Assembly: GCA_034003725.1 (NCBI GenBank)
Contig: JAVEYB010000001.1
Coordinates: 1 to 64,000, forward strand
DNA: 64,000 bases
Source of the DNA: Candidatus Zixiibacteriota bacterium
Lineage (GTDB): Bacteria; Zixibacteria; MSB-5A5; GN15; FEB-12
Reading direction: 5' to 3'
A program made the position numbers and the translations under genes. The notes beneath the pieces were generated by a model, which did no database searches, was not told the DNA's origin, and was given only the letters and a program-made list of their open reading frames with translations. Every line of letters starts with the position of its first letter. Position 1 is the stretch's first letter. This document shows positions 1 through 64,000 of the stretch, piece by piece.

Positions 1-100
1 AAACAAACCCATTTCCCCGTAACCCGATGCCATATCGCTTTGTACAGTGAAAAAGTCTTCCGGGCAACCTCCCCTGCAAGGTGTAACCGGCACAAAAAAA

Positions 101-174
101 TAGCGGTGCAGGGACTCGAACCCCGGACACGCGGATTATGATTCCGCTGCTCTAACCAACTGAGCTACACCGCC
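101..174 (-). tRNA. tRNA-Met (CAU), elongator type likely
   Basis: The minus strand folds as a full cloverleaf. The 5 bp anticodon stem GCGGA/TCCGC closes the loop ATCATAA, giving anticodon CAT. The D arm reads GCTCAGTTGGTTAGAGC and the T arm has the loop TTCGAGT. The acceptor stem pairs GGCGGTG with CACCGCT, which leaves a G1-U72 wobble and A73 as discriminator. CCA is not encoded. A run of T follows the 3' end and could terminate the transcript. Elongator Met is preferred from the overall sequence. A CAU isoleucine tRNA that needs lysidine cannot be excluded by eye. An initiator tRNA is unlikely because no C1-A72 mismatch is seen. Confidence 0.93.
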
Positions 175-963
175 ATCTTGTCCGCCAAATGAGCAGACAC
201 AGAAATTATAACAAACGGGAGTTTTGTCAAGTCAATACTCGCCCGCCGAAACCGGACCAACACCCGACCGGGCGCGGCCAACCCAGAGCCTTCGCGCACC
301 ATTTGATCCGGCGCCGACCCTGCCCTCGCTACCTCGCATCCTCACTGTCGCCTCCACCGCAAGACTACCACTCAGAATCGATCTTCGCGCCCGGGGAACA
401 ACTTCTCGATACGGCCACCGCCGTCAATAATACCCGCACATGACAGCGCCTGGGGCCGCTTGCTGACCAGACTCTCGGGATGCCGTTAGATAAGAAGAAC
501 CGACAGATACGCGGGCTGGGGATCACATCGACGATTGGGCAAAAAAGAAAGGAGTTGGTCCCTCACAAACCAACTCCTTCATCCCCACCTCTTAAATACC
601 CTTCACCGCCATACTGCGTATATTCAAGAGTAACTACGTGGGGATGTATTGCAACAGTCGTGCCAGTGTCGTTCAAACTCTGAACATGTCATTTAACTTG
701 CTACGGCACAATATCATATCTTATCTCCGTTAGCCCGTCAGGCTACTCTCTCCGCCTCGCAAATCGCAATTTCTGCGCCATCGAATCGGCCTAAGATCAG
801 GCTCAATGACAAATATCTTATTTCATATCAATGCCTTAAAGACGATTCAAACGATCGCGACACCCAATCCGGCACAATGCGGTTTCTGCGCATTGAAGTC
901 TGATACGCAGTATTTGCGCCAACCGTGAACCTCACTCGCAGGTTCTACGGCACACCGGCCCGT
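175..963. other. Intergenic stretch between tRNA and lpdA
   Basis: I see no convincing gene here. The short open frames have no ribosome binding sites and no recognisable protein character. The only clear structure is the hairpin at 549-579. The 580-960 part, downstream of lpdA, is moderately AT-rich and could hold the 3' untranslated region of lpdA or a small RNA, but nothing identifies one. Confidence 0.5.
541..579 (-). terminator. Rho-independent terminator, minus strand
   Basis: A perfect 11 bp stem (AAGGAGTTGGT with ACCAACTCCTT, loop of 9) is followed on the minus strand by TCTTTTTT. It lies about 385 bases beyond the lpdA stop. It therefore either ends a long lpdA 3' untranslated region or ends a separate short minus-strand transcript. 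Confidence 0.75.
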
Positions 964-2361
964 CTACAGCCGCTTTTTCGCGAGGTGCACGGACATTCCG
1001 TGCAAATCGTGAGCCGCCTCCATGATCGACTCGGAAATCACAGGATGACCGAAAATCAGCGACCCCAGCTGGGCCACCGTCAGCCCCTGGTTCACCGCAA
1101 GCGCCGCCGTATGAATAATCTCGGTCGCATGCGTCCCGACAATGTGGACGCCCAACAACCGATCAGTCTTCTTGTCGCCGATTACTTTGACTTCCCCGGC
1201 AATTTCGTTCTCGGCGTGCGCCTTGCCCAGCGCCCGCAGCGGAAACTTGCCGACCGCCACATCATGTTTCTCCGAGGCCTCCCGTTCCCGTAGCCCGACC
1301 GACGCAACTTCCGGGTGAGTGAAGATCACCGAGGGACACCCGTGATAGTTCTTGGTCGACTTCTCGCCGAGACAGTTGTCGACCGCGACCGTGCCGTCAT
1401 GCACAGCCGTGTACGCCAGAAGAATCTCGCCTCGGACGTCGCCGATTGCATAGATGTTTTTGACGTTGGTGCGCATGTCCGGACCGGTCGGAATGGAGCC
1501 GTTCTTATTGAGGGTCACACCGACCTCGCTCAGGCCGATATCCTCCGTCAAAAACGCCCGACCTATCGAGACCAGCACCTGGTTGGCATTGATCGTCTCC
1601 CCGCTCGACAACTTCGCCTGCACTCCTTCGGGCCCGGGTGTAACCGATTCCACGCGCGTTTTGGTATGAAGCTTCACCTTCAGTTTTTTCAGTTCCCGCT
1701 CAATCAGGGTCGAGCAGTGCTCGTCCTCCATCGGCAGCGCGTGGTCAAGCATTTCAACCATCTCCACCTGTACGTCCAGCATGGAGAGCATGAAGGCCCA
1801 TTCGCAGCCGATCACCCCGGCGCCGATTATCAGCATCTTCTCTGGGAGGTGCGCAAGTTCAAGCAGATGATCGGACGTGAGAATCCGCTTCCCGTCGATC
1901 GGAAAGGCGGGCAAACTCAGCGAGCGCGACCCCGTCGCCACGATTATGTTCTTCGCCTCCAGTCGGGTCTCCTTGCCGGCGTCGTCAACGACTGAGACTT
2001 CATTCGGGCCGGAAATGCGCCCGAATCCCGCGACATGCTCAACACCGTGCGACTTGAACAACTGCCCTATACCGCCGGTCATGGTGCTCACAACCTTGTC
2101 CTTGCGCTTAAGCATCGCCGGCCAGTCGTAGACCGGCGGCGCCGTCAGTGTGATGCCGAATTCCCCGGCATGTTTCATCCTGTGATATTGGGTCGCGGAG
2201 GCAATAAGCGCTTTCGAGGGTATGCAGCCCCGGTTCAGGCAGACGCCGCCGAGTTCACGCGCTTCGATAACGGCAGTTTTCGCGCCCTTCATGGCTGCCC
2301 GAATGCAGGCCGTATAACCGCCGGGGCCGCCTCCGATTATCACTATATCATAGCTGGCGAT
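964..2361 (-). CDS. lpdA: Dihydrolipoamide dehydrogenase (E3), apparent ATC start
   Basis: This flavoprotein reoxidises the dihydrolipoyl groups of 2-oxoacid dehydrogenase complexes or the glycine cleavage system, using NAD. About 465 residues, normal for the family. The sequence shows the N-terminal FAD fold (GGGPGGY), the redox disulfide CLNRGC, an NAD-binding GAGVIG near residue 180 and the C-terminal catalytic HPVISE near 440. The only standard in-frame start near the front is a GTG inside the first beta strand. It lacks a ribosome binding site and would cut off YDI. Six codons upstream lies ATC GCC AGC TAT GAT ATA, eight bases after GGAG, with an in-frame TAA just above. I therefore place the start at this ATC. 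No E1 or E2 gene is in the window. Confidence 0.93.
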   Translation of the reverse strand: MASYDIVIIGGGPGGYTACIRAAMKGAKTAVIEARELGGVCLNRGCIPSKALIASATQYHRMKHAGEFGITLTAPPVYDWPAMLKRKDKVVSTMTGGIGQLFKSHGVEHVAGFGRISGPNEVSVVDDAGKETRLEAKNIIVATGSRSLSLPAFPIDGKRILTSDHLLELAHLPEKMLIIGAGVIGCEWAFMLSMLDVQVEMVEMLDHALPMEDEHCSTLIERELKKLKVKLHTKTRVESVTPGPEGVQAKLSSGETINANQVLVSIGRAFLTEDIGLSEVGVTLNKNGSIPTGPDMRTNVKNIYAIGDVRGEILLAYTAVHDGTVAVDNCLGEKSTKNYHGCPSVIFTHPEVASVGLREREASEKHDVAVGKFPLRALGKAHAENEIAGEVKVIGDKKTDRLLGVHIVGTHATEIIHTAALAVNQGLTVAQLGSLIFGHPVISESIMEAAHDLHGMSVHLAKKRL

Positions 2362-2367
2362 GGTGGT

Positions 2368-2376
2368 CTCTCCTTT
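2368..2376 (-). promoter_or_regulatory. lpdA ribosome binding site that fixes the ATC start
   Basis: AAAGGAGAG on the minus strand, with eight bases between GGAG and the ATC codon at 2361. It is too far from the downstream GTG (2343) to serve it well. Confidence 0.75.
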
Positions 2377-2407
2377 ACATTAGCCCAACTGTTCCACGTT
2401 GGGGGGT

Positions 2408-2435
2408 AATGTACGAGAATTCGCGCATTTGGCAA
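2408..2435 (-). promoter_or_regulatory. Possible lpdA promoter
   Basis: TTGCCA, 16 bases, TACATT on the minus strand, about 47 bases upstream of the lpdA start. The spacing is acceptable and the match to the sigma-70 consensus is moderate. Confidence 0.4.
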
Positions 2436-2503
2436 GTCCGGAGGCGCAACCACATACCGACTCGTGCCGTCGGGACCGAGAAGGATTACTGCCGAGATTG
2501 GGC

Positions 2504-2542
2504 AAAGAAAAGGCGGACCGACCCCGGAGAGCCAGTCCGCCT
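2504..2542 (-). terminator. Terminator of the lipoprotein/outer-membrane gene pair
   Basis: On the minus strand AGGCGGAC pairs with GTCCGCCT and is followed by TTTTCTTT, just after the stop of the lipoprotein gene. Confidence 0.8.
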
Positions 2543-2564
2543 GTCAGATTCAGCGAAGCGCCGC

Positions 2565-3125
2565 TTAGCTGTCCTTGGCGGCGAGAGTAATGATAATCCG
2601 TATCGAGTCCACCTGACCGCCGAGGCCGCCCGAACCGCCCGTGGCGATCGCATAGTAGTCGAACAACCCGCCTTTCACCAGCGTCTGGAGCGTGCTGATA
2701 TTGCTCAGCAATCCCAGGGACTCGGCATAAGTAACAAATCTCTGGGTCCCTGCGCCCGGCGTCCCGGCCGGCACGGTCAACGGACCGAACACGAGAGTTG
2801 CGAGAGAGTCCACGTCAGCCTGATCCAGCGTGTCGTCCGGCATCGTAGCCTCATGAACGTACCCGGTATAGGTCCACTCCGCGGTCTCATTATTGGTGAT
2901 CCACAGTTCGAACCCGACCACTTCGATCCGGTCAATATCGTCTTTGTGTTCCTCCCACGTATCGTTTTCAGTCAAGTCCACCGCGGTTGGATAGAACCCG
3001 GTCTGGGTGGTAAATGAGAACGACTCCACCACCACGAACGTGCCGGACACTATCTTGCATCCGACAACCACCAGTGCAAGGAGAGCAAGCCCGGCGAGTG
3101 CCAAAACAGCTTTTGACTTCATCAT
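2565..3125 (-). CDS. Putative lipoprotein, unknown function
   Basis: 186 residues. The N-terminus is a lipoprotein signal: lysine at position 5, a hydrophobic stretch and the lipobox VVGC with Cys23 as the acylation site. The mature part is rich in aromatic and acidic residues, with no motif I recognise. The start ATG pair follows AGGAGA at good spacing. It sits 15 bases behind the outer-membrane barrel gene on the same strand and ends at a terminator, so the two are probably co-transcribed and may work together at the envelope. Family not recognised. Confidence 0.8.
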   Translation of the reverse strand: MMKSKAVLALAGLALLALVVVGCKIVSGTFVVVESFSFTTQTGFYPTAVDLTENDTWEEHKDDIDRIEVVGFELWITNNETAEWTYTGYVHEATMPDDTLDQADVDSLATLVFGPLTVPAGTPGAGTQRFVTYAESLGLLSNISTLQTLVKGGLFDYYAIATGGSGGLGGQVDSIRIIITLAAKDS

Positions 3126-3140
3126 GACGTTTTCTCCTGC

Positions 3141-3701
3141 CTAGTTGGCGCCGAAGTAGTAGTTGAGGCCGCCGGTGATCGAAACCGATTTTTTCGAGAC
3201 GTCACCCTCGGACCCCGCAATGTGGGCTTTGCCGCGAAGATCGATATCGATTTGCGGGGAGAACCCGATACCAAATCCGAATCCGGCCGAAATGCCCGCT
3301 TTGGAGCCGACCTCGCCGAACACGGCATCAATCTCATCGTTTTTCTGATTGTAGAATCCGAGCCCTGCCACGAAGTAAGGCTTGAATCCCATCTTCCCGA
3401 CCTGGTTGCCCAGCGTGGCATCAATACCGAATGCCGTCACCGACGACCCGTCGATGTCAAACTCGAATTCGTCGTTGTCGGGCGCCCCGTAACTCGTAAA
3501 CGAAATGTTCGGCTCGATCACCAGAATCGGTATCAGTTGGTAGCGGATCTTGAATCCAAAAACCGGCCCCGATGCCTGGTCATCCTGCACCACCGGTATG
3601 TTCAAGCCCCCGAACGCGCCGATTCCTAGCTTGGCCGGCCCGGCGCTCACGATCGACGCGCAGAGTAACAGACCAAATAACAGCGCTCCTGCTCTTTTCA
3701 T
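3141..3701 (-). CDS. Outer-membrane beta-barrel protein, porin/OmpA-barrel type
   Basis: 186 residues with a cleavable signal peptide (MKRAGALLFGLLL...VSAG). Alternating hydrophobic and polar strands rich in Gly and aromatic residues follow, ending in an aromatic-containing strand (GLNYYFGAN) typical of small outer-membrane barrels. The length suits an eight-stranded barrel. There is no peptidoglycan-binding OmpA C-domain. A strong promoter precedes it and a lipoprotein gene follows. The ligand or role cannot be told from sequence. Confidence 0.8.
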   Translation of the reverse strand: MKRAGALLFGLLLCASIVSAGPAKLGIGAFGGLNIPVVQDDQASGPVFGFKIRYQLIPILVIEPNISFTSYGAPDNDEFEFDIDGSSVTAFGIDATLGNQVGKMGFKPYFVAGLGFYNQKNDEIDAVFGEVGSKAGISAGFGFGIGFSPQIDIDLRGKAHIAGSEGDVSKKSVSITGGLNYYFGAN

Positions 3702-3744
3702 GTTGACTCCTGAATGAAAAAATTAGTGGGTGGATGGCTCTGGA

Positions 3745-3773
3745 AACATAGCACTCTGCTGATCCAATGTCAA
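3745..3773 (-). promoter_or_regulatory. Promoter of the barrel/lipoprotein operon
   Basis: TTGACA, 17 bases, TATGTT on the minus strand, about 45 bases upstream of the barrel gene start. Close match to the sigma-70 consensus. Confidence 0.75.
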
Positions 3774-3876
3774 CCAGATCCACGCCAAAATAGACCCCCA
3801 TTGCAGATGTCTGGTCAAACGCCGTGCTGCCTCCAGAAGAAATCGCGAAAAGCTTGGTTTGGGGGGCAAAAAGGCC

Positions 3877-3904
3877 TTGACAACGGTAACCTGCTTTGTA
3901 TATT
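3877..3904 (+). promoter_or_regulatory. Promoter of the polyamine operon
   Basis: TTGACA, 16 bases, TATATT, about 65 bases before the regulator start. The operator pair lies directly downstream of the -10 box, around and after the expected transcription start, where a bound repressor would block the promoter. Confidence 0.75.
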
Positions 3905-3911
3905 TGGCGGT

Positions 3912-3944
3912 CTTTATTAAACAAAAAGGTTGTGTTTATTAAAC
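3912..3944 (+). promoter_or_regulatory. Two-copy operator, likely for the XRE-cupin regulator
   Basis: The 10-mer TTTATTAAAC occurs twice (3913-3922 and 3935-3944), exactly 22 bases apart, about two helical turns. The second copy with its preceding G is a perfect 11 bp palindrome, GTTTA-T-TAAAC. The first has C for the outer G. Position between -10 box and gene suggests autorepression. Confidence 0.6.
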
Positions 3945-3968
3945 CACGGCCGAGCGACCGGGTAAACG

Positions 3969-4511
3969 ATGGATCTTCGTATCGGTGAGAAAATCAAGGC
4001 CTTACGGCTGGCCTCCGACCTGACACAGGCCGAACTGGCCGACCGCGCCCAGCTGACCAAGGGGTTCATTTCCCAGCTGGAAAACGACCAGACATCGATC
4101 TCGGTCGACTCGCTGGCTGATATCCTGGGAGCCCTGGGAGTCTCGATGGGAGAGTTTTTCTCTGAAGTCGAAGATACCAAGGTCGTTTTCGGTCCTAATG
4201 ACCGAGTACCGATCGAACGGCGGGGCGTGAAACACTTCGACGTGCTCGTGCCGGGGTCGACCAACAACCTGATGGACCCGATCGTGCTCGAACTGGACCC
4301 GGGAGAGGCGCTTGACAAGCAGGGACCGCTTCCCGGCGAGCAATTCGGCTACGTGATACGCGGGGTTGCCACACTGGCCATCAACCGCAAGGCGCACCGG
4401 GTACCGACCGATCACTGTTTCTATTTTTCGTCCGACCGGGAACACCAGATCCGGAACGACGGTACTGAAAAAGTCAAACTTGTGTGGGTGACGAGCCCGC
4501 CGTTGATGTAA
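3969..4511 (+). CDS. XRE-family regulator with C-terminal cupin (PuuR-like)
   Basis: 180 residues. Residues about 9-63 are a lambda-repressor-like helix-turn-helix (LTQAELADRAQLTKGFISQ). Residues about 105-175 form a cupin barrel (PGEQFGYVIRGVATLAINRK) that should bind a small ligand. E. coli PuuR, of this architecture, represses putrescine catabolism. Here the gene heads a polyamine biosynthesis operon, so I infer it senses a polyamine or precursor and controls its own operon through the twin operator upstream. speD starts 45 bases downstream. Ligand and direction of control are unproven. Confidence 0.88.
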   Translation: MDLRIGEKIKALRLASDLTQAELADRAQLTKGFISQLENDQTSISVDSLADILGALGVSMGEFFSEVEDTKVVFGPNDRVPIERRGVKHFDVLVPGSTNNLMDPIVLELDPGEALDKQGPLPGEQFGYVIRGVATLAINRKAHRVPTDHCFYFSSDREHQIRNDGTEKVKLVWVTSPPLM

Positions 4512-4556
4512 CACGAAATGCCTGGAACCCTTAACCGCTGAAGGAGGGATCGAAAA

Positions 4557-4964
4557 ATGCGCATACTCGGACGTCATCTCATTGTCGAGTACTGTGATTG
4601 TGACCGCAAGGCACTTGACGACCTCGAATATCTCGAGCACCACATGAATGAGGCCGTCCGAAAATCGGGCGCCACTATCGTGCGGTCGATGTTCCATCGC
4701 TACAATCCCCAGGGGGTTTCGGGCGCCGTGATCATCGCTGAGTCGCATATCTCGATCCACTCCTGGCCGGAATACGGCTATGCGGCAGTCGACTTCTTCA
4801 CCTGCGGTCAGTCAGTGGATCCGACCAAAGCAGCCGAGTACATGAAAGAGAAACTCGGATGCAAGCGGGCCGAGATCAAGGAACTGCGCCGTGGAATTCC
4901 CTCGGACGTGGACGAAGTAATCGACCACAAACCGGTCGCTCTCCCTATCACTGCAGCCCGGTAG
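4557..4964 (+). CDS. speD: S-adenosylmethionine decarboxylase proenzyme
   Basis: Pyruvoyl enzyme that makes decarboxylated SAM, the aminopropyl donor for spermidine. 135 residues, the short bacterial (SpeH) form. The self-cleavage site is Glu62-Ser63 in ESHISIHSWPEYGY, which would leave a pyruvoyl group on Ser63. His68 and Cys83 fall at the positions used in the well-studied Thermotoga enzyme. The ATG follows GGAGG at suitable spacing. It is the second gene of the operon, 24 bases before the decarboxylase. Confidence 0.96.
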   Translation: MRILGRHLIVEYCDCDRKALDDLEYLEHHMNEAVRKSGATIVRSMFHRYNPQGVSGAVIIAESHISIHSWPEYGYAAVDFFTCGQSVDPTKAAEYMKEKLGCKRAEIKELRRGIPSDVDEVIDHKPVALPITAAR

Positions 4965-4988
4965 CACGGCTGCACGGAGGAACCAAGG

Positions 4989-6158
4989 ATGACGTATTCG
5001 TTTGACGTCAGCACGATGGAGCAGACTGCCCTGATGGGCGGTTTGGACGTCGGGCTGGTCAAGGATTTGTTCAAAACCAGAGGGCTCGACACCCCCCTGT
5101 TGCTGCTGTCCCGTTCGGAAGTCAGGCGCGCGATCGAAGATCTGCGCTCCGCACTGCCACGGGCGGAAATATTCTATGCCGTCAAGTCGAACAACCACCC
5201 CGCGATCATCGAGGAGGTCTTCGCGGCCGGTGGCAATTTCGACGTCTGTTCGGCCGGCGAGCTGAAAGGCGTCATGCAAACCGGTATCGACCCAAAAACC
5301 CTCCTCCATACGCACCCGATCAAGACGGCCGAGGAGATCGACCTCGCCCTCGAAGCGGGCGTGGAGATGTTCGTGGTCGATAATCCTTCCGAAATCGCCA
5401 AGCTGAAACGGATCACCGACCGGAAGCTGAAAATCCTCATTCGCTACCGGGTGCATCTCAACACGACCGCCGTGGTCAACCTGCAGTACAAATTCGGCTG
5501 CACGGTCGACGACGTGCTGGCGCTGGCAGACGCCGTCCGAGAGGCCGGTCACGTGGTCCACGGGCTCTGCTTCCATATCGGTTCGCAGTGCATCTATCCC
5601 GAGAACTACGTCAAGGCGATCGCCGCGGGCGGTGAGTTGATCGACGAGCTGGCCCAGGCCGGCCACACCATCCGCCTGCTCGATATCGGCGGCGGGTTCC
5701 CGGTCCCGTACGTCGAGCCGGTGCCCGACATCCACGACTTCTGTGAGCCGATTCGCGAAGCGCTGGATGAGCTGATTCGACCTGACATCCGCGTCATTTG
5801 CGAGCCGGGACGCTTCGTCTCGGCAAGGGCCGTAACCCTGGTCTGCAGCGTGATCGGCAAGTCCGAGCGCGACGGCAAGATGTGGTACTATCTCGACGAC
5901 GGCATCTATTCGACCTTCTCGGGTATCGTGTTCGACCACTGTCAGTATCCCGTGGTCCACGACAGCCAGGGCGACGAATACCTGTCCGTGCTCGCCGGGC
6001 CGACCTGCGACTCGTTTGACACCCTCTATGACGGCCTCCTGCTGCCGGAACTCGAGATCGGCGACCTGCTGATCTTCCCCCGTACCGGCGCCTACTGCGC
6101 CGTCTCCGGGTCGGACTTTAACTCACTCAAGCGGCCGCAGTACCGCGTGATCGACTGA
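4989..6158 (+). CDS. Fold-III PLP decarboxylase, probably ornithine (or ornithine/lysine) decarboxylase
   Basis: 389 residues of the alanine-racemase-fold decarboxylase group. The PLP lysine is Lys66 in YAVKSNNHP. Further marks are FHIGSQ, the phosphate loop DIGGGFP, CEPGRF and the C-terminal GPTCDSFD carrying the catalytic cysteine and aspartate of ornithine-type enzymes. The short barrel-plus-sheet length argues against biosynthetic arginine decarboxylase (over 600 residues). Diaminopimelate or carboxynorspermidine decarboxylase are alternatives, but the GPTCDSFD motif and placement between speD and speE favour putrescine (or cadaverine) production. speE starts 13 bases downstream. Confidence 0.88.
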   Translation: MTYSFDVSTMEQTALMGGLDVGLVKDLFKTRGLDTPLLLLSRSEVRRAIEDLRSALPRAEIFYAVKSNNHPAIIEEVFAAGGNFDVCSAGELKGVMQTGIDPKTLLHTHPIKTAEEIDLALEAGVEMFVVDNPSEIAKLKRITDRKLKILIRYRVHLNTTAVVNLQYKFGCTVDDVLALADAVREAGHVVHGLCFHIGSQCIYPENYVKAIAAGGELIDELAQAGHTIRLLDIGGGFPVPYVEPVPDIHDFCEPIREALDELIRPDIRVICEPGRFVSARAVTLVCSVIGKSERDGKMWYYLDDGIYSTFSGIVFDHCQYPVVHDSQGDEYLSVLAGPTCDSFDTLYDGLLLPELEIGDLLIFPRTGAYCAVSGSDFNSLKRPQYRVID

Positions 6159-6171
6159 GGGACCGACAAGC

Positions 6172-7065
6172 ATGGCAAGCAAAGAAACGAAACAGGGTCT
6201 CCGGGTTTCAGACAAGGCGCTGGAAAATCCGATGAACCTCTGGTACAGCGAACTGGCCCAGGGGGCCGCCGGATTGACGCTCAAGGTCGACCGCTTCCTC
6301 GAGTCGACGGAGTCGGAGTTTCAGCGTATCGAGGTCATCCAGAACAAGCTGTACGGCAAGCTGCTTGTCCTGTACGGCTCGCTCATGGTGGCCGACAACG
6401 ACAACAACGCCTACAACGAGATGCTCGCGCACGTGCCGTTGTTTTCGCACCCGAAACCGGAGAACGTCCTTATCATCGGCGGCGGCGACTGCGGCACGCT
6501 GACCGAAGTTATGAAGCACCCTGAAGTCGGGCGCTGCACGATGTGCGAGATAGATCGCATGGTGGTCGACATCACCCGGAAGCATCTTCCTCATCTGACG
6601 ATAGGGGCCGATGATCCGCGCGCCGAGTTGATATTCGACGACGGCAAGCGCTATATCGAAACGACCGACCGCCGTTTTGATGTCATCGCCCTGGACCTGT
6701 CCGATCCGGTTGGTCCTGCCGAGGAGTTGTTCCAGAAGCCGTTTCACCAGACGGTGTATGACAAACTCGCGGATGACGGCATTATGGTGGCGCAGTCGGA
6801 ATCGCCGTACTTCAACAAGGAGATCATCCGGCGAATGTATGCGAACCTGAAGGACATTTTCCCGATCGTGCGGATGTATTTCTGCTTTATGCCGATTTAT
6901 CCGTCGGCCCTGTGGTCGTTTGCGTTTTGCAGCAAGAAACACGACCCGATCCGGGATTTTGATCGCGCCCGATGGGACAGGCTGGCTCTGAAGACGCGCT
7001 ACTATAACGCGGAAACGCATGTCGGCGCCTTCGCTCTCCCGCAGTTCGCAAAAGAACTGGTGTAG
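6172..7065 (+). CDS. speE: Polyamine aminopropyltransferase (spermidine synthase)
   Basis: Transfers the aminopropyl group from decarboxylated SAM to putrescine. 297 residues. The SAM-type Rossmann motif is GGGDCG at 103-108 (GGGDGG in most relatives). The substrate-site block is LDLSDPVGPAEELF. LSDP replaces the commoner STDP, so a diamine other than putrescine, or a longer acceptor, is possible. The tail matches the family (MPIYPSALWSFAFCS). Last gene of the operon: a strong terminator follows 67 bases after the stop. Confidence 0.94.
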   Translation: MASKETKQGLRVSDKALENPMNLWYSELAQGAAGLTLKVDRFLESTESEFQRIEVIQNKLYGKLLVLYGSLMVADNDNNAYNEMLAHVPLFSHPKPENVLIIGGGDCGTLTEVMKHPEVGRCTMCEIDRMVVDITRKHLPHLTIGADDPRAELIFDDGKRYIETTDRRFDVIALDLSDPVGPAEELFQKPFHQTVYDKLADDGIMVAQSESPYFNKEIIRRMYANLKDIFPIVRMYFCFMPIYPSALWSFAFCSKKHDPIRDFDRARWDRLALKTRYYNAETHVGAFALPQFAKELV

Positions 7066-7132
7066 GCCCGGCGGCCCACCTGAAGTTCGACCATGGCGAA
7101 TGGCAGGTGCGAACGAAAAACGGAAATACACA

Positions 7133-7164
7133 ACAAAGCCCGGGCGAGCCGGGCTTTGTCTTTT
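7133..7164 (+). terminator. Terminator of the polyamine operon
   Basis: ACAAAGCCCGG pairs perfectly with CCGGGCTTTGT around a 5-base loop, followed by CTTTT. It separates the operon from the amidotransferase gene, whose start lies only 17 bases further on. Confidence 0.85.
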
Positions 7165-7180
7165 ATCACAGAGGAAGCGT

Positions 7181-7879
7181 ATGAAGCCTGTGATTGTTAT
7201 ACAAAACTGCGAAATAGAATCTCCCGGCACGATCGGTTTGTACTTGCAGGATCGCCGGATCCCGTTCGCCGTGGTTCGTTCGTTTGCCGGCGAGCGGTTG
7301 CCCGCACCTGAGGATTTCAGCGTCCTGATTGTTCTCGGGACGCCGAAATCGGTCACCGAGTACCGCCAACACCCGTATCTCGTGGAACTCTTTACACTTA
7401 TGACGCAGACGATCCGCCGAGGGCAGCCTATCTTGGGAATTTGCTTCGGCGCGCAGCTTCTCGCCCACACGCTCGGCGCCCGGGTGGAACCGAACAGGGT
7501 CAAAGAGATCGGGGCCATGACGGTCACACTCACCGACGAAGGCGCATCGGATCCGCTTTTTGCCGGATTCGACCGGGAGTTCCCGGTCTTCCAATGGCAT
7601 GGCGACACTTTCCGGATACCATTCGGCGCGACCCATCTGGCGAAGACCGACGATTGTAAGAATCAGGCTTTCCGGAAAGGCAACCTGGTTGGCCTGCAGT
7701 TCCACCTCGAAGCCGACCCCGATGAGGTCCCGCAATGGTGTGATGCGTACGCCGGTGAACTAACCGAAGCAGGCAAGACCAAAGACGGAATAATCGACGG
7801 CTGCCGAGCCTCCGCCGACCATACCCGCGCCCTCGGCTTCAGACTCCTCGACAACTTCTTCAACCTGATCTCCAAATAA
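7181..7879 (+). CDS. Class I glutamine amidotransferase-like protein
   Basis: 232 residues from the ATG at 7181, which has GAGGAAG just upstream. The glutaminase fold has its nucleophile Cys88 in GICFGAQ and the His-x-Glu pair in LQFHLEAD, so the catalytic triad looks intact. It stands alone with no synthetase domain, like the 'GMP synthase-like' amidotransferases of unknown substrate. Proximity to polyamine genes recalls the gamma-glutamyl hydrolase PuuD, but similarity to that enzyme is not evident and a terminator lies between. Substrate unknown. Confidence 0.85.
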   Translation: MKPVIVIQNCEIESPGTIGLYLQDRRIPFAVVRSFAGERLPAPEDFSVLIVLGTPKSVTEYRQHPYLVELFTLMTQTIRRGQPILGICFGAQLLAHTLGARVEPNRVKEIGAMTVTLTDEGASDPLFAGFDREFPVFQWHGDTFRIPFGATHLAKTDDCKNQAFRKGNLVGLQFHLEADPDEVPQWCDAYAGELTEAGKTKDGIIDGCRASADHTRALGFRLLDNFFNLISK

Positions 7880-7883
7880 TCCC

Positions 7884-7957
7884 TGCGTGCTATACGTCCC
7901 CGTGCACCACGTACCATCGCCATGATCCGTGCGTGGTGTACGTCCCCGTGCACCACG
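7884..7957. repeat. Two copies of a short palindromic (REP-like) repeat
   Basis: 7884-7911 and 7930-7957 are two direct copies of a hairpin unit. The second copy is the cleaner one: CGTGGTGTACG, 4 bases, CGTGCACCACG. They follow directly on the amidotransferase stop. Another copy follows the valS stop (13432-13459) and an inverted half copy lies at 13919-13935. Confidence 0.8.
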
Positions 7958-7972
7958 CTGGATTCCACGAAG

Positions 7973-8007
7973 CACAAAAAAAACCCGGCCCTGCCGGACC
8001 GGGTTTT
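7973..8007 (-). terminator. Terminator of the outer-membrane protein gene
   Basis: On the minus strand AAAACCCGG pairs with CCGGGTTTT (loop about 10) and continues into TTTT. It lies 20 bases after the stop of the 8028-9374 gene. Confidence 0.85.
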
Positions 8008-8027
8008 GTCGTCGAGAGAAGCTTCGA

Positions 8028-9374
8028 CTAGAAGCTGTAGATCGCAGACATACCGGCGTTCATACCATTGGTCTCGCCGGAGATGAAATTCAGACCTTCG
8101 AGGAACAACTCGGGGTTCGTCCAGGTGTCGACCGTGAACCGGCCCCAGTTGAACGCAAAGCCGAGATAGGTGCGGTTATCCGGCCAGCGATAGATATCCT
8201 TATCCTCGGTTTCGCCGTCGTAGATGTCCTCTTCGCTGACGTTGCGCCAGTAGCTGGTCGCACCGAACCGGACATCCAGCCAGCTCAGCACTTCGCCTTC
8301 GAAGCCGATGCGCACGTACGGCAGGGTCGTGATGGTTGTGTTGTACTCCTCGGTAACCGCAGGATCGGCCTGATTGTCGACGTATTCATAATCGGCCTTG
8401 GTGTAGGAGAGACCGAAATCGAGTACGGCGAGCATACCGGCCGACGGCATATAGTGCATGCCGCTTCCAACCGTAATAGCCATGAGGTTCAGCTTCGCGG
8501 TGTTCGGGTCTTCGAAGAAGCCGCCGTCGTAGTAGTCTTCAGACTCGAACTTGGCATACACAAACGACGCGTGCGGGACCAGCGTTACCACCGGGTTCAT
8601 CTGCTTGAAGTAACGGCCAAGTAGCGTGAAAGACATGTTGCCGGACGGCTTTGTGTAATCCAGTTCGGTATCATCGCCGCCACCGGGAGGCGTACCATAG
8701 GTCTTGTCTTTCCAGGTCAGCATCTGGATGTGCGCGGCGACATCCCACAACCCCGTGGCTTCAGTCAAGCTGAAACCGAAGTTGTAGCGGCTGAAGGACA
8801 GATCTTCGGAGGTGTTACCGTCCGCATCCTCGTCACGATAGGACGAATGAAGCTTCGAGAACGAGAAGCCGAACTTGTTCCCGCCGAGCATGCGTGAGTA
8901 AAGCAGGGAGATCCGCTCGTTACCGAATAAGTACTCGGCAATCGGCATGCCCCATTCATCTTCATCGAACATCCCGCCCCACCAGTAGTCGAAAAACATG
9001 TTGTCGAGACCGGCCGGCATAAACATGGCGCCCAGGTAAGCCTGGTCATAAAACTGGCCGACGCTATTGTAGAGATACGTTCCCAGGACGAACGGCTTGT
9101 CTTTGCCGAACTTCCAGTGAACCCCGAACTGATTGAACGTCGGCTCGTAGCCATAGTACTGGGCAGCATCCTTGTCGAAGTAGTCATCGTACGAAAACTC
9201 TCCGATTGCCACATCCGGATAGTCATACAGACGCGACGGATACAGCCAGATGTTGGCCTCGTCGAGCATGATCTCGTTGTTTTCACCCATCGAACGGACG
9301 CGGGTGTTGGTCGCGAACGACGCTGCGCTCAACAACAGCACAAAGCACAGGGTAAGCGTTACCAGTTTCTTCAT
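8028..9374 (-). CDS. Outer-membrane beta-barrel protein, unknown function
   Basis: 448 residues. A clear signal peptide (MKKLVTLTLCFVLLL...SFA) is followed by a conserved-looking RVRSMGENNEIMLDEANI block near the mature N-terminus. Long runs of alternating aromatic/Gly strands follow, and the last strand ends in phenylalanine (SAIYSF), as expected for barrel insertion by BamA. The size suits 14-18 strands. The gene has its own promoter, a leader of about 240 bases and a terminator, so it is monocistronic. Family name not known to me; a porin-like role is only a guess. Confidence 0.8.
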   Translation of the reverse strand: MKKLVTLTLCFVLLLSAASFATNTRVRSMGENNEIMLDEANIWLYPSRLYDYPDVAIGEFSYDDYFDKDAAQYYGYEPTFNQFGVHWKFGKDKPFVLGTYLYNSVGQFYDQAYLGAMFMPAGLDNMFFDYWWGGMFDEDEWGMPIAEYLFGNERISLLYSRMLGGNKFGFSFSKLHSSYRDEDADGNTSEDLSFSRYNFGFSLTEATGLWDVAAHIQMLTWKDKTYGTPPGGGDDTELDYTKPSGNMSFTLLGRYFKQMNPVVTLVPHASFVYAKFESEDYYDGGFFEDPNTAKLNLMAITVGSGMHYMPSAGMLAVLDFGLSYTKADYEYVDNQADPAVTEEYNTTITTLPYVRIGFEGEVLSWLDVRFGATSYWRNVSEEDIYDGETEDKDIYRWPDNRTYLGFAFNWGRFTVDTWTNPELFLEGLNFISGETNGMNAGMSAIYSF

Positions 9375-9611
9375 CGCAAAATCCTCTTCTATGTAATCAA
9401 CCGAAGTCTGTTATTAGTTTCGAGTTTTGAGTTAGGTCGGTGCCGGGATGGCACCCGGGCCCCTACATACGGCCCGCGTCAGTGCTTCATAGGCAACCCT
9501 CCATGGTTCCGGGGCGAATCCGATGCGCCCTCGTTACTAGTCCACCATTGTGTACTGCGTATGTATGGTTAGGTTTTGTAGGTCCACCTTTTTCGGATTT
9601 CTCTGAAATCG
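9375..9611 (-). other. Long structured 5' leader
   Basis: The best promoter lies about 237 bases upstream of the outer-membrane gene. The leader can form a strong hairpin at 9437-9454 (GGTGCC with GGCACC, written on the plus strand as GTGCCGGGATGGCAC) and holds a five-codon ATG frame. It matches no riboswitch class I know. Confidence 0.4.
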
Positions 9612-9617
9612 GGCCCA

Positions 9618-9645
9618 ATAATACACTTGTTGGATTTTAAGACAA
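9618..9645 (-). promoter_or_regulatory. Promoter of the outer-membrane protein gene
   Basis: TTGTCT, 16 bases, TATTAT on the minus strand. Between it and the mazG stop (9646-9797) I see only an AT-rich stretch with a small GGGAA/TTCCC palindrome. Confidence 0.5.
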
Positions 9646-9797
9646 GTAAAAAATGACACCTTTTTGACGCCACACAGAACGGGAAAAAAATTCCCATAAT
9701 AGAGATATGATTTGAGGTTAGATCGGATCCACTATGTCGCAGAAGCCTGCCCGCCGTCGCCTGCGATAAAACCTTGGGGACGAGTTCCGGCGGAAAC

Positions 9798-10601
9798 CTA
9801 TCGCTTCACTCGCTGCCAGATCGCCTCGAGTTCATCGAGCGTGTACCGATCGAAACTGTGGCCTCTCTCCCTAATTTCGTCTTCCATCCGGTCAAAACGT
9901 GTGCGGAATTTATCCAGCGCGCGGCGCAGGGCGATTTCCGGATCAACATCGAGCTTGCGGGCAAGCGATGCGACCGCGAACAACAGGTCCCCGATCTCGT
10001 CGGCAAGCGCTTCGCGGTCGGGAGTCGGCCGGTGCGACATGGCCGCCTTCACTTCGGCCACTTCCTCGTCAATCTTATCGAGCACGTCGGTTGCCGATTT
10101 CCAGTCGAAGCCCACACCGCCCGCTTTTTCCCCGAGCCGAAACGCCGCCGTCAGCGCCGGCATGTTTCGCGGCAGTCCTCCGAGCACAGATTGCTTTTCA
10201 CCGGACGAGGTTTTGATCTTTTCCCACTGATCGCGTACCTCCTGCGGTTTGAGATCCTTGCGTTCTCCGAACACATGCGGATGCCGGTTGACGAGCTTGT
10301 CGACCACGTGCGACACGGAGTCGTATATGTCGAACTCCCCCCGTTCCTTCGCCAGCTGGGCATGAAAAACGATCTGGGTGAGCAGGTCGCCAAGTTCTTC
10401 CGCAAGCTGTTCGTGGCGGCCGGACTCGATCACTTCCACCACCTCGTACGTTTCCTCCACCAGGTACGGCAGAAGTGACTGATGGGTTTGTTTGCGGTCC
10501 CAGGCACAACCCTCCGGCGAGCGAAGGATTTCCATCAGAACGGTGAGTCGTTCGAAGGGGGCGAGATCGGGGTCGTAGACGCGGGATTTTAAGTCTTTCA
10601 T
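9798..10601 (-). CDS. mazG: Nucleoside triphosphate pyrophosphohydrolase
   Basis: Hydrolyses (d)NTPs to NMP and pyrophosphate, a house-cleaning activity. In E. coli it also lowers ppGpp. 267 residues, the full two-domain bacterial form. The N-terminal domain carries LVEETYEVVEVIE and EELGDLL, the metal-binding EExxE/ExxD pattern. The second copy is DEEVAEVKAAM with DEIGDLLFAV. Start ATG at 10601. It is transcribed away from valS, the two promoter regions sharing about 145 bases. Confidence 0.95.
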   Translation of the reverse strand: MKDLKSRVYDPDLAPFERLTVLMEILRSPEGCAWDRKQTHQSLLPYLVEETYEVVEVIESGRHEQLAEELGDLLTQIVFHAQLAKERGEFDIYDSVSHVVDKLVNRHPHVFGERKDLKPQEVRDQWEKIKTSSGEKQSVLGGLPRNMPALTAAFRLGEKAGGVGFDWKSATDVLDKIDEEVAEVKAAMSHRPTPDREALADEIGDLLFAVASLARKLDVDPEIALRRALDKFRTRFDRMEDEIRERGHSFDRYTLDELEAIWQRVKR

Positions 10602-10653
10602 AGAGTTGCCGATACCTGTCCTAACGGTTTATTCCCTAGCCGGTCGGTCAGCC

Positions 10654-10682
10654 TTGACAAAAAATGCACCCCGGCCTATTAT
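10654..10682 (+). promoter_or_regulatory. valS promoter
   Basis: TTGACA, 17 bases, TATTAT. Near-perfect sigma-70 type promoter about 63 bases before the valS start. The leader is short and no T-box is seen. Confidence 0.85.
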
Positions 10683-10745
10683 GGGAGCCTTGATCCGGCG
10701 CAGCCCGCGGGCTGTAAAGACAACAATATACGGATACCCCGATTT

Positions 10746-13418
10746 ATGAGCAATACGAACGACGACAGCAGAAAGTCCGCCGCGTACAACCCGTTTGAAG
10801 TGGAATCACGGTTGTACGATCACTGGGTGGCATCCGGTTATTTTCACGGCCGGGCGGATTCCGACAAGAAATCCTACTCGGTGGTCATTCCGCCGCCCAA
10901 CGTAACGGCAGTGCTGCATCTGGGTCATGCGCTGAACAACACCATTCAGGACATACTCGTACGCAAACACCGCATGCAGGGTTTCGAAGCGGAATGGCTG
11001 CCGGGATCGGACCACGCCGGAATCGCCACACAGGTTATCGTCGAAAAGCAACTGGTGAAAGAAGGCACCACGCGGCGAGAGATCGGCCGGGAGAAGTTTG
11101 TCGAACGGACCTGGAAATGGGCGATCGAAAACAAGGACCAGATCCTCAACCAGCTCAAACGAATCGGCTGCTCGTGTGACTGGGAACGGACGCGCTTCAC
11201 GCTCGACGAGGGTTTGTCGCGGGCGGTCGCTGAGGTGTTCGTGCATCTGTACGAAAAGGGCTGGATATACCGGGGCCACCGGATCGTCAACTGGTGCCCG
11301 TCGTGTAAGACCTCGCTGTCCGACGACGAGGTCGAGCACCAGGAGTTCGACAGCCATCTCTGGTACATTAAATACAAGATCAAAGGCTCCGACGAGTATT
11401 TGACGGTGGCGACTACGCGGCCGGAAACCATGCTCGGCGATACCGCGCTGGCCGTCAATCCCAAGGACAGTCGGTACAAAAAGCATATCGGCAAAACGGT
11501 CATCCTTCCTATTCTGGAACGGGAAATCCCGATCGTTGCGGACAGCTATGTCGATCCGGAATTCGGCACGGGCATCGTGAAGGTGACGCCCGCGCACGAT
11601 CCGAACGATTTCGAAATCGGCAAGCGGCACGACCTGGCCGAAGTGAACATCCTGAATATCGACGGCACCCTCAACGAGAATGCGGGCAAGTTCAAAGGGA
11701 TGGACCGGTACGACGGCCGCAAGGCGCTCGTCGAGGAACTGAAAAAGAAGTCCCAACTCGCAAAGACCGAAGATTATCGACTGTCCGCAGGGACCTGCTA
11801 TCGCTGCCACACGATCGTTGAACCGTACCTGTCGGACCAGTGGTTCGTCAAGATGAGCGAACTGGCGCAGCCTGCGGTCGAAGCGGTCAAGTCGGGCAAG
11901 CTCCGGTTCCATCCCGAGTACTGGACCAAGACCTACCTGCACTGGATGGAGAATATCCGTGACTGGTGTATCTCTCGACAGCTCTGGTGGGGCCATCGTA
12001 TCCCGGTGTGGTACGCCGAGGACGGCACCATGTTTGTCTCGGTCGACCGCCCAACCGCGGCCCAGTGCCCCGGCTATGACCCGGCAAGGCTGGTTCAGGA
12101 CGAGGACGTGCTCGACACCTGGTTCTCCTCGTGGCTGTGGCCTTTCTCTACATTCGGCTGGCCGGAAAAAACGAAAGACCTCGAGAAGTTTTATCCGACC
12201 AAAGTGCTGGTGACCGCCTCGGAGATCATCTTCCTCTGGGTGGCGCGAATGGTGATGGCCGGCTACGAGTTTATGGGCGACTGCCCGTTCACCGACGTGT
12301 ATATCCACGGCACCGTGCGCGACGCCAACGGCGTGAAGATGTCCAAGTCGCTCGGCAACGGGATCGACCCGCTGGAGATAACCGACAAGTACGGCGCCGA
12401 TGCGCTCCGGATATCGATGGTGCTGGCCACACCCGACGGCCAGGATCCGTGCGTGAGCCGCAATACGTTCGAGGTCGGCCGGAATTTCGTAAACAAGCTG
12501 TACCAGGTTTCACGCTTTGTGATGATGCGTCTTGACGGAGCGCCGCCGACGCTGGACAAGCTCGGCGATATCGACCTGGTCATTTTCGATCGCTGGATCC
12601 TCTCCCGCCTCGAGCGCACCAAGGAACAGGTGGAGCGCGCCTTCAGCGAGTACCGGTTGAACAACGCCGCGAAAGTGCTGTACAACTTCGTCTGGGAAGA
12701 CTACTGCTCGTGGTATATCGAACTGATCAAACCCGATCAGCCCAACCAGTCCATTCGTGCGGACTCGCTGACAGTCGCGACCTACGTGCTGGGCGAAATC
12801 CTGAAGCTGCTGCACCCGTACGTGCCGTTTGTCACCGAAGAGATCGGTCGGCTGCTGCGCGGGGAGCAGTCCAACGGCGCCCCTACCCTCACGTTCGGGC
12901 CGTGGCCCACGATCGACGAGCGCCGCAAGGACGAGCGACTCGAAGAATCGCTTCGACAGATACAGGAAGTGGTAACGGCCGTGCGATCGATCCGGTCGGA
13001 GTTGAATGTCCCGCCGGGCAAGAAGTCCGACCTGTACATCCGGGTCGACAGCGAGTCGTTCGGCGCGCTGCTGAAAAACCATTACGAGTACTTCCGGTCG
13101 CTGGCGCGGGTCGAAACGCTGCACTGCGGGGTCGACGTCAAAAAGCCCCCGATATCGGCGTCCGCGGTTATCTCCGGCGCGGAGATATTCGTGCCGCTCG
13201 CGGGTCTGATCGATATCGAAGTCGAAAAGAAGCGGTTGCAGAAGAGTCTCGACGAACTGACCGGCCAGCTTGACAAGGTATCGCGCAAACTGGCCAACGC
13301 CGACTTCCTCGCCAACGCGCCGTCGGATGTCATCGAACGCGAGCGAGCCAAAAAAGCCGACTACCAGGAACGCATTGAGCGGCTCAACCGCAACCTCGAA
13401 CAGATCCTCGACTGGTAG
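10746..13418 (+). CDS. valS: Valyl-tRNA synthetase
   Basis: Class I synthetase charging tRNA-Val. 890 residues, full length. The nucleotide-binding HLGH follows PPPNVTAVL near residue 55. The CP1 editing domain includes TTRPETMLGDTA, the synthesis signature is KMSKSLGN near 530, and the anticodon-binding helix bundle is followed by a C-terminal coiled coil (IDIEVEKKRLQKSLDELT) that stabilises the tRNA complex. Monocistronic, with its own strong promoter. A palindromic repeat follows the stop. Confidence 0.98.
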   Translation: MSNTNDDSRKSAAYNPFEVESRLYDHWVASGYFHGRADSDKKSYSVVIPPPNVTAVLHLGHALNNTIQDILVRKHRMQGFEAEWLPGSDHAGIATQVIVEKQLVKEGTTRREIGREKFVERTWKWAIENKDQILNQLKRIGCSCDWERTRFTLDEGLSRAVAEVFVHLYEKGWIYRGHRIVNWCPSCKTSLSDDEVEHQEFDSHLWYIKYKIKGSDEYLTVATTRPETMLGDTALAVNPKDSRYKKHIGKTVILPILEREIPIVADSYVDPEFGTGIVKVTPAHDPNDFEIGKRHDLAEVNILNIDGTLNENAGKFKGMDRYDGRKALVEELKKKSQLAKTEDYRLSAGTCYRCHTIVEPYLSDQWFVKMSELAQPAVEAVKSGKLRFHPEYWTKTYLHWMENIRDWCISRQLWWGHRIPVWYAEDGTMFVSVDRPTAAQCPGYDPARLVQDEDVLDTWFSSWLWPFSTFGWPEKTKDLEKFYPTKVLVTASEIIFLWVARMVMAGYEFMGDCPFTDVYIHGTVRDANGVKMSKSLGNGIDPLEITDKYGADALRISMVLATPDGQDPCVSRNTFEVGRNFVNKLYQVSRFVMMRLDGAPPTLDKLGDIDLVIFDRWILSRLERTKEQVERAFSEYRLNNAAKVLYNFVWEDYCSWYIELIKPDQPNQSIRADSLTVATYVLGEILKLLHPYVPFVTEEIGRLLRGEQSNGAPTLTFGPWPTIDERRKDERLEESLRQIQEVVTAVRSIRSELNVPPGKKSDLYIRVDSESFGALLKNHYEYFRSLARVETLHCGVDVKKPPISASAVISGAEIFVPLAGLIDIEVEKKRLQKSLDELTGQLDKVSRKLANADFLANAPSDVIERERAKKADYQERIERLNRNLEQILDW

Positions 13419-13431
13419 CGCAACGAATCTG

Positions 13432-13459
13432 TGCGTGGTGTACGTTCTCGTGCACCACG
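13432..13459. repeat. REP-like palindromic repeat, third copy
   Basis: Hairpin CGTGGTGTACG...CGTGCACCACG 14 bases after the valS stop, same orientation and same position relative to a stop codon as the copies behind the amidotransferase gene. Confidence 0.75.
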
Positions 13460-13959
13460 ATACCCCGCTCATGTTGCGTCAGGTGCTAGTCCGCCGGAGG
13501 CGGGCGACACGTGACGCGGACCGGACACGCCAATGGCGTGTCCGCAATTGGTACCGCACCGCTTGCGGTGGACCGTGTCACCGCTTACCTGACGAAGGAT
13601 GAAAGGAAACCCACCCAAAGGGTGGGCCACCCCGCCCGTCCGTGCACAAAGCCGTGCGAACAACTTTTTCGTTGTACAAGTGTGGCGCCCTGCACGTTAC
13701 GGGCAAATGGGTTCGTTTTGTCATTTTTATGGGGACCCCATTCTTTTCTTTTCCCCCGATCATGATATCCGGCAGGGGAATAACCGGTATTTGGGCAGGT
13801 TTTTGACAATCGGTCGCGATGCAGAGGTACCATTGTTTTTGCGCTCCGTGTGAGTCGGGTCTTTACTAAGGGGGCCGGGCATTTTTTCCATCGAAGTGGT
13901 AGGGAAAGTGTGGGGTTGCGTGGTGCACGGGGACGGGCGCCATGCACGGTGGGAAGTCG
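13460..13959. other. Hairpin-rich non-coding stretch, left flank of the island
   Basis: No supported gene. It contains several perfect inverted repeats. 13523-13543 is GGACACGCC-AAT-GGCGTGTCC. 13605-13632 holds CCCACCC-AAA-GGGTGGG, repeated at 15124-15150. 13919-13935 is an inverted copy of the REP-like half (CGTGGTGCACGGGGACG). The rest shows no recognisable element. Confidence 0.6.
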
Positions 13960-14896
13960 GCGGGTTCGAAGACGGACGGACCCGCCCTACGGGAGCTTTC
14001 GCGGGGAACCGACAGCCCGCCTGTTTACACCTCAAGTCAATCCCACCCGGGACGGGTGGGCTACTCAGGGTAGCGAGTGCGGTCAGGCGGGGTCGCCTGA
14101 CCGCACTTATATAGGCTTTTTCAACAAGCCCGGGGCGCCAGCCCACCGAGGCCGACCGGTGCGCCCGTGGCGTGCGGGGCTCGGCCGTTCTCTGGCGGGT
14201 TCGAAGGCGGACTGGCCCTGCGGGAGCTGTTTATACCTCAAGTCAATCCCACCCGGGACGGGTGGGCTACTCGGTGCAGTGAGTGCGGACAGGCGGGGTC
14301 GCCTGACCGCACTTGTATAGGCTTTTTCGACATGCCTGGGACGCCAGCCCACCGAGGCCGACCGGTGCGCCCGTGGCGTGCGGGGGTCGGCCGCTCTCTG
14401 GCGGGTTCGAAGACGGACCCGCCCTGCGGGAGCTTTCGCGGGGAACCGACAGCCTGCCTGTTTACACCTCAAGTCAATCCCACCCGGGACGGGTGGGCTA
14501 CTCAGGGCAGTGAGTGCGGTCAGGCGGGGTCGCCTGACCGCACTGATATAGGCTTTTTCGACATGCCCGGGGCGCCAGCCCACCGAGGCCGACCGATGCG
14601 CCCGTGGCGTGCGGGGCTCGGCCGATCTCTGGCGGGTTCGAAGACGGACTGGCCCTGCGGGAGCTTTCGCGGGGAACCGACAGCCTGCCTGTTTACACCT
14701 CAAGTCAATCCCACCCGGGACGGGTGGGCTACTCGGTGTAGCGTGTGCGGTCAGGCGGGGTCGCCTGGCCGCACTGATATAGGCATTTTCAACAAGCTCG
14801 GGGCGCCAGCCCGCCGAGGCCGACCGGTGCGCCCGTGGCGTGCGGGGGTCGGCCGCTCGCTGGCGGGTTCGAAGACGGACCCGCCCTGCGGGAGCT
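13960..14896. repeat. Tandem array of about 231-bp GC-rich units (four units)
   Basis: The marker GCGGGTTCGA recurs at 13960, 14195, 14401, 14632 and 14863. Spacings are 235, 206, 231 and 231. The 206-bp unit lacks 25 bases after CGGGAGCT. Each unit carries CCCACCCG-GGA-CGGGTGGG and a 12 bp stem (TGCGGTCAGGCG/CGCCTGACCGCA) around GGGT. Copies are nearly identical, so amplification is recent or homogenised. Because 231 is a multiple of three, both strands stay open over long stretches, giving repetitive false proteins. Related partial units lie at 17577-17812. Confidence 0.9.
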
Positions 14897-14897
14897 C

Positions 14898-15047
14898 AGC
14901 GAAGCCCTGATCGGCGAACCGATCGCATTTGACCCAATTCACGATGGTCTCTACCAGGTCCACTTTGGACCACTCAAGATCGCCGTCTACGACGAAAGAA
15001 CACGAAAACTGACAAAACCCATGATCGCATCGAGGAATCGGCGTTGA
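14898..15047 (+). pseudogene. 3' remnant of an IS481-like transposase/integrase
   Basis: Forty-nine codons ending in TGA at 15045-15047. The translation contains GEPIAFDPIHDGLYQVHFGP and LKIAVYDERTRK. This resembles the C-terminal tail of IS481-type DDE integrases ('GExVGLExxxDGxWxVxFGPxxLGxxDER'). The catalytic core is absent: the frame runs directly out of the 231-bp array. Behind the stop come the terminal repeats of the element, which supports the identification. Family assignment is from memory of the motif, not a search. Confidence 0.7.
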
Positions 15048-15107
15048 TCACAAACCACAAAAGTGTTACCCATGTAGTGAGTCTATTCTGTTACCCATGT
15101 CGAGAAA
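15042..15107 (+). mobile_element. Right end of the IS481-like element, copy A
   Basis: 66 bases beginning with the last transposase codon and stop (CGTTGA), then two 25-bp-spaced TGTTACCCATGT repeats (15064 and 15089). An almost identical end with three such repeats lies at 17473-17563 in the same orientation. Confidence 0.75.
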
Positions 15108-15123
15108 TGCACAAACAGAAGAA

Positions 15124-15150
15124 GAAACCCACCCAAAGGGTGGGCCACCC
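15124..15150. repeat. Second copy of the CCCACCC/GGGTGGG hairpin repeat
   Basis: The 27-base segment starting GAAACCCACCCAAAG is identical to part of 13605-13632 and forms a 7 bp stem with a 3-base loop. The rest of 15048-15262 shows no gene. Confidence 0.75.
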
Positions 15151-15262
15151 AGCCGCATGGCCGCCGTCCTTTTTCTTCTTCATTCTACACTAGTTCTTTC
15201 ATAGATTGGGACAGCCGCTCGATCACCATCGAGTTGGTGGGGAAAATGAAAGGGAGACTCTG

Positions 15263-15724
15263 TTGGTAACACCCGAACCAGAACCCTCGCGCTTCCGCCG
15301 TCTTCTCAAGCGAGCGGGCCCGATGTTGGCCTGTGCGCTGCTGATGCTCCTGGCACAGTGCAGATGCCCCGTAGACGAGTTCTATGAGATCGATCTCGTC
15401 AACAATGCTGATCACAACATCGGCTATTATTTCGCCGATGGCGGCAAGTACGGCACGTATTACCCCGACTCGCTTCCGCAAACCAGTGAATATGTCGTGT
15501 ACGATATAAGTAAGGTCACCAGCCCGGGGCTCGGTAGTAGCGTGCCGTGGGACGAGTTCTTCGACGGCCTGCCGCGCGACACGCTCTCGCTGTTCATCTT
15601 CCACACCGACACGCTTAACGAGTACACGTGGGAGGAAGTGAGAGACGGTTATATGATCCTTCGCCGTTATGATCTCAGCGAGGCCGATGTCAAGCGGATG
15701 AACTATAGGATAGTGTATCCATGA
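15263..15724 (+). CDS. Putative lipoprotein, first gene of an unrecognised cassette
   Basis: 153 residues from a TTG at 15263, which has AAAGGGAG six bases upstream. An earlier in-frame TTG at 15206 has no ribosome binding site. The N-terminus is basic (RFRRLLKR), then hydrophobic (MLACALLMLLAQC), with LAQC as a plausible lipobox. The remainder is acidic and tyrosine-rich (NIGYYFADGGKYGTYY), suggesting a small extracytoplasmic domain. No family recognised. Gene two follows 22 bases later, so they are probably co-transcribed. The cassette lies between two copies of an IS end. Confidence 0.65.
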   Translation: MVTPEPEPSRFRRLLKRAGPMLACALLMLLAQCRCPVDEFYEIDLVNNADHNIGYYFADGGKYGTYYPDSLPQTSEYVVYDISKVTSPGLGSSVPWDEFFDGLPRDTLSLFIFHTDTLNEYTWEEVRDGYMILRRYDLSEADVKRMNYRIVYP

Positions 15725-15746
15725 GAGATCAACGGACGGAGCATTG

Positions 15747-16265
15747 ATGTACTCGATCGATAAACATGACCGGGTCGAGGAACTTACCTACGTTCCGCAA
15801 TCGTCTGTTGGCGCGCCGGAGCCGGTCGTGCTGGCTTCTGAGCATTCGCTGCTCCTGGCGTACTCTCTCGAACACGAGTCCGATGTGAAGGCCGCCGACA
15901 ATGTTTTGCTTCTCGAGTCGCACGCGGAGGGACCGCCCGTTGCGTTGGTGACGTTCGTTCGGCCTTCCGCGCACCTGTTTGGCCCGCCCAACGATGAAGC
16001 GTTTGCGGGGCATCCCTTAAGCGAGCGGGGACTGGAGCGCTATGGTGTGTTCGAGGTCCACCGATCTTCGTGGATCAGGCAGCTGGAGCGGATGAACGCC
16101 GTGCATCCCAAACACGACAAGAAGTGGTTTATGGAAGGGAAGCGGCATTTCATATTTACGTTTCACGACTCGACGTTTGAGTGCATCGCGCGGGGGATGG
16201 AGATCGCGGTCGGCCGCGGCTGGGTGATGTCGGTGATCCGTGAGGGGTTGGAGAGATTGCGGTAG
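15747..16265 (+). CDS. Hypothetical cytosolic protein, second gene of the cassette
   Basis: 172 residues from the ATG at 15747, GGAG five bases upstream. No signal peptide or membrane segment. A histidine/aromatic-rich C-terminal half (YGVFEVHRSSWI, MNAVHPKHDKKW, HFIFTFHDSTFECIARG) looks like a conserved core, and the paired histidines, Asp, Glu and Cys there could be a metal or catalytic site. I cannot name the family. Context (lipoprotein before, small membrane protein after, IS ends outside) suggests an accessory function. Confidence 0.7.
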   Translation: MYSIDKHDRVEELTYVPQSSVGAPEPVVLASEHSLLLAYSLEHESDVKAADNVLLLESHAEGPPVALVTFVRPSAHLFGPPNDEAFAGHPLSERGLERYGVFEVHRSSWIRQLERMNAVHPKHDKKWFMEGKRHFIFTFHDSTFECIARGMEIAVGRGWVMSVIREGLERLR

Positions 16266-16308
16266 GGCTATGCAGCGGGATGGGCCACCATAGGATACAC
16301 GAGAGAGC

Positions 16309-16734
16309 ATGAGATTTCTGATCGATTTCTTTGACTACATCTTCTTCCGCTCCTTGCTCTTCTTCGAGAAGAGTGGCTTTGCGATGCCTCCCGTAGACAA
16401 CGCGGCATCGTGGGTGGGAATTATCCAGCTCGGGATTGTGTTTAACCTCGCCCTCCTGCCGAAGGGACTTGAGTTGGTGGAGCGGTCGAACGACGCAGTC
16501 AGGCTTCTATTTATCTCTCCGATGTATAACTTCGTGCGTTATCATTTGAAGTCGATTTCGCAAGACGACTTCGCAGTATTCCGCGATAGGTGGTCTTCGG
16601 AGTCACCGACCACTCGAAAGATTCGCGGCTGGCTCATAGCGACCGCGCCGATTTCCCTCGTGCTCCTGGCGTACGTGATAACGCTGATTTTCTTCGAGCC
16701 AAGGTTCTGGCCAAATACGGGAGGCTATGGATGA
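16309..16734 (+). CDS. Small integral membrane protein, third gene of the cassette
   Basis: 141 residues with hydrophobic segments at about 35-52 (WVGIIQLGIVFNLALL) and 108-127 (IATAPISLVLLAYVITLIFF), and an amphipathic aromatic N-terminus (FLIDFFDYIFFRSLLFFEK). Two membrane passes with a basic/polar middle loop are likely. No family recognised. It starts 43 bases after gene two on the same strand, consistent with one operon. Confidence 0.65.
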   Translation: MRFLIDFFDYIFFRSLLFFEKSGFAMPPVDNAASWVGIIQLGIVFNLALLPKGLELVERSNDAVRLLFISPMYNFVRYHLKSISQDDFAVFRDRWSSESPTTRKIRGWLIATAPISLVLLAYVITLIFFEPRFWPNTGGYG

Positions 16735-16822
16735 GTGCTGATCCGAAGTCGTGGGTAGGTCGCCCATAGCTGCTATGGGTTCTCTCGATCACGCGTTTCA
16801 GCAACGTGGCCCGCCCAGTCGA

Positions 16823-17377
16823 TCAATACATCATCACTGTCGCCACCAGCGACACGGCCGTGTGGGTGGCGTTGGCAGCGTCCCAGGAAATATGCCCCAG
16901 GAGAAACCGCGCGCCAATCTGCACGTGCTTGATCGGCTCGACTCCACTGCCGATCGTCACATACGGACCGATACCATTCTCTCCGCCGGATTCGTAGACA
17001 CCGCGCAGCACCCCCGCTGCGATATTGGAGTACCAGGGCAGACGGGTGTCGAAGTAGTGGTACCAGGACGGTCCGAAGTAACCCCGAAAAGTAGCGTCTC
17101 CCTCGCTCTCAAAGTCGAAGTTCCATTCGAACAGGAGGATGTCACCGTCCGACCAGCCGGCCCCGATGCCGAAACCAAACCCCCAGCCGTAGGCTGTCTC
17201 GTTACCGAAGGGACTGTAGGGTGAGTCCGGCCAATCGGCGGCCGGAAGAAACGATGCGCTGAATTGAGCTGCCATTCCGCGACGACTGCCGGGTGGGTTT
17301 TCGGCCTGTGCGGTGGACAGCGGGACTGCGAATAGGAGCAGCGTGAGGCAGACTGAAGTTCTCAGAAATGCTCGCAT
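16823..17377 (-). CDS. Outer-membrane beta-barrel-like protein, unknown function
   Basis: 184 residues from the ATG at 17377, which follows GGGGAGG at good spacing. A longer frame upstream lacks such a site. Signal peptide MRAFLRTSVCLTLLLFAVPL...AQA, then Gly/aromatic alternating strands (YGWGFGFGIGAGW, GYFGPSWYHYF) typical of a small barrel. Faces the three-gene cassette (convergent), also inside the IS-end-flanked segment. Cargo of the same insertion or an older resident gene cannot be decided. Confidence 0.7.
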   Translation of the reverse strand: MRAFLRTSVCLTLLLFAVPLSTAQAENPPGSRRGMAAQFSASFLPAADWPDSPYSPFGNETAYGWGFGFGIGAGWSDGDILLFEWNFDFESEGDATFRGYFGPSWYHYFDTRLPWYSNIAAGVLRGVYESGGENGIGPYVTIGSGVEPIKHVQIGARFLLGHISWDAANATHTAVSLVATVMMY

Positions 17378-17472
17378 TGAAATCCTCCCCGTGAGTGAGT
17401 AGTGCATCCGGAGCAACTATATACTATGCCAAGATAGCGCTATCCCGAGCCCACCGCAAGGGGTGGGGTACC

Positions 17473-17563
17473 CGTTGATCACAAACCACAAAAGTGTTAC
17501 CCATGTAGTGAGTCCATTCTGTTACCCATGTAGTGAGTCCATTCTGTTACCCATGTCGAGAAA
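17473..17563 (+). mobile_element. Right end of the IS481-like element, copy B
   Basis: 91 bases nearly identical to copy A but with one extra 25-bp unit, so TGTTACCCATGT occurs at 17495, 17520 and 17545. It also starts with the terminal CGTTGA of the transposase, but no coding sequence precedes it here. The element body is therefore missing. Confidence 0.75.
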
Positions 17564-17576
17564 CACACAGAGCTTG

Positions 17577-17812
17577 AGTGAATCCCACCCGGGACGGGTG
17601 GGCTACTCAGGGTAGCGAGTGCGGTCAGGCGGGGTCGCCTGACCGCACTGATATACGCTATTTCAACAAGCCCGGGACGCCAGCCCGCCGAGGCCGACCG
17701 GTGCGCCCGTGGCGTGCGGGGGTGGGCCGCTCGGGGTAGTGAGTGCAGTCAGGCGGGGTCGCCTGGCCGCACTTATATAAGCTTATTCAACAAGCCGGGA
17801 CGGGTGGGCGAG
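17577..17812. repeat. Two partial units of the 231-bp repeat family
   Basis: Matches the array from AATCCCACCCGGGACGGGTG through the 12 bp stem and the ACGCCAGCCCGCCGAGG block to about 17735. A second, internally deleted unit runs to about 17812. They abut IS end B just as the main array abuts the transposase remnant. Together with 17378-17472 (no gene seen) this fills the gap before the next gene. Confidence 0.8.
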
Positions 17813-17840
17813 ACTTTTCGGATGTAATGGGAAAACAAGG

Positions 17841-18305
17841 CTACGACTGGGGGGCGCGTTCGGCGAGAGAGCCGAGCAGCTCGCCGACCGTGCGGGCGCC
17901 GGCCGTGTCGGGAAATGACGCCATCTCCATCGGGATGACTTTCTCGAAGCCGTTGCCGGAAAGAGCAGCCAGTTCCTTGAGGATGATATCGGAAATGCGA
18001 CGGGCGGTCAGTTCGGCGTCCTGACGAGACGTCTCCGGAAAGAGGATCGCCACCACCCGGTCGTCGATGAAAGCGAAATTGTCGCTGGCGCGGACATTTT
18101 TCTGGATAGTGTGACGGATCTGCTCGAAGGCCGGGCCTGCGTTGCCGTTGAAATGGGCGCGCGCGAATGAAAAATCAAGTGAAACCAGCGAGACAAACGT
18201 ACGATACCGTTCTGCACGAATAATCTCGATTCCGGCCTGATTCAGGAACGTCCTGACGGGCAGGTAGTTTTCTACGGCGAAGGGGCTGGGCATGGGGTCG
18301 ACCAT
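17841..18305 (-). CDS. Degenerate GGDEF-like (nucleotide-cyclase-fold) domain protein
   Basis: 154 residues. The pattern RTFLNQAGIEIIRAERYRTF...LVSLDF...IRHTIQKNVRASDNFAFID then VVAILFPETS and DAELTARRI follows the layout of a GGDEF domain. The GGDEF loop itself is replaced, so diguanylate cyclase activity is unlikely. The start is the ATG at 18305, six bases after AAGGA. It lies 220 bases downstream of the NtrC-type regulator on the same strand, with DnaA-box-like sites between. It may be a regulatory or binding domain; the assignment is from fold pattern only. Confidence 0.6.
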   Translation of the reverse strand: MVDPMPSPFAVENYLPVRTFLNQAGIEIIRAERYRTFVSLVSLDFSFARAHFNGNAGPAFEQIRHTIQKNVRASDNFAFIDDRVVAILFPETSRQDAELTARRISDIILKELAALSGNGFEKVIPMEMASFPDTAGARTVGELLGSLAERAPQS

Positions 18306-18407
18306 CAACTATCCTTGTACGACTATTCTAACCGAAGCAAGCAATTTTCGTTCCAAGCTTTGCCGAGCGGTGTCGTAAGAATTTTTGCGACAACAACATA
18401 ACAGCAT

Positions 18408-18447
18408 GTATCCACAGGTTATCCAGAATCGAGCGGGCTTTTCCACA
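18408..18447. promoter_or_regulatory. Cluster of three DnaA-box-like 9-mers
   Basis: GTATCCACA (18408), TTATCCAGA (18419) and TTTTCCACA (18439) each differ by one base from TTATCCACA and all point the same way, within 40 bases. They sit upstream of the GGDEF-like gene. Binding is a prediction only. Confidence 0.35.
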
Positions 18448-18525
18448 TGCCGATAGATGCAGAATTGTGCGCAAACTTTGCACACAGTAGCGTACCACGG
18501 TCCAACGACTTCGGGTGGCCGCGGT

Positions 18526-19956
18526 TCACTTCGATGCGTTCAGGGAGTACTCTTTGATCTTGTAGAGAAGGGAGCGGTAACTGATCTGGAGAAGGTCGGC
18601 GGCCTTGCGCCGATTCCAATTGGTCTTGGCGAGGACATGGCTGATCAGGCGTTTCTCCTCGTCGGCGATGCGCTTGCCGACCACGCTTTTGAGCGAAAGA
18701 TCATTGGGGTCGTAAGCCGCCGCCGGCGTATATCCCGAGAATCCCGGCTGTCCGCCGGAGGCTCCCGACGGAGCTTTCAGCGACTGGTGGCTCGCCGACC
18801 GGATGAGCTCGTCGATGATGGACTCGTCTTCGCGCACGACCACCTGCTTTATCATGTTTTCGAGCTGGCGGATATTACCGGGCCAGTGGAAGCCCAACAG
18901 CTGCGCGATGGTCTCGGGAGTCAGCCCGGCGTACTGGCGGCTGTAGAGCCCGTTGTACTTCTCCAGGAAGTGATTGACCAGCAGCGGAATGTCCTCGGGG
19001 CGCTCACGCAGCGGCGGCAGGAAGATGGTTATTTCGTTGAGGCGGTAGAACAAATCATCGCGGAATCCCGCTTCGCCGATGGCCTCTTCGAGATTTCGGT
19101 TGGTGGCACAGATGATCCGGACGTCGACCGAGATCGTCTGCACACCGCCGACCCGGACGAACTCCTGCTGCTCGAGGACCTGCAGGAGCTTGGACTGCAG
19201 TTCCATCGGCATGTCACCGATTTCGTCGAGGAAGATGGTGCCCTTGTTGGCGACCTCGAATCGTCCCTGCTTGTTCTTGTGAGCGCCGGTGAAAGCGCCT
19301 TTTTCATAGCCGAACAGCTCCGCCTCGAGCAAGTCCCTCGGGATCGCGGCGCAGTTGACCTTCATGAACGGCTGGCTTCTCCGGCTGGACAATTCGTGCA
19401 GCGACCGCGCGACAATCTCCTTGCCGGTACCCGACTCTCCTCGGATGAGGACGGTCAACTCCGAGTCGGCGACCTGCTCGATCAGGGCCTTGACTCTGAC
19501 CATGGGTTCCGAATCGCCGATGAAATTGGCGTACTTTTTCTGGGAACGGAGTTCTTCTTTGGCCTTCGCCAGTTCGCGGCGAAGCCGGCTTCGTTCGAGC
19601 ACGCCGTTGATGTGGATCTCGACTTCCTTGACGTCGAACGGCTTGTTGATAAACTCGGCGGCGCCGAGCCGGACCGAATCAACAACGTAGCGTGTGTCGC
19701 CGTGTCCGGACAACATGATAACGTCGGGCCGCGATTCGCTTTTGTTCAACTTTTCAAGAACTTCGAGTCCGGACATGCCCTGCATCTTGATGTCAAGGAG
19801 GATGAGGTCGGGTTTCTCCGTCGAGACCATCTGAATCCCTTCGATACCGTCGCGAGCCGACACGAACTCAAAGTGCGACGGCAGTCCCTCGGAGAGGATC
19901 CAGGAGACCTTGGGATCGTCATCAATGACGAGGATCTTGGTTTTCTGCTTGGCCAT
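18526..19956 (-). CDS. NtrC-family sigma-54-dependent response regulator
   Basis: 476 residues in three parts. The receiver is about 5-120 (VIDDDPK, phospho-Asp in DLILLDIKM). The AAA+ sigma-54 activator domain is about 140-385, with Walker A GESGTGKE and an intact GAFTGA loop that contacts sigma-54. A Fis-type helix-turn-helix lies at the end (RKAADLLQISYRSLLYKI). It activates genes with -24/-12 promoters when phosphorylated. It is the third signalling gene in a row behind two GAF-type kinases, 109 bases after the second, and either kinase is a likely partner. Target genes are not identifiable here. Confidence 0.94.
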   Translation of the reverse strand: MAKQKTKILVIDDDPKVSWILSEGLPSHFEFVSARDGIEGIQMVSTEKPDLILLDIKMQGMSGLEVLEKLNKSESRPDVIMLSGHGDTRYVVDSVRLGAAEFINKPFDVKEVEIHINGVLERSRLRRELAKAKEELRSQKKYANFIGDSEPMVRVKALIEQVADSELTVLIRGESGTGKEIVARSLHELSSRRSQPFMKVNCAAIPRDLLEAELFGYEKGAFTGAHKNKQGRFEVANKGTIFLDEIGDMPMELQSKLLQVLEQQEFVRVGGVQTISVDVRIICATNRNLEEAIGEAGFRDDLFYRLNEITIFLPPLRERPEDIPLLVNHFLEKYNGLYSRQYAGLTPETIAQLLGFHWPGNIRQLENMIKQVVVREDESIIDELIRSASHQSLKAPSGASGGQPGFSGYTPAAAYDPNDLSLKSVVGKRIADEEKRLISHVLAKTNWNRRKAADLLQISYRSLLYKIKEYSLNASK

Positions 19957-20065
19957 AGTATGTAATAGGGTCTCGGTTCTTAGGTAAGTATCGGTCGTCA
20001 GGGCCGGAAATCAAGTATATTTCACGTCCGAATTGCTAACTTTCGGCAAAAGTATGCACGGTGAC

Positions 20066-22210
20066 TTACGGTTCATACGGCAAGTACACGGTAAAGGTAG
20101 TCCCATCGCCCTCTTCCGAGTGGACACTCAGGGTGCCGTTGTGCGCTGAGATAATGCGTTCCACGACCGAGAGTCCGAGCCCGGTTCCGGTTTCCTTGGT
20201 GGTGTAATAGCGGTCGAAGATTTTGGCGAGGTTCTCCTTGCGGATGCCGACACCGCTATCCATGACTTTGATGGCCAGATAAAGCGACTTCTTGTGGTCC
20301 GGCTTTTCGACCAGCCCTTCGACCCGGAGTTTCCCTCCATCGGGCATGGCATCGATGGCGTTGATAAACAGGTTGAGGAATATTTCCATGAACTGGTTTT
20401 TGTTGATGATGACATCCCAACTGACCTGGCTGTCGAATTGACTTTCGAAATCGATGTTGTGTTTTCGCATGTCGGGAGCGACAAGTTCGGAGGCCCGCAT
20501 GACGATCTGCCGAAGGTCGAGTTTGTTGGTCTCGTATTTGTTGGGGTTGGAGAAGTCGACCAGCTCACGTACCAGCTCGTTCATGCGGTGAATCTCGTCT
20601 TCGGCCATGCGGAACAGGTCGGACTTGTCCATTATCTGTGGCCAGCGCTGTTTAAGAATCTGGAGGGCGCCTTTGATGGAGGTCAGCGGCTTTCGCAGGT
20701 CGTGGGAGATTTCGGAGATCATGTTGCCCATAGTCATGAGGCGGGTCGCGTTTAACAGCGCTTTCTCCTTTTCGAAGAGATAGGTTGCCTGCGAGATGAC
20801 CAGCCGCGCAATTGATATGTCGTCGTCGCTGTACGGATGCGGGTCATCGGCCCCGATGTAAAACACTGCCGTCAGGTCGCCTGATTCGCGGATGGGGACG
20901 GCGAGATAGGCCTGCCGGGGCTCCGGGTATGCTTTCGATTTGCGGATGAGTTCACCGACGTACAGAGAAACGCGCTGGATGTCATCGAGGTCCATGGTCG
21001 CCAGGTCCTCGGCTTCGAGGAGGAGGTCATCGCGACGGACACGCTGCAGGTCGATTTTGCCTGATTCGGTCGACGGAATGTCACTGATGCCGAAGACGCC
21101 GTCGGGCGTCAGCACCTTGTTGTAGTCGTCCCAGATGAACCAGACGGCGTACCTGATGGGAAAGACACGATTGAGTTTGTCGACCATGACGGTGCGAAAC
21201 GCGGACCAGCTCTGGATGGACGGGACTTCCTGGTAGAACTCGTGGAGGATCTGGTATTCGACGAGTCGGCGCCGGCTGTTCTCAAACTGCCGGGCGTCAT
21301 CGACCGCCACGGCCGCCTGCGACGCGAAGGTCGTGAGCAGGCGCAGGTCGTTTTTGTCGAAGCTGTCGCCTCGGTGGCGGTTGGCCATGTTGATGACGCC
21401 GAGCACGTTGTTTTTGATGATGAGCGGTACGCTGAGCAGCGAGCCGGATGAATAGCGTTCGCGATTCATGCGGGCGAAGCGCTCGTCGTGTTCGATGTTT
21501 TCTATGATAAGCGGCTCGCCGGTTTTCGCGACATAGCCGGCAATGGACGCGCCGATCGGGAGGCGGGTGGAGCGTATGATATCTTCATCGAGACCGGTAG
21601 CCGCCTCGATGGTCAAGTATTCGCCGCGATCGTCCACGAGCATGATCGAGCCGATTTCGGCGTTGGTCACCGCCGAGGCCAGTGCGACCAGCTGTTTGAG
21701 CAACTCGGTAAGGTTGGCCGTGGAGCCAATCGACTTTCCGGCCTCGTAGAGAGCGTTGAGTTCGCTGATCCTGCTTTCGAGAATGAAGTTGGAGAGCTTC
21801 AACTGCTCCATAAGGGAGCGCTGGGCAAGGTCGCTCCGGCGCTTCTCGAGGGCGCGTTTGACGGCCAGTTCGAGTTGGGCAAACTCGACGGGTTTCAGAA
21901 GGTAGTTGTAGGCGCCCTGCGCGATCGCTTCAAGGGCGGTGTCCATGGAGCCGTACCCGGTCATCAGGATAACCGGAATGCCGTCGTCGATCTCTTTGAC
22001 GGCCTTGAGTATCTGCAGGCCGTCCATATGGGGCATTTTGATATCGGTAACGACGAGGTCGACTCGTTCGTTGCGGATCATCTCGACGGCCGCGGGAGAA
22101 TCCTGGAAGGCACGCACTTCGATGCCGCCCCCCTGCAACAGAGCGGAGAGAGATTCGCACATGCGTTTCTCGTCGTCGATGACGATTATGCGTTCGGTCT
22201 TTTCAGTCAT
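20066..22210 (-). CDS. Hybrid protein: receiver, GAF domains, histidine kinase
   Basis: 714 residues. A receiver domain comes first (IVIDDEKR, phospho-Asp in DLVVTDIKMP). GAF sensor domains follow at about 165-315 (NAEIGSIMLVDDRGEYL) and probably 325-480. The kinase core has the phospho-acceptor in SEISHDLRKPLTSIKG near 505, an N box NLFINAIDAMPDGG and G boxes DSGVGI and GTGLGL. No membrane segment, so it senses a cytoplasmic signal. The N-terminal receiver could be phosphorylated by the preceding kinase, whose stop it overlaps by 8 bases, giving a short phosphorelay towards the NtrC-type regulator. The signal is unknown. Confidence 0.92.
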   Translation of the reverse strand: MTEKTERIIVIDDEKRMCESLSALLQGGGIEVRAFQDSPAAVEMIRNERVDLVVTDIKMPHMDGLQILKAVKEIDDGIPVILMTGYGSMDTALEAIAQGAYNYLLKPVEFAQLELAVKRALEKRRSDLAQRSLMEQLKLSNFILESRISELNALYEAGKSIGSTANLTELLKQLVALASAVTNAEIGSIMLVDDRGEYLTIEAATGLDEDIIRSTRLPIGASIAGYVAKTGEPLIIENIEHDERFARMNRERYSSGSLLSVPLIIKNNVLGVINMANRHRGDSFDKNDLRLLTTFASQAAVAVDDARQFENSRRRLVEYQILHEFYQEVPSIQSWSAFRTVMVDKLNRVFPIRYAVWFIWDDYNKVLTPDGVFGISDIPSTESGKIDLQRVRRDDLLLEAEDLATMDLDDIQRVSLYVGELIRKSKAYPEPRQAYLAVPIRESGDLTAVFYIGADDPHPYSDDDISIARLVISQATYLFEKEKALLNATRLMTMGNMISEISHDLRKPLTSIKGALQILKQRWPQIMDKSDLFRMAEDEIHRMNELVRELVDFSNPNKYETNKLDLRQIVMRASELVAPDMRKHNIDFESQFDSQVSWDVIINKNQFMEIFLNLFINAIDAMPDGGKLRVEGLVEKPDHKKSLYLAIKVMDSGVGIRKENLAKIFDRYYTTKETGTGLGLSVVERIISAHNGTLSVHSEEGDGTTFTVYLPYEP

Positions 22211-23633
22211 GGGCGATTTTGCCTTCCGCTACTGGTAATTCTATGGTGAAACAGCCGCCCGGTTCGAGATTTCGGAAAGAAATCGACCCGCCGTGATTTT
22301 TGATGATGCCATAGCACACGGAGAGACCGAGTCCGGTCCCACCGCCGGCTTCTTTGGTGGTGAAGAACGGTTCGAAAATGTGCGGGATGTGTTCCGGGGC
22401 GATACCCGGCCCGGTGTCCGAGAAGGAGATCCGTACACGTTTCGATGGCGCTTCAAGCCTGACAGAGAGCGACCCGCCGTTCGGCATGGCGTCACGGGCG
22501 TTTATTATGAGGTTGAGAAAGACCTGCTTCAGGCCCTCGGGGGCGGCGCTCAATTCGGGGATCGAGGCATCGTAGTTGCGGACGATCCTGATGTCATGCG
22601 AGGCGAGCTGTCGGTCCACCAGCCGAAGCACGTCATCAAGCAGCTTCACGATGTCCACCCGCTGGACGGCGAGTCCGGTCGGGCGGTGGAAGTCGAGCAG
22701 TTGTTTGACGATGCGGGCGATGCGGTCGATTTCTTCCGACACGATTCCCACGAAGTTGTTTGCCTGGTCGTTGTTCCGGCAGGCCCGCTGGATAAGCAGA
22801 ACGTAGTTCTTGATGATGCCCAGCGGGTTATTGACCTCGTGCGCGACTTTCGCCGACATTTCTCCGAGGGCCGCAAGTCGTTCGGTCTGCAGCAACTGCT
22901 GCTGTGCGGCGCGAAGCTGCTGAATGGCCTGTTTTTCTCCCTGGTAGAGGCGGGCGTTCTCGATGGCGACGGCGATCTGGTTGCCGAGAATGGAGAGGAA
23001 TTCCAGATCGTCGAGCTGGAAATCTCTTCCTGAGACTTTCTCGGACATGGCGAATATCCCGGTAAGCCGGGTCTGGTAAATAAGGGGGACGACGATGCCC
23101 GGTTCGAAGTTGCCGAGAATGCGACGTTCATCGGCGGACGAAATATCGCTGATCAGTTCGCGGGTGGGGACGGGTCGATTGAGCCGGGTGAGGTAATCGG
23201 CGAGGGCGGATGCGGCCGAGAAGTAGTCGTCTTCGGCGGGAAGCGACCCGGAGCCTTTGTACTTGATCGGATAGAGCCGATCGCTGTGCGCCTCGCGCTG
23301 GAGAAAGATGGCGCCTTTGAGCGCGCCGATCTGGCCGAGGCAGGTGAAGATAAACGTGTCGAGGAGCATCTCGTAATCGAGCACGGCGTTGAAATTGCGG
23401 GAGATTTCGAAGATCGTGTACAGATCGAATATCTTACGTTTCAGCTGGCGGTTGGTCATCGTCAGTTCCGCCAGCTTCTCTTCGAGCTGCCCCTGCAATT
23501 CGGCGACGGAGATGTCGGTGGGGGCGGTCGCCGGTTTCGCGGCGGAGCGGCGCGTCCGCGGCGTCGAAGGGCGCCGGGCGGTCGTCGAGCGAGTGGCGCG
23601 CGAGGGCGACTTTTTGTTGGGCGTCTTACTCAT
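22203..23633 (-). CDS. Soluble GAF-domain sensor histidine kinase
   Basis: 476 residues. A Ser/Arg/Pro-rich basic tail (1-45) and a short coiled coil (LQGQLEEKLAELTMTNRQLK) precede a GAF domain at about 70-230. The NtrB-like kinase core has phospho-acceptor His near 263 in KVAHEVNNPLG, N box NLIINARDAMPNGG, and G boxes DTGPGI and GTGLGL. No transmembrane segment. It starts inside the end of folC (4-base overlap) and overlaps the next kinase by 8 bases, so the kinases share the long housekeeping operon. Input signal unknown. Confidence 0.92.
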   Translation of the reverse strand: MSKTPNKKSPSRATRSTTARRPSTPRTRRSAAKPATAPTDISVAELQGQLEEKLAELTMTNRQLKRKIFDLYTIFEISRNFNAVLDYEMLLDTFIFTCLGQIGALKGAIFLQREAHSDRLYPIKYKGSGSLPAEDDYFSAASALADYLTRLNRPVPTRELISDISSADERRILGNFEPGIVVPLIYQTRLTGIFAMSEKVSGRDFQLDDLEFLSILGNQIAVAIENARLYQGEKQAIQQLRAAQQQLLQTERLAALGEMSAKVAHEVNNPLGIIKNYVLLIQRACRNNDQANNFVGIVSEEIDRIARIVKQLLDFHRPTGLAVQRVDIVKLLDDVLRLVDRQLASHDIRIVRNYDASIPELSAAPEGLKQVFLNLIINARDAMPNGGSLSVRLEAPSKRVRISFSDTGPGIAPEHIPHIFEPFFTTKEAGGGTGLGLSVCYGIIKNHGGSISFRNLEPGGCFTIELPVAEGKIAHD

Positions 23634-24909
23634 TTCCAGCCGATCATCGTAAGGAACTCCCCGACCAGATAGTGTGAGCCGATTACGACTATTATATCGT
23701 CGGACGCGGAGTTTTTCAACACCCGGCGATACGCCGTGCGAACGGAGCCGAATCGGCGGCGCTCGATTCCCCGCCAGTTGAGCGTCCGCTCCATTTCCTT
23801 CATATCAATCGAACGTTTGGTCTGCAGCGGCACCAGGGCATACGACGACGCGATACGCGACAACGAATTGAACATCTGCTGATGCGGCTTGCGCTTCACG
23901 AAACCAACGATCACGGCGGCCTTTTGGCCGGGGAAAAGGCGTTCGAAGGTATCTACGAAAGATTCCATTCCTTTGGCGTTATGGGCGACGTCGAGGACGT
24001 GGGTCGGCGAACTGTCGGCACGGATAATCTGGAAGCGACCGGACCAGTCGGTGTGGGTGATGCCGTCAAGAATCGCCTTTTTCGTGACGGCAGCAAGGCC
24101 GTTGTCGCGCAGGATGGAGCAGGCCTCGAGCACGAGGGCGGTGTTTTTCAGTTGGTGCGTGCCTTTCAAGGAGGGCGCGACATTTCGAAAGGTGAAGCGA
24201 TCGCTCGTATAGTCGAGCCGGAGATTCTCGAGATCGGCGCGCAGCCGTGACTTGCGCAACCGATGGAGGGGGGCCTTGCGGGTGCGACAAACATCCCGGA
24301 TTACCGTCTCGGCTTCCAGGGGCAGCAAACCGATCAGATGGGGCACCGCGGGCTTGATGATCCCGGCTTTTTCCCAGGCGATCTTGCGCAGGCTCGATCC
24401 GAGGATTTCGACGTGGTCGCGGCTGATGTCGGTCGTGATAGTCAGGATCGGGTCCAGCACATTGGTGGCGTCGAGCCGACCGCCCAGGCCGGTTTCGATG
24501 ACGGCGATGTCGATATGGTTTCGGGAGAAATGGTCAAACGCGAGCGCGGTGACTAATTCAAAGAACGAGAGTTTTTTTTTACGAGTGCGCGTCGGTAGCG
24601 GTCAACGAATCGGGCGACATCGGCGCGCGGGATGCGCTCGCCATCAACCTTGATTCGTTCGCGGAAACTGACGAGATGCGGCGAGGTGAACAGACCGGTG
24701 CGGTACCCGGCGCTTCGCAGGACGGCGTCAAGCATAGCCGAGGTCGATCCCTTGCCGTTGGTGCCTGCGATGTGTATGGAAAGGAATCGGGCCTGCGGCC
24801 GGCCGATGGATTCGAGGAACTCGGTGATGTTTTGCAGACCGAGCTTCATCCCGAAAAACTCGCGGGAGAGAATGAACCGCTCGGCGGCAGCATAGGTGTG
24901 GCGATGCAT
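23630..24909 (-). CDS. folC: Folylpolyglutamate/dihydrofolate synthase, split by a -1 frameshift
   Basis: Adds glutamate to dihydropteroate/folates. The first part (24909 to about 24572) holds the ATP loop GTNGKGST and runs into a stop six codons after an A9 run. The second part, in the -1 frame from 24571 to 23630, continues in register: LSFFELVTA, then ETGLGGRLDATN and the Mur-ligase C-domain. Joined length is about 426 residues, normal for FolC. The join sits on GTA AAA AAA AAC, which contains the in-phase slippery heptamer A AAA AAC. Ribosomal or transcriptional slippage, a real mutation, or a one-base homopolymer error would all explain it. It overlaps accD by one base and the kinase by four. 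Confidence 0.88.
24571..24580 (-). promoter_or_regulatory. Candidate -1 slippery site in folC
   Basis: A9 followed by C on the coding strand, read in zero frame as AAA AAA AAC. The tandem-slip heptamer A-AAA-AAC is in the correct phase to move the ribosome into the frame of the second half of FolC. I did not find a convincing downstream pseudoknot. Confidence 0.55.
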
Positions 24910-25751
24910 TACTGTCTCTTCATGTAACGGAGAAGTTTGATGATCGTATCGCGGAGGTGTTTGCGGTCGATGATTTTGTCCAGGAACCCTTTTTCCATGA
25001 AAAATTCGGACGACTGGAACCCTTCGGGGAGATCCTGCCCGATTGTCTGCTGAATCACGCGGGGGCCGGCGAATCCAAGCAGCGCCTTCGGCTCCGCGAC
25101 AATGACGTCGCCCAGCGATGCATAGGAAGCCATCACGCCGGCGGTCGTGGGGTTGGTCAATACCGAGATGTACGGGACGCGCTTTTTAGCGAGGACCGCA
25201 AGCAGGCCCGACGTTTTCGCCATCTGCATGAGTGACAGGATACCTTCCTGCATGCGGGCGCCGCCCGAGCACGATACGATGATAAGCGGAATCTCGCGGT
25301 CGATGGCGCGCTCTATTGCGCGCGCGATTTTCTCACCAACCACGGAACCCATCGATCCGCCGACAAACTCGAAGTTCATAATAGCGAAAGACACGGGCAT
25401 ACCGTCAATCTCGCCGATACCCGCGATGACGCCGTCGTTCTGTCCGGTCTTTTCCCGTGCAGCTTTAATGCGTTCGGTGTAGCGTTTGGAGTCCTTGAAC
25501 TTCAGCGGGTCCTCGGAGACGAGGTGTACATCGTATTCTTCCAGCTTTCCACCGTCGAGAAGCATCTGGATGTACTTCTGGCTGGAAATGCGGAAATGGT
25601 AACTGCAGGTGGGGCATACCCAGAGCAGTTGTTCCATTTTCTTACTATAAACGATTTCGCCACAGGACGGACACTTGGTCCAGAGCCCTTCCGGGATATT
25701 CTTCTTTTCCTGAGTGGCGAGTCCGGTCTTTTCTTTTCGAAACCAGGCCAT
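24909..25751 (-). CDS. accD: Acetyl-CoA carboxylase carboxyltransferase, beta subunit
   Basis: Forms malonyl-CoA for fatty acid synthesis with AccA (not in the window). 280 residues from the ATG at 25751, six bases after AAGGG. The N-terminal zinc ribbon has CPSC and CPTC about 19 residues apart. The crotonase-type core includes GGSMGSVVGEKI, CSGGARMQEG and GFAGPRVIQQT. The last base of its stop overlaps the folC start. accD next to folC is a common bacterial arrangement. Confidence 0.97.
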   Translation of the reverse strand: MAWFRKEKTGLATQEKKNIPEGLWTKCPSCGEIVYSKKMEQLLWVCPTCSYHFRISSQKYIQMLLDGGKLEEYDVHLVSEDPLKFKDSKRYTERIKAAREKTGQNDGVIAGIGEIDGMPVSFAIMNFEFVGGSMGSVVGEKIARAIERAIDREIPLIIVSCSGGARMQEGILSLMQMAKTSGLLAVLAKKRVPYISVLTNPTTAGVMASYASLGDVIVAEPKALLGFAGPRVIQQTIGQDLPEGFQSSEFFMEKGFLDKIIDRKHLRDTIIKLLRYMKRQ

Positions 25752-25760
25752 GTTCAACCC

Positions 25761-26249
25761 TTACGTTGCCGTGTCGTCCCGGTCGAAATAGTGGACCATA
25801 ACGATCGCATCTTCGACGGGCCGACGGTAGTAGTTGGGCCGCTGGTAAAGTACTTTAAACCCGTACTTACGGTAAAACGCCAGCGCCTCGTGGTTTGATG
25901 GTCGGACCTCCAGTAGAATAAACTCGCATCCGCGACCATCCGCAATACTCAAAATACGGCTCAGGAGATGGCGCGCAACGGATTTCCGGCGGTGCTCCGG
26001 GGCGACTGCGATGTTGGTCAGGTGAGCTTCAACGTCGACAACAAGATAGCAGGCGTATCCGATTATGACACCGTCGATTTCGGCGACCAGCCCGCCCCAC
26101 CCGGCAGCCGTGACGACATCGATAAAGGCCGAACGCGGCCAGGGGTCGGAGAAAACGGCTTTCTCCATCTCAGCGACGGCTGGGATATCGGCATTGGTCA
26201 TGTCGCGGTAGACGACCCTCGTGCCGCTATGGACGCTGTCGCTGATCAA
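25761..26249 (-). CDS. rimI: Ribosomal-protein-alanine N-acetyltransferase-like GNAT
   Basis: RimI acetylates the N-terminal alanine of ribosomal protein S18. About 162 residues if started at the TTG at 26249, seven bases after GGAG inside the end of tsaB. A longer frame upstream would overlap tsaB much further. The GNAT core is clear (VEAHLTNIAVAPEHRRKSVARHLL, split here by no gap). The acetyl-CoA loop reads R-R-K-S-V-A, with Ser where the family usually has Gly. Conserved C-terminal NHEALAFYRKYGFK is present. The tsaB-rimI pair is a classic neighbourhood and supports the name. Confidence 0.88.
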   Translation of the reverse strand: MISDSVHSGTRVVYRDMTNADIPAVAEMEKAVFSDPWPRSAFIDVVTAAGWGGLVAEIDGVIIGYACYLVVDVEAHLTNIAVAPEHRRKSVARHLLSRILSIADGRGCEFILLEVRPSNHEALAFYRKYGFKVLYQRPNYYRRPVEDAIVMVHYFDRDDTAT

Positions 26250-26913
26250 AGCGAATCTCCGCCTGTGATTTCTGGAGATACAATGGTTCCAGCGTATCGA
26301 TATCGGCAACATCTGCCCGGCGCAACTTTTGCCGTCCCAGATGGATCAAATCGGCGGCCGCGAGCGGGATCAGTTCAATCTCCCTCTCCACGCCTGAGTC
26401 GCGGGCGCGCGTCACGACACCCTCGTCCAGTGCGACCAGGTCTTCCCCATCGGTCGTCGCGCGCAGGTCGCGATATGCAACGGCTGCAACGGAGGGTTCA
26501 ATCCACTCTCCGCCGGATACAGTGACGGAAAAGCAGGCGTCCTTCTTGAACGGGACAAGCACGGTGACCGGATTTGGACGCTCAGCGAGTTTGAATGCAG
26601 CGAGTTCGAACGCCGACACGGAAACCATCACGAGATCGAGGGCGGTTGCAAGTCCCTTGGCCATGGACAGGCCGATCCGCAGGCCGGTAAAGGAACCGGG
26701 GCCGACAGAAACGGTCAGGGAGCGCAAGTCGCGTCCGGCGAGTCCGGATGAGTGCAGCAGGTCATCGATCTTCTTGAGCATCACACGGCCGTGCGAGATG
26801 ACGAGCTTCTCTTCATAGGTGACCATACGGTCCTCGCCGAACCCGATCGCCATGCGAAGCGCGGGGCCCGAAGTATCGACAGCAAGCATCGGCAGTGTTT
26901 CGAGTCCGCTCAT
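26227..26913 (-). CDS. tsaB: tRNA threonylcarbamoyladenosine biosynthesis protein TsaB
   Basis: Partner of TsaD and TsaE in making the t6A37 modification of ANN-decoding tRNAs. 228 residues of the ASKHA fold: LAVDTSGPALRMAIG at the front, ISHGR, and the conserved VGPGSFTGLRIGLS block. It overlaps tsaE by four bases and its end contains the rimI start. tsaD is not in this window. Confidence 0.95.
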   Translation of the reverse strand: MSGLETLPMLAVDTSGPALRMAIGFGEDRMVTYEEKLVISHGRVMLKKIDDLLHSSGLAGRDLRSLTVSVGPGSFTGLRIGLSMAKGLATALDLVMVSVSAFELAAFKLAERPNPVTVLVPFKKDACFSVTVSGGEWIEPSVAAVAYRDLRATTDGEDLVALDEGVVTRARDSGVEREIELIPLAAADLIHLGRQKLRRADVADIDTLEPLYLQKSQAEIRFDQRQRP

Positions 26914-27344
26914 ACCTGAACCAGTTCAATGTCGATCTGGCGTTCCGTTTCGCCCGCGATGCGGAACTCCAGCACGTAGTATTTCTGCGGGAGTAGCTCG
27001 GCGGCCTTATCGCCCCACTCCACCGCCATGATACCCTCCCGGGAAAGATATTCGTCCCAGCCTATCTCGTACAGCTCATTTGACTGCTGCATACGGTACA
27101 GATCAAAATGGTACAGCTTGCGATCTCCGCCCGGATATTCATTGACGAACGTGTAAGACGGGGAATTGACCAAGGAGGGATCGATCCCAAGTCCCCTGGC
27201 GAGACCTCGGACAAACGCCGTCTTGCCCGCACCCAGCGGGCCAATCAGCACGAGCACATCGCCGGGCAAAAACGACTTCGCGAGCTTCTCGGCAAGCGCC
27301 ATGGTCTCATCTTCGCTGTGTGACACGACATGCAGTACGGACAT
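26910..27344 (-). CDS. tsaE: tRNA threonylcarbamoyladenosine biosynthesis ATPase TsaE
   Basis: 144 residues. Walker A GPLGAGKT, then NSPSYTFVNEY and the HFDLYR block typical of TsaE, ending with the EWGDKA motif. ATP hydrolysis by TsaE resets the TsaBD complex during t6A synthesis. It begins 8 bases after the PorX-like gene and overlaps tsaB by four bases (ATGA type). Confidence 0.95.
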   Translation of the reverse strand: MSVLHVVSHSEDETMALAEKLAKSFLPGDVLVLIGPLGAGKTAFVRGLARGLGIDPSLVNSPSYTFVNEYPGGDRKLYHFDLYRMQQSNELYEIGWDEYLSREGIMAVEWGDKAAELLPQKYYVLEFRIAGETERQIDIELVQV

Positions 27345-27352
27345 GGATCGAC

Positions 27353-28912
27353 CTACTTCGGAGTCATCACCGCAACCGGCACGACCATCTCTTCCAGCGA
27401 GATGCCTCCGTGCTGGAAGGAATTCTGGAACTGCCTGACCATCTCGTTATAGTTGTTGGGGTAGACGAAATAGTAGTCTTCCTTCGCGATGATGAACGTC
27501 GTGGCCAGCGAGAACATGGGCAGCCGCCACTCTTTGGGCTTCTTGATGAGGACCGAGTCCTTTGGGTCCGACTTGAGGTTGTCTCCGTACTTGTAGCGGA
27601 GGTTCGTCGAAGTCGTGCGTCGACCGTGAGCCATCGTTCCGCGCTGGCACAACACGGAGCCATGGTCGGATGTGACGATGACGGTGAAGTCGCGCTCGGC
27701 GAACTGCTTGAGGAGAGCGAACAACGGTGAGTGAACGAACCAGCTCCGCATAAGGGAACGGAAGGCGGCGTCGGTGCCGGCAATCTCCTTGAGAATGACG
27801 TTATTCGACCGGCCATGGGCAAGGATGTCGAGGAAGTTGAAGACGAACGTCACGGCCGGGCTTTCGAAGTAGTCACCGGCGCGCCGAACGAGCTCCTCCC
27901 CTTCCGTGTTGTTATACACCTTGACGTAGCGCATCGGTCTGTCGAAACGGATTCCGAGGCGGGCGAGGTTGTCGGCAAACATGCGGTCTTCGTAGCGGTT
28001 GAGTGACCCCTCGTCCTGGACCTGGTAATTGTCCGGATAGATCCTGCTGATCTCATCGGGGAACATCCCGGCAAAGACGGCGTTGCGGGCGAACGGCGTG
28101 GCTGTCGGCAGGATCGAGAAGTAGTACGAGCGTTCGATATTGAAAAACTCGGACATCAGCGGCTCGACGAGCATCCACTGGTCGAGGCGCATGCAGTCGA
28201 CGACGACAAACAACACCTGCCGTCGACTCTTGAGCGGCGGCGCCACGAATCTGGCGACGATATCGGGCGACATCAGCGGGCGATCGTCGCCGGAGAGCCA
28301 GGATTGATAGGTGTTCAGTATGTACTTGGTGAATTCGGTATTCCATTCGCGCTTGGTACCGGTGTGGGTTTCTTTGAGACCATCGTCGTTGCTGTTGTCC
28401 AGTTCCAGATCCCACTCGGCCAGCAGCCGCGCCGCCTCGTGCCAGTCGTCGGGCTGCATCGGCCCATACATCTTCTGGTTGAACTTATTGATTTCGGTGA
28501 CGTATCGCCGCATGGACGATGAACTGATGATTTTTTTCGCATCAAGAAGCCGTTTGATAACGAGCAATATCTGCGACGGATTGACCGGCTTGACAAGGTA
28601 GTCATCGATCTTCGAGCCGATGGCGTCTTCCATCAGCGACTCTTCTTCGGATTTGGTGACCATAACGACCGGCAGGTGCGGGCGGAGGTCCTTGATTTCC
28701 TCGAGCGTGGTGAGACCGTCCTTGCCCGGCATCATTTCGTCGAGGAGCACCAGGTCGAAATTGCCGTCGCGCACGGCCACGATCGCGTCATCGCCCGACA
28801 TGGCCGGCGTGACGGAGAACCCTTTCTTTTCCAGGAACAACAGGTGCGGTTTGAGGGAATCGATTTCATCGTCGACCCAGAGAATTCTTTTCTTGTCCGA
28901 GGGAATCGGCAT
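27353..28912 (-). CDS. porX: PorX-like response regulator with PglZ domain
   Basis: 519 residues from the ATG at 28912, five bases after AAGGAG. The receiver domain occupies 1-125 (WVDDEIDSLKPHL, phospho-Asp58 in LLDEMMPGKDG, VTKSEEES, KPVNPSQIL). The rest is a PglZ/alkaline-phosphatase-superfamily domain, with metal-site elements VVDCMRLDQW and TSDHGSVL and a nearby MAHGRRTT. In Porphyromonas gingivalis PorX is the T9SS response regulator, with phosphodiesterase activity. Here it directly follows a PorY-like kinase by 9 bases. Ortholog assignment rests on architecture and neighbourhood. Confidence 0.88.
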   Translation of the reverse strand: MPIPSDKKRILWVDDEIDSLKPHLLFLEKKGFSVTPAMSGDDAIVAVRDGNFDLVLLDEMMPGKDGLTTLEEIKDLRPHLPVVMVTKSEEESLMEDAIGSKIDDYLVKPVNPSQILLVIKRLLDAKKIISSSSMRRYVTEINKFNQKMYGPMQPDDWHEAARLLAEWDLELDNSNDDGLKETHTGTKREWNTEFTKYILNTYQSWLSGDDRPLMSPDIVARFVAPPLKSRRQVLFVVVDCMRLDQWMLVEPLMSEFFNIERSYYFSILPTATPFARNAVFAGMFPDEISRIYPDNYQVQDEGSLNRYEDRMFADNLARLGIRFDRPMRYVKVYNNTEGEELVRRAGDYFESPAVTFVFNFLDILAHGRSNNVILKEIAGTDAAFRSLMRSWFVHSPLFALLKQFAERDFTVIVTSDHGSVLCQRGTMAHGRRTTSTNLRYKYGDNLKSDPKDSVLIKKPKEWRLPMFSLATTFIIAKEDYYFVYPNNYNEMVRQFQNSFQHGGISLEEMVVPVAVMTPK

Positions 28913-28921
28913 GTGCACTCC

Positions 28922-30178
28922 TTAGCGCCGCGCTGCGACCGGCAGGGTGATTTTGAAGACAGTCTCGCCGGGGTGCGATCGTTCCAGCCGGATCTGTCCG
29001 TCGTGATACTCTTCGACAATCCGCTTGACGAGAGTGAGGCCGAGACCCCAGCCGCGTTTTTTGGTGGTGAAGCCCGGCCTGAAGATTTTGCGTGCGGCGG
29101 CCGGTGAGATACCCGGGCCGTTGTCTTTCATTTCGATATCGACCATACGTGGATCACTGCCGTGCGTGCTGGTGATTTCGATCACACCGGTCTTTGAATC
29201 GACTGCCTGCAGTGCGTTTTTCACCAGGTTTTCCAGGGCCCACGTGAGCAGTTCCGGGTTCAGGTCGACTTCCGGTATGTCTCCCCCGTGGAAGGTGATC
29301 TGCACCCCGTGACCTTCGAACGGCAGCCGCCGCCGATAATATTCTACCACTTCTTCGATCAATTCGTTCAGTTTGCATGGACTCAATTCCGGGATCGAGC
29401 CGATCTGGCCGAACCGGTTCGCGACCCGCTGCAATCGGCGGACATCGATTTTCATGTTATCGACCGTCTGGTCGATCAGGCCGGGTTCCGCGCCGTCGCG
29501 CACGGGCGACTCCGACTCGAGCACCTCGATCCAGCCCATGAGCGACGATATCGGGGTGCCAAGCTGGTGCGCGGTTTCTTTGGCCATGCCGACCCAGATA
29601 TGGCGCTCTTCGCTTCGGCGAATGGTCTGGAACCCGATCATACCAACAATGAGAAAAGCCAGAACGATCCCGATTTCGACAAAGGGCATGAGTTTCAGCT
29701 CGTTGATGACCTCGGAGTCGCCGTAGTACAGATGGTGGACGAAGTCGTCGCCGTAGTGCAGTTTGAATTCGCCGTTTTGTTTCTTCATGTCGGCGGCGAT
29801 CTTCTTCAGACGGGCCATCGTCGGCGCATCGGGGTTGCGCAGCTCGGGATCGATATCTTTGATGTTTCGCCAGTAGAGCGGTTCCCCGTCCTGGTCGACG
29901 ACAAGAATCGGGAAGGTGGCTTTGACGATGATTTCGTTGAAGATGAACTGCAATTCACTGCCGGACATCGGCGAATTCGCAGCCAGCTGCCAGAGCTGGA
30001 CGTACTTTTCGACCTGCGAGCGGATATCACGCTGGAGAGTATCGATGACGTCGAAGGTGTACCAGATGAAGCCGATCGAGATGATGGCGATACCGACCAG
30101 CAGGAACGTCTTGAACAGGGTAGACTTGCCGACGTAGAGATCCGACGTACGGTTAAAAGCGCGCCACCGAGGTGCCAT
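28922..30178 (-). CDS. Membrane sensor histidine kinase, PorY-like
   Basis: 418 residues from the ATG at 30178, which overlaps the serS stop by one base (TGATG). Transmembrane helices at about 21-43 and 163-185 bracket a periplasmic sensor region. The kinase core follows with His204 in AKETAHQLGTPISSL, the variant H box common in Bacteroidota kinases, then NLVKNALQAVD, DNGPGI and GWGLGLTLVKRI. Adjacency to the PorX-like regulator makes it the obvious cognate kinase. The periplasmic signal is unknown. Confidence 0.9.
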   Translation of the reverse strand: MAPRWRAFNRTSDLYVGKSTLFKTFLLVGIAIISIGFIWYTFDVIDTLQRDIRSQVEKYVQLWQLAANSPMSGSELQFIFNEIIVKATFPILVVDQDGEPLYWRNIKDIDPELRNPDAPTMARLKKIAADMKKQNGEFKLHYGDDFVHHLYYGDSEVINELKLMPFVEIGIVLAFLIVGMIGFQTIRRSEERHIWVGMAKETAHQLGTPISSLMGWIEVLESESPVRDGAEPGLIDQTVDNMKIDVRRLQRVANRFGQIGSIPELSPCKLNELIEEVVEYYRRRLPFEGHGVQITFHGGDIPEVDLNPELLTWALENLVKNALQAVDSKTGVIEITSTHGSDPRMVDIEMKDNGPGISPAAARKIFRPGFTTKKRGWGLGLTLVKRIVEEYHDGQIRLERSHPGETVFKITLPVAARR

Positions 30179-31443
30179 CAGCCGATTTTCCCAATCCCGC
30201 CCATATAGGGACGGAGCCGTTCGGGTATGGTCACGGTCCCGTCCGCGTTTTGATAGTTTTCGAGTATCGCCGGAATAAGTCGGGCGAGCGCCAGGCCGGA
30301 GCCGTTGAGCGTAAAGGGGAAGCGGACGGACCGATCGGCATCGCGGAATCGGCAATTCATGCGGCGTGCCTGAAAATCCTCGAAGATCGACACCGAGGAG
30401 ATTTCGAGGTAGCGTTCGATACCCGCCGCCCACAGCTCGAGGTCGTAACATTTCGCGGCCGCGAACGAGAGATCGCCGGTGGCGAGGGCGCTGACGCGGT
30501 ACGGCAATTCAAGGTACTGGAGGACCTTCTCGGCCTGCGCGACAAGTGACTCCAGTTCATCGTAACCGGTCTCCGGCCGCACGATCTTCACGAGTTCCAC
30601 TTTCGAGAACTGGTGCACGCGGATCATGCCGCGGGTATCCTTGCCGGCGGAGCCGGCCTCGCGTCGATAGCAGGGCGTGTGGCCGACCAGACAGATGGGG
30701 AGCTGCTCGTGATCCAGGATCTGATCCTTGAACATGTTGGTGATGGGGACCTCGGCGGTCGGGATCAGGTACGGCCCGTCGTTGCGTTCGCGATACATGT
30801 CTTCATCGAGTTTGGGGAGCTGCCCTGTGCCAAACATGGTGTCGGCGGTTACCAGGTGCGGGACGGTTACTTCGGTGAACCCGTCGGCGGTGTGCAGGTC
30901 CAGCATGAAATTGATCAGGGCACGCTCGAGCCGTGAGCCGAGTCCTTTGAGGATATAGAAACCTGCGCCGGAGACGCGGGCGGCAGCTTCGAGGTCGAGA
31001 ATCCCGAGTTTCGCGCCGACTTCCCAGTGCGGCAGCACCGGATAGTCCCGCTTGACGATTTTGCCCCACTCGCGGACGACAACATTGGCGGATTCATCCT
31101 TGCCGACCGGGACCGACTGATGCGGGACGTTTGGGACCCAGGACAGTGCGGACTGGAGTTCGTCTTCTATCTGGCGTCGGCGCTCATCGAGTTCGGTGAT
31201 TTTCTGGCCGACCTGGCGCATCGACGCAATAGCGTCATCGGCCGGTTCCCCGGCCTTTTTCTTCCGGGCGATCTCGGCCGAGGCTTTGTTGCGGGCCGCC
31301 TTGAGCTGTTCCACTTCGCCGATCAGTTCGCGGCGGGATTGGTCGAGCCGGAGGATATGATCGACATCGGCCTTTTCGTTTTTGTTGGAGATGGCCGTTT
31401 TGACCAGGTCCGGATTCTCGCGAATAAATTTGATATCGAGCAT
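30178..31443 (-). CDS. serS: Seryl-tRNA synthetase
   Basis: Class II synthetase charging tRNA-Ser (and tRNA-Sec where present). 421 residues from the ATG at 31443 (MLDIKFIRENPDLV). An upstream extension of the frame is not family-like. The N-terminal coiled-coil arm is LIGEVEQLKAARNKASAEI. The catalytic motifs are RGMIRVHQFSKVE and NGSGLALARLIPAILEN. First gene of the long minus-strand operon, with a strong promoter in the region shared with divergent rpmB. Confidence 0.97.
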   Translation of the reverse strand: MLDIKFIRENPDLVKTAISNKNEKADVDHILRLDQSRRELIGEVEQLKAARNKASAEIARKKKAGEPADDAIASMRQVGQKITELDERRRQIEDELQSALSWVPNVPHQSVPVGKDESANVVVREWGKIVKRDYPVLPHWEVGAKLGILDLEAAARVSGAGFYILKGLGSRLERALINFMLDLHTADGFTEVTVPHLVTADTMFGTGQLPKLDEDMYRERNDGPYLIPTAEVPITNMFKDQILDHEQLPICLVGHTPCYRREAGSAGKDTRGMIRVHQFSKVELVKIVRPETGYDELESLVAQAEKVLQYLELPYRVSALATGDLSFAAAKCYDLELWAAGIERYLEISSVSIFEDFQARRMNCRFRDADRSVRFPFTLNGSGLALARLIPAILENYQNADGTVTIPERLRPYMGGIGKIG

Positions 31444-31498
31444 GCTGATTCCTGACTGCTGTATACTCTCGTAAGCCGGGCTGACCGTTTGGTTCCCA

Positions 31499-31527
31499 AG
31501 TATATACATCGGGCGGACGGCCGTCAA
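31499..31527 (-). promoter_or_regulatory. Promoter of the serS-porY-porX-tsaE... operon
   Basis: TTGACG, 17 bases, TATACT on the minus strand, 55 bases before the serS start. The genes from serS to the second kinase then follow with gaps of at most 9 bases or overlaps, so this promoter may drive more than 11 kb. Confidence 0.8.
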
Positions 31528-31639
31528 TCGGCCTGACCGGCCGGCGCGCTACAGGGATATCGGGGTTTGGTTTCGCGGTACCCGGGCCGTCCTAACTGCC
31601 CGAATGTCAATAAAATGGGCTATTTCTTCAAGATTTTTC

Positions 31640-31667
31640 TTGCCCCGGGCCGATTATTTTCTATAAT
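31640..31667 (+). promoter_or_regulatory. rpmB promoter
   Basis: TTGCCC, 16 bases, perfect TATAAT, 36 bases before the rpmB start. Confidence 0.75.
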
Positions 31668-31703
31668 TGGTGACTTGTCAATTTCTCGGGAGTAGACTGG
31701 ATT

Positions 31704-31934
31704 ATGGCAAAAGCTTGCGAAATATGCGGTAAGAAGCCGATGTTCGGCAATAACGTGTCCCACGCGCACAATATCACCAAGCGCCGGTGGGTGCCGAACC
31801 TTCAGCGTGTCCGTGCGCTGATCAACGGTCAGCCGAAGCGGATCGAAGTGTGCACGTCGTGTTTGAAGGCGGGCAAGGTAATCAAGGCAACCCGGACGCG
31901 CAAGCCGGCGAGCCTGACCGGCGCGCAGGCGTGA
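31704..31934 (+). CDS. rpmB: 50S ribosomal protein L28
   Basis: 76 residues. Starts MAKACEICGKKP and contains the family core NVSHAHNITKRRW, NLQRVRA and KRIEVCTSCLKAGKV. Two CxxC pairs (CEIC and CTSC) indicate the zinc-binding form. Monocistronic, between its own promoter and a strong terminator. Confidence 0.97.
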   Translation: MAKACEICGKKPMFGNNVSHAHNITKRRWVPNLQRVRALINGQPKRIEVCTSCLKAGKVIKATRTRKPASLTGAQA

Positions 31935-31959
31935 CTGTACACCGCGAGATGACGTAAGA

Positions 31960-31991
31960 AAGCCGCGCGAGAGCGCGGCTTCTTTTATTTT
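31960..31991 (+). terminator. rpmB terminator
   Basis: AAGCCGCGC pairs with GCGCGGCTT around GAGA, followed by CTTTTATTTT. Confidence 0.9.
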
Positions 31992-32002
31992 GGGAATTGG
32001 CA

Positions 32003-32040
32003 TAGAAGAGCGGGCGGCCAGCAACTGCGAGCCGCCCGCT
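32003..32040 (-). terminator. Terminator of the PD40/dockerin gene
   Basis: AGCGGGCGGC pairs perfectly with GCCGCCCGCT around 12 bases. On the minus strand it is followed by a weak pyrimidine stretch CTTCTAT, 22 bases beyond the gene stop. Confidence 0.6.
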
Positions 32041-32061
32041 TGACTCAAGAGTGATATCGAG

Positions 32062-34242
32062 TTACTTCAAAAGCATCATCTTGCGCGTATCTGTAAACTC
32101 CCCAGCCTGGATGCGGTAGAGATACACACCGCTTGCGGAGTTGGATGCATCCCACCTGACCGAGTGAGTGCCAGCTTCCACGCGACCATCGACAAGGATC
32201 GCGACACTCTGCCCGAGCACGTTGAAGACCTCCAGCCGGACATCCGATGCATTCGGCAGGCTGAAGCTGATCTCGGTGCTCGGGTTGAACGGGTTCGGGT
32301 AGTTCTGGGCGAGGGCAAAGCTGGTCGGGAGTGAACTCTCGATGGTGGCCGTTCCGATCTGGACGGAGAACACATGCCCTGAGTGGTCGGCCACCAAAGC
32401 TGACTCAATCTCGTACTCGCCTGGTATGCGAATCAGCGTCGCGCTACCGGCCGGGAGCACGTCGCCGCCGTCCAAATCGAGCATTCCGACCCGATATCCA
32501 CTCTCGTCTCGTCCCGCGATCAGATTCCAACCGCAATCAACGAGTGCCTCGGGCTGACCCGCATCGGAACCAACAACCTTCAACTGGATCCCGCGAAGGT
32601 CGATTTCGGAGCTCAATGTCACTACGGTCCAGCCTTCGCGGTAACTGGCGTTTGCGCTAACCTGCGAGGACACCTTACGGGCCAAAGGCTCGCCCGTAGA
32701 CACACAGCCGCACTGCGGTTCCGGTCCGTTGACGAACAGATAGTTCACAAGGTAAATCAGATCGCCCAAGTCCACCAGACAGTCGCCATTGACATCGGCG
32801 GCGTCGATAACACACGGTCTGGCTCCGCCAAGATAGAGGAAGTTGGTAGTACCGATAAGGTCGTTGAGATCGAGAGAGGGGTCGCCGAATGCGTCTCCGG
32901 GCAGATAGCCGAGAATCTCGGTGGAGTCCGCCGAACCATCAAAATACGGGTAGATTCTGATCGTTCCGGTAGTATCGAAGAGTCGCGTCGACCGGGAAGG
33001 ATCATCGGACAAAGCAGTGTCCCAATGGATAGACTTGCTCTCTTCACACAATCGACTGGTCGTGAACTCGACGTAGAACAAAGTTGTCGTGTCTGCCGGA
33101 ATCCATTCCCCAAATGTGTTCACAAGATTGACGAGCAAGTATGCCGAATCGGTATTGATGATCTCTGTGACAAAGTCCCAATCCTCCGTCAACAGACCCT
33201 CCCGAGAGATATCGGCGACCTCAACACCATCGGGAATCTTGAGCGTGACGGTCGCACCACCAGCAGGTTTAGAGAGACTTGCGACTACAGGCTGATCAGT
33301 ATCACACGGACCATAAGTCGTTGTCGGTAGTTGAACTATCGAAAACTCACCGTCAGTCGTGTAGAGCAATCTTCCATCTCTCCAATCCCACAATTCTTCG
33401 TTTTCCGAGGGTGTGTTCGTGATGTTCAGCGGCTCTCCTGTTCCGTCAGCGTTGATGACATAGATATCATGTTGAGACCCGTTCCAGTATGTATAACCGA
33501 TCTGGGTGCCGTCGTCCGACCATTGCGGGAAGTGAATCAGAGAAATGTCCGGAGACACGTCTGGCTCGAACGTCAATTGAGTAGTGTCGGATCCGTCGAT
33601 GTTCATAGTGAAGATATTCTGACTGGTATTGGAGCCGAATCCCCGGACATACACAATTTTGGACTCGTCGCGTGAGATGTCGGGCGCCCTGTCCGGAAGT
33701 GAGTTTGAAGTCAGTTGAGTCAGGTTCGCCAGATTGGCAAGTGGTGCTATGTAGATTTCCTCAGTACTTGCGGGACCGCCTTTATTAATCGCGATGTAGT
33801 TGGGCGACAAATCAAAGACTGCAAGTTCCCATCCCGGATGGTTGAACAGGCTGTCCTCGCTAAGTACTTCGCACAATTCCCTCTCGATGCGTCTAATCTC
33901 GAAGTAACTTCCACTCGCGTTTGTATGCCGATACCAGATTTCACCTGTGCTATCATATCGGCCTGCCCATTGACCCCATGAACCTCCGTAATTGGTCAAT
34001 TGGCAGGCGTACTGGGTGCCCCGATCAAACTCATAGACTTCCGCCACACCCGTATTCTTCGAATTGTAAACGAATCTCGTCATGTCGGGTGTCCAGTCAA
34101 GCCCTTCAATGTTGTCCTGGGGAACCACCGCCATGAGTTGTCTGCGTCCGCCGTCCGGATCCATAGTGGCAATGGACGTTTCCGAGCGGGCCGTGAGCCC
34201 TCCCAAGCTTAGCAGTATTGCGATGTTTAGAAGCAGTTTCAT
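32062..34242 (-). CDS. Secreted PD40-repeat/dockerin protein with T9SS sorting tail
   Basis: 726 residues from the ATG at 34242, preceded by GGAGG. Signal peptide MKLLLNIAILLSLGGLTARS. Residues about 40-330 hold TolB-like PD40 beta-propeller repeats (PDISRDESKIVYVRG, PQWSDDGTQIGYTYW, DIYVINADGTGEP). A dockerin-like pair of calcium loops follows (DLNDLIGTTNFLYLGG, then DVNGDCLVDLGDLIYLVNYL). The C-terminal 75 residues are a T9SS type A-like sorting domain (QNYPNPFNPSTEISF, SGVYLYRIQAG). Likely exported by type IX secretion and surface-attached or released. Substrate unknown. Monocistronic. Confidence 0.85.
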   Translation of the reverse strand: MKLLLNIAILLSLGGLTARSETSIATMDPDGGRRQLMAVVPQDNIEGLDWTPDMTRFVYNSKNTGVAEVYEFDRGTQYACQLTNYGGSWGQWAGRYDSTGEIWYRHTNASGSYFEIRRIERELCEVLSEDSLFNHPGWELAVFDLSPNYIAINKGGPASTEEIYIAPLANLANLTQLTSNSLPDRAPDISRDESKIVYVRGFGSNTSQNIFTMNIDGSDTTQLTFEPDVSPDISLIHFPQWSDDGTQIGYTYWNGSQHDIYVINADGTGEPLNITNTPSENEELWDWRDGRLLYTTDGEFSIVQLPTTTYGPCDTDQPVVASLSKPAGGATVTLKIPDGVEVADISREGLLTEDWDFVTEIINTDSAYLLVNLVNTFGEWIPADTTTLFYVEFTTSRLCEESKSIHWDTALSDDPSRSTRLFDTTGTIRIYPYFDGSADSTEILGYLPGDAFGDPSLDLNDLIGTTNFLYLGGARPCVIDAADVNGDCLVDLGDLIYLVNYLFVNGPEPQCGCVSTGEPLARKVSSQVSANASYREGWTVVTLSSEIDLRGIQLKVVGSDAGQPEALVDCGWNLIAGRDESGYRVGMLDLDGGDVLPAGSATLIRIPGEYEIESALVADHSGHVFSVQIGTATIESSLPTSFALAQNYPNPFNPSTEISFSLPNASDVRLEVFNVLGQSVAILVDGRVEAGTHSVRWDASNSASGVYLYRIQAGEFTDTRKMMLLK

Positions 34243-34761
34243 CGTACTTGATCCTCCGATACTGGTCGATGTACCCTTGTGGTGAAGTGGATCCGGATTG
34301 ACCGGCCCACCAGTGAAGTGAGACACACACTCTTCGGCATGTTCAAACCGCATGCCAAATCTTGACGGCGAACACTCCGACCGTAAGTAGCTATGATTGA
34401 ACCCTTTACGATGTCGTGCCGGACGTTGAGTCGGGATCACAGTGTCACGATGACTTGAATCAGACAGCGAGCGCCATGTCTGAATGACACCAGCGTTTGA
34501 ACTCTCTGAGAGAGGGCCTGAACTCAAACCGCCCAGTTTGAGCTCGAACGGATGTCCGATTGAATCTCAATGCAGTGCGCACGGGCCATGGCCGGGAATC
34601 GTCCACGCCCGCATTGCCGTTTTGCAACACGGCATCGTGCCGATGCGGAGGCGCTAGGTGGAACAGAAACGCCCGGCGGTGTGTGATACGCCGCCGGGCG
34701 TTTTCGCGATTACAGATGTTTGTCCGTCAACTGCGCCTTGACTGCACATGACCGCCGCGTC
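34243..34761. other. Intergenic stretch between the T9SS-tail protein and flagellin-like gene
   Basis: No supported gene. It holds small perfect hairpins: CTCTCT-G-AGAGAG at 34502-34514 and CTCAAAC...GTTTGAG at 34523-34542. The strong hairpin at 34667-34704 is listed separately. I found no confident promoter for the 34242 gene. Confidence 0.5.
34667..34704. terminator. Strong hairpin terminator, possibly bidirectional
   Basis: AAACGCCCGGCGG pairs with CCGCCGGGCGTTT (13 bp) around 11 bases. On the plus strand it continues TTTT. On the minus strand, 58 bases beyond the flagellin-like gene stop, it is followed by CTGTT. Its most likely job is to end the flagellin-like transcript. Confidence 0.65.
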
Positions 34762-35538
34762 TCACCGGTTTCGCGGGATCACCAGCCCCAGCAGGGTCTC
34801 CGACATCACCCGGGAGTGAGCCAGCAGCGCCATTGACGCTTTTTCACGGATCATGGCCCCGACGTACTCCGATATGAAGTCGCCGTAGTCGGTATCGCGA
34901 ATCTGCGATTCCGCCGAGATCAGGTTTTGTCTGGAGATCTGCAGGGAGGCGCGGGTTGATTCCAGTTCGTTCTTCTGGCGGGCGCCCAGTTCAACGAGGG
35001 CCGAGTCCACTTCGCGAATGGCGGTGTCGATCGTTTCGACCGACAACGCCGATGATTCCTCCGTTGACAGGTCGATGCCGGTCAGCTCGGAGAGGGTGGC
35101 CAGCGAGCCGGCCGAGCCATCGAGTGTTTTCGCGCCGTTGTATTCGGCGGCAGCGATCGTGTCGTTGTAGGTGGCAACGAGGCTATCGGCTGCGGACTGG
35201 AATGCGGCCTGTGCCGTGTCGCTGTTGACCGACTCGTTTGACGCGCCCACCGCGTATGACCGGAGCTCGGTCAGGTGTTCCCGGAGCTGCAGAACGGTCG
35301 ACGAGACGGTTTCGTACTTGCTGATGGTCTGGGTGACATTTTCGATTTCCTGATTGAGCGAGGCGATCTGGCTTCGCAGCTGCTCGGAAATCACCAACCC
35401 GGCGGGATCATCGGACGCCCGATTAATACGCATGCCGGATGACAGCTTCTCCATGGCGCTGTACAGGGCGCGATAATTGCGATCGATATTGCTCAAAGAA
35501 CTGAGCATAGAGCTTTTCGGATATAACGTAATAGTCAT
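34762..35538 (-). CDS. Flagellin-like protein
   Basis: 258 residues, near the minimum for a flagellin. The N-terminal D0/D1 region has the hallmark LSSGMRINRASDDPAGLVIS followed by EQLRSQIASLNQEIENVTQT. The C-terminal region (SRQNLISAESQIRDTDYGDF, ... MALLAHSRVMSETLLGLV) resembles the flagellin C-domain but is divergent and lacks the usual Gln-rich end. The first residues (MTITLYPKSSMLSSLSNIDR) are also atypical. GGGAGG precedes the ATG. No other flagellar gene is in the window. It may be true filament protein, a hook-associated relative or a surface filament of other use. Confidence 0.85.
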   Translation of the reverse strand: MTITLYPKSSMLSSLSNIDRNYRALYSAMEKLSSGMRINRASDDPAGLVISEQLRSQIASLNQEIENVTQTISKYETVSSTVLQLREHLTELRSYAVGASNESVNSDTAQAAFQSAADSLVATYNDTIAAAEYNGAKTLDGSAGSLATLSELTGIDLSTEESSALSVETIDTAIREVDSALVELGARQKNELESTRASLQISRQNLISAESQIRDTDYGDFISEYVGAMIREKASMALLAHSRVMSETLLGLVIPRNR

Positions 35539-35869
35539 CGGTTACCTCCCGGCGCTGGACGGCCGTGCTCACGGACAGTGGCACGTATTAATGTACAATT
35601 CCCGTGCCGGAGAGGCAGGATATGTAAGTTCAAGGCCGGGAGATCATTACGATATCTGCGGAATGGGCGAACAGCCATTGCTATGGGAAGCAGTCCTTAC
35701 TCTATGGGAGGGACGGCCGGGTGAGTTCAGATGGACAAAAAAATGCCGCCGGCAGGGTAGTTTAACCGGCGGCACTGGAGTGGAGGAACCAAACTAAGAG
35801 CAGCTAGCTCTTATTTTATCGATCAATCCGTGATCGATATCTTTATGTGACGTTCGTGTACAGTTGCTT
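35539..35869. other. Intergenic stretch between flagellin-like gene and ftsZ
   Basis: Besides the ftsZ terminator it contains AAGAGC-AGCTA-GCTCTT followed by ATTTTAT (35796-35819) and a palindrome ATCGATC...GATCGAT (about 35819-35840). No open frame looks real and no confident promoter for the flagellin-like gene was found. Confidence 0.5.
35737..35774 (-). terminator. Terminator of the division/cell-wall cluster
   Basis: On the minus strand TGCCGCCGG pairs with CCGGCGGCA (loop 13) and runs into seven T. It lies about 95 bases after the ftsZ stop. Confidence 0.85.
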
Positions 35870-37174
35870 CTATCGGTTGTCGTCGAGCCGGCGGATGTAC
35901 GCCGGGATCTCGAGGTCCTCCTGTGAGAAAATGGGGACGCGCGGCCCGTGGTGAGTCCCGTTGCCGTTACCGTTTCCGCCTGAGCGGACGGGATGCGGTT
36001 CGGTCGGCATCAGGTTGGCGGCCTCGGGCATCATCGGCTGCGCCGACTTGAACGCCTCGCGGACTTCGATCGGTTCGGGTCTCGGCTCGGCGCGGTGGAT
36101 CGGATGCGCGGTCATCGATTCTTCCGGGAACAACGACATGACTTTGCCCGGCCGGGCGCTTTCCTTTTTCGGTTCGGGTTCGGCTTTGGGCATCGGGCGC
36201 GACTCGCCGATACCGGTCGCGATCACGGTGACCCGCATCTGGTTGGTCATGGACGGATCAATCACGGCGCCGAAGATGATGTTGGCGTCGGGACCGGCTT
36301 CGTCGTAGATGAGCGAGGTGGCGGTGTTGACGTCGAACAAGGTCATATCTTCGCCGCCGGTGACATTGATGAGGACGCCTTTCGCCCCGGAGATCGAGGT
36401 ATTTTCGAGCAGTGGCGAGGAGATAGCCTGTTGGGCGGCTACGGTGGCTTTGTCCTCTCCCTCACCGGCGCCGGTTCCCATGAGGGCGTCACCCATTTCT
36501 CTCATGATCGTGCGCACGTCGGCGAAGTCGCAGTTGATCAGGCCGGGGACGGTGATCAAATCGGAGATACCTTTCGTGGCCTGATGGAGCACCTCGTCGG
36601 CAATAGCGAACGCCTCGGTGAAGGTCGTTCGTTTGTCGACGATTTCGAGAAGGCGCTCGTTGGGGATGGTGATGAGGGTATCGACTTTGGATTTGAGTTC
36701 GGCGAGTCCGCGTTCGGCCTGTTCGATTCGTCTGCGTCCTTCGAAGCGGAAGGGTCGGGTTACGATCGCGACCGTGAGCGCGCCCGCCGCTTTAGATACT
36801 TCCGCGACAGCGGGCGCCGCCCCCGTCCCGGTACCCCCGCCCATGCCGGCCGTAATGAAAACCAGATTGGGACGTCCCAGCGCCTCTTCCACGGCCGTCC
36901 GGCTTTCCTCGACTGCCCGTCGGCCGATGTCGGGGTTGGCTCCGGCGCCGAGACCGCCGGTGAGTTCAGTTCCGATTTGAACACGTTTCTCCGCCTTGTT
37001 TTGGTCCAGTACCTGGGCATCAGTGTTAATGGCAACAAAGTCCACGCCTTTGAGTTCCGAAGCGATCATGCGGTTGATAGCGTTGCCCCCGGCGCCCCCG
37101 ACTCCGACAACCTTGATCTTGGCGTAGCCGACGAAGTCTTCGGCAAAGGTGAAGGTGTGCTTGTGATCCGTCAT
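35870..37174 (-). CDS. ftsZ: Cell division GTPase FtsZ
   Basis: 434 residues from the ATG at 37174, which follows GGAGGAAC. Forms the cytokinetic ring. The tubulin signature is GGGTGTGAAP, with VVGVGGAGGNAINRM at the front and the T7 synergy loop NCDFADVRTI. The GTPase core ends near residue 320. A 90-residue Pro/Glu-rich linker and the conserved tip EIPAYIRRLD, which binds FtsA, complete it. Last gene of the cluster, 31 bases after ftsA. Confidence 0.98.
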   Translation of the reverse strand: MTDHKHTFTFAEDFVGYAKIKVVGVGGAGGNAINRMIASELKGVDFVAINTDAQVLDQNKAEKRVQIGTELTGGLGAGANPDIGRRAVEESRTAVEEALGRPNLVFITAGMGGGTGTGAAPAVAEVSKAAGALTVAIVTRPFRFEGRRRIEQAERGLAELKSKVDTLITIPNERLLEIVDKRTTFTEAFAIADEVLHQATKGISDLITVPGLINCDFADVRTIMREMGDALMGTGAGEGEDKATVAAQQAISSPLLENTSISGAKGVLINVTGGEDMTLFDVNTATSLIYDEAGPDANIIFGAVIDPSMTNQMRVTVIATGIGESRPMPKAEPEPKKESARPGKVMSLFPEESMTAHPIHRAEPRPEPIEVREAFKSAQPMMPEAANLMPTEPHPVRSGGNGNGNGTHHGPRVPIFSQEDLEIPAYIRRLDDNR

Positions 37175-37205
37175 TGTGTGTTCCTCCATGAACCATCCAT
37201 ATGAC

Positions 37206-38429
37206 TTAGAATTGCTTGGATATCCAGTTTTCGAGGCGGCGCAGCCATCCGCCGACCGCCGACCTCCTGCTTTCGGCGACAGGCTCGTGCGTGGCGCCAT
37301 AGAGCGCCAGTCCCAGCGCGGCCGCGTATCTATTTGAGTTCAGGTCGTCCGGAACATGAGCCAGGCCCCCGATAGTGCCGAGCCGCACCGGCATATCGAA
37401 CATCTGTTCCGCCAACTCGAGGGTGTGCGGAAGCAAGGCGCCGCCGCCGGTCAGGACCAGCCCGCCGGTCAATTGATCGGTGCGCACCGCCTTTTTGAGT
37501 TCGCGCGCCACCAGCGAGAGAATCTCCTCCATGCGCGGTTCGATAATCGAGGCGAGCACGTTGCAGGAGATTTCCCGGGACGGTCGTCCGGCCATTCCCT
37601 CCACGAAGATCATCTCCTCCGGGTCGACTTTCGATGCGAGTGCGGAGCCGTGACTGATTTTCAGCGCTTCGGCCTGCTCCACCGACGTCCGCAGCCCGAT
37701 AGCGATATCGTTGGTCACGTTACGCGAGCCGAGGGAAACCACCGCCGTGTGACGGATGGCGCCGTCGTGAAACACCGAGAGATTGGTGATATCACCGCCG
37801 ATATCGATGATTGCGGTGCCGTGATCGGAATCGCGCTCGTCGAGCAGAATCTGAAAAAGGGCCAGCGACTCAAGGACCATGTGATCGATCGTGAGATCGC
37901 AGCGTTCGAGAGCGCGGTAGATGTTTTTTGCCGACGTCACCGACGCCGTGACGATATGAGCTTCGACTTCGAGCCGCACGCCCGACATGCCGACCGGGTC
38001 TTTGATGCCGACCTCATCGTCGACGGAATACACCTGGGGGATCACGTGGATGATCTCACGGTCGACCGGTATTGCTACCGTGCGAGCAGCGTCGATCGCC
38101 CGCGCGACATCAGAAGCGAGAATCTCGTTGTCGGCGCGACCGACAGCGACCACGCCGTGGCTGTTGATGGACCGGATGTGCTCGCCCGCGATGCCCACGG
38201 TCACCGAGTCAATGGTGGTGCCGGTCACCATTTCGGCGTCCTGGACGGCCTGCCGAATGGACTTGACGGTTTTGTCCATATCGACGACCACGCCCCTGCG
38301 CAGACCCTCGGCAGGCGCCTGTCCGGCGCCGAGCACATAGACGCCGCCGGATCGATCAGCCGAGACGACAACGGCTTCAATCTTGGTGGTGCCGATATCG
38401 AGGGCGGCGACAATGGTCTCATCAGACAT
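37206..38429 (-). CDS. ftsA: Cell division protein FtsA
   Basis: Actin-like membrane tether of FtsZ. 407 residues. Phosphate-1 motif ALDIGTTKIEAVV, phosphate-2 AIIDIGGDITNLSVF and adenosine motif LTGGGALLP. The C-terminal amphipathic helix (VGGWLRRLENWISKQF) is the membrane anchor. AAGGGA lies seven bases before the ATG. It starts one base after the ftsQ stop. Confidence 0.97.
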   Translation of the reverse strand: MSDETIVAALDIGTTKIEAVVVSADRSGGVYVLGAGQAPAEGLRRGVVVDMDKTVKSIRQAVQDAEMVTGTTIDSVTVGIAGEHIRSINSHGVVAVGRADNEILASDVARAIDAARTVAIPVDREIIHVIPQVYSVDDEVGIKDPVGMSGVRLEVEAHIVTASVTSAKNIYRALERCDLTIDHMVLESLALFQILLDERDSDHGTAIIDIGGDITNLSVFHDGAIRHTAVVSLGSRNVTNDIAIGLRTSVEQAEALKISHGSALASKVDPEEMIFVEGMAGRPSREISCNVLASIIEPRMEEILSLVARELKKAVRTDQLTGGLVLTGGGALLPHTLELAEQMFDMPVRLGTIGGLAHVPDDLNSNRYAAALGLALYGATHEPVAESRRSAVGGWLRRLENWISKQF

Positions 38430-38430
38430 G

Positions 38431-39153
38431 CTAGCGTCCCTTCACACTGCAGACGATCTGGTTTTCGAAGCGAAGATCGATGACACGGGTGGAGTCCAGA
38501 TCGGGCGTGAAATTATGAACGAACCGCACGAACCGTTCGAGTTGATCGTAGACGTCGGCGGCATTCACCCAGAGCCGGCTGTCCAGGCCGGCCAGTGAAA
38601 CGACGAGGAAGTCCGGCTGTGCGAAATCGACCTCGGTGATTACCCGGTACAGATCGGCGTGCTCGTCGCGAAGGCGCTGCAGATCGTCGAGCACGATCGG
38701 CACTCGAACATCGCGGCACGGCTCAAACATATCCTCGACCCGGGCATTGACCAGCACGGGGCGCTCCCAGTCGTCCCAGTGGTCGGGAATGGCCACAACG
38801 CGCGCCTGCCGATCCAGGCCATACAGCTTGCCGGTTTTCTCGGACAACACGAAGCTGGCCGGCGTGAAAGAATTGGTAATGATTTCCAACCCGTTCGGGA
38901 TGGCGAACCGGATATCAACCCGACGGACATCCTTGTCGCGCAGGAGGGCACGCGCAATCGAGTCAAGGGGTTGCCGCACCACGCTGCGCTCGGAGTGAAG
39001 GCCGAACCGGCGGTCGAAGTTGTCGACGGTCCGGCCGTCAAGCGTGACAGCCTGCAGGTCGCATATGCCGGTGTAGTGCACGGCACCGACCAGCATCGCC
39101 AGCGCGAGAGTGACGGCGCCAAGGACGTATTTTACGCGAGGCGAAAAAGTCAT
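38431..39153 (-). CDS. ftsQ: Cell division protein FtsQ/DivIB
   Basis: 240 residues. One N-terminal membrane helix (YVLGAVTLALAMLVGAVHY) is followed by a periplasmic part with the POTRA-like segment and the FtsQ beta domain (RVVAIPDHWDDWERPVLVNA, VIDLRFENQIV). Divergent in sequence, but size, topology and position between murC and ftsA leave little doubt. It overlaps murC by four bases. Confidence 0.9.
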   Translation of the reverse strand: MTFSPRVKYVLGAVTLALAMLVGAVHYTGICDLQAVTLDGRTVDNFDRRFGLHSERSVVRQPLDSIARALLRDKDVRRVDIRFAIPNGLEIITNSFTPASFVLSEKTGKLYGLDRQARVVAIPDHWDDWERPVLVNARVEDMFEPCRDVRVPIVLDDLQRLRDEHADLYRVITEVDFAQPDFLVVSLAGLDSRLWVNAADVYDQLERFVRFVHNFTPDLDSTRVIDLRFENQIVCSVKGR

Positions 39154-40583
39154 GACTGCGATGTAATCCTTTCCAGCACCGGTTTGCGAATGTGAGTGAT
39201 GGAACCCGCGCCGATTATGACGATCGTATCACCCGGTCTCGCCATGCCGACGACCTCGTCTATCGCGTTCTCCTTTTTGCCGACATACGTGAAGTTGCGG
39301 TGTCCCTGCCGCAGGGCTTCTTCACGAATCGAATCCGAGGTCACGCCCGGCATCGGCAATTCCCGCGCCGGGTAAATGTCCGTGAGAATGCAGTGGTCGG
39401 CGCGGCTGAGCACATCGGCGAACTCACGCAGGAAGTGTTTCGTTCGGCTGAAGAGGTGCGGCTGGAAGACTGCGATGATCCGGCCGCTGAAGTTGGTTCG
39501 CGCGGTATCGAGGGTAGCCGCGATTTCGGTCGGATGGTGCGCGTAATCATCGATCACGGTGACACCGTGCGCCGTGCCGATCAGTTCGAAGCGGCGGCCG
39601 ACACCATTAAACTGGCGAAGCGCATCGGCGATGTTCTCGAAGGAGACATCGAGTTCGCGTGCGGCAGCAGTGGCGGCAAGGGCGTTGGCGACATTGTGCC
39701 GGCCCGGAACGCGGAGAATGATTTCTCCAAGCAGGTCGCCTCGGCAGTAGACCGAGAAGGTCGTTCGTCCGGGTTCCTGTTTGATCTCGACGGCGCGGTA
39801 GTCGGCATCGGTGGCAAAGCCGAACGTGGCAAACGGGCGGGTGATTCTGCCGCGCAGCGAGGAGAGGTTCGGGTCATCGGCCGAGATAATCGCCGAGCCG
39901 TAAAACGGCACGCGGTTGATATAGGAAAGGAACGCGCCGCGCAGATCGTCCATGTCCGAGTAACAGTCAAGGTGATCGGCCTCAATGTTCAGCACGACCG
40001 CCATACTGGGAAACATCGCGAAAATCGACCGGTCGTACTCGTCGACTTCGGCCACGAGGTAGTCTCCCTCGCCGAGCGAGGCCCCGGTGCCGAGTTCCGC
40101 CACGACGCCGCCGACGATGAGTGTCGGGTGCAGTGAAGCCTGGCGGAGAATCTTGCCGATCATCGACGTGGTCGTGGTCTTGCCGTGGGTCCCGGCCACC
40201 CCGACCGAGAATTTCAGGCGCATGAGTTCCCCGAGCATCTCGGCGCGTTTGATGACCGGGATACCGAGCCGACGGGCCTCGACCACCTCGGGATTGTTTT
40301 CACCGACCGCCGAGGAAATCACGACGACGTCGATATCGGAGATGTTGGCGGCGCGATGTTCCGCGGCAACCTTGATACCGATCGACTGCAGGTAATCGGT
40401 GACCTCACTCGGCGTGGTATCCGAGCCGGAAATCTCGTACCCGAGATTCTTCAGGATCTCGGCGATACCGGACATGCCGGCGCCGCCGATACCGACGAAG
40501 AAGAGCCGTTTGAATCGTCCGAACATCATAGTGTCACGCACAAACCGTTTGGCTTTAGGGGTAATCGACGCATCACGTCTCAC
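39150..40583 (-). CDS. murC: UDP-N-acetylmuramate-L-alanine ligase
   Basis: Adds the first amino acid of the peptidoglycan stem. 477 residues. The N-terminal FVGIGGAGMSGIAEIL binds the UDP-sugar. The ATP loop is GTHGKTTTTS, followed by NIEADHLDCY. The C-domain has DDYAHHPTEI. The GTG at 40583, five bases after AGGAGG inside the end of murG, is the best start. Confidence 0.97.
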   Translation of the reverse strand: MRRDASITPKAKRFVRDTMMFGRFKRLFFVGIGGAGMSGIAEILKNLGYEISGSDTTPSEVTDYLQSIGIKVAAEHRAANISDIDVVVISSAVGENNPEVVEARRLGIPVIKRAEMLGELMRLKFSVGVAGTHGKTTTTSMIGKILRQASLHPTLIVGGVVAELGTGASLGEGDYLVAEVDEYDRSIFAMFPSMAVVLNIEADHLDCYSDMDDLRGAFLSYINRVPFYGSAIISADDPNLSSLRGRITRPFATFGFATDADYRAVEIKQEPGRTTFSVYCRGDLLGEIILRVPGRHNVANALAATAAARELDVSFENIADALRQFNGVGRRFELIGTAHGVTVIDDYAHHPTEIAATLDTARTNFSGRIIAVFQPHLFSRTKHFLREFADVLSRADHCILTDIYPARELPMPGVTSDSIREEALRQGHRNFTYVGKKENAIDEVVGMARPGDTIVIIGAGSITHIRKPVLERITSQS

Positions 40584-41724
40584 CGTCGCCTCCTGTTGTC
40601 GGCGCCTGTTGAATCATCTCGATAATCCGTTTTGCGATAATATCCACCGCCGGTTCCGGCCGGACCGTTGATGCCAGCGCCCGGCGCATTCGCTCGGCCG
40701 ACCCGTCCGCAAGCAGTGTCACGGCACGGTCCAGCGGGTTGACGAGATCAAGATCTTTCTGGGCGATAACGATCGCGCCTCCGCGCGCAGCGTATTCCTC
40801 GGCGTTCTTGCGCTGGTGATCCCCGGCCGCGTGCGGGTACGGTATCAGAATCGACGGCAGCCCGCACGCTTCCAGCTCGGCGATGGTCAGAGCGCCCGCG
40901 CGTGCGACGGCGATATCGGCCGCCGCGTACACGAGTTCCATGCGGTCGCTGAACGGAAACACGGCAAGCTTGCCGGAGTAATCCGCGAGCCTGCTTTTCA
41001 CTTCGTCGTAATCGCCGCGGCCGGTCTGCCAGAGCACCTGGTATGCGTCAGTCAGCGGCGCGTGTTCGACGTATGACAGGATTGCCTGGTTGACGGGCCG
41101 CGAGCCCTGCGAGCCGCCGATTATCAGTATGGTCTTCCTGGTCGGGTCGAGTGCGAAGTGACGGAGCGCGTCGATGCGGTCGCCCCTGTTGATGGTGGTT
41201 CGCACGGGGTTGCCACTTACGGTCACGCGGCCGCGCGCTTTTATGAGGGAGCCGGCCCCGCCGAAGCCGAGGAAGACGTGGGTGGCGTGCGGGGCCAGCT
41301 TTCTCGTGGTGATCCCGGGGAACGAATTCTGTTCCTGAATAACGGTCGGGATACTGCGCAAGGCTGCAACTCGAACGACGGGCAGGGCGACATATCCGCC
41401 CGTCCCGATGACGACATCCGGTTGCAATCGGCTGATGAGGCGCCAGGCCGTGATTATCGCGCCGATCAACACGAACGGCACCAGCAGATTTTTCAGGGTG
41501 AGCGAGCGAACAAGACCACGGATATTGACGATGTGCAACGGATACCCGAGTGATTCGCGAATTCGGTACTCGATCCCTCGGCGTGTTCCCGCGAAGTGAA
41601 TGTCCACGGGGTAACGGCCGCGCAGCAGTTCGCTGATACGATCGGCGATTGCGATTGCCGGGTACAGGTGTCCGCCGGTCCCGCCGCCCGCAAACAGGAG
41701 TGTGGCTTTCCGTGGCGTGGTCAT
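40573..41724 (-). CDS. murG: Lipid II synthase (GlcNAc transferase) MurG
   Basis: Transfers GlcNAc onto lipid I at the inner face of the membrane. 383 residues of the GT-B fold: FAGGGTGGHLYPA at the front, GTGGYVALPVV, GGSQGSRPVN, and the C-terminal AGALTIAELEACGLPSILIP block. It overlaps ftsW by four bases and murC by eleven. Confidence 0.97.
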   Translation of the reverse strand: MTTPRKATLLFAGGGTGGHLYPAIAIADRISELLRGRYPVDIHFAGTRRGIEYRIRESLGYPLHIVNIRGLVRSLTLKNLLVPFVLIGAIITAWRLISRLQPDVVIGTGGYVALPVVRVAALRSIPTVIQEQNSFPGITTRKLAPHATHVFLGFGGAGSLIKARGRVTVSGNPVRTTINRGDRIDALRHFALDPTRKTILIIGGSQGSRPVNQAILSYVEHAPLTDAYQVLWQTGRGDYDEVKSRLADYSGKLAVFPFSDRMELVYAAADIAVARAGALTIAELEACGLPSILIPYPHAAGDHQRKNAEEYAARGGAIVIAQKDLDLVNPLDRAVTLLADGSAERMRRALASTVRPEPAVDIIAKRIIEMIQQAPTTGGDGET

Positions 41725-42818
41725 TGCACCACCCTCCGAGACAGGTTCAGCAGCACGCCGACGGCGGCGCTTGACATCAACAGCGACGAACCGCCATAGG
41801 AAATGAACGGCAGGGGCAGCCCGGTCACCGGCAGAATAGCGGTCACGACACCGATGTTTATGGCGATGCTGACGAAGAGCGACCAGGACATCCCCGCGGC
41901 CAGCAGATAGCCGAACTTGTCCGGCTGTGCGGCCGCAATCTTAAATCCGCGCCAGAGAATGTATGCGAACAGCGCGAGTATGCACAAAAGACCGATCATA
42001 CCCAGCTCTTCACCGATGGCCGCGAATATGAAGTCAGTGTGGGGGTACGGCAGAAAGAATAATTTTTGGCTTCCGTTACCGAGGCCGACGCCGAGCAGTC
42101 CGCCGGAGCCGAGTGTGAGCGCCGCCTGCTTGACCTGGTAGCTTCCCTGCAGCGGATCCTGAATCGACGCCATGTAATCTATGATGCGAGCCCTCTTGTA
42201 GCCGATGACGAATACCATGAACGACGCCAGGCAGATGGCAGGCAAGACGGCGACGGCAAGGTGCTTGATACGCGCACCGGCGAGGAAGAAGATGCCGACC
42301 GTGCTGATTGTCATCACGATGACCATCCCCAAATCGGGCTCCATCGCAATAAGCAGCAGTCCGAGCCCGATGATCGGCAGGTAGGGATAGAGCAAATCCT
42401 TCACCTGCGTGATATTGCGTTTCGGGTTCGACAAGCTGAAGGCGAAGTATACGATCATGAGAAACCGAAAGAGCTCCGACGGCTGCAGGCTGAATCCGAA
42501 AAGGAACAGCCATCGCTGCGAGCCGTTGCGGGCGGGCATGGTGAACACCAGCGCCAGCAGCAGCAACGTGACCAGCAGGGCCGGGGCGGAATAGACGGCG
42601 AGCCTCGGGAGATCGAGCCGGGCAATGAGGAAGATCGCGGCCGCCGACAACAGCACCCAGATGAACTGCTGTTTGAAGAAATACATTTGCGAACCAAACC
42701 GGCCGGCTGCGATGATGGAGGAGGTCGAGTAGACCATCACCAGGCCGATGAGCAGCAGCAGGCCGTATGCCGCGAGGAGGCGTTCATCAAACGGCCGTTT
42801 ACCCGTGGAGCGTTTCAT
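41721..42818 (-). CDS. ftsW: Peptidoglycan polymerase (SEDS) FtsW
   Basis: 365 residues from the ATG at 42818. About ten membrane helices. SEDS features include WLFLFGFSLQPSELFRF, GLLLIAMEPDLGMV (with the catalytic Asp), the long loop ending in FFLPYPHTDFIFAAIGEELG, and the final LPFISYGGSSL. Works with the adjacent FtsI in septal wall synthesis. It starts 20 bases inside the end of murD. Confidence 0.97.
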   Translation of the reverse strand: MKRSTGKRPFDERLLAAYGLLLLIGLVMVYSTSSIIAAGRFGSQMYFFKQQFIWVLLSAAAIFLIARLDLPRLAVYSAPALLVTLLLLALVFTMPARNGSQRWLFLFGFSLQPSELFRFLMIVYFAFSLSNPKRNITQVKDLLYPYLPIIGLGLLLIAMEPDLGMVIVMTISTVGIFFLAGARIKHLAVAVLPAICLASFMVFVIGYKRARIIDYMASIQDPLQGSYQVKQAALTLGSGGLLGVGLGNGSQKLFFLPYPHTDFIFAAIGEELGMIGLLCILALFAYILWRGFKIAAAQPDKFGYLLAAGMSWSLFVSIAINIGVVTAILPVTGLPLPFISYGGSSLLMSSAAVGVLLNLSRRVVQ

Positions 42819-44190
42819 TTTTCTTCTTGCCGTTACGAAGTCCGGCGACCGCCGCTTTGAAGACGCGGCCGCGGTGTTCAAAATTCTCAAACATGTCAAA
42901 GCTGGCGCAGCCCGGCGACAGCAGCACGGTTTCGCCGGGAAGGGCGAGCTCAAACGCTTTCAGCACGGCCTCTTCGAGGGTGGCCGCAAACTGGGTCGGG
43001 AAGGCCTGTCCGAGGTCGTGGAAGATCTTGTCACGCGCTTCACCGATAGCGAGAATACCTTTGATTTTGCCGCGTCCGGCCTCGACGATCGGCGTGTACG
43101 GCGCGCCCTTATCCCGACCGCCCGCGATCAGGTACACCGGTGTCGTCATGGACTGCAAGGCTACCACCACCGAATCCACGTTGGTCGCTTTGCTGTCATT
43201 GATGAAGGCGATGCCGGCGACGGTTCCGGCGGGTTCGAGACGGTGTTCAACACCGGCAAACGATCTCAGGGCCTCGGCCATCGCGGCAGCCGGCACGCCC
43301 ACCACGGCGGTTGCGGCGACAGCGGCCGACGCATTCTGCAGGTTGTGACGTCCGCGGATACGGATGTCATCGACATGTATCACGTCTTCGACGATACCGT
43401 CGCGGCGTACGAACAGGTGGTTGTTTTCAACGAAAGTCATCGCACCATTGGGAGCCACGATCGAGAACGACGCGATGGTGGCCGCGGTCGTCACAGTCGC
43501 AGTGTCGATCTCGGGATCGTCGTGATTGACGATAAAGAAGTCGCCGTGATGCTGATTCTCGCAGACGCGGTATTTGATCGTCCGATATGCGTCAAAGGTG
43601 CGGTGGCGGTCGAGATGGTCCGGCTGGATGTTCAGCAAAAGAGCGACGCGGGGGCGAAAGTCAGCGATCGTCTCGAGCTGGAAGGACGAAGTCTCAACGA
43701 CGGCGGCGCCCCGCTCGTGAAGACGGTCGGCAACGTCGGAAAACGGCTTACCGATGTTGCCGCAGACTTCGACGGGCCACCCGGCGGCGACAAAGATTTC
43801 GCCGATAAGCGTGGTCGTCGTGGTCTTGCCGTTTGAACCGGTCACCGCCACGATCGGGGCGCGACACACCCATGAGGCGAATTCGAGTTCCGAGAAAATC
43901 GGGATGCCTCGTTCGCGGAGTTCAACGATAATGGGCACGGTGAGCGGCACCCCCGGCGAGACGATGACATAGTCCGACTCGAGCACCCGATCGGAATGCT
44001 GTCCCGACTCGAAGGCAACGCCGGCCGCGCGGAGTTCGGTGATGGGGTCGGCCAGCAGTTCGGCCCGGCCGCTGTCCGAGACGAAGGGAATACCGCCGTG
44101 CCGGACGGCGAGTTTTGCAGCCGCCAAGCCGGAGCGGGCCATGCCGATCACGCCGATGCGTCGTCCTCGTATGCGTTCTTCGATGGTCAT
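42799..44190 (-). CDS. murD: UDP-N-acetylmuramoylalanine-D-glutamate ligase
   Basis: 463 residues from the ATG at 44190, which overlaps the mraY stop by four bases. IGVIGMARSGLAAAKL at the front, ATP loop VTGSNGKTTTTT, NIQPDHLDRH, and the C-domain FINDSKATNVDS. Second ligase of the stem peptide. Confidence 0.97.
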   Translation of the reverse strand: MTIEERIRGRRIGVIGMARSGLAAAKLAVRHGGIPFVSDSGRAELLADPITELRAAGVAFESGQHSDRVLESDYVIVSPGVPLTVPIIVELRERGIPIFSELEFASWVCRAPIVAVTGSNGKTTTTTLIGEIFVAAGWPVEVCGNIGKPFSDVADRLHERGAAVVETSSFQLETIADFRPRVALLLNIQPDHLDRHRTFDAYRTIKYRVCENQHHGDFFIVNHDDPEIDTATVTTAATIASFSIVAPNGAMTFVENNHLFVRRDGIVEDVIHVDDIRIRGRHNLQNASAAVAATAVVGVPAAAMAEALRSFAGVEHRLEPAGTVAGIAFINDSKATNVDSVVVALQSMTTPVYLIAGGRDKGAPYTPIVEAGRGKIKGILAIGEARDKIFHDLGQAFPTQFAATLEEAVLKAFELALPGETVLLSPGCASFDMFENFEHRGRVFKAAVAGLRNGKKKNETLHG

Positions 44191-45275
44191 CGTACTTTCA
44201 ACGTTGCAAGGGTTAACAGGGCGCACAGGGCGCCGACTATCCAGAAGCGAATAACTACTTTCGGTTCCGCCCACCCGCTGAGTTCAAAGTGGTGATGCAG
44301 GGGCGCCATCTTGAAAATCCGTTTGCCGCCTCGGTAGCGGTATGAGAGCACCTGCAGGATCACCGACAAGGCCTCGACAACGAACACGCCGCCCACGATG
44401 AGCAGCACCAGTTCCTTCTTGATGAGGATGGCGATGGCGCCGAGCGCCGCACCCAGCGACAACGACCCGGTGTCACCCATAAAGACCTGTGCCGGATGAC
44501 TGTTGAACCACAAGAAGCCGAGCGCCGCGCCGATGGCGGCGCCGCAGTACACCGTGAGTTCACCGCTGCCCGCGAAATACTCGATCTGCAGATAACTGGA
44601 GTAGTCGAGTCGACCGGAAACGTAAACAAACCCGGCAAACGCCGCGAAACACAGTCCGCACAGGCCGATCGCGAGCCCGTCAAGACCGTCCGTCAAGTTG
44701 ACCGCGTTCGAGGATCCGGCGATAACGAGCATCACCCATGGGATGTACAGAATGCCGAGATTCAGCACGTAATTCTTGAAAAGGGGAATATTCGTGGTGT
44801 TGTCGTACTGCCCTTCGGGACCGAGCCAGGTGAGAACGACGCCGAAAATCAGGCCGAGCACGACCTGTCCCACGAGTTTCTTTCGCGCCACCAGTCCCTT
44901 GGGCTGTTTGGCGATGGCTTTCAGGTAGTCGTCCATAAAGCCGAGGATGCCCATCCACACGGTCACCAGCAGGACCGTGAGCACATAGAAGTTGGTCAGT
45001 GGCGCCCACAGCAGCGTCGGGATCACTATTCCGGCGAGGATAATGAGCCCGCCCATGGTCGGAGTACCTTCTTTCGCTTTGTGCGACTGCGGCCCCTCGG
45101 CGCGAATTTTCTCTTTCACCTGGTACTTTCGGAGCAGGTTTACGAAGAATGGTCCGAGTATCAGGCAGATGATGATGGCCGTGAGGGTCGCGCCCGCTGT
45201 GCGAAACGTGATATACCGGAACAGATTCAGGCCGGGGATTTGATCGGCAAGCGGGGCCAGCAAATGATACAACAT
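44187..45275 (-). CDS. mraY: Phospho-N-acetylmuramoyl-pentapeptide transferase
   Basis: Makes lipid I on undecaprenyl phosphate. 362 residues, about ten membrane helices. Hallmarks: KAKEGTPTMGGLIILAG, the catalytic FMDDYLK, NAVNLTDGLDGLA, FMGDTGSLSLG and MAPLHHHFELSGW. The ATG at 45275 overlaps the murF stop by one base (TGATG). Confidence 0.98.
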   Translation of the reverse strand: MLYHLLAPLADQIPGLNLFRYITFRTAGATLTAIIICLILGPFFVNLLRKYQVKEKIRAEGPQSHKAKEGTPTMGGLIILAGIVIPTLLWAPLTNFYVLTVLLVTVWMGILGFMDDYLKAIAKQPKGLVARKKLVGQVVLGLIFGVVLTWLGPEGQYDNTTNIPLFKNYVLNLGILYIPWVMLVIAGSSNAVNLTDGLDGLAIGLCGLCFAAFAGFVYVSGRLDYSSYLQIEYFAGSGELTVYCGAAIGAALGFLWFNSHPAQVFMGDTGSLSLGAALGAIAILIKKELVLLIVGGVFVVEALSVILQVLSYRYRGGKRIFKMAPLHHHFELSGWAEPKVVIRFWIVGALCALLTLATLKVR

Positions 45276-46669
45276 CAGTTCTTCCCTCCCCCGGAGCGCC
45301 ACCGTTCAATGACGACTTCGAGTCCGACTCCGCGAGAGCCCTTGATGTAGACGAGATCGCCGTGGGTGAGTTGCGCAGCGAGCGCTTCAGCACAGGCGGC
45401 GGCGTTATCGAAGTGAGCCAGCCGCGACCGGTCGGCGCCTCCCTCCAGGGCGCCATCAAGCATCGACTGGGACAACGGCCCCACCAGAAAAGCGCGATCG
45501 ATGTCAAGCGTGGCGAGGAGAGACCCGATGTGCCGGTGGAAGTCGCGGCTGTGCTCACCGAGTTCAAGCATATCACCCAACACCACCAGCAGCCGTCCCT
45601 CGTGCGGCAGGTCCGCCAGCGAGCGAAGGCCGCCGGTCATCGAGTCCGGATTCGCGTTGTAGCAGTCTGCAATGATTGTCACTCCGTGCAGGCTCATCCG
45701 TTCACCTCTCATGGGAGCGGTCGTCAGCTCGATGGTGGTCGTATCAATATTCTCGAACGAATAGCCCAATTCGCGAACGATCGCGTACGAGGCAAGAAGA
45801 TTCATAACCTGGTACTGCCCGAACAGCGTCAAGACGAACTCGTGATCGTCGATAACCACGCGCGTCAGACCGTCATCGCCGGTGGCGACGGACGACGGCC
45901 GAAAGTCGGCACCAGCGGCCATACCAAACGTCACCAGTCGCCTGTCCGCGCGCCGTGCCGCACTCATGAGTACCTCGTTGTCGGCGTTGACGATCAGCGG
46001 GGCGTCGGGAGCTGACGCGCCGGCGAGCGATAGTTTCTCCGCCGCCACCATTTCGACCGTACCCAGAAACTCCAGGTGCGACGGTCCGACATTGGTGATG
46101 GCGATCATGTCCGGCTCGAGAATCGGGGCGAGCCGAGACATCTCACCGGGGACCGAGATACCAAGTTCAAAAACGCCCACCCTGGTCCCCGCCGGCATCT
46201 CCAGGATCGTCAACGGGAGACCGAACAGGTTGTTGAGATTGCCGGGCGTGCGATATACGGACGGTTCGACTGCGAGCAGCAGGCGGTACGTCATCTCCTT
46301 GGTGGTTGTTTTGCCGTTTGAGCCGGTGATCGCGACCCGTCGACATTGGAGCGAACGGCGATACCGTGTCGCCAGTTCGATCAGCGCGGTGTGCGGGTCC
46401 TCGACGGTCACGACGGGCGTGCGGGCGGGCAGCGTCCGCAGCGCCGGATGATCCTGCTCGCCGAGTACTCCGGCCGCCCCGCGTTCCAGCGCTCCCGCGA
46501 TGTACGCATGGCCGTCGTGCACCTCGCCGCGCAGCGCGACGAACAGCCGACCGTTCGTGATCGTCCGGCTGTCGATAGAGACACCGGAGAACGTACGCTC
46601 GGCGAACTCAGCGCTGTTGAGACGACCGCGAAGGTCCAGAGCAAGTGTGTCAAAGCGCAAGGTGATCAC
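45275..46669 (-). CDS. murF: UDP-MurNAc-tripeptide-D-alanyl-D-alanine ligase
   Basis: 464 residues from the GTG at 46669, preceded by GAGGAG and overlapping the murE stop as GTGA. SIDSRTITNGRLFVAL at the front, ATP loop ITGSNGKTTTKEM, NVGPSHLEFLGT, DCYNANPDSM and LGDMLELGEHS. Completes the pentapeptide. Confidence 0.96.
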   Translation of the reverse strand: MITLRFDTLALDLRGRLNSAEFAERTFSGVSIDSRTITNGRLFVALRGEVHDGHAYIAGALERGAAGVLGEQDHPALRTLPARTPVVTVEDPHTALIELATRYRRSLQCRRVAITGSNGKTTTKEMTYRLLLAVEPSVYRTPGNLNNLFGLPLTILEMPAGTRVGVFELGISVPGEMSRLAPILEPDMIAITNVGPSHLEFLGTVEMVAAEKLSLAGASAPDAPLIVNADNEVLMSAARRADRRLVTFGMAAGADFRPSSVATGDDGLTRVVIDDHEFVLTLFGQYQVMNLLASYAIVRELGYSFENIDTTTIELTTAPMRGERMSLHGVTIIADCYNANPDSMTGGLRSLADLPHEGRLLVVLGDMLELGEHSRDFHRHIGSLLATLDIDRAFLVGPLSQSMLDGALEGGADRSRLAHFDNAAACAEALAAQLTHGDLVYIKGSRGVGLEVVIERWRSGGGKN

Positions 46670-48189
46670 GACTCCTCGGATTCGGATCCGGTGAATCCCA
46701 TCGATGCCAGCGCATCGAGCGCAACCAGGCGATCTTCGAAGGGATGTCGGACGCCGGCAACTTCCTGATAGGTCTCGGCCCCTTTTCCGGCCAGCAGGAC
46801 AGCATCGCCGGACCGGGCCATTTTCAGTATCGTACAAATCGCTTCTCTTCTGTCTTCTACAACGGCGGAACGGTCGTCGTCGAGAGCGGGCCGGATCGCA
46901 TCGATAATCGCGGACGGCCGCTCCGATCGTGGATTATCCGAGGTAACGACGGCGAAATCCGCGAAGTCCATGGCCGCCTTTCCCATCAGGGGACGCTTGC
47001 CCGTATCGCGGTCGCCGCCGCACCCGAAAAGCAGCAGCAGACGGCCGTCGCACAACTCACGGGCCGACTTGCAGAGCCGTTCAATGGCGTCCGGTGTATG
47101 AGCATAGTCGATATACACCGCGAAGGGCTGCCCGGCGGAGACGTGATTAAACCGTCCGGGGATGGGCCGCACCGCCTCGAGGCCGCGGACCACGCTGTCG
47201 AGATCAGCGCCGCTGGCAAGCCCACCGGCGGCCGCCGCGACGGCGTTCGTCAGATTGAATCGACCCGGCAAATGCAGTTCTATGGTGCGAGTTCCAAGCG
47301 GCGTTTTCAGATCGAAGGTCGTGCCATCGGCCCTGAGCTCGTACGCCTCACATCGGACGTCGGCAGACGTGTCCTCAACGGCGTAGCTTATGTGGGCCGA
47401 CTTGATTTCCGGCAGCAGACGGCGAAACTCCGGGACGTCGAGATTGATCACCACATAGCTCATCGGTCCCTCGAGCTTGTGCAGCAGCAGCGCTTTCGCC
47501 TCGAGGTACGCGTCCATGGTCTTGTGGAAGTCCAAATGATCGCGGGTGAAATTGGTGTAGACGGCGACCCGGAAATTGATCTCATCGACCCGGTGCAGGA
47601 CCAGCGCATGCGACGAAACCTCGATCACCGCATTGACGCACCAGTTGCGCTTCATCAGGAAGAGCAAGCGCTGCACGTCGAGCGACTCGGGCGTCGTACG
47701 CTCCGCTTTGAACTTGTCCTTGCCGGTGTCGTAGACCAGCGAGGTAATCAGCCCCGTGCGCTTGGCGCGCGCTTCGAGAATGGACTTGATCATGAAACAA
47801 GTCGTCGTTTTGCCGTTGGTTCCGGTGACACCACAGGATTTTATCTTGTGCCCGGGGTATTCGTAAAATGCCGCCGCACACTTCGCCATGGCCGCGCGAA
47901 TATCGGGAACGCGCACGTGGATGCCGATCTCGTCGCACCCTTCGCGTTCCCCCATCACCGCAACGGCGCCATTTTCTTTTGCCTGTCTCACAAAATCATA
48001 CCCGTCGACCCGATACCCCTTGACGGCGAAAAACAGACTGTTCGGCTTCACCAGCCGTGAGTCGTATTCGATATTCTCAATTTCAATCGAGCCGTCGCCC
48101 GTCAGGACGGCGCCCTCGACCGCCTCTATCAGTTGCTCGAGCGTGATGGCGCACTCTCCCCGTACCCCGGCTTGCAGGTCAGCCAGCAT
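46666..48189 (-). CDS. murE: UDP-MurNAc-tripeptide synthetase (meso-DAP adding)
   Basis: ATP loop VTGTNGKTTTCF, FTRDHLDFHKTMD, and the DNPR motif (TSDNPRSERP) that marks meso-diaminopimelate specificity. 507 residues from the ATG at 48189, but this start has a poorly spaced GGAG and adds 14 non-family residues that overlap ftsI. The family N-terminus begins ITLEQLIEAV. The codon for that Ile, ATC at 48147, stands eight bases after GGAG of GGGGAG. Starting there gives 493 residues. I give the conventional start, but think the ATC is at least as likely. Confidence 0.94.
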   Translation of the reverse strand: MLADLQAGVRGECAITLEQLIEAVEGAVLTGDGSIEIENIEYDSRLVKPNSLFFAVKGYRVDGYDFVRQAKENGAVAVMGEREGCDEIGIHVRVPDIRAAMAKCAAAFYEYPGHKIKSCGVTGTNGKTTTCFMIKSILEARAKRTGLITSLVYDTGKDKFKAERTTPESLDVQRLLFLMKRNWCVNAVIEVSSHALVLHRVDEINFRVAVYTNFTRDHLDFHKTMDAYLEAKALLLHKLEGPMSYVVINLDVPEFRRLLPEIKSAHISYAVEDTSADVRCEAYELRADGTTFDLKTPLGTRTIELHLPGRFNLTNAVAAAAGGLASGADLDSVVRGLEAVRPIPGRFNHVSAGQPFAVYIDYAHTPDAIERLCKSARELCDGRLLLLFGCGGDRDTGKRPLMGKAAMDFADFAVVTSDNPRSERPSAIIDAIRPALDDDRSAVVEDRREAICTILKMARSGDAVLLAGKGAETYQEVAGVRHPFEDRLVALDALASMGFTGSESEES

Positions 48190-50240
48190 ATCTCCGCACG
48201 ATTCAAAGTTTCACCCGGCGCGGGCGTCTGCTTGACGACGCGTCCGGACCCGGTCACACGGAACGTCTGTCCGATCTTATGCAGATACGCCGAAACGGTG
48301 CGGACGCTCAATCCGGTCAGGTCAGGCACGCGTTCATCGGTCGGACCGGTTGACACAACCTCCACGAGTACCTCGTCGCCCGGGAAGAGCAAGCGGTCGG
48401 CGGGCGGGAACTGCCAGGTGACCACACCTTCGTCAGCCGTGGCCCGCACGACGAGCCCTCTCTTTTCCGCCATTTGTTTTACCAGCACCATGTCTCTGCC
48501 CAAAAAGTCGGGGACTTCGACCGTGCGGTCGTCTCGCCGATCGGCTTCCACGAGCACATGCTCAGGGGCAAGAAACAGGTCCGGGTTGACGACTGCGTAC
48601 CGTTCTGCGATGCGACGGAAGGTCGGTCCCGACGTGTGTCCGCCATAGGTGACGGGACGGGGACGGAACAGCACGACTATACCGGCGATGAGCGGGCGGT
48701 CGGCCGGAAAGTACCCGCCGAAACTCGCGACGAACTTGTTCTTTTCCATGCGGCCCGTCTCCACGTTGACCATTTCGCCGGTGCCGGTTTTGCCGGCGAT
48801 CGCAATCACGGGTGAATTGACCGGCTTGGCGGTGCCGTTTTCAACGACGCCACGGAGGAACGCGTGAAGGGAATCGGCGGACTCCCGGCGCATGGCTCGT
48901 CCTATCAGTTCCGGGGTATTGCGGCTGATCAGCACGCCATCCTCGTCGACATAGCCGAGCACGGTGCGCGGTCGGTAGAGGCTGCCGCCGTTGGCGACAG
49001 CGGCAAACGCGGTCGCCATCTGCAATGTCGTAACGGCAACTGAGTGTCCCATGGCGAGCGCGGAGATGGTATACTCGGACCAGCGGTTGGGTGGCACGAG
49101 CCGGCCCGCCTCTTCACCCGGCAGACCGCAGCGGAGCTTCTGACCGAAGCCGAAGCGATGGGCGGTCGCCATCAACTCCTCACCGCCAAGCTTGCAGGCT
49201 TGTTTGCCTATGCCGATGTTGCTGGATTGTTCGATTATCTGGCGGAAGGTCAGCCAGCCGAGTTCCTTGTCGTCGTGAAGAGTCCGTCGGCCGAGTTTCC
49301 ACTTGCCCATCTCGCAGTAGGTCGTATCCGAGAAATCGACCATTTCGGCGTCGAGCATACCGGCCGCCACAAACGCCTTGAATGACGATCCCGGCTCGAA
49401 CCAGTCGGTCACCGCGCGCGCTTTTGTCGGGCGATCCGGATACGTTTCTTCGGGATCAACATGCGCCATAGCGAGTACATCACCGGTGTTGCAGTCGAGA
49501 AAGACGGCGGTTCCCCGCTGTGCGTTGTACCTGGTGACTGCGTTTTGCAGTTCGTCTTCGACTATGTCCTGCAGCCGCCAATCCATGGTCAGCACCAGTG
49601 ACTGGCCGGGTTTGGGCTGGATCAGCGCGGCCTCGTGAACGCGATAGGTGTTACCCGTTCCGTCGCGGCGAATGTCCGCAATACCGCTGTCGCCGGCGAG
49701 CGTCTGCTCGAACGAGAGCTCGAGGCCGGATCGGCCGATGTTGTCGATATCGGTGAAACCGAGGACTTGACGCCCGACGATGCCGAAGGGATAGGACCGC
49801 CGGCTTTCCTCGCGGAGGTAGAGTCCTTCCGGGGCTTCGCCATCGATCCGGGCCGCGAGGCGGTCGTCCAGCATTCGGTCAATCCAGCTGAAGCGTCTCA
49901 GCCGCAGCGAAAATTTCTTTGCCGACGTACCCTTTTTGTAGCCATACAGTTTATCGAGATACGCGCCGACCTTGTTGATCTGCGCATTCGACGTCGGGTA
50001 GGCATAGAGAGAGGATGCGATTTCGTTCTTGGCGACGACCTGCCCGCGGCGGTCGTAGATGAGGCCTCGTGGCGCCGGGATTCCCACTGTGCCGCCGGAC
50101 TGACGTTCCACAATCTGGCTGTAGCGGGAATGCTGGAAGACCTGCAGATGCGTCAGGCGCGTGGCGATTGCGGTGAAGAAGACTGCCATGAGAATGAGCA
50201 GGACGCCGAGGCGGATACGCTCGGAACGTGTGCGCTTCAC
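48129..50240 (-). CDS. ftsI: Septal penicillin-binding protein (FtsI) with PASTA domains
   Basis: 703 residues. N-terminal membrane helix (LGVLLILMAVFFTAIATRL), pedestal domain, then the transpeptidase with active-site Ser in EPGSSFKAF, SSN in IEQSSNIGIG and AGKTGTGEM. Two C-terminal PASTA domains follow (VEVPDFLGRDMVLV; ERVPDLTGLSVRTV). Start is GTG at 50240, overlapping the ftsL stop as GTGA. Cross-links septal peptidoglycan together with FtsW. Confidence 0.96.
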   Translation of the reverse strand: MKRTRSERIRLGVLLILMAVFFTAIATRLTHLQVFQHSRYSQIVERQSGGTVGIPAPRGLIYDRRGQVVAKNEIASSLYAYPTSNAQINKVGAYLDKLYGYKKGTSAKKFSLRLRRFSWIDRMLDDRLAARIDGEAPEGLYLREESRRSYPFGIVGRQVLGFTDIDNIGRSGLELSFEQTLAGDSGIADIRRDGTGNTYRVHEAALIQPKPGQSLVLTMDWRLQDIVEDELQNAVTRYNAQRGTAVFLDCNTGDVLAMAHVDPEETYPDRPTKARAVTDWFEPGSSFKAFVAAGMLDAEMVDFSDTTYCEMGKWKLGRRTLHDDKELGWLTFRQIIEQSSNIGIGKQACKLGGEELMATAHRFGFGQKLRCGLPGEEAGRLVPPNRWSEYTISALAMGHSVAVTTLQMATAFAAVANGGSLYRPRTVLGYVDEDGVLISRNTPELIGRAMRRESADSLHAFLRGVVENGTAKPVNSPVIAIAGKTGTGEMVNVETGRMEKNKFVASFGGYFPADRPLIAGIVVLFRPRPVTYGGHTSGPTFRRIAERYAVVNPDLFLAPEHVLVEADRRDDRTVEVPDFLGRDMVLVKQMAEKRGLVVRATADEGVVTWQFPPADRLLFPGDEVLVEVVSTGPTDERVPDLTGLSVRTVSAYLHKIGQTFRVTGSGRVVKQTPAPGETLNRAEICWLTCKPGYGESAPSRSSN

Positions 50241-50740
50241 TGTTGAGCCCCTTCCCCGTACAGCTCTTCCGGCTCAAGCATGAACTGCGGCAGCTCCCCG
50301 GCGGTCGCCTGCGACTCCGTAATAACCGGGAGGTAATCGGTCACGCGCTTGATCGAGGAAAAAACGCGCGTCAGCTCGTCTACGGGTTCCACTTCTTCGT
50401 CGCGGAACTGCAAAGTATACAGCCGGTCGACCGGAACCTGGATCATGCCCAGTGTGTCGACGGCGTATGTTTCGATTCGACTGGCCAGCGAGAGGGAGGC
50501 GATGTCATCATGTACTTTTGACGCGGCATCCGCGAGGAGACGGTGCTGTTCACGAAGCAGGGCGGTCTCATGCACGAGCGTCAGCACCCTTACACGCTGC
50601 CAGATGTGGCTGCAGGCAAGCACCAGAAACGCAGCCACGACCATCGCGATCGGGAAGTACCGATGCGAGCGGATACGGACGGCAGGGAGCCTGCGAAGAT
50701 CGAGCGTTTCCGAAAACTTCCGTACCGATCTGGCCATCAT
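50237..50740 (-). CDS. ftsL: FtsL-like cell division protein
   Basis: 167 residues from the ATG at 50740 (a second ATG at 50737 is equally plausible). One membrane helix at about 30-48 (FPIAMVVAAFLVLAC) is followed by a leucine-zipper-like coiled coil (VHETALLREQHRLLADAASKV) and a periplasmic tail containing LGM. Sequence is poorly conserved in this family. Topology, size and position between rsmH and ftsI define it. The C-terminal 60 residues are longer than in most FtsL. Confidence 0.85.
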   Translation of the reverse strand: MMARSVRKFSETLDLRRLPAVRIRSHRYFPIAMVVAAFLVLACSHIWQRVRVLTLVHETALLREQHRLLADAASKVHDDIASLSLASRIETYAVDTLGMIQVPVDRLYTLQFRDEEVEPVDELTRVFSSIKRVTDYLPVITESQATAGELPQFMLEPEELYGEGAQQ

Positions 50741-51681
50741 CACACCTTTTCAGCCACGCGCAGCTTGGCGGAGCGTGCCCGGGGGTTGCGAGTAATTTCG
50801 TCCGGCGACGGGGTCACCGGCTTGCGAGTGACCAGGCGGAGACGGGCAGGCGGATATTCGGGCACGATCTGGCCGGGCCCGTAAATCTCCGCAGGACGCG
50901 CCTCAGACTGATAAAACCGCTTTACGATGCGGTCTTCGAGAGAATGGTAGGAGATGACGGCGAGTCGGCCGCCGGGTACCAGCAGAGAGAAGGCGGCAGG
51001 AAGGACAGAGCGAAGTTCATCCAGCTCGTGGTTGACGGCGATTCTGAACGCCTGGAAGACTCGCGCCAGCGACTTGATGCGGTGTGGTCCCGTCACGACA
51101 CGGCCGACAATCGCGGTTAGTTGTGTCGAAGTGCGAATCATGTCCTTCTGTCGTTCCCTGACAATTGCTCTGGCCAGCCTGGCCGCCTGTCTCTCTTCGC
51201 CGAAATCACGGATGATTTCGGTCAGCTGCTTTTCGTCGGCGCTGTTTATCAGATCCGAGGCGCTCGGCCCGGAGCGGCGATCCATCCGCATATCGAGCGG
51301 GCCGTCCTGTCCGAATGCGAATCCGCGAGCGGCATCATCGATCTGGTGCGAGGAAACGCCCAAATCGAGTAGAATGCCGTCGAATCGACTGTCATCGAAT
51401 GCCCCTGCAACCGTCGTTATGGCGCCGAACTCGGCCCGGACTATCTGCCGGACCTGCGTGTAAACTCGTAGTAATTGGGAGGCGTGAGAGACCGCGTCGG
51501 GATCCCGATCCACGCCATAAAGCCGCGCCCCGGGACCTACAGCCGCCGCCATCGCCGCCAGATGTCCGCCGCCGCCGACCGTCAGATCAAGATACGTACC
51601 GTCCGTGTTCGTGACGACGTGCCTGACGACCTCCGCGGCCATCACGGGCACGTGATACACGTCATTCGCCGGGCTGGTCAT
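50740..51681 (-). CDS. rsmH: 16S rRNA (cytosine-1402-N4) methyltransferase
   Basis: 313 residues. HVPVMAAEVVRHV at the front, SAM motif LDLTVGGGGHLAAM, LLDLGVSSHQID, GPLDMRMD, and the C-terminal SYHSLEDRIVKRFY. Starts 20 bases inside the end of mraZ, as is usual in this cluster. Confidence 0.97.
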   Translation of the reverse strand: MTSPANDVYHVPVMAAEVVRHVVTNTDGTYLDLTVGGGGHLAAMAAAVGPGARLYGVDRDPDAVSHASQLLRVYTQVRQIVRAEFGAITTVAGAFDDSRFDGILLDLGVSSHQIDDAARGFAFGQDGPLDMRMDRRSGPSASDLINSADEKQLTEIIRDFGEERQAARLARAIVRERQKDMIRTSTQLTAIVGRVVTGPHRIKSLARVFQAFRIAVNHELDELRSVLPAAFSLLVPGGRLAVISYHSLEDRIVKRFYQSEARPAEIYGPGQIVPEYPPARLRLVTRKPVTPSPDEITRNPRARSAKLRVAEKV

Positions 51682-52138
51682 GCTTCCCGGTGAACAACCG
51701 TCCCGCCACCTCTTCGTACGTCCCGCGATACTGCTGGAGGTAGTAGTTGTAGCGGTCGGGATTCCAGACCTCGATCCATCGATTCACCCCGAGGATCAGA
51801 AGCTCTTTTTTGAGATCCGCCTCGGCGATGAGATGCTGCGGCACCAGGACCCGCCCGTTTTTGTCCGGCACCACCGGTGACACCCCGGAGTAAAAGCGCC
51901 GACTGAAGTAACGGTAATCCTGATTAGTAAAATCCAGCGTCGCCATCTGCTCCTGAATCGCCGCCCACTCGTGCTCGGGGTAAATGGAGAGACACCCTTC
52001 GAGGCCGCGGTTCAGAATGATGGTTCCGTCGAGCAGGAGAGATTTGTCCGGACCGGTGACATGACGAAGTTTGGCCGGGAGCGCGAATCGCCCCTTGTCG
52101 TCCATGGTCGTCGTGTATTGTCCATAGAAACCGGTCAA
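51662..52138 (-). CDS. mraZ: Transcriptional regulator MraZ
   Basis: 158 residues from a TTG at 52138. GGAGGG precedes it at correct spacing, and the translation then begins MTGFYGQYTTTMDDKGR, matching the family pattern. A GTG four codons upstream (52150) has no ribosome binding site and lies inside the MraZ box. Two SpoVT/AbrB-like domains, each with DxKGR/DKNGRVLVP. In E. coli MraZ represses its own operon. First gene of the cluster. Confidence 0.94.
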   Translation of the reverse strand: MTGFYGQYTTTMDDKGRFALPAKLRHVTGPDKSLLLDGTIILNRGLEGCLSIYPEHEWAAIQEQMATLDFTNQDYRYFSRRFYSGVSPVVPDKNGRVLVPQHLIAEADLKKELLILGVNRWIEVWNPDRYNYYLQQYRGTYEEVAGRLFTGKHDQPGE

Positions 52139-52144
52139 GAGTCC

Positions 52145-52169
52145 CTCCACAAAATCCCACGTCTACCCA
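52145..52169 (-). promoter_or_regulatory. MraZ box (three 10-bp-spaced TGGGN-type repeats)
   Basis: On the minus strand TGGGT, TGGGA and TGGAG start at 52169, 52159 and 52149, exactly ten bases apart, the known MraZ recognition pattern. The third repeat is also part of the ribosome binding site of mraZ, so bound protein would cover the start of the transcript and its translation signal. Confidence 0.8.
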
Positions 52170-52181
52170 AAAATCGCACTT

Positions 52182-52210
52182 ATTATCACTTTTCTCCCAC
52201 CACAAGTCAA
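52182..52210 (-). promoter_or_regulatory. Promoter of the division/cell-wall cluster
   Basis: TTGACT, 17 bases, GATAAT on the minus strand. The expected start of transcription is about 5-8 bases before the MraZ box. No second convincing promoter was seen inside the tightly packed cluster. Confidence 0.8.
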
Positions 52211-52556
52211 GGAAATAATCGGACGAAAAGCCAGTTTTTCTTTGATCTAAGCTGCTCGCAGTCAAGGTGTAATGGTGATCAAAAACGATCGCGTCATATC
52301 CGGCCACGGCTCAGCGACGTCTGCAGAATGTGGATAACTTCCGGATACGTGGTGGGACCGCCAACAGTCTGTCGGCTTCTCCCCATAACCCCAGCGCCCC
52401 CACCTGCAGAATGACTACCAAAGCGAGGGTAATAACGGCAATCCCCCCTTTTGCAAGGGCTTAGCAGACGATCCGGGTCCGGCCCGCAGGGCGTTATCGG
52501 CAATCCGCTTGCCGTAGTGGACGGTGGTTTCAGCCTGAAACAAGGGAAGAGCGAAC
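52211..52556. other. Intergenic stretch between the dcw promoter and the C25 peptidase gene
   Basis: No gene seen. It contains a perfect DnaA box, TGTGGATAA, at 52329-52337. A promoter for the peptidase gene must lie here, but I could not choose one. A purine-rich AGGGAAGAG precedes that gene. Confidence 0.45.
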
Positions 52557-54857
52557 ATGAAGAGGCTAGTGGTTTTTCTGCAGATAATCATGGCGATGAC
52601 GAATACTCTCGCGCTGGCGGACGACAAGCGAGCGACAATCGAGTTCTCGCCTTTGGAAGCGGTAGTAGATCCGGGCAACCGAATGATCTCTTATCCCGGC
52701 ATGGAAAGCATAAAGGTGGGAGGTTTTACCCTCCCGGTTTTGCGCACGTCAATCAGCCTTGAGCCGGGCGAACACGCCGCCGATTTTGCCTTCCAGGTGC
52801 TCGCGAAGACAGAGGTCGGTCAGGTCAGCGCAATTGCTCCAACCGATCTTCCCACGTCGGAATCGCCCGAACGAATCGAGTCGATTCTCGGAGCAACGGC
52901 TTCTGGCTTTCCCGGCACAAAGCATGTCGATGTCCTTGGCGTCTACACTAGGGCCGGCCAGCGCTATCTCGAGTTGGTGTTTTACCCTGCAATCGTGGCA
53001 GGCAACGGAGTAGTTGCCGTGGCGGAGCAGATAGAATTGTCGGTTGGCGGTCGGAGTATCGGCCGTGCCGATATGATAAGTCAAGGCAGCCTCCCTACCG
53101 AGTGTACGTACGACCGTCCGGACCGGGCAGCGGCCGCCGAGTTTGGTCCGAAGTATCTGATTGTCGGCGCGCAGGGTTTTTTGCCGGTGCTGAGCCGACT
53201 CGCGGAATACCGTCGCGCGTGCGGGTATCAGGCGGAACTTGTATCGATCGAGACCATACTCGCCGGCTACTCCGGTCGTGACGCCGCCGAACAACTTCGA
53301 GAGTACCTGAAGGATTATCATAGCGGCGGCGGGCTGTATGTGCTTTTGGCGGGCGACGAATCCCTGCTGCCGGTGCGCTATGCGTACTACTACAACGCTT
53401 ACGCTCCGGTCGAGCTTGATGTGCTGCAGATTTGCGACTTGTACTTCGCCGACGTGACCGGTCAGTGGGATGTCGATAACGACGGCGTCTGGGGGGAACG
53501 CACGCATGACGAGGCTGACCTCGTGCCGGAGTTGCTGGTGGGGCGGCTTCCGTGCAGCGACAGCCTCGAATTCGAGCGTTATATCGACAACCTGATAGCC
53601 TATGAAACCAATGCGGGCGGCAGCGATCGTTCCTGGCTCACGCGATCCTTCTTCTACAGCTCCGATGAGATGCGTGATTATGAAACCGCTGGACAGCATG
53701 AGTACATTGCACGGGCGTATCCCTCGACTTTCGGTATCGACACCACGCTGGCCATCGAGCAATCAAGCGGCGCGGACCTGTCGCCGCAGAATCTCGACGG
53801 CGCCCAGTTGCCGTCGGCGATGGCCGACGGCTACGGAATAGTGAACGTCATCGCACACGGACGCGCCGACGGGTATGTGCTTCGCTCGGCGGGGTACAAC
53901 AACTGGCCGAAGGTATACATGCTCACCGCCGGGCAATCGGGCGGACACGGGTGTTTCGATTCGACCCTGGAAACCGGAAGGCCGGGGTTCTGGTATTCAC
54001 TGGCCTGCGACAACGGTGGATTCGACGAGGACCAGGCGCCTTTTGCAGGGGGGCGGTCGATGGTGCAGCATTTGATCGGCGCGGCTGATGGCGCGGTCGG
54101 CATGGTAGCGTACAGCCGCTGGGGCTGGGTCGGCTCAAGCCACCTGCTGCAGAAGGCGTTTTTCGATTCGCTGTTCGCCCGGCCCGACCGACCGGCTGTC
54201 GAGGCTATGTACGCCTCGAAGCAGGCTCTCCCCTACTACCGCGATCTCGTGCTCGGGCAGAATTATTTCGGCGACCCCGCGCTGCGTGTCTACACCGCGA
54301 TACCGACGGACCTGATTGTCGCCTGCGAACGGACCGACGAGCATTTGACCGTGCGCGTTACGGCCAGCGGCGCTGCGGTGGATAACGCATTGATAACGAT
54401 TGTGGACCATGTCGGCGGGATCGTGCGGCAGACTGTTACCGGCGCCGATGGTCGAGCCGATTTCGAGGGCCTGCCCGGTAATGCGGTATTCACCGCAGGA
54501 GTCGTGAAGCCGGGCCACACCGTATCCGTTTCCGAACTCGCACCATCGATTGTCACCGATGTCGGTGACGACGAGAACGTGACGGTGCCGAACGTCTTTC
54601 ATCTGCAACAGAACTATCCGAATCCATTCAACCCCTCGACCAGGATCGGCTTTTCACTCCCTGAGAGAGCGCATGTCACCCTGCGAGTGTTCAACCTGCT
54701 CGGGCAGGAGGTACAGACGCTTGTCGAAGCGGATTTCGCAGCGGGGACCCACGAAACGGTCTGGCAGGCCGACAGCCGTCTGGCGAGCGGGGTTTATTTT
54801 TATCGGCTCGACGCAGGGCCGTTCAGCGCCGTGAAAAAGATGATATTGCTGCAGTGA
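52557..54857 (+). CDS. Gingipain-like cysteine peptidase (family C25) with T9SS sorting tail
   Basis: 766 residues. Signal peptide MKRLVVFLQIIMAMTNTLALA, then a propeptide-like beta domain to about residue 190. The C25 core starts at EFGPKYLIVGAQGFLPVL and includes LLAGDESLLPVRYAYY and LVGRLPCSD. The catalytic His434 lies in VNVIAHGRADG and Cys484 in SLACDNGGFD. A carboxypeptidase-like or Ig-like domain (VRQTVTGADGRADFEGLPG) precedes the C-terminal sorting domain (QNYPNPFNPSTRIGF, SGVYFYRLDAG). Expected to be exported by type IX secretion and to act at or outside the cell surface. Cleavage specificity is not predictable. It converges on the glycosyltransferase gene with a 35-base overlap. Confidence 0.9.
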   Translation: MKRLVVFLQIIMAMTNTLALADDKRATIEFSPLEAVVDPGNRMISYPGMESIKVGGFTLPVLRTSISLEPGEHAADFAFQVLAKTEVGQVSAIAPTDLPTSESPERIESILGATASGFPGTKHVDVLGVYTRAGQRYLELVFYPAIVAGNGVVAVAEQIELSVGGRSIGRADMISQGSLPTECTYDRPDRAAAAEFGPKYLIVGAQGFLPVLSRLAEYRRACGYQAELVSIETILAGYSGRDAAEQLREYLKDYHSGGGLYVLLAGDESLLPVRYAYYYNAYAPVELDVLQICDLYFADVTGQWDVDNDGVWGERTHDEADLVPELLVGRLPCSDSLEFERYIDNLIAYETNAGGSDRSWLTRSFFYSSDEMRDYETAGQHEYIARAYPSTFGIDTTLAIEQSSGADLSPQNLDGAQLPSAMADGYGIVNVIAHGRADGYVLRSAGYNNWPKVYMLTAGQSGGHGCFDSTLETGRPGFWYSLACDNGGFDEDQAPFAGGRSMVQHLIGAADGAVGMVAYSRWGWVGSSHLLQKAFFDSLFARPDRPAVEAMYASKQALPYYRDLVLGQNYFGDPALRVYTAIPTDLIVACERTDEHLTVRVTASGAAVDNALITIVDHVGGIVRQTVTGADGRADFEGLPGNAVFTAGVVKPGHTVSVSELAPSIVTDVGDDENVTVPNVFHLQQNYPNPFNPSTRIGFSLPERAHVTLRVFNLLGQEVQTLVEADFAAGTHETVWQADSRLASGVYFYRLDAGPFSAVKKMILLQ

Positions 54858-55728
54858 GCTTGCGACGCGTCTGGTTAACCGCAATCGATATGGGAATGGA
54901 GATCATCAGCAGCGCGCCGCAGAGCCACAACAGCGGCAGTTCGATCGGCCGCGCGTACTTTCGCATATAGCGATACATCGACGTGTGCGAAATGATCCGG
55001 ATCCGTACCGGCATGGTCGATGTAGACGCTCCGACATAGTGCTCCACCACCGCGTCAGGATAATACAACCGCTTGTAACCCGCGTCGGCGAGTCGCCGGC
55101 AAAAGTCCACATCGTTGAACAATATCGGGAAGCGTTCGTCCATCATGCCGATATCGTCGACGACGCGTCTGGGTATGAGCATAACCGCTCCCATGGGTTG
55201 ATCGACAAACGCCTCCGTCTCGTGGTCGAAGAATCCCATGCGCCACGAACCGAATGTGGGATGATCCGGGAAAACTCGGTCGAGAAACAGCGCCCGGTAG
55301 AGCACATGACGGTAGGTGGGAAACGATCGTACGGAGCGCTGCGTACCGCCGCCGAAGTATATGAACTTCGGGCCGATCATACCGATTGTATCGTCCTGTC
55401 TGATCCGTTCGAGCAGCCTTGCGGTAGCGCCGTGACCAAAACGAAGATCCTGATTGAGAATATAGTAGTACTCACCTTTTCCGCGCTCGAAGCCCTGATT
55501 TACGGCCCGGGCAAATCCGAGGTTCGACGCATTGCGGATGAGCGTCACCCGGGGGTAGGTCCGCTCGACGAATTCCGGCGATCCGTCGCGGGAGCCATTG
55601 TCCACGACAATGATTTCATGGGTCAGCCCGCGAAGTTCCTCAGACAGCGTGCGAAGACAGTCGGGAAGGAATGTCATCCCGTTGTACGAAATGATGACGG
55701 CGGATATTTCGGGGCGATCGGAACTCAT
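54823..55728 (-). CDS. Family 2 glycosyltransferase (rhamnosyltransferase-like)
   Basis: 301 residues. GT-A fold start VIISYNGMTFLPDCLRTL, EIIVVDNGSRDGS, NLGFARAVNQGF, the metal-binding region NQDL (for DxD), and FNDVDFCRRLADAGYKRLYYP. A membrane-associated hydrophobic helix ends the protein (LLWLCGALLMISIPISIAV). Likely adds a sugar to a lipid-linked glycan. Last gene of the seven-gene operon. Its 3' end overlaps the end of the opposing peptidase gene by 35 bases with no terminator between. Confidence 0.9.
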   Translation of the reverse strand: MSSDRPEISAVIISYNGMTFLPDCLRTLSEELRGLTHEIIVVDNGSRDGSPEFVERTYPRVTLIRNASNLGFARAVNQGFERGKGEYYYILNQDLRFGHGATARLLERIRQDDTIGMIGPKFIYFGGGTQRSVRSFPTYRHVLYRALFLDRVFPDHPTFGSWRMGFFDHETEAFVDQPMGAVMLIPRRVVDDIGMMDERFPILFNDVDFCRRLADAGYKRLYYPDAVVEHYVGASTSTMPVRIRIISHTSMYRYMRKYARPIELPLLWLCGALLMISIPISIAVNQTRRKLTAAISSFSRR

Positions 55729-56966
55729 GTGAGCGCATCCAGTAGTTTCGCGAACGAGCAGGCCATGGCGTCCGAAGAATACGGCAAGGCATAGTCAGGA
55801 AGTCGTGTGATTGCCAGTTCTCCGCGGATTGCGCGCTCGATGGTGTCTGTGAGATAGCCGGCTGCACGATCACGATCGCGCTCCGTGAAACAGAACCCGG
55901 CGCCGGTCAGACGAATGAACCGGCAGATCTCGCTGTCGGCAGAGGCCGAGGCCAGCACCGGCCGTCCTGAGGCCGCCATATCAAACATGCGCTGCGGAAG
56001 GATACCCTGTTCCCGCTCGGCGGTCAAACCCAGATAGAAGAGGTGGCACTGCGAGAATATCTCAATGGTGCGGTCGCGCTTCTGCAGGCCGTGGATCTCT
56101 ACTCGGGTGCGAAGGCCGTGCGATTCAAACATCGCCCCCAACCACTGCGGTTCGACCAGGCCGACCTGCACAAATCGAATACGATCGTACAAATCGGGGC
56201 GACGCTGCTTCACGGCTTCAACAACCGCGAGCAGCGGTTCGACCACCCGCTCTTCGTTGAACGTGCCGGGAATGCCGATGACAAACGATGTACTGTCGGC
56301 CGGTGGTTTCCACTGCTCAGCTCGGTCGATATCGAAGCCGTTGGTGATGACCTCTCCCTGCCCGAGATAATCAGTAATCGCAGGATTGACGGCAGTGATC
56401 CGAGAACAGGTCCGGACTATACTCTCTTTAAGCTCGTGAGCCCTGCCCTTGTTGCGCGCATCGGCGTAGCTTTCGTCGATTTTGTACATCGTCCAGAAAT
56501 CACGGAAATCGGCGATCCATGGGAGGCTGTGCTGTTTCGCGAGCTCCATGGCAACCAGATGAGACGATATGGGCGGCGATGTTGAGATGATTGCGTTGTA
56601 TTTCCGTCGCCGCATGAGGCGCGTGCCCAGTCGTACGGCGGGACGCACCCAGCCCACTTTAGAGTCGGGAAAGAACCTGTCCGAAACCGGCCGTCCCCGC
56701 CTTATAGTCGAGTGTTTGAGCGTACGAATGCCCAAAAGGCAGAGCATGCGTTGAGGATCATAGGAACCGGAGCGAAAGATGCCGTCGGTTCGCACGCCGT
56801 GGAGCAGTTCAGGCTCGTAGGCGCGGTACGCAACGGATCTGACGGTTAAGATGTCACAGTCCCAGCCATGCCCCGGCAGATACTTATAGAGATTCAGCGG
56901 TCGGCCCACTCCGCCAAGACCGAGCGGCGGGAAGTAATAGCATACCACCATGACCCGCCGGCTCAT
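55725..56966 (-). CDS. Family 4 glycosyltransferase
   Basis: 413 residues of the GT-B fold. The N-domain begins VMVVCYYFPPLGLGGVGRPL, with NAIISTSPPISSHLVAM and PWIADFRDFWT. The C-domain has FVIGIPGTFNEERVVEPLL and a donor site around LPQRMFDMAASGRPVLASA, where the usual EAMACG/E-x7-E block is altered. Overlaps both neighbours by four bases. Sugar specificity unknown; probably builds a surface polysaccharide. Confidence 0.88.
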   Translation of the reverse strand: MSRRVMVVCYYFPPLGLGGVGRPLNLYKYLPGHGWDCDILTVRSVAYRAYEPELLHGVRTDGIFRSGSYDPQRMLCLLGIRTLKHSTIRRGRPVSDRFFPDSKVGWVRPAVRLGTRLMRRRKYNAIISTSPPISSHLVAMELAKQHSLPWIADFRDFWTMYKIDESYADARNKGRAHELKESIVRTCSRITAVNPAITDYLGQGEVITNGFDIDRAEQWKPPADSTSFVIGIPGTFNEERVVEPLLAVVEAVKQRRPDLYDRIRFVQVGLVEPQWLGAMFESHGLRTRVEIHGLQKRDRTIEIFSQCHLFYLGLTAEREQGILPQRMFDMAASGRPVLASASADSEICRFIRLTGAGFCFTERDRDRAAGYLTDTIERAIRGELAITRLPDYALPYSSDAMACSFAKLLDALT

Positions 56967-58039
56967 CTCCGCCTCCGGGTTACCAGATCGTTCATGATCC
57001 GGATCATCTCGGCCACATTGTTTTCGAACACCGCCTCGCGTTTGACGCGTTCGAAGTTGGCAGATCGCCAGGCGGTTTTGGGGTCGTTGTCGCGAATGAA
57101 CCAGTCGACAATATTGCGAAGGGCCTTTTCGTTATAGAGCTCGTAGAGGTATCCGTTCTCGTTTGACAGCCACTCGCGTACGCCGGGGATGTCGGCGGCA
57201 ATCGGCAGCAGACCGAGACCCATGGCTTCGATCATCGAGGCGGGGGATGAATCCGACAGGGCGCTGGAGAGATAGACGTCGTGCCCGGCCATAAAACGCA
57301 TAAACTGATCGCGCGGCATGCGTTCGTAGATTTTCAGGCGATCGCCGATCATGGAACGGGCGTGGAGACGGAAGTGTCCGGAGAGTGAACCGGCCGCCGG
57401 GAATGTCATTTCAATGAGGCCCTCGGCAGCGAGCGGGGCGAGCGCCCGCACGAGAAACAAATTATTGTATACCTTCTCGTGAGGGCGGGGCACGATGATA
57501 CGAAGAGGTCTACTCAGATCGTACGTCGGTTTGTGCCATTCCAGAAATCCGGATTCAATGCCCCAGGGGATCAGCCGAGTGGCGGGCAGCGCAGCCAGTC
57601 GTGCGGCCGCATCGAGCAGGTATTGCGAATCACCTGCGACGAGGTCACTTTTCGCGAGCGCAAAGGCAGTCTTTCGGCGATGGAACACGGATTTTTGCGG
57701 GACAAGCAGGACATCAGATCCCCAGAGATTGGTGATGACCGGGGCCCATCGACGCACATTGCCGATCGCGGCCAGAAACCCGTAGCCGGAGGCAAAGTGC
57801 GGATTGACAATATCGGGCCTGACTCGTTCCATGAGCGCGCGAAGCTCAGTGGCCGCCATCACGTAATGCAGTTGACGCACCGGCCCCCGGGATTTCAGGG
57901 TATAGTGATGCATGGCACCGGGCTCAAGCGAAGCGACAAACACGCGGCAGCCCTGACGTCGGAGTTCCGCCACATACCGCTCGGTATGGAACGACCGGCT
58001 GTCCGCGAGCACCATGATATGCAGACGGGCATCGCTCAT
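56963..58039 (-). CDS. Family 4 glycosyltransferase
   Basis: 358 residues from the ATG at 58039, five bases after GGGAGA. The longer upstream frame runs into the previous gene. N-domain HIMVLADSRSFHTERYVAEL and DIVNPHFASGYGFLAAI, linker LIPWGIESGFLEW. The C-domain donor site is DVYLSSALSDSSPASMIEAM followed by GLGLLPIAADIPGVREWL, the classical E-x7-E region of GT4. Translationally coupled to the gene before and after. Confidence 0.9.
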   Translation of the reverse strand: MSDARLHIMVLADSRSFHTERYVAELRRQGCRVFVASLEPGAMHHYTLKSRGPVRQLHYVMAATELRALMERVRPDIVNPHFASGYGFLAAIGNVRRWAPVITNLWGSDVLLVPQKSVFHRRKTAFALAKSDLVAGDSQYLLDAAARLAALPATRLIPWGIESGFLEWHKPTYDLSRPLRIIVPRPHEKVYNNLFLVRALAPLAAEGLIEMTFPAAGSLSGHFRLHARSMIGDRLKIYERMPRDQFMRFMAGHDVYLSSALSDSSPASMIEAMGLGLLPIAADIPGVREWLSNENGYLYELYNEKALRNIVDWFIRDNDPKTAWRSANFERVKREAVFENNVAEMIRIMNDLVTRRRR

Positions 58040-58962
58040 CGCAGTCTCCCCAACAGCGACTTGTAGACATAGCACGGGTAGCGGTACGTTATGCCCCCCC
58101 ATTTGCGCTTGAACGATTCGAGGCCTTCCGCCTCGGAGGGTGACTGGCCGAGATTCAGCCGTACCACGCCGCACGATCGCAGCTTCGCAATGGCGTCGGA
58201 CATCAATGCCTGGTTAGGCTTCATCGAAGAGAGCTCCTTGTCCAGGCATGATTGCCAGTACAGCGCGCTGGAGCCGTCGCGAAAATAGATGTGCGACGCG
58301 GCGAGGCGGTCGTTATCCCGGACCACGGTCCACAGCACGCGCTCGTCGCGCCCGGCAAGCGAAGCCAGGCGAGCGTAGAAATCGTCGGAGTAACGCGCCG
58401 GCGAATCGTGCCGCTGCTCCGTGGCGCGGGTCAGCGAAATAAACGAGTCAAGGTCACGCGACATCACGAACGGCTGAGGCTGGACCCCCTCGCGGGCCGC
58501 TTTGCGAATCTCCGATCGGAGTTTGCTGTCGGGCGGCGCCCAGCCGGGTGCGCCGATGTCGACCACGGTCGTCTCACGAACCTGTGTCTCGAATCCCTCG
58601 GGCACAGTGACGTGGGTGTCGTAATCGGTGATGAATATTCTGGTATATCCGGATGACCTGAGCGTGTCGAATAGCGTCTGGGCGATAAGCGAGTGATTGC
58701 CGGCAACCTGAGCGGACATGACGATCCTGCCCGGCAGTCCGTCGGGCATGCACTGCAGCCGCGTCAGGGGCGAACTGCCGAATTCGACGGCGGTCAACAT
58801 CGCAACACAGTCGCCACCCGCTTCAACGATCCAGCAGATGGGCCGCCCACCCATCGCCCGCCACACGTCGGCGAAATCCGGCGAGCTGAACAGGGATGCG
58901 GCGGTCAATTGCGCGATACTGTCCGCGGACAGCTCTTCTACAGCAAGTCGGAAGACATTCAT
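58036..58962 (-). CDS. FemAB/GNAT-like aminoacyl- or acyltransferase
   Basis: 308 residues with two GNAT-like halves. The second half carries SKLRSEIRKAAREGVQPQPF, SRDLDSFISLTRATEQRH, SHIYFRDGSSALYWQSC and FKRKWGGITYRYPCYVYKSL, the pattern of the 'Acetyltransf_6/FemAB' proteins often found in polysaccharide and exosortase loci. It could modify a glycan or attach an amino acid. Substrate unknown. Tied by four-base overlaps to the PorZ-like gene before and the glycosyltransferase after. Confidence 0.75.
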   Translation of the reverse strand: MNVFRLAVEELSADSIAQLTAASLFSSPDFADVWRAMGGRPICWIVEAGGDCVAMLTAVEFGSSPLTRLQCMPDGLPGRIVMSAQVAGNHSLIAQTLFDTLRSSGYTRIFITDYDTHVTVPEGFETQVRETTVVDIGAPGWAPPDSKLRSEIRKAAREGVQPQPFVMSRDLDSFISLTRATEQRHDSPARYSDDFYARLASLAGRDERVLWTVVRDNDRLAASHIYFRDGSSALYWQSCLDKELSSMKPNQALMSDAIAKLRSCGVVRLNLGQSPSEAEGLESFKRKWGGITYRYPCYVYKSLLGRLR

Positions 58963-61145
58963 TGGCGGACCAAAAGGACCTTGCCCCGTCCCACGTTGCC
59001 CTCGTCGTCGGCGATGATGTACAAGTAAACGCCCGACGCGACATCAACACCGCCGTCGTTGCGCCCGTCCCATCCCTCATTGACGCGAACGGTGCGCACG
59101 AGATCGCCGGCGACCGTATAGATGCGCACGTCTCCGGGGCGGTTGAAGTTAAAACGAAGGAGGTCGTCGGAGGAGGCAATAACAAACGGGTTTGGAAATG
59201 CGATGACCTCGTCGATGTTTTCGGTGGGCGGTCCGAAGATCGACGGATACCGGGAGAGTCCGAAGTTCGTCGCAATGTACAAGTCACCGGTGACGGGGTC
59301 GATAGACATACCCCTGATCTCGTTGTCCACCAGCCCCGAATTTGATGACGTGAAGACCGTGAACGAACGGTCAGTGACGTCGTACAGCGCCAAACCGTTG
59401 CGAGCGCCGATCCACGCGTTACCGCGACCATCGATGGCCAGCGACGTGATGTCGGGACCAATTCCCGATGGGAGCGGGATGGTCTCGAACAATTCGAGAC
59501 CGAGTTCGATATTGAATCGGGAGAGGCCGAAATTCGTCCCCACCCAGAGCGCACCGTCGGGCGCATAGCGCACGATTCGAACCACATCGGACGCCAGCCG
59601 GTTGTCATCTTCGGTGAAGTGCTCGCAGTTCACACCCGATACGAACGGACGGCACACGAAGACGCCGTTGTTGTCCGTACCGATCGCCAATTCACCGTTT
59701 TGATAAGCCAGCGAGATGATGGTGTTGTCGGTCAGCCCTTGTGCCTGACCGATTGAATCCCAAGCCGACCGTGTGTCGAGGCTGTCCAAACGGCAATACA
59801 CGACCGGATAACCGGCAACGGGATTGAGCGCCGACAGGAATATATGTCGATCGCTGACGGCGACTCCCGACAGAACCACATCGCCGTTGCCGTCGATATG
59901 CAGCGGCGTGTTGGTTTGGTCGTATCGGATCGCGGTATCGCCGACGACACGATACACGCCCTCGCCAAACGTGCCGGCCCATATCCCTCCCGCCAAATCG
60001 GCCCGGATTTTCGTCGTTCGGAGGCCCACGTTGAAGGTGGTTGGAGCCCATTCATCATTGAGCAACCGGGCCATGGCTTTCCGGTCAAACAGGGCCGCCA
60101 CTACTCCATCAGGGGTGACCGTGACATCAGCTACCACGTTTTCCGGCATTCCGACATACTGGTAGGCGGTATATGCGCCACCGGCATTGTGATACAGGCC
60201 ACCGGCATCCAGCGCCACCCACCGAAAATCACCGGTATTGAATCCCGTTCGCGGACGGCTCGTGAACGACCCTGGAAGCAACGTCACACCTCCATCGTCA
60301 ACGACCACAAGGCCGCGCGACGAATAAACGAACAGACTGTCGTTGTTCTCGATCAAATCGGTCACCTCGACGGCGCCAATGACCGGAATGGGCCCAAACA
60401 CAACGGACCCGCCCGATGTATCCATCACGAACAGGCCGCCGAGTCCTCCGACGTACAACTGGTTCTCGAATATTGCGACTCGGTTGATGCGGTTATTGCC
60501 GAGCGCCGGATGCGTGACGGTGTTGTAGACGGTCCAGTTGGCCGGGGAAACCAACTGCGACGGGTTGGAGCGATTGGCAACGGCAACGCCCGCAGCTGTC
60601 GCGAGCCAGATAGAGTCACCGTCGAGCGCGATATCGTATACCGCCGGAAACTGGTTGACCGATGTAATGCGAAAACGATTCTGGTACTGCCCGCCGTCGT
60701 TTTCCTTCGAGAACAATATCAATCCACTGTCACTGCCGATCCAGAGATTGCTGCCGTCGTCTTCGACCGTCAAGAGACGAAGGTCACCGTAGATCGGCCC
60801 GGTTGGGAATTGCCGGGGATTCGGACCGTCGAACCGCACCAGCCGTCCCCTGCCGGTCACCCACTTCTGGTCCGTTGCATCGACGACAATGTCCGTTACA
60901 TCGTTGGTCCCGAGTCCGTCGATGTTCACATAGGTCTGTCCCTGCTCGTCCCGGTCAGTTATAGCCAGGATGCCGCCCGAAGTGGCGACAAACAGCGTAT
61001 CGTCAATCAGGCGCATCCTGCGCACATCGGTAAACGATGTGTACGTCTGCCAGTCGGCTGCATGGGCCGTTACGGCAAGAACCGCCAGTGCCGCCGCTAC
61101 AATTCGGCGCGTCAGCCGCGGCCGATGATTTTTCGTCCAATCCAT
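58959..61145 (-). CDS. Two-propeller surface protein with C-terminal sorting domain, PorZ-like
   Basis: 728 residues. Signal peptide (RRIVAAALAVLAVTAHA), then repeats of the 'two-component regulator propeller' type: TYVNIDGLGTNDVTDIVVD, NLWIGSDSGLILF, GIWAGTFGEGVYRV, ALWVGTNFGLSRFN, NAWIGARNGLALYD. The last 85 residues form a FlgD-Ig-like/T9SS tail (AFPNPFVIASSDDLLRFNF, ASGVYLYIIADDEGNVG). P. gingivalis PorZ has the same layout of propellers plus sorting tail and belongs to the T9SS attachment machinery. It starts 34 bases inside lnt. Orthology to PorZ is a proposal. Confidence 0.8.
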   Translation of the reverse strand: MDWTKNHRPRLTRRIVAAALAVLAVTAHAADWQTYTSFTDVRRMRLIDDTLFVATSGGILAITDRDEQGQTYVNIDGLGTNDVTDIVVDATDQKWVTGRGRLVRFDGPNPRQFPTGPIYGDLRLLTVEDDGSNLWIGSDSGLILFSKENDGGQYQNRFRITSVNQFPAVYDIALDGDSIWLATAAGVAVANRSNPSQLVSPANWTVYNTVTHPALGNNRINRVAIFENQLYVGGLGGLFVMDTSGGSVVFGPIPVIGAVEVTDLIENNDSLFVYSSRGLVVVDDGGVTLLPGSFTSRPRTGFNTGDFRWVALDAGGLYHNAGGAYTAYQYVGMPENVVADVTVTPDGVVAALFDRKAMARLLNDEWAPTTFNVGLRTTKIRADLAGGIWAGTFGEGVYRVVGDTAIRYDQTNTPLHIDGNGDVVLSGVAVSDRHIFLSALNPVAGYPVVYCRLDSLDTRSAWDSIGQAQGLTDNTIISLAYQNGELAIGTDNNGVFVCRPFVSGVNCEHFTEDDNRLASDVVRIVRYAPDGALWVGTNFGLSRFNIELGLELFETIPLPSGIGPDITSLAIDGRGNAWIGARNGLALYDVTDRSFTVFTSSNSGLVDNEIRGMSIDPVTGDLYIATNFGLSRYPSIFGPPTENIDEVIAFPNPFVIASSDDLLRFNFNRPGDVRIYTVAGDLVRTVRVNEGWDGRNDGGVDVASGVYLYIIADDEGNVGRGKVLLVRQ

Positions 61146-62695
61146 TGTGCCGCCAATATACCGAGAATTGATACCAGCATCAAGAATGACGCCCGGCCCG
61201 CAATGTCACCGTACCTCGTAAAGACGGACGAACCGGTCGATAAGTTCAGCGATGCGCTCAGGGCCGCCACCGCTTCCCGGGGGAGTTCTGAGCGAACGCG
61301 ACCGTAATCGTCTACGACAAACGTAAGGCCGCTGTTCGCCGCGCGCGCCATCCATATGCGGTTCTCCACCGCCCTGGTTATGAAAATGCGCGCGTGCATA
61401 TAGATACCTACCGATCCGCCGAACCACGTATCGTTCGTAATTCCCACCAGGAACCGGGCTCCGCCGTTCACCATCCGTCGTGCATATTCAGGAAAGGCGC
61501 ACTCAAAGCATATGAGGACTCCGTAGTTGACATTGGACACCGTAAACAACCCGGCTGAGTCGCCGGGATAGAAGTCCGACCACCACTGCACCTCGTATGT
61601 CTTGATAAACGTCAAATACTCGGAGAGCACCTTTTCTCGAAGAAACGGCAGGTAGTCCTGGTACGGTGACTGCTCGGAGAACGGGACCAGTTTCACTTTG
61701 TCGTACTGACGAACCACCAGCCCGGTGGTATCAAACTGGAACGCGGAGTTGAAATGGCGCTGTTCGCTGCCGACCACCCTCGCACCGAGCGCCCCGACCA
61801 GGTGCGGTGCGCCCGAACGGCGGGCGATATCGCCGAGACGCGCGCGGCAATATGGTTCATGCGTCACGTAGCAGGGGGCAGACGTCTCCGGCCAGATGAA
61901 GAGATTCACCGCTGAGTCTTTGACGGATCGGGCCAGGGAATCATAAATGATGTAATTCTGCTCGCGCAGGTCCCTCGCCCATTTGACGTCAAGCGGCACC
62001 GAGCCCTGCAGAAGCGCCACCGGATATTTCCCCGGCACCGGAATGGCGGGCATCACCACCCATCCGTACGCCGCAAGCAGGGCGACAGTCGCCAGCGACG
62101 CAAATACGGATGTCAGTCGTCGCTCGGCAGACAAGTCGCGTCGAAACGCCTGGGCGAGCAGAACATTGACAGCCACGATCAAAAGCGTGAGACCATGTAC
62201 TGAAATGATTGATACAACCTGCAGAATAACGAGGAAATACGCCTGCGTGTAGCCGAGGTCGGACCACGGAAACGCAAATTCGCTCAGAGTGCGGAAGTAT
62301 TCGATTCCGGTCCACAAAAACGGCAGGGCGACGAATCCGACGAGCGGGCGCATTCGGTACAGACGGTTGAAGAGCGCGAGCACCGCCGTATAGTAGAAGG
62401 CGACAATTACGACTGCCGCCAGCATGCCCGGCGGCGTGACAAGCCCTACCCAATACAGCGAAAAGAGATTAAAGAAGAAGCTGAAGAAGTATGCCGACGT
62501 AATGACGGCTCTCCCCTCGAGGCGGGCGATAAGAATAATCGGTCGGACCAGCGAGATCCAGGCCAGAAACCCGAACCACCCAGGATAAAACGACAGTGAG
62601 AGCAGGAAAGCCCATACGATCAGTTCCAGCCGGCGCATGCGCACGGCAACGTCGGCTGGCAGGAAGAACCGACCGATCGTTTTGACGATGCCCAC
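61112..62695 (-). CDS. lnt: Apolipoprotein N-acyltransferase
   Basis: Third step of lipoprotein maturation, periplasmic face of the inner membrane. 527 residues from a GTG at 62695. Six to eight N-terminal membrane helices are followed by the nitrilase-type domain, with catalytic Glu in FIWPETSAP, Lys in YDKVKLVPFSE and Cys in GVLICFECAFP. A final membrane helix ends it. Seven bases after gpmI. Presence fits the lipoproteins elsewhere in the window. Confidence 0.95.
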   Translation of the reverse strand: MGIVKTIGRFFLPADVAVRMRRLELIVWAFLLSLSFYPGWFGFLAWISLVRPIILIARLEGRAVITSAYFFSFFFNLFSLYWVGLVTPPGMLAAVVIVAFYYTAVLALFNRLYRMRPLVGFVALPFLWTGIEYFRTLSEFAFPWSDLGYTQAYFLVILQVVSIISVHGLTLLIVAVNVLLAQAFRRDLSAERRLTSVFASLATVALLAAYGWVVMPAIPVPGKYPVALLQGSVPLDVKWARDLREQNYIIYDSLARSVKDSAVNLFIWPETSAPCYVTHEPYCRARLGDIARRSGAPHLVGALGARVVGSEQRHFNSAFQFDTTGLVVRQYDKVKLVPFSEQSPYQDYLPFLREKVLSEYLTFIKTYEVQWWSDFYPGDSAGLFTVSNVNYGVLICFECAFPEYARRMVNGGARFLVGITNDTWFGGSVGIYMHARIFITRAVENRIWMARAANSGLTFVVDDYGRVRSELPREAVAALSASLNLSTGSSVFTRYGDIAGRASFLMLVSILGILAAQWIGRKIIGRG

Positions 62696-62702
62696 CAGAT
62701 GC

Positions 62703-64000
62703 CTAACCCCGCCTGATCAGCGACTTTCCGGTCATTTCGTCAGGGATGGGGAGGTTCAAGATGTCGAGCACCGTGGGAGCGATATCGGCGAGAATTCCGC
62801 CGTCGCGAAGCGAAAACCGGCCAAGCCGGCGGGCCGGGTCGTAGACGACACACGGAACCAGATTAGTCGTATGAGCCGTCCACGGACCGCCGTTGTCCGG
62901 GTCAATCATCAGTTCCGCATTGCCGTGATCGGCGGTAACGATTGCGACGCCGCCCTGATCTTTCACGGCATCGAGCAGCCGACCCAATCCCCTATCGACC
63001 GCCTCGCATGCGGCTTTCGCCGCGCCAAAATCACCCGTGTGGCCGACCATGTCGCAGTTGGCGTAGTTCAGCACTACGAAACCGTACTTGCCGGAACGAA
63101 TCTGTTCGACCGTGTTATCGGTGACCTCGACCGACGACATTTCGGGTTTGAGGTCGTAGGTCGCGACTTTCGGCGACGGTACCAGATACCGGTCCTCGCC
63201 CTCGAATTGCTTCTCGAATCCGCCGTTGAAGAAGAACGTAACGTGCGCGTATTTCTCTGTTTCGGCGGTGCGCAACTGCCGGATTCCGGCGCGGGCGATC
63301 ACCTCTCCAAGGATGTTGGTCAGTTTGACCTTGTCGAACGCCACCTCGACCCCGGTCAATTTGACGTCGTAGTTGGTCATCGTGGCAATACCGACGGAAG
63401 GTGTGGTCGGAGGCGTGTAACCGTCGATATGATGCCGGGCAAGAATGTACGCCATCTGGCGCATGCGATCGGCGCGGAAATTGAACATGATGAACACGTC
63501 GCCGTCGCGCACGAGTCCGCGATCGCCGTTGTCGATGACGACCGGCACAATGAACTCGTCGGTCACATCGTTCTCGTACGACGCCTCGATGGCCGCCACC
63601 GGATCATTCCACACTTCCCCCTGCCCGCCCACAATCGTATGAAAGTGCTTTTCAGTACGCTCCCACCGCCGATCGCGGTCCATTCCGTAATACCGTCCGC
63701 CGACTGTGGCGACCTTCCCGATACCGACTTCATTGAATCGGGAAAGCACCTGCCGCATATAGCCGGCGCCGGAAGTGGGCGACGTATCCCGGCCGTCCAT
63801 CAGCGCGTGTAGAAACAGTCTGGAAACGTTTTTCTGCTTCGCCAGTTCGGCGAGCGCATACAGATGATCGAGCGAGGAATGAACTTTGCCGTCGGACACC
63901 AGGCCATACAGGTGCACCGCCGCACCGGTGCGGGCGGCCATCTCCATGCCGCCGGCAAGGGCCGGGTTGGTGAAAAAGTCACCATCCTCAATGGCCTTGT
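62703..64000 (-). CDS. gpmI: Cofactor-independent phosphoglycerate mutase, 5' end cut by the window
   Basis: Interconverts 3- and 2-phosphoglycerate with two manganese ions. About 432 C-terminal residues are visible of a family length near 510. The open frame runs through the window edge (translation KAIEDGDFFTNPALAGGMEM). DGRDTSPTSG, GRYYGMDRDRRWER, MFNFRADRMRQM, and the metal-site TADHGNAELM and THTTNLVPC-type region WTAHTTNLVP are present. Probably first or early gene of the lnt/glycosyltransferase operon. Confidence 0.96.
   Translation of the reverse strand, partial: KAIEDGDFFTNPALAGGMEMAARTGAAVHLYGLVSDGKVHSSLDHLYALAELAKQKNVSRLFLHALMDGRDTSPTSGAGYMRQVLSRFNEVGIGKVATVGGRYYGMDRDRRWERTEKHFHTIVGGQGEVWNDPVAAIEASYENDVTDEFIVPVVIDNGDRGLVRDGDVFIMFNFRADRMRQMAYILARHHIDGYTPPTTPSVGIATMTNYDVKLTGVEVAFDKVKLTNILGEVIARAGIRQLRTAETEKYAHVTFFFNGGFEKQFEGEDRYLVPSPKVATYDLKPEMSSVEVTDNTVEQIRSGKYGFVVLNYANCDMVGHTGDFGAAKAACEAVDRGLGRLLDAVKDQGGVAIVTADHGNAELMIDPDNGGPWTAHTTNLVPCVVYDPARRLGRFSLRDGGILADIAPTVLDILNLPIPDEMTGKSLIRRG

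What the first reader, a model, noticed from the sequence alone, without database searches (positions are those of the whole stretch)
15042..17563. 2.4-kb gene cassette bounded by direct copies of an IS481-like end
The same 66-base sequence (last transposase codon, stop, TGTTACCCATGT repeats) stands on both sides in the same orientation, once with an extra 25-bp unit. Only the left copy keeps transposase coding sequence. Between them lie three unknown genes and one outer-membrane gene. This looks like cargo captured between repeated element ends, or two decayed insertions that enclose it.
Basis: partly seen in the sequence, partly recalled or inferred. Interest (0 to 1): 0.58.

Follow-up and report, generated by a model that had tools for sequence, protein, structure and literature searches.

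The report
Relic IS481 ends in REP island
A small block of acquired genes, some resembling proteins that protect bacteria from rivals' toxins, sits in a repeat-rich spot between two housekeeping genes; the matching repeats beside it are broken ends of an old insertion element, not the edges of a working cassette.

Summary
In detail: a right end of an IS481-like element stands in direct orientation on both sides (15042-15113; 17473-17569 with one extra 25-bp unit). Only the left copy keeps transposase codons; four genes lie between.

The reading changes. Both copies are right ends, no left end was found, and similar relics lie on contigs C7 and C3 and in one congener. All five are followed within about 20 bp by a REP palindrome (67 pattern matches in this genome, reversed pattern 0), with RAYT transposases in the genus. 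They are relics in a REP island, not cassette edges.

The valS-GGDEF gap is about 0.1 kb in congener G002 and holds a RAYT plus REPs in G001. G001 carries remnants of this block, in order, beside recA, with NTF2-fold and SUKH immunity-family genes between. Gene 2's model is nearest, weakly, to an immunity protein; gene 3's paralogue sits in a toxin-tip array.

Best reading: an acquired, possibly orphan-immunity block that changed islands, probably by recombination between repeats. Known ingredients, moderate interest.

The parts
13419..17840 (.). REP island between valS and the GGDEF-like gene
   Evidence: gap about 0.1 kb in G002, 1.4 kb with RAYT and REPs in G001; 9 REP palindromes here by the broad pattern and none elsewhere in the 64-kb window
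13641..13960 (+). dispersed intergenic repeat of about 300 bp
   Evidence: 80-87% identical copies in REP-rich loci of the same genome
14035..14895 (+). copies of a 231-bp repeat, each with a REP; part of a further copy at 17577-17770
14895..15047 (+). C-terminal fragment of an IS481-like transposase
   Evidence: 47% over 49 residues to the G040 transposase
15042..15113 (+). relic right end of the element, left copy
15128..15150 (+). REP palindrome after the left relic
15323..15724 (+). gene 1, lipoprotein-like, unknown family (a longer start at 15263 is possible)
   Evidence: no relative in 131 other genomes of the phylum
15747..16265 (+). gene 2, scattered conserved family; model nearest to immunity protein PIM7 (weak)
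16309..16734 (+). gene 3, membrane protein; paralogue in the toxin-tip array at C7
16759..16779 (-). REP palindrome, inverted
16823..17377 (-). gene 4, exported outer-membrane-like protein
   Evidence: its 3' end is a remnant in G001
17450..17473 (+). REP palindrome that touches the right relic
17473..17569 (+). relic right end, right copy, with an extra 25-bp unit
17584..17608 (+). REP palindrome after the right relic

Best explanation
The valS-GGDEF gap is a REP island: RAYT-type palindromes, other dispersed repeats and fragments of an IS481-like element piled up at one junction. Shown: the two flanking repeats are relic right ends of that element, next to REPs, and the gap is nearly empty in one congener. 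Shown: remnants of the same block, in the same order, stand in another congener beside recA, with other genes between them, two of them of immunity-protein families. Inferred: a block of accessory genes, at least partly orphan immunity genes against toxins of rival bacteria, was acquired horizontally. Also inferred: it changed places by recombination between the dispersed direct repeats, not by IS481 transposition. The immunity role taken alone is about 0.4 likely.
For: Relics of the same right end at C7 and C3 of this genome and in G001, all five compared copies followed by a REP within about 20 bp. REP pattern 67 / 108 / 17 times in G000 / G001 / G002, reversed pattern 0. RAYT at the orthologous site in G001 and homologues in G000 L167 and G001 L179. 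Nearly empty site in G002. Collinear block remnants beside recA in G001 at 91% over 64 bp and 83% over 118 bp, against 76-85% for core genes, with Imm-NTF2-2 (E 9e-21) and SUKH-1 (E 9e-9) between. Genes 1-3 found in at most 2 of 132 genomes of the phylum, own included; gene 2 has 25 related loci scattered over other phyla. Gene 2 model: best matches 8owu immunity chain Z 5.9 and 5v77 Z 5.6, next 3.1. Gene 3 paralogue lies in a toxin-tip array.
Against: No movement was observed; the remnants could also come from one old block lost at one place and kept at another. Foldseek finds no match at E 0.001 for gene 2, and Z under 8 may be only a common arrangement. Gene 3 itself has no family hit; only its paralogue has a weak one (E 0.0015 against a cut-off of 100 bits). 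Neighbours of gene 2 relatives in other phyla were not toxins in the 10 proteins scanned. REP-adjacent genes in general are not immunity genes.
Confidence: 0.55

Rival explanations
1. Two independent decayed IS insertions: the element landed twice next to REPs, on either side of genes that were already there; the genes have no link to the repeats.
For: IS insertion at or near REPs is known for other families (PMC1525189). The downstream flanks of the two copies differ.
Against: The left copy and the C7 copy share 132 bp at 95%, REP and flank included, which looks like copying of one unit. The block is absent in G002 and its remnants lie beside an IS end in G001 too.
Confidence: 0.22
2. Composite-transposon or one-ended IS481 event: the element captured the four genes and moved them as cargo between its ends.
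For: Direct copies of an IS end on both sides.
Against: Both are right ends in direct orientation, no left end was found in the genome with 2 mismatches, and no transposase gene lies at the site.
Confidence: 0.06
3. RAYT-driven cassettes: the RAYT transposase moves segments bounded by REPs, gene cargo included.
For: IS tail + REP is repeated in tandem in G001; the right relic and the C3 relic lie directly between REPs; genes at C7 and in G001 L178 are separated by REPs.
Against: In the passages read, RAYTs are tied to REPs and REP pairs, not to gene cargo. The left relic's nearest upstream REP is 310 bp away. Plain recombination between repeats explains the same data.
Confidence: 0.1

Closest known systems
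IS481-family insertion sequences
   Same: Transposase C-terminus related to an integrase-like transposase whose gene in relatives is flanked by the same kind of ends
   Different: Here only right-end relics; no gene, no left end
GTAG-tagged REPs with RAYT (REPtrons, PMC3733652, passages)
   Same: Short palindromes in many copies, GTAG or a near variant at one end when read on the other strand, RAYT genes in the genus
   Different: Tags vary (GTAG, GTGG, GTAC by my reading), and the REPs lie among gene cargo
IS elements that target REPs (PMC1525189, passages; ISPpu9, PMC8450116, passages)
   Same: IS ends next to REPs
   Different: Families named are IS3, IS110, IS4, IS256 and IS5; the term IS481 does not occur in that paper
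rAID orphan-immunity arrays of Bacteroidales (PMC12247911, passages)
   Same: Short accessory genes, partly of immunity families in the sister array (SUKH, NTF2), repeated motifs between genes
   Different: No tyrosine recombinase seen, short block, one gene reversed, immunity not shown

Membership tests
IS481-family element | integrase-like (DDE) transposase gene | tested here: not met
   only the last 50 or so codons remain at 14895-15047; full genes only in relatives
IS481-family element | inverted ends on both sides | tested here: not met
   5 places with 2 mismatches in the genome, read as right ends; draft of 35 contigs, so a hidden copy is possible
IS481-family element | target duplication | not testable with these tools
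   no intact copy here
REP (GTAG type) | palindrome in many copies per genome | tested here: met
   67 in G000, 108 in G001, reversed pattern 0
REP (GTAG type) | GTAG-like tag at one end | tested here: met
   the searched pattern was built with this tail; GTAG and variants in the list (my reading); definition
REP (GTAG type) | RAYT gene flanked by REPs | tested here: met
   G001 L090 7874-8419 (NF047646, E 2e-28) between REPs at 7822 and 8452; homologues in G000 L167 and G001 L179
rAID array | tyrosine recombinase next to the array | tested here: not met
   no such ORF between valS and the GGDEF-like gene; the definition is
rAID array | co-oriented short genes | tested here: inconclusive
   genes 1-3 yes, gene 4 reversed
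rAID array | genes code for immunity proteins | tested here: inconclusive
   weak fold match for gene 2; families over cut-off only in the G001 array
PIM7-like immunity proteins (8owu) | shared fold and neutralisation of a toxin | tested here: inconclusive
   Z 5.9, rmsd 4.8, 95 residues, 7% identity; neutralisation not testable here
composite transposon | two IS copies whose outer ends bound the cargo | tested here: not met
   two right ends in direct orientation

The most novel reading that the evidence does not exclude
REPs and their RAYT transposase act as punctuation and vehicle of orphan-immunity gene arrays in this lineage, in the place that a tyrosine recombinase and intergenic motifs hold in rAID arrays, so that REP islands at fixed core junctions trade immunity cassettes between loci and species.
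Probability: 0.1. Interest if true: 0.7.

Novelty: new member of a known kind. Interest (0 to 1): 0.38.

Why it matters
It shows how repeat islands at fixed chromosomal junctions collect, swap and fragment accessory genes in a group outside the usual models. If the immunity reading holds, it adds a lineage that stockpiles defence genes against rival bacteria and offers gene 2 as a new immunity family. The negative half is useful too: matched IS ends around a gene block need not mean that the IS moved it.

Tried and rejected
Composite IS481 transposon: set aside for two direct right ends and no left end. Intact element in this genome: the pattern with 2 mismatches found 5 places; the integrase family PF00665 found 3 genes, and no such end was seen in the stretches fetched around them. 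The genome is a draft of 35 contigs and the C7 copy lies about 0.2 kb from a contig end, so a hidden copy is possible.

REP islands as immunity islands in general: not supported. Of 61 REP-adjacent genes scanned, the 25 families shown (of 49) hold one immunity family, Imm-NTF2-2, beside superoxide dismutase, PilZ and others. That set came from a home-made gene caller, which missed two small genes in L097; I added these two by hand and left out genes over 330 aa. The 128 non-adjacent genes were listed but not scanned, so there is no control.

Gene 1 structure: single-sequence model with pLDDT 46, not used. Relatives of genes 1 and 3: none in plasmids or viral contigs. Gene 2 in plasmids: 3 Paraburkholderia records. 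Gene 2 profile against solved structures by sequence: nothing better than E 0.7. Alignment A1 of gene 2 holds the window protein and 19 of the 25 loci (six left out); one row (L137) is out of frame; the model was made with it as it stands. Partner genes upstream of gene 2 relatives: no shared family.

Papers: no hit for PIM7. The 8 listed of 27 papers show no paper with both orphan immunity and REP sequences. Rfam: no match at 13400-18400. The repeat at 13641-13960 shows little covariation.

Full report
Observation. The repeat is real and far beyond chance. The left copy is 15042-15113 with transposase codons 14895-15047 before it; the right copy is 17473-17569 with a third 25-bp unit and no codons before the last. 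Between them are three short genes on the plus strand and one exported, outer-membrane-like gene on the minus strand.

What the repeats are. The remaining codons match the C-terminus of a 391-aa transposase in relative G040 at 47% over 49 residues. Beside that gene stand ends with the same paired TGTTACC units, inverted at the other side where the contig allows. In this genome the pattern occurs at the two window places, at C7 and at C3, with weaker ones at C14. The copies are cut at different points on the left. Those without transposase codons are called right ends by sequence alone. Of 61 genomes searched (own included), 14 match the end region.

REPs. Each of five compared copies (two in the window, C7, C3, G001 C3) is followed by a palindrome of the CCCACC...GGTGGG type within about 3 to 20 bp. 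On the other side a clean REP lies within 6 bp in two of the five (right window copy, C3); C7 has an imperfect one and G001 a half, and the left window copy has its nearest 310 bp away. The pattern is found 67 times in G000, 108 in G001 and 17 in G002, the reversed pattern 0 times. On the other strand the palindromes carry GTAG or near variants, the mark of RAYT-linked REPs (PMC3733652, passages). A RAYT gene stands at this very junction in G001, with homologues in G000 L167 and G001 L179. In G001 the outer IS tail + REP is repeated in tandem, so tail and REP spread together there.

The site in relatives. Of 12 fetched relatives, 9 have valS and the GGDEF-like gene under 1.6 kb apart, 2 (G009, G020) have over 4 kb that I did not read, and in one (G022) valS was not in the stretch. 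The gap is about 0.1 kb in G002, 1.4 kb with REPs and RAYT in G001, 0.13-0.6 kb in six others and 1.5 kb with another gene in G031. The window's 4.4 kb is thus an addition. Sequence just after valS is shared with G001 (82% over 85 bp), so the island probably began before those two species split.

The block elsewhere. Beside recA, G001 has 64 bp of the start of gene 2 (91%), 118 bp at the end of gene 4 (83%), the IS end and REPs, collinear and in one orientation. Core genes of the pair are 76-85% identical, so the fragments are about as old as the species split or a little younger. Between the fragments lie three other genes: Imm-NTF2-2 (E 9e-21), an unknown, and SUKH-1 (E 9e-9). That SUKH gene is the only one found in the three genomes of the genus. 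In G000 the PilZ-recA gap carries a subtilase and two Fib_succ_major genes among the same kinds of repeats. Two core junctions are therefore islands in both species, with different cargo.

The genes. Genes 1-3 have matches in at most 2 of 132 genomes of the phylum, the own genome included; for gene 3 the second is a weak hit (E 6e-4), for gene 2 it is the G001 fragment. Gene 2 has 25 related loci in other phyla, with conserved HPL and FHDSTFEC residues. Its model is good (pLDDT 88.8). The two chains that stand out are immunity protein PIM7 of a polymorphic toxin and an uncharacterised Neisseria protein (Z 5.9 and 5.6, next 3.1), while Foldseek finds nothing at E 0.001. Gene 3 is 37% identical over its length to a gene at C7, and that paralogue has a weak Bfi1-immunity hit. 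The C7 stretch (L024) has toxin tips followed by small genes of one family, with hairpins and REPs between them. One tip matches four plasmid records at 41-47%, two of them annotated as RHS proteins. The IS end lies in the same stretch. Genes 1 and 3 are low in GC (0.54 and 0.52 against 0.588, sd 0.024, for 51 window genes); genes 2 and 4 are not.

Mechanism. Shown: relic ends, REP island, near-empty site, remnants at another locus with immunity-family genes. Inferred: horizontal entry, movement between islands, immunity. Direct repeats on both sides, of 60 to about 160 bp, would let ordinary homologous recombination excise the block as a circle and reinsert it at another copy; this needs no transposase and I hold it the likeliest route. 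RAYT action on REP-bounded segments is the bolder alternative.

Comparison. IS next to REP is known for five IS families (PMC1525189, passages) and for ISPpu9 (PMC8450116, passages). Orphan-immunity arrays with intergenic motifs are known as rAID (PMC12247911, passages); this block fails the recombinase test. No listing seen joins REPs with orphan immunity genes; this is a statement about those searches only.

Verdict. A real feature with known ingredients. Interest is moderate.

Noticed in passing
window 13641-13960; also L164, L030, L032 (two), L031, L161, L163, L166: A dispersed intergenic repeat of about 240-300 bp, 80-87% identical over nine aligned copies in REP-rich loci of this genome; no Rfam match and little covariation. 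Nature unknown.
   Followed up: partly
L024 (G000 C7:186000-194484): Array of short toxin tips, each followed by a small gene of one family, with a terminator-like hairpin and a REP between units; looks like a polymorphic-toxin tip and immunity array cut by the contig end.
   Followed up: partly
L031 2335-9115 (G000 C11, PilZ-recA gap): REP island with a subtilase gene and two near-identical Fib_succ_major genes, each preceded by REPs with a TGTTACCCATGT motif between them.
   Followed up: partly
L178 4336-7031 (G001 C5): DUF1801, DinB and RDD genes, one between each pair of REP groups: a REP-punctuated row of ordinary accessory genes.
   Followed up: partly
window 15201-15291: The stretch upstream of gene 1 recurs at G001 C1:678787-678877 (79%) and G000 C4:222920-223011 (77%), near similar 182-aa genes of unknown family.
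   Followed up: no
L026 954-990 and 1140-1176 (G000 C14): Two more relic ends of a related element with a different tail, in a duplicated stretch.
   Followed up: no
gene-2 relatives L115-L139: A conserved small protein family with invariant HPL and FHDSTFEC residues, scattered over many phyla, no Pfam match for the window member.
   Followed up: partly
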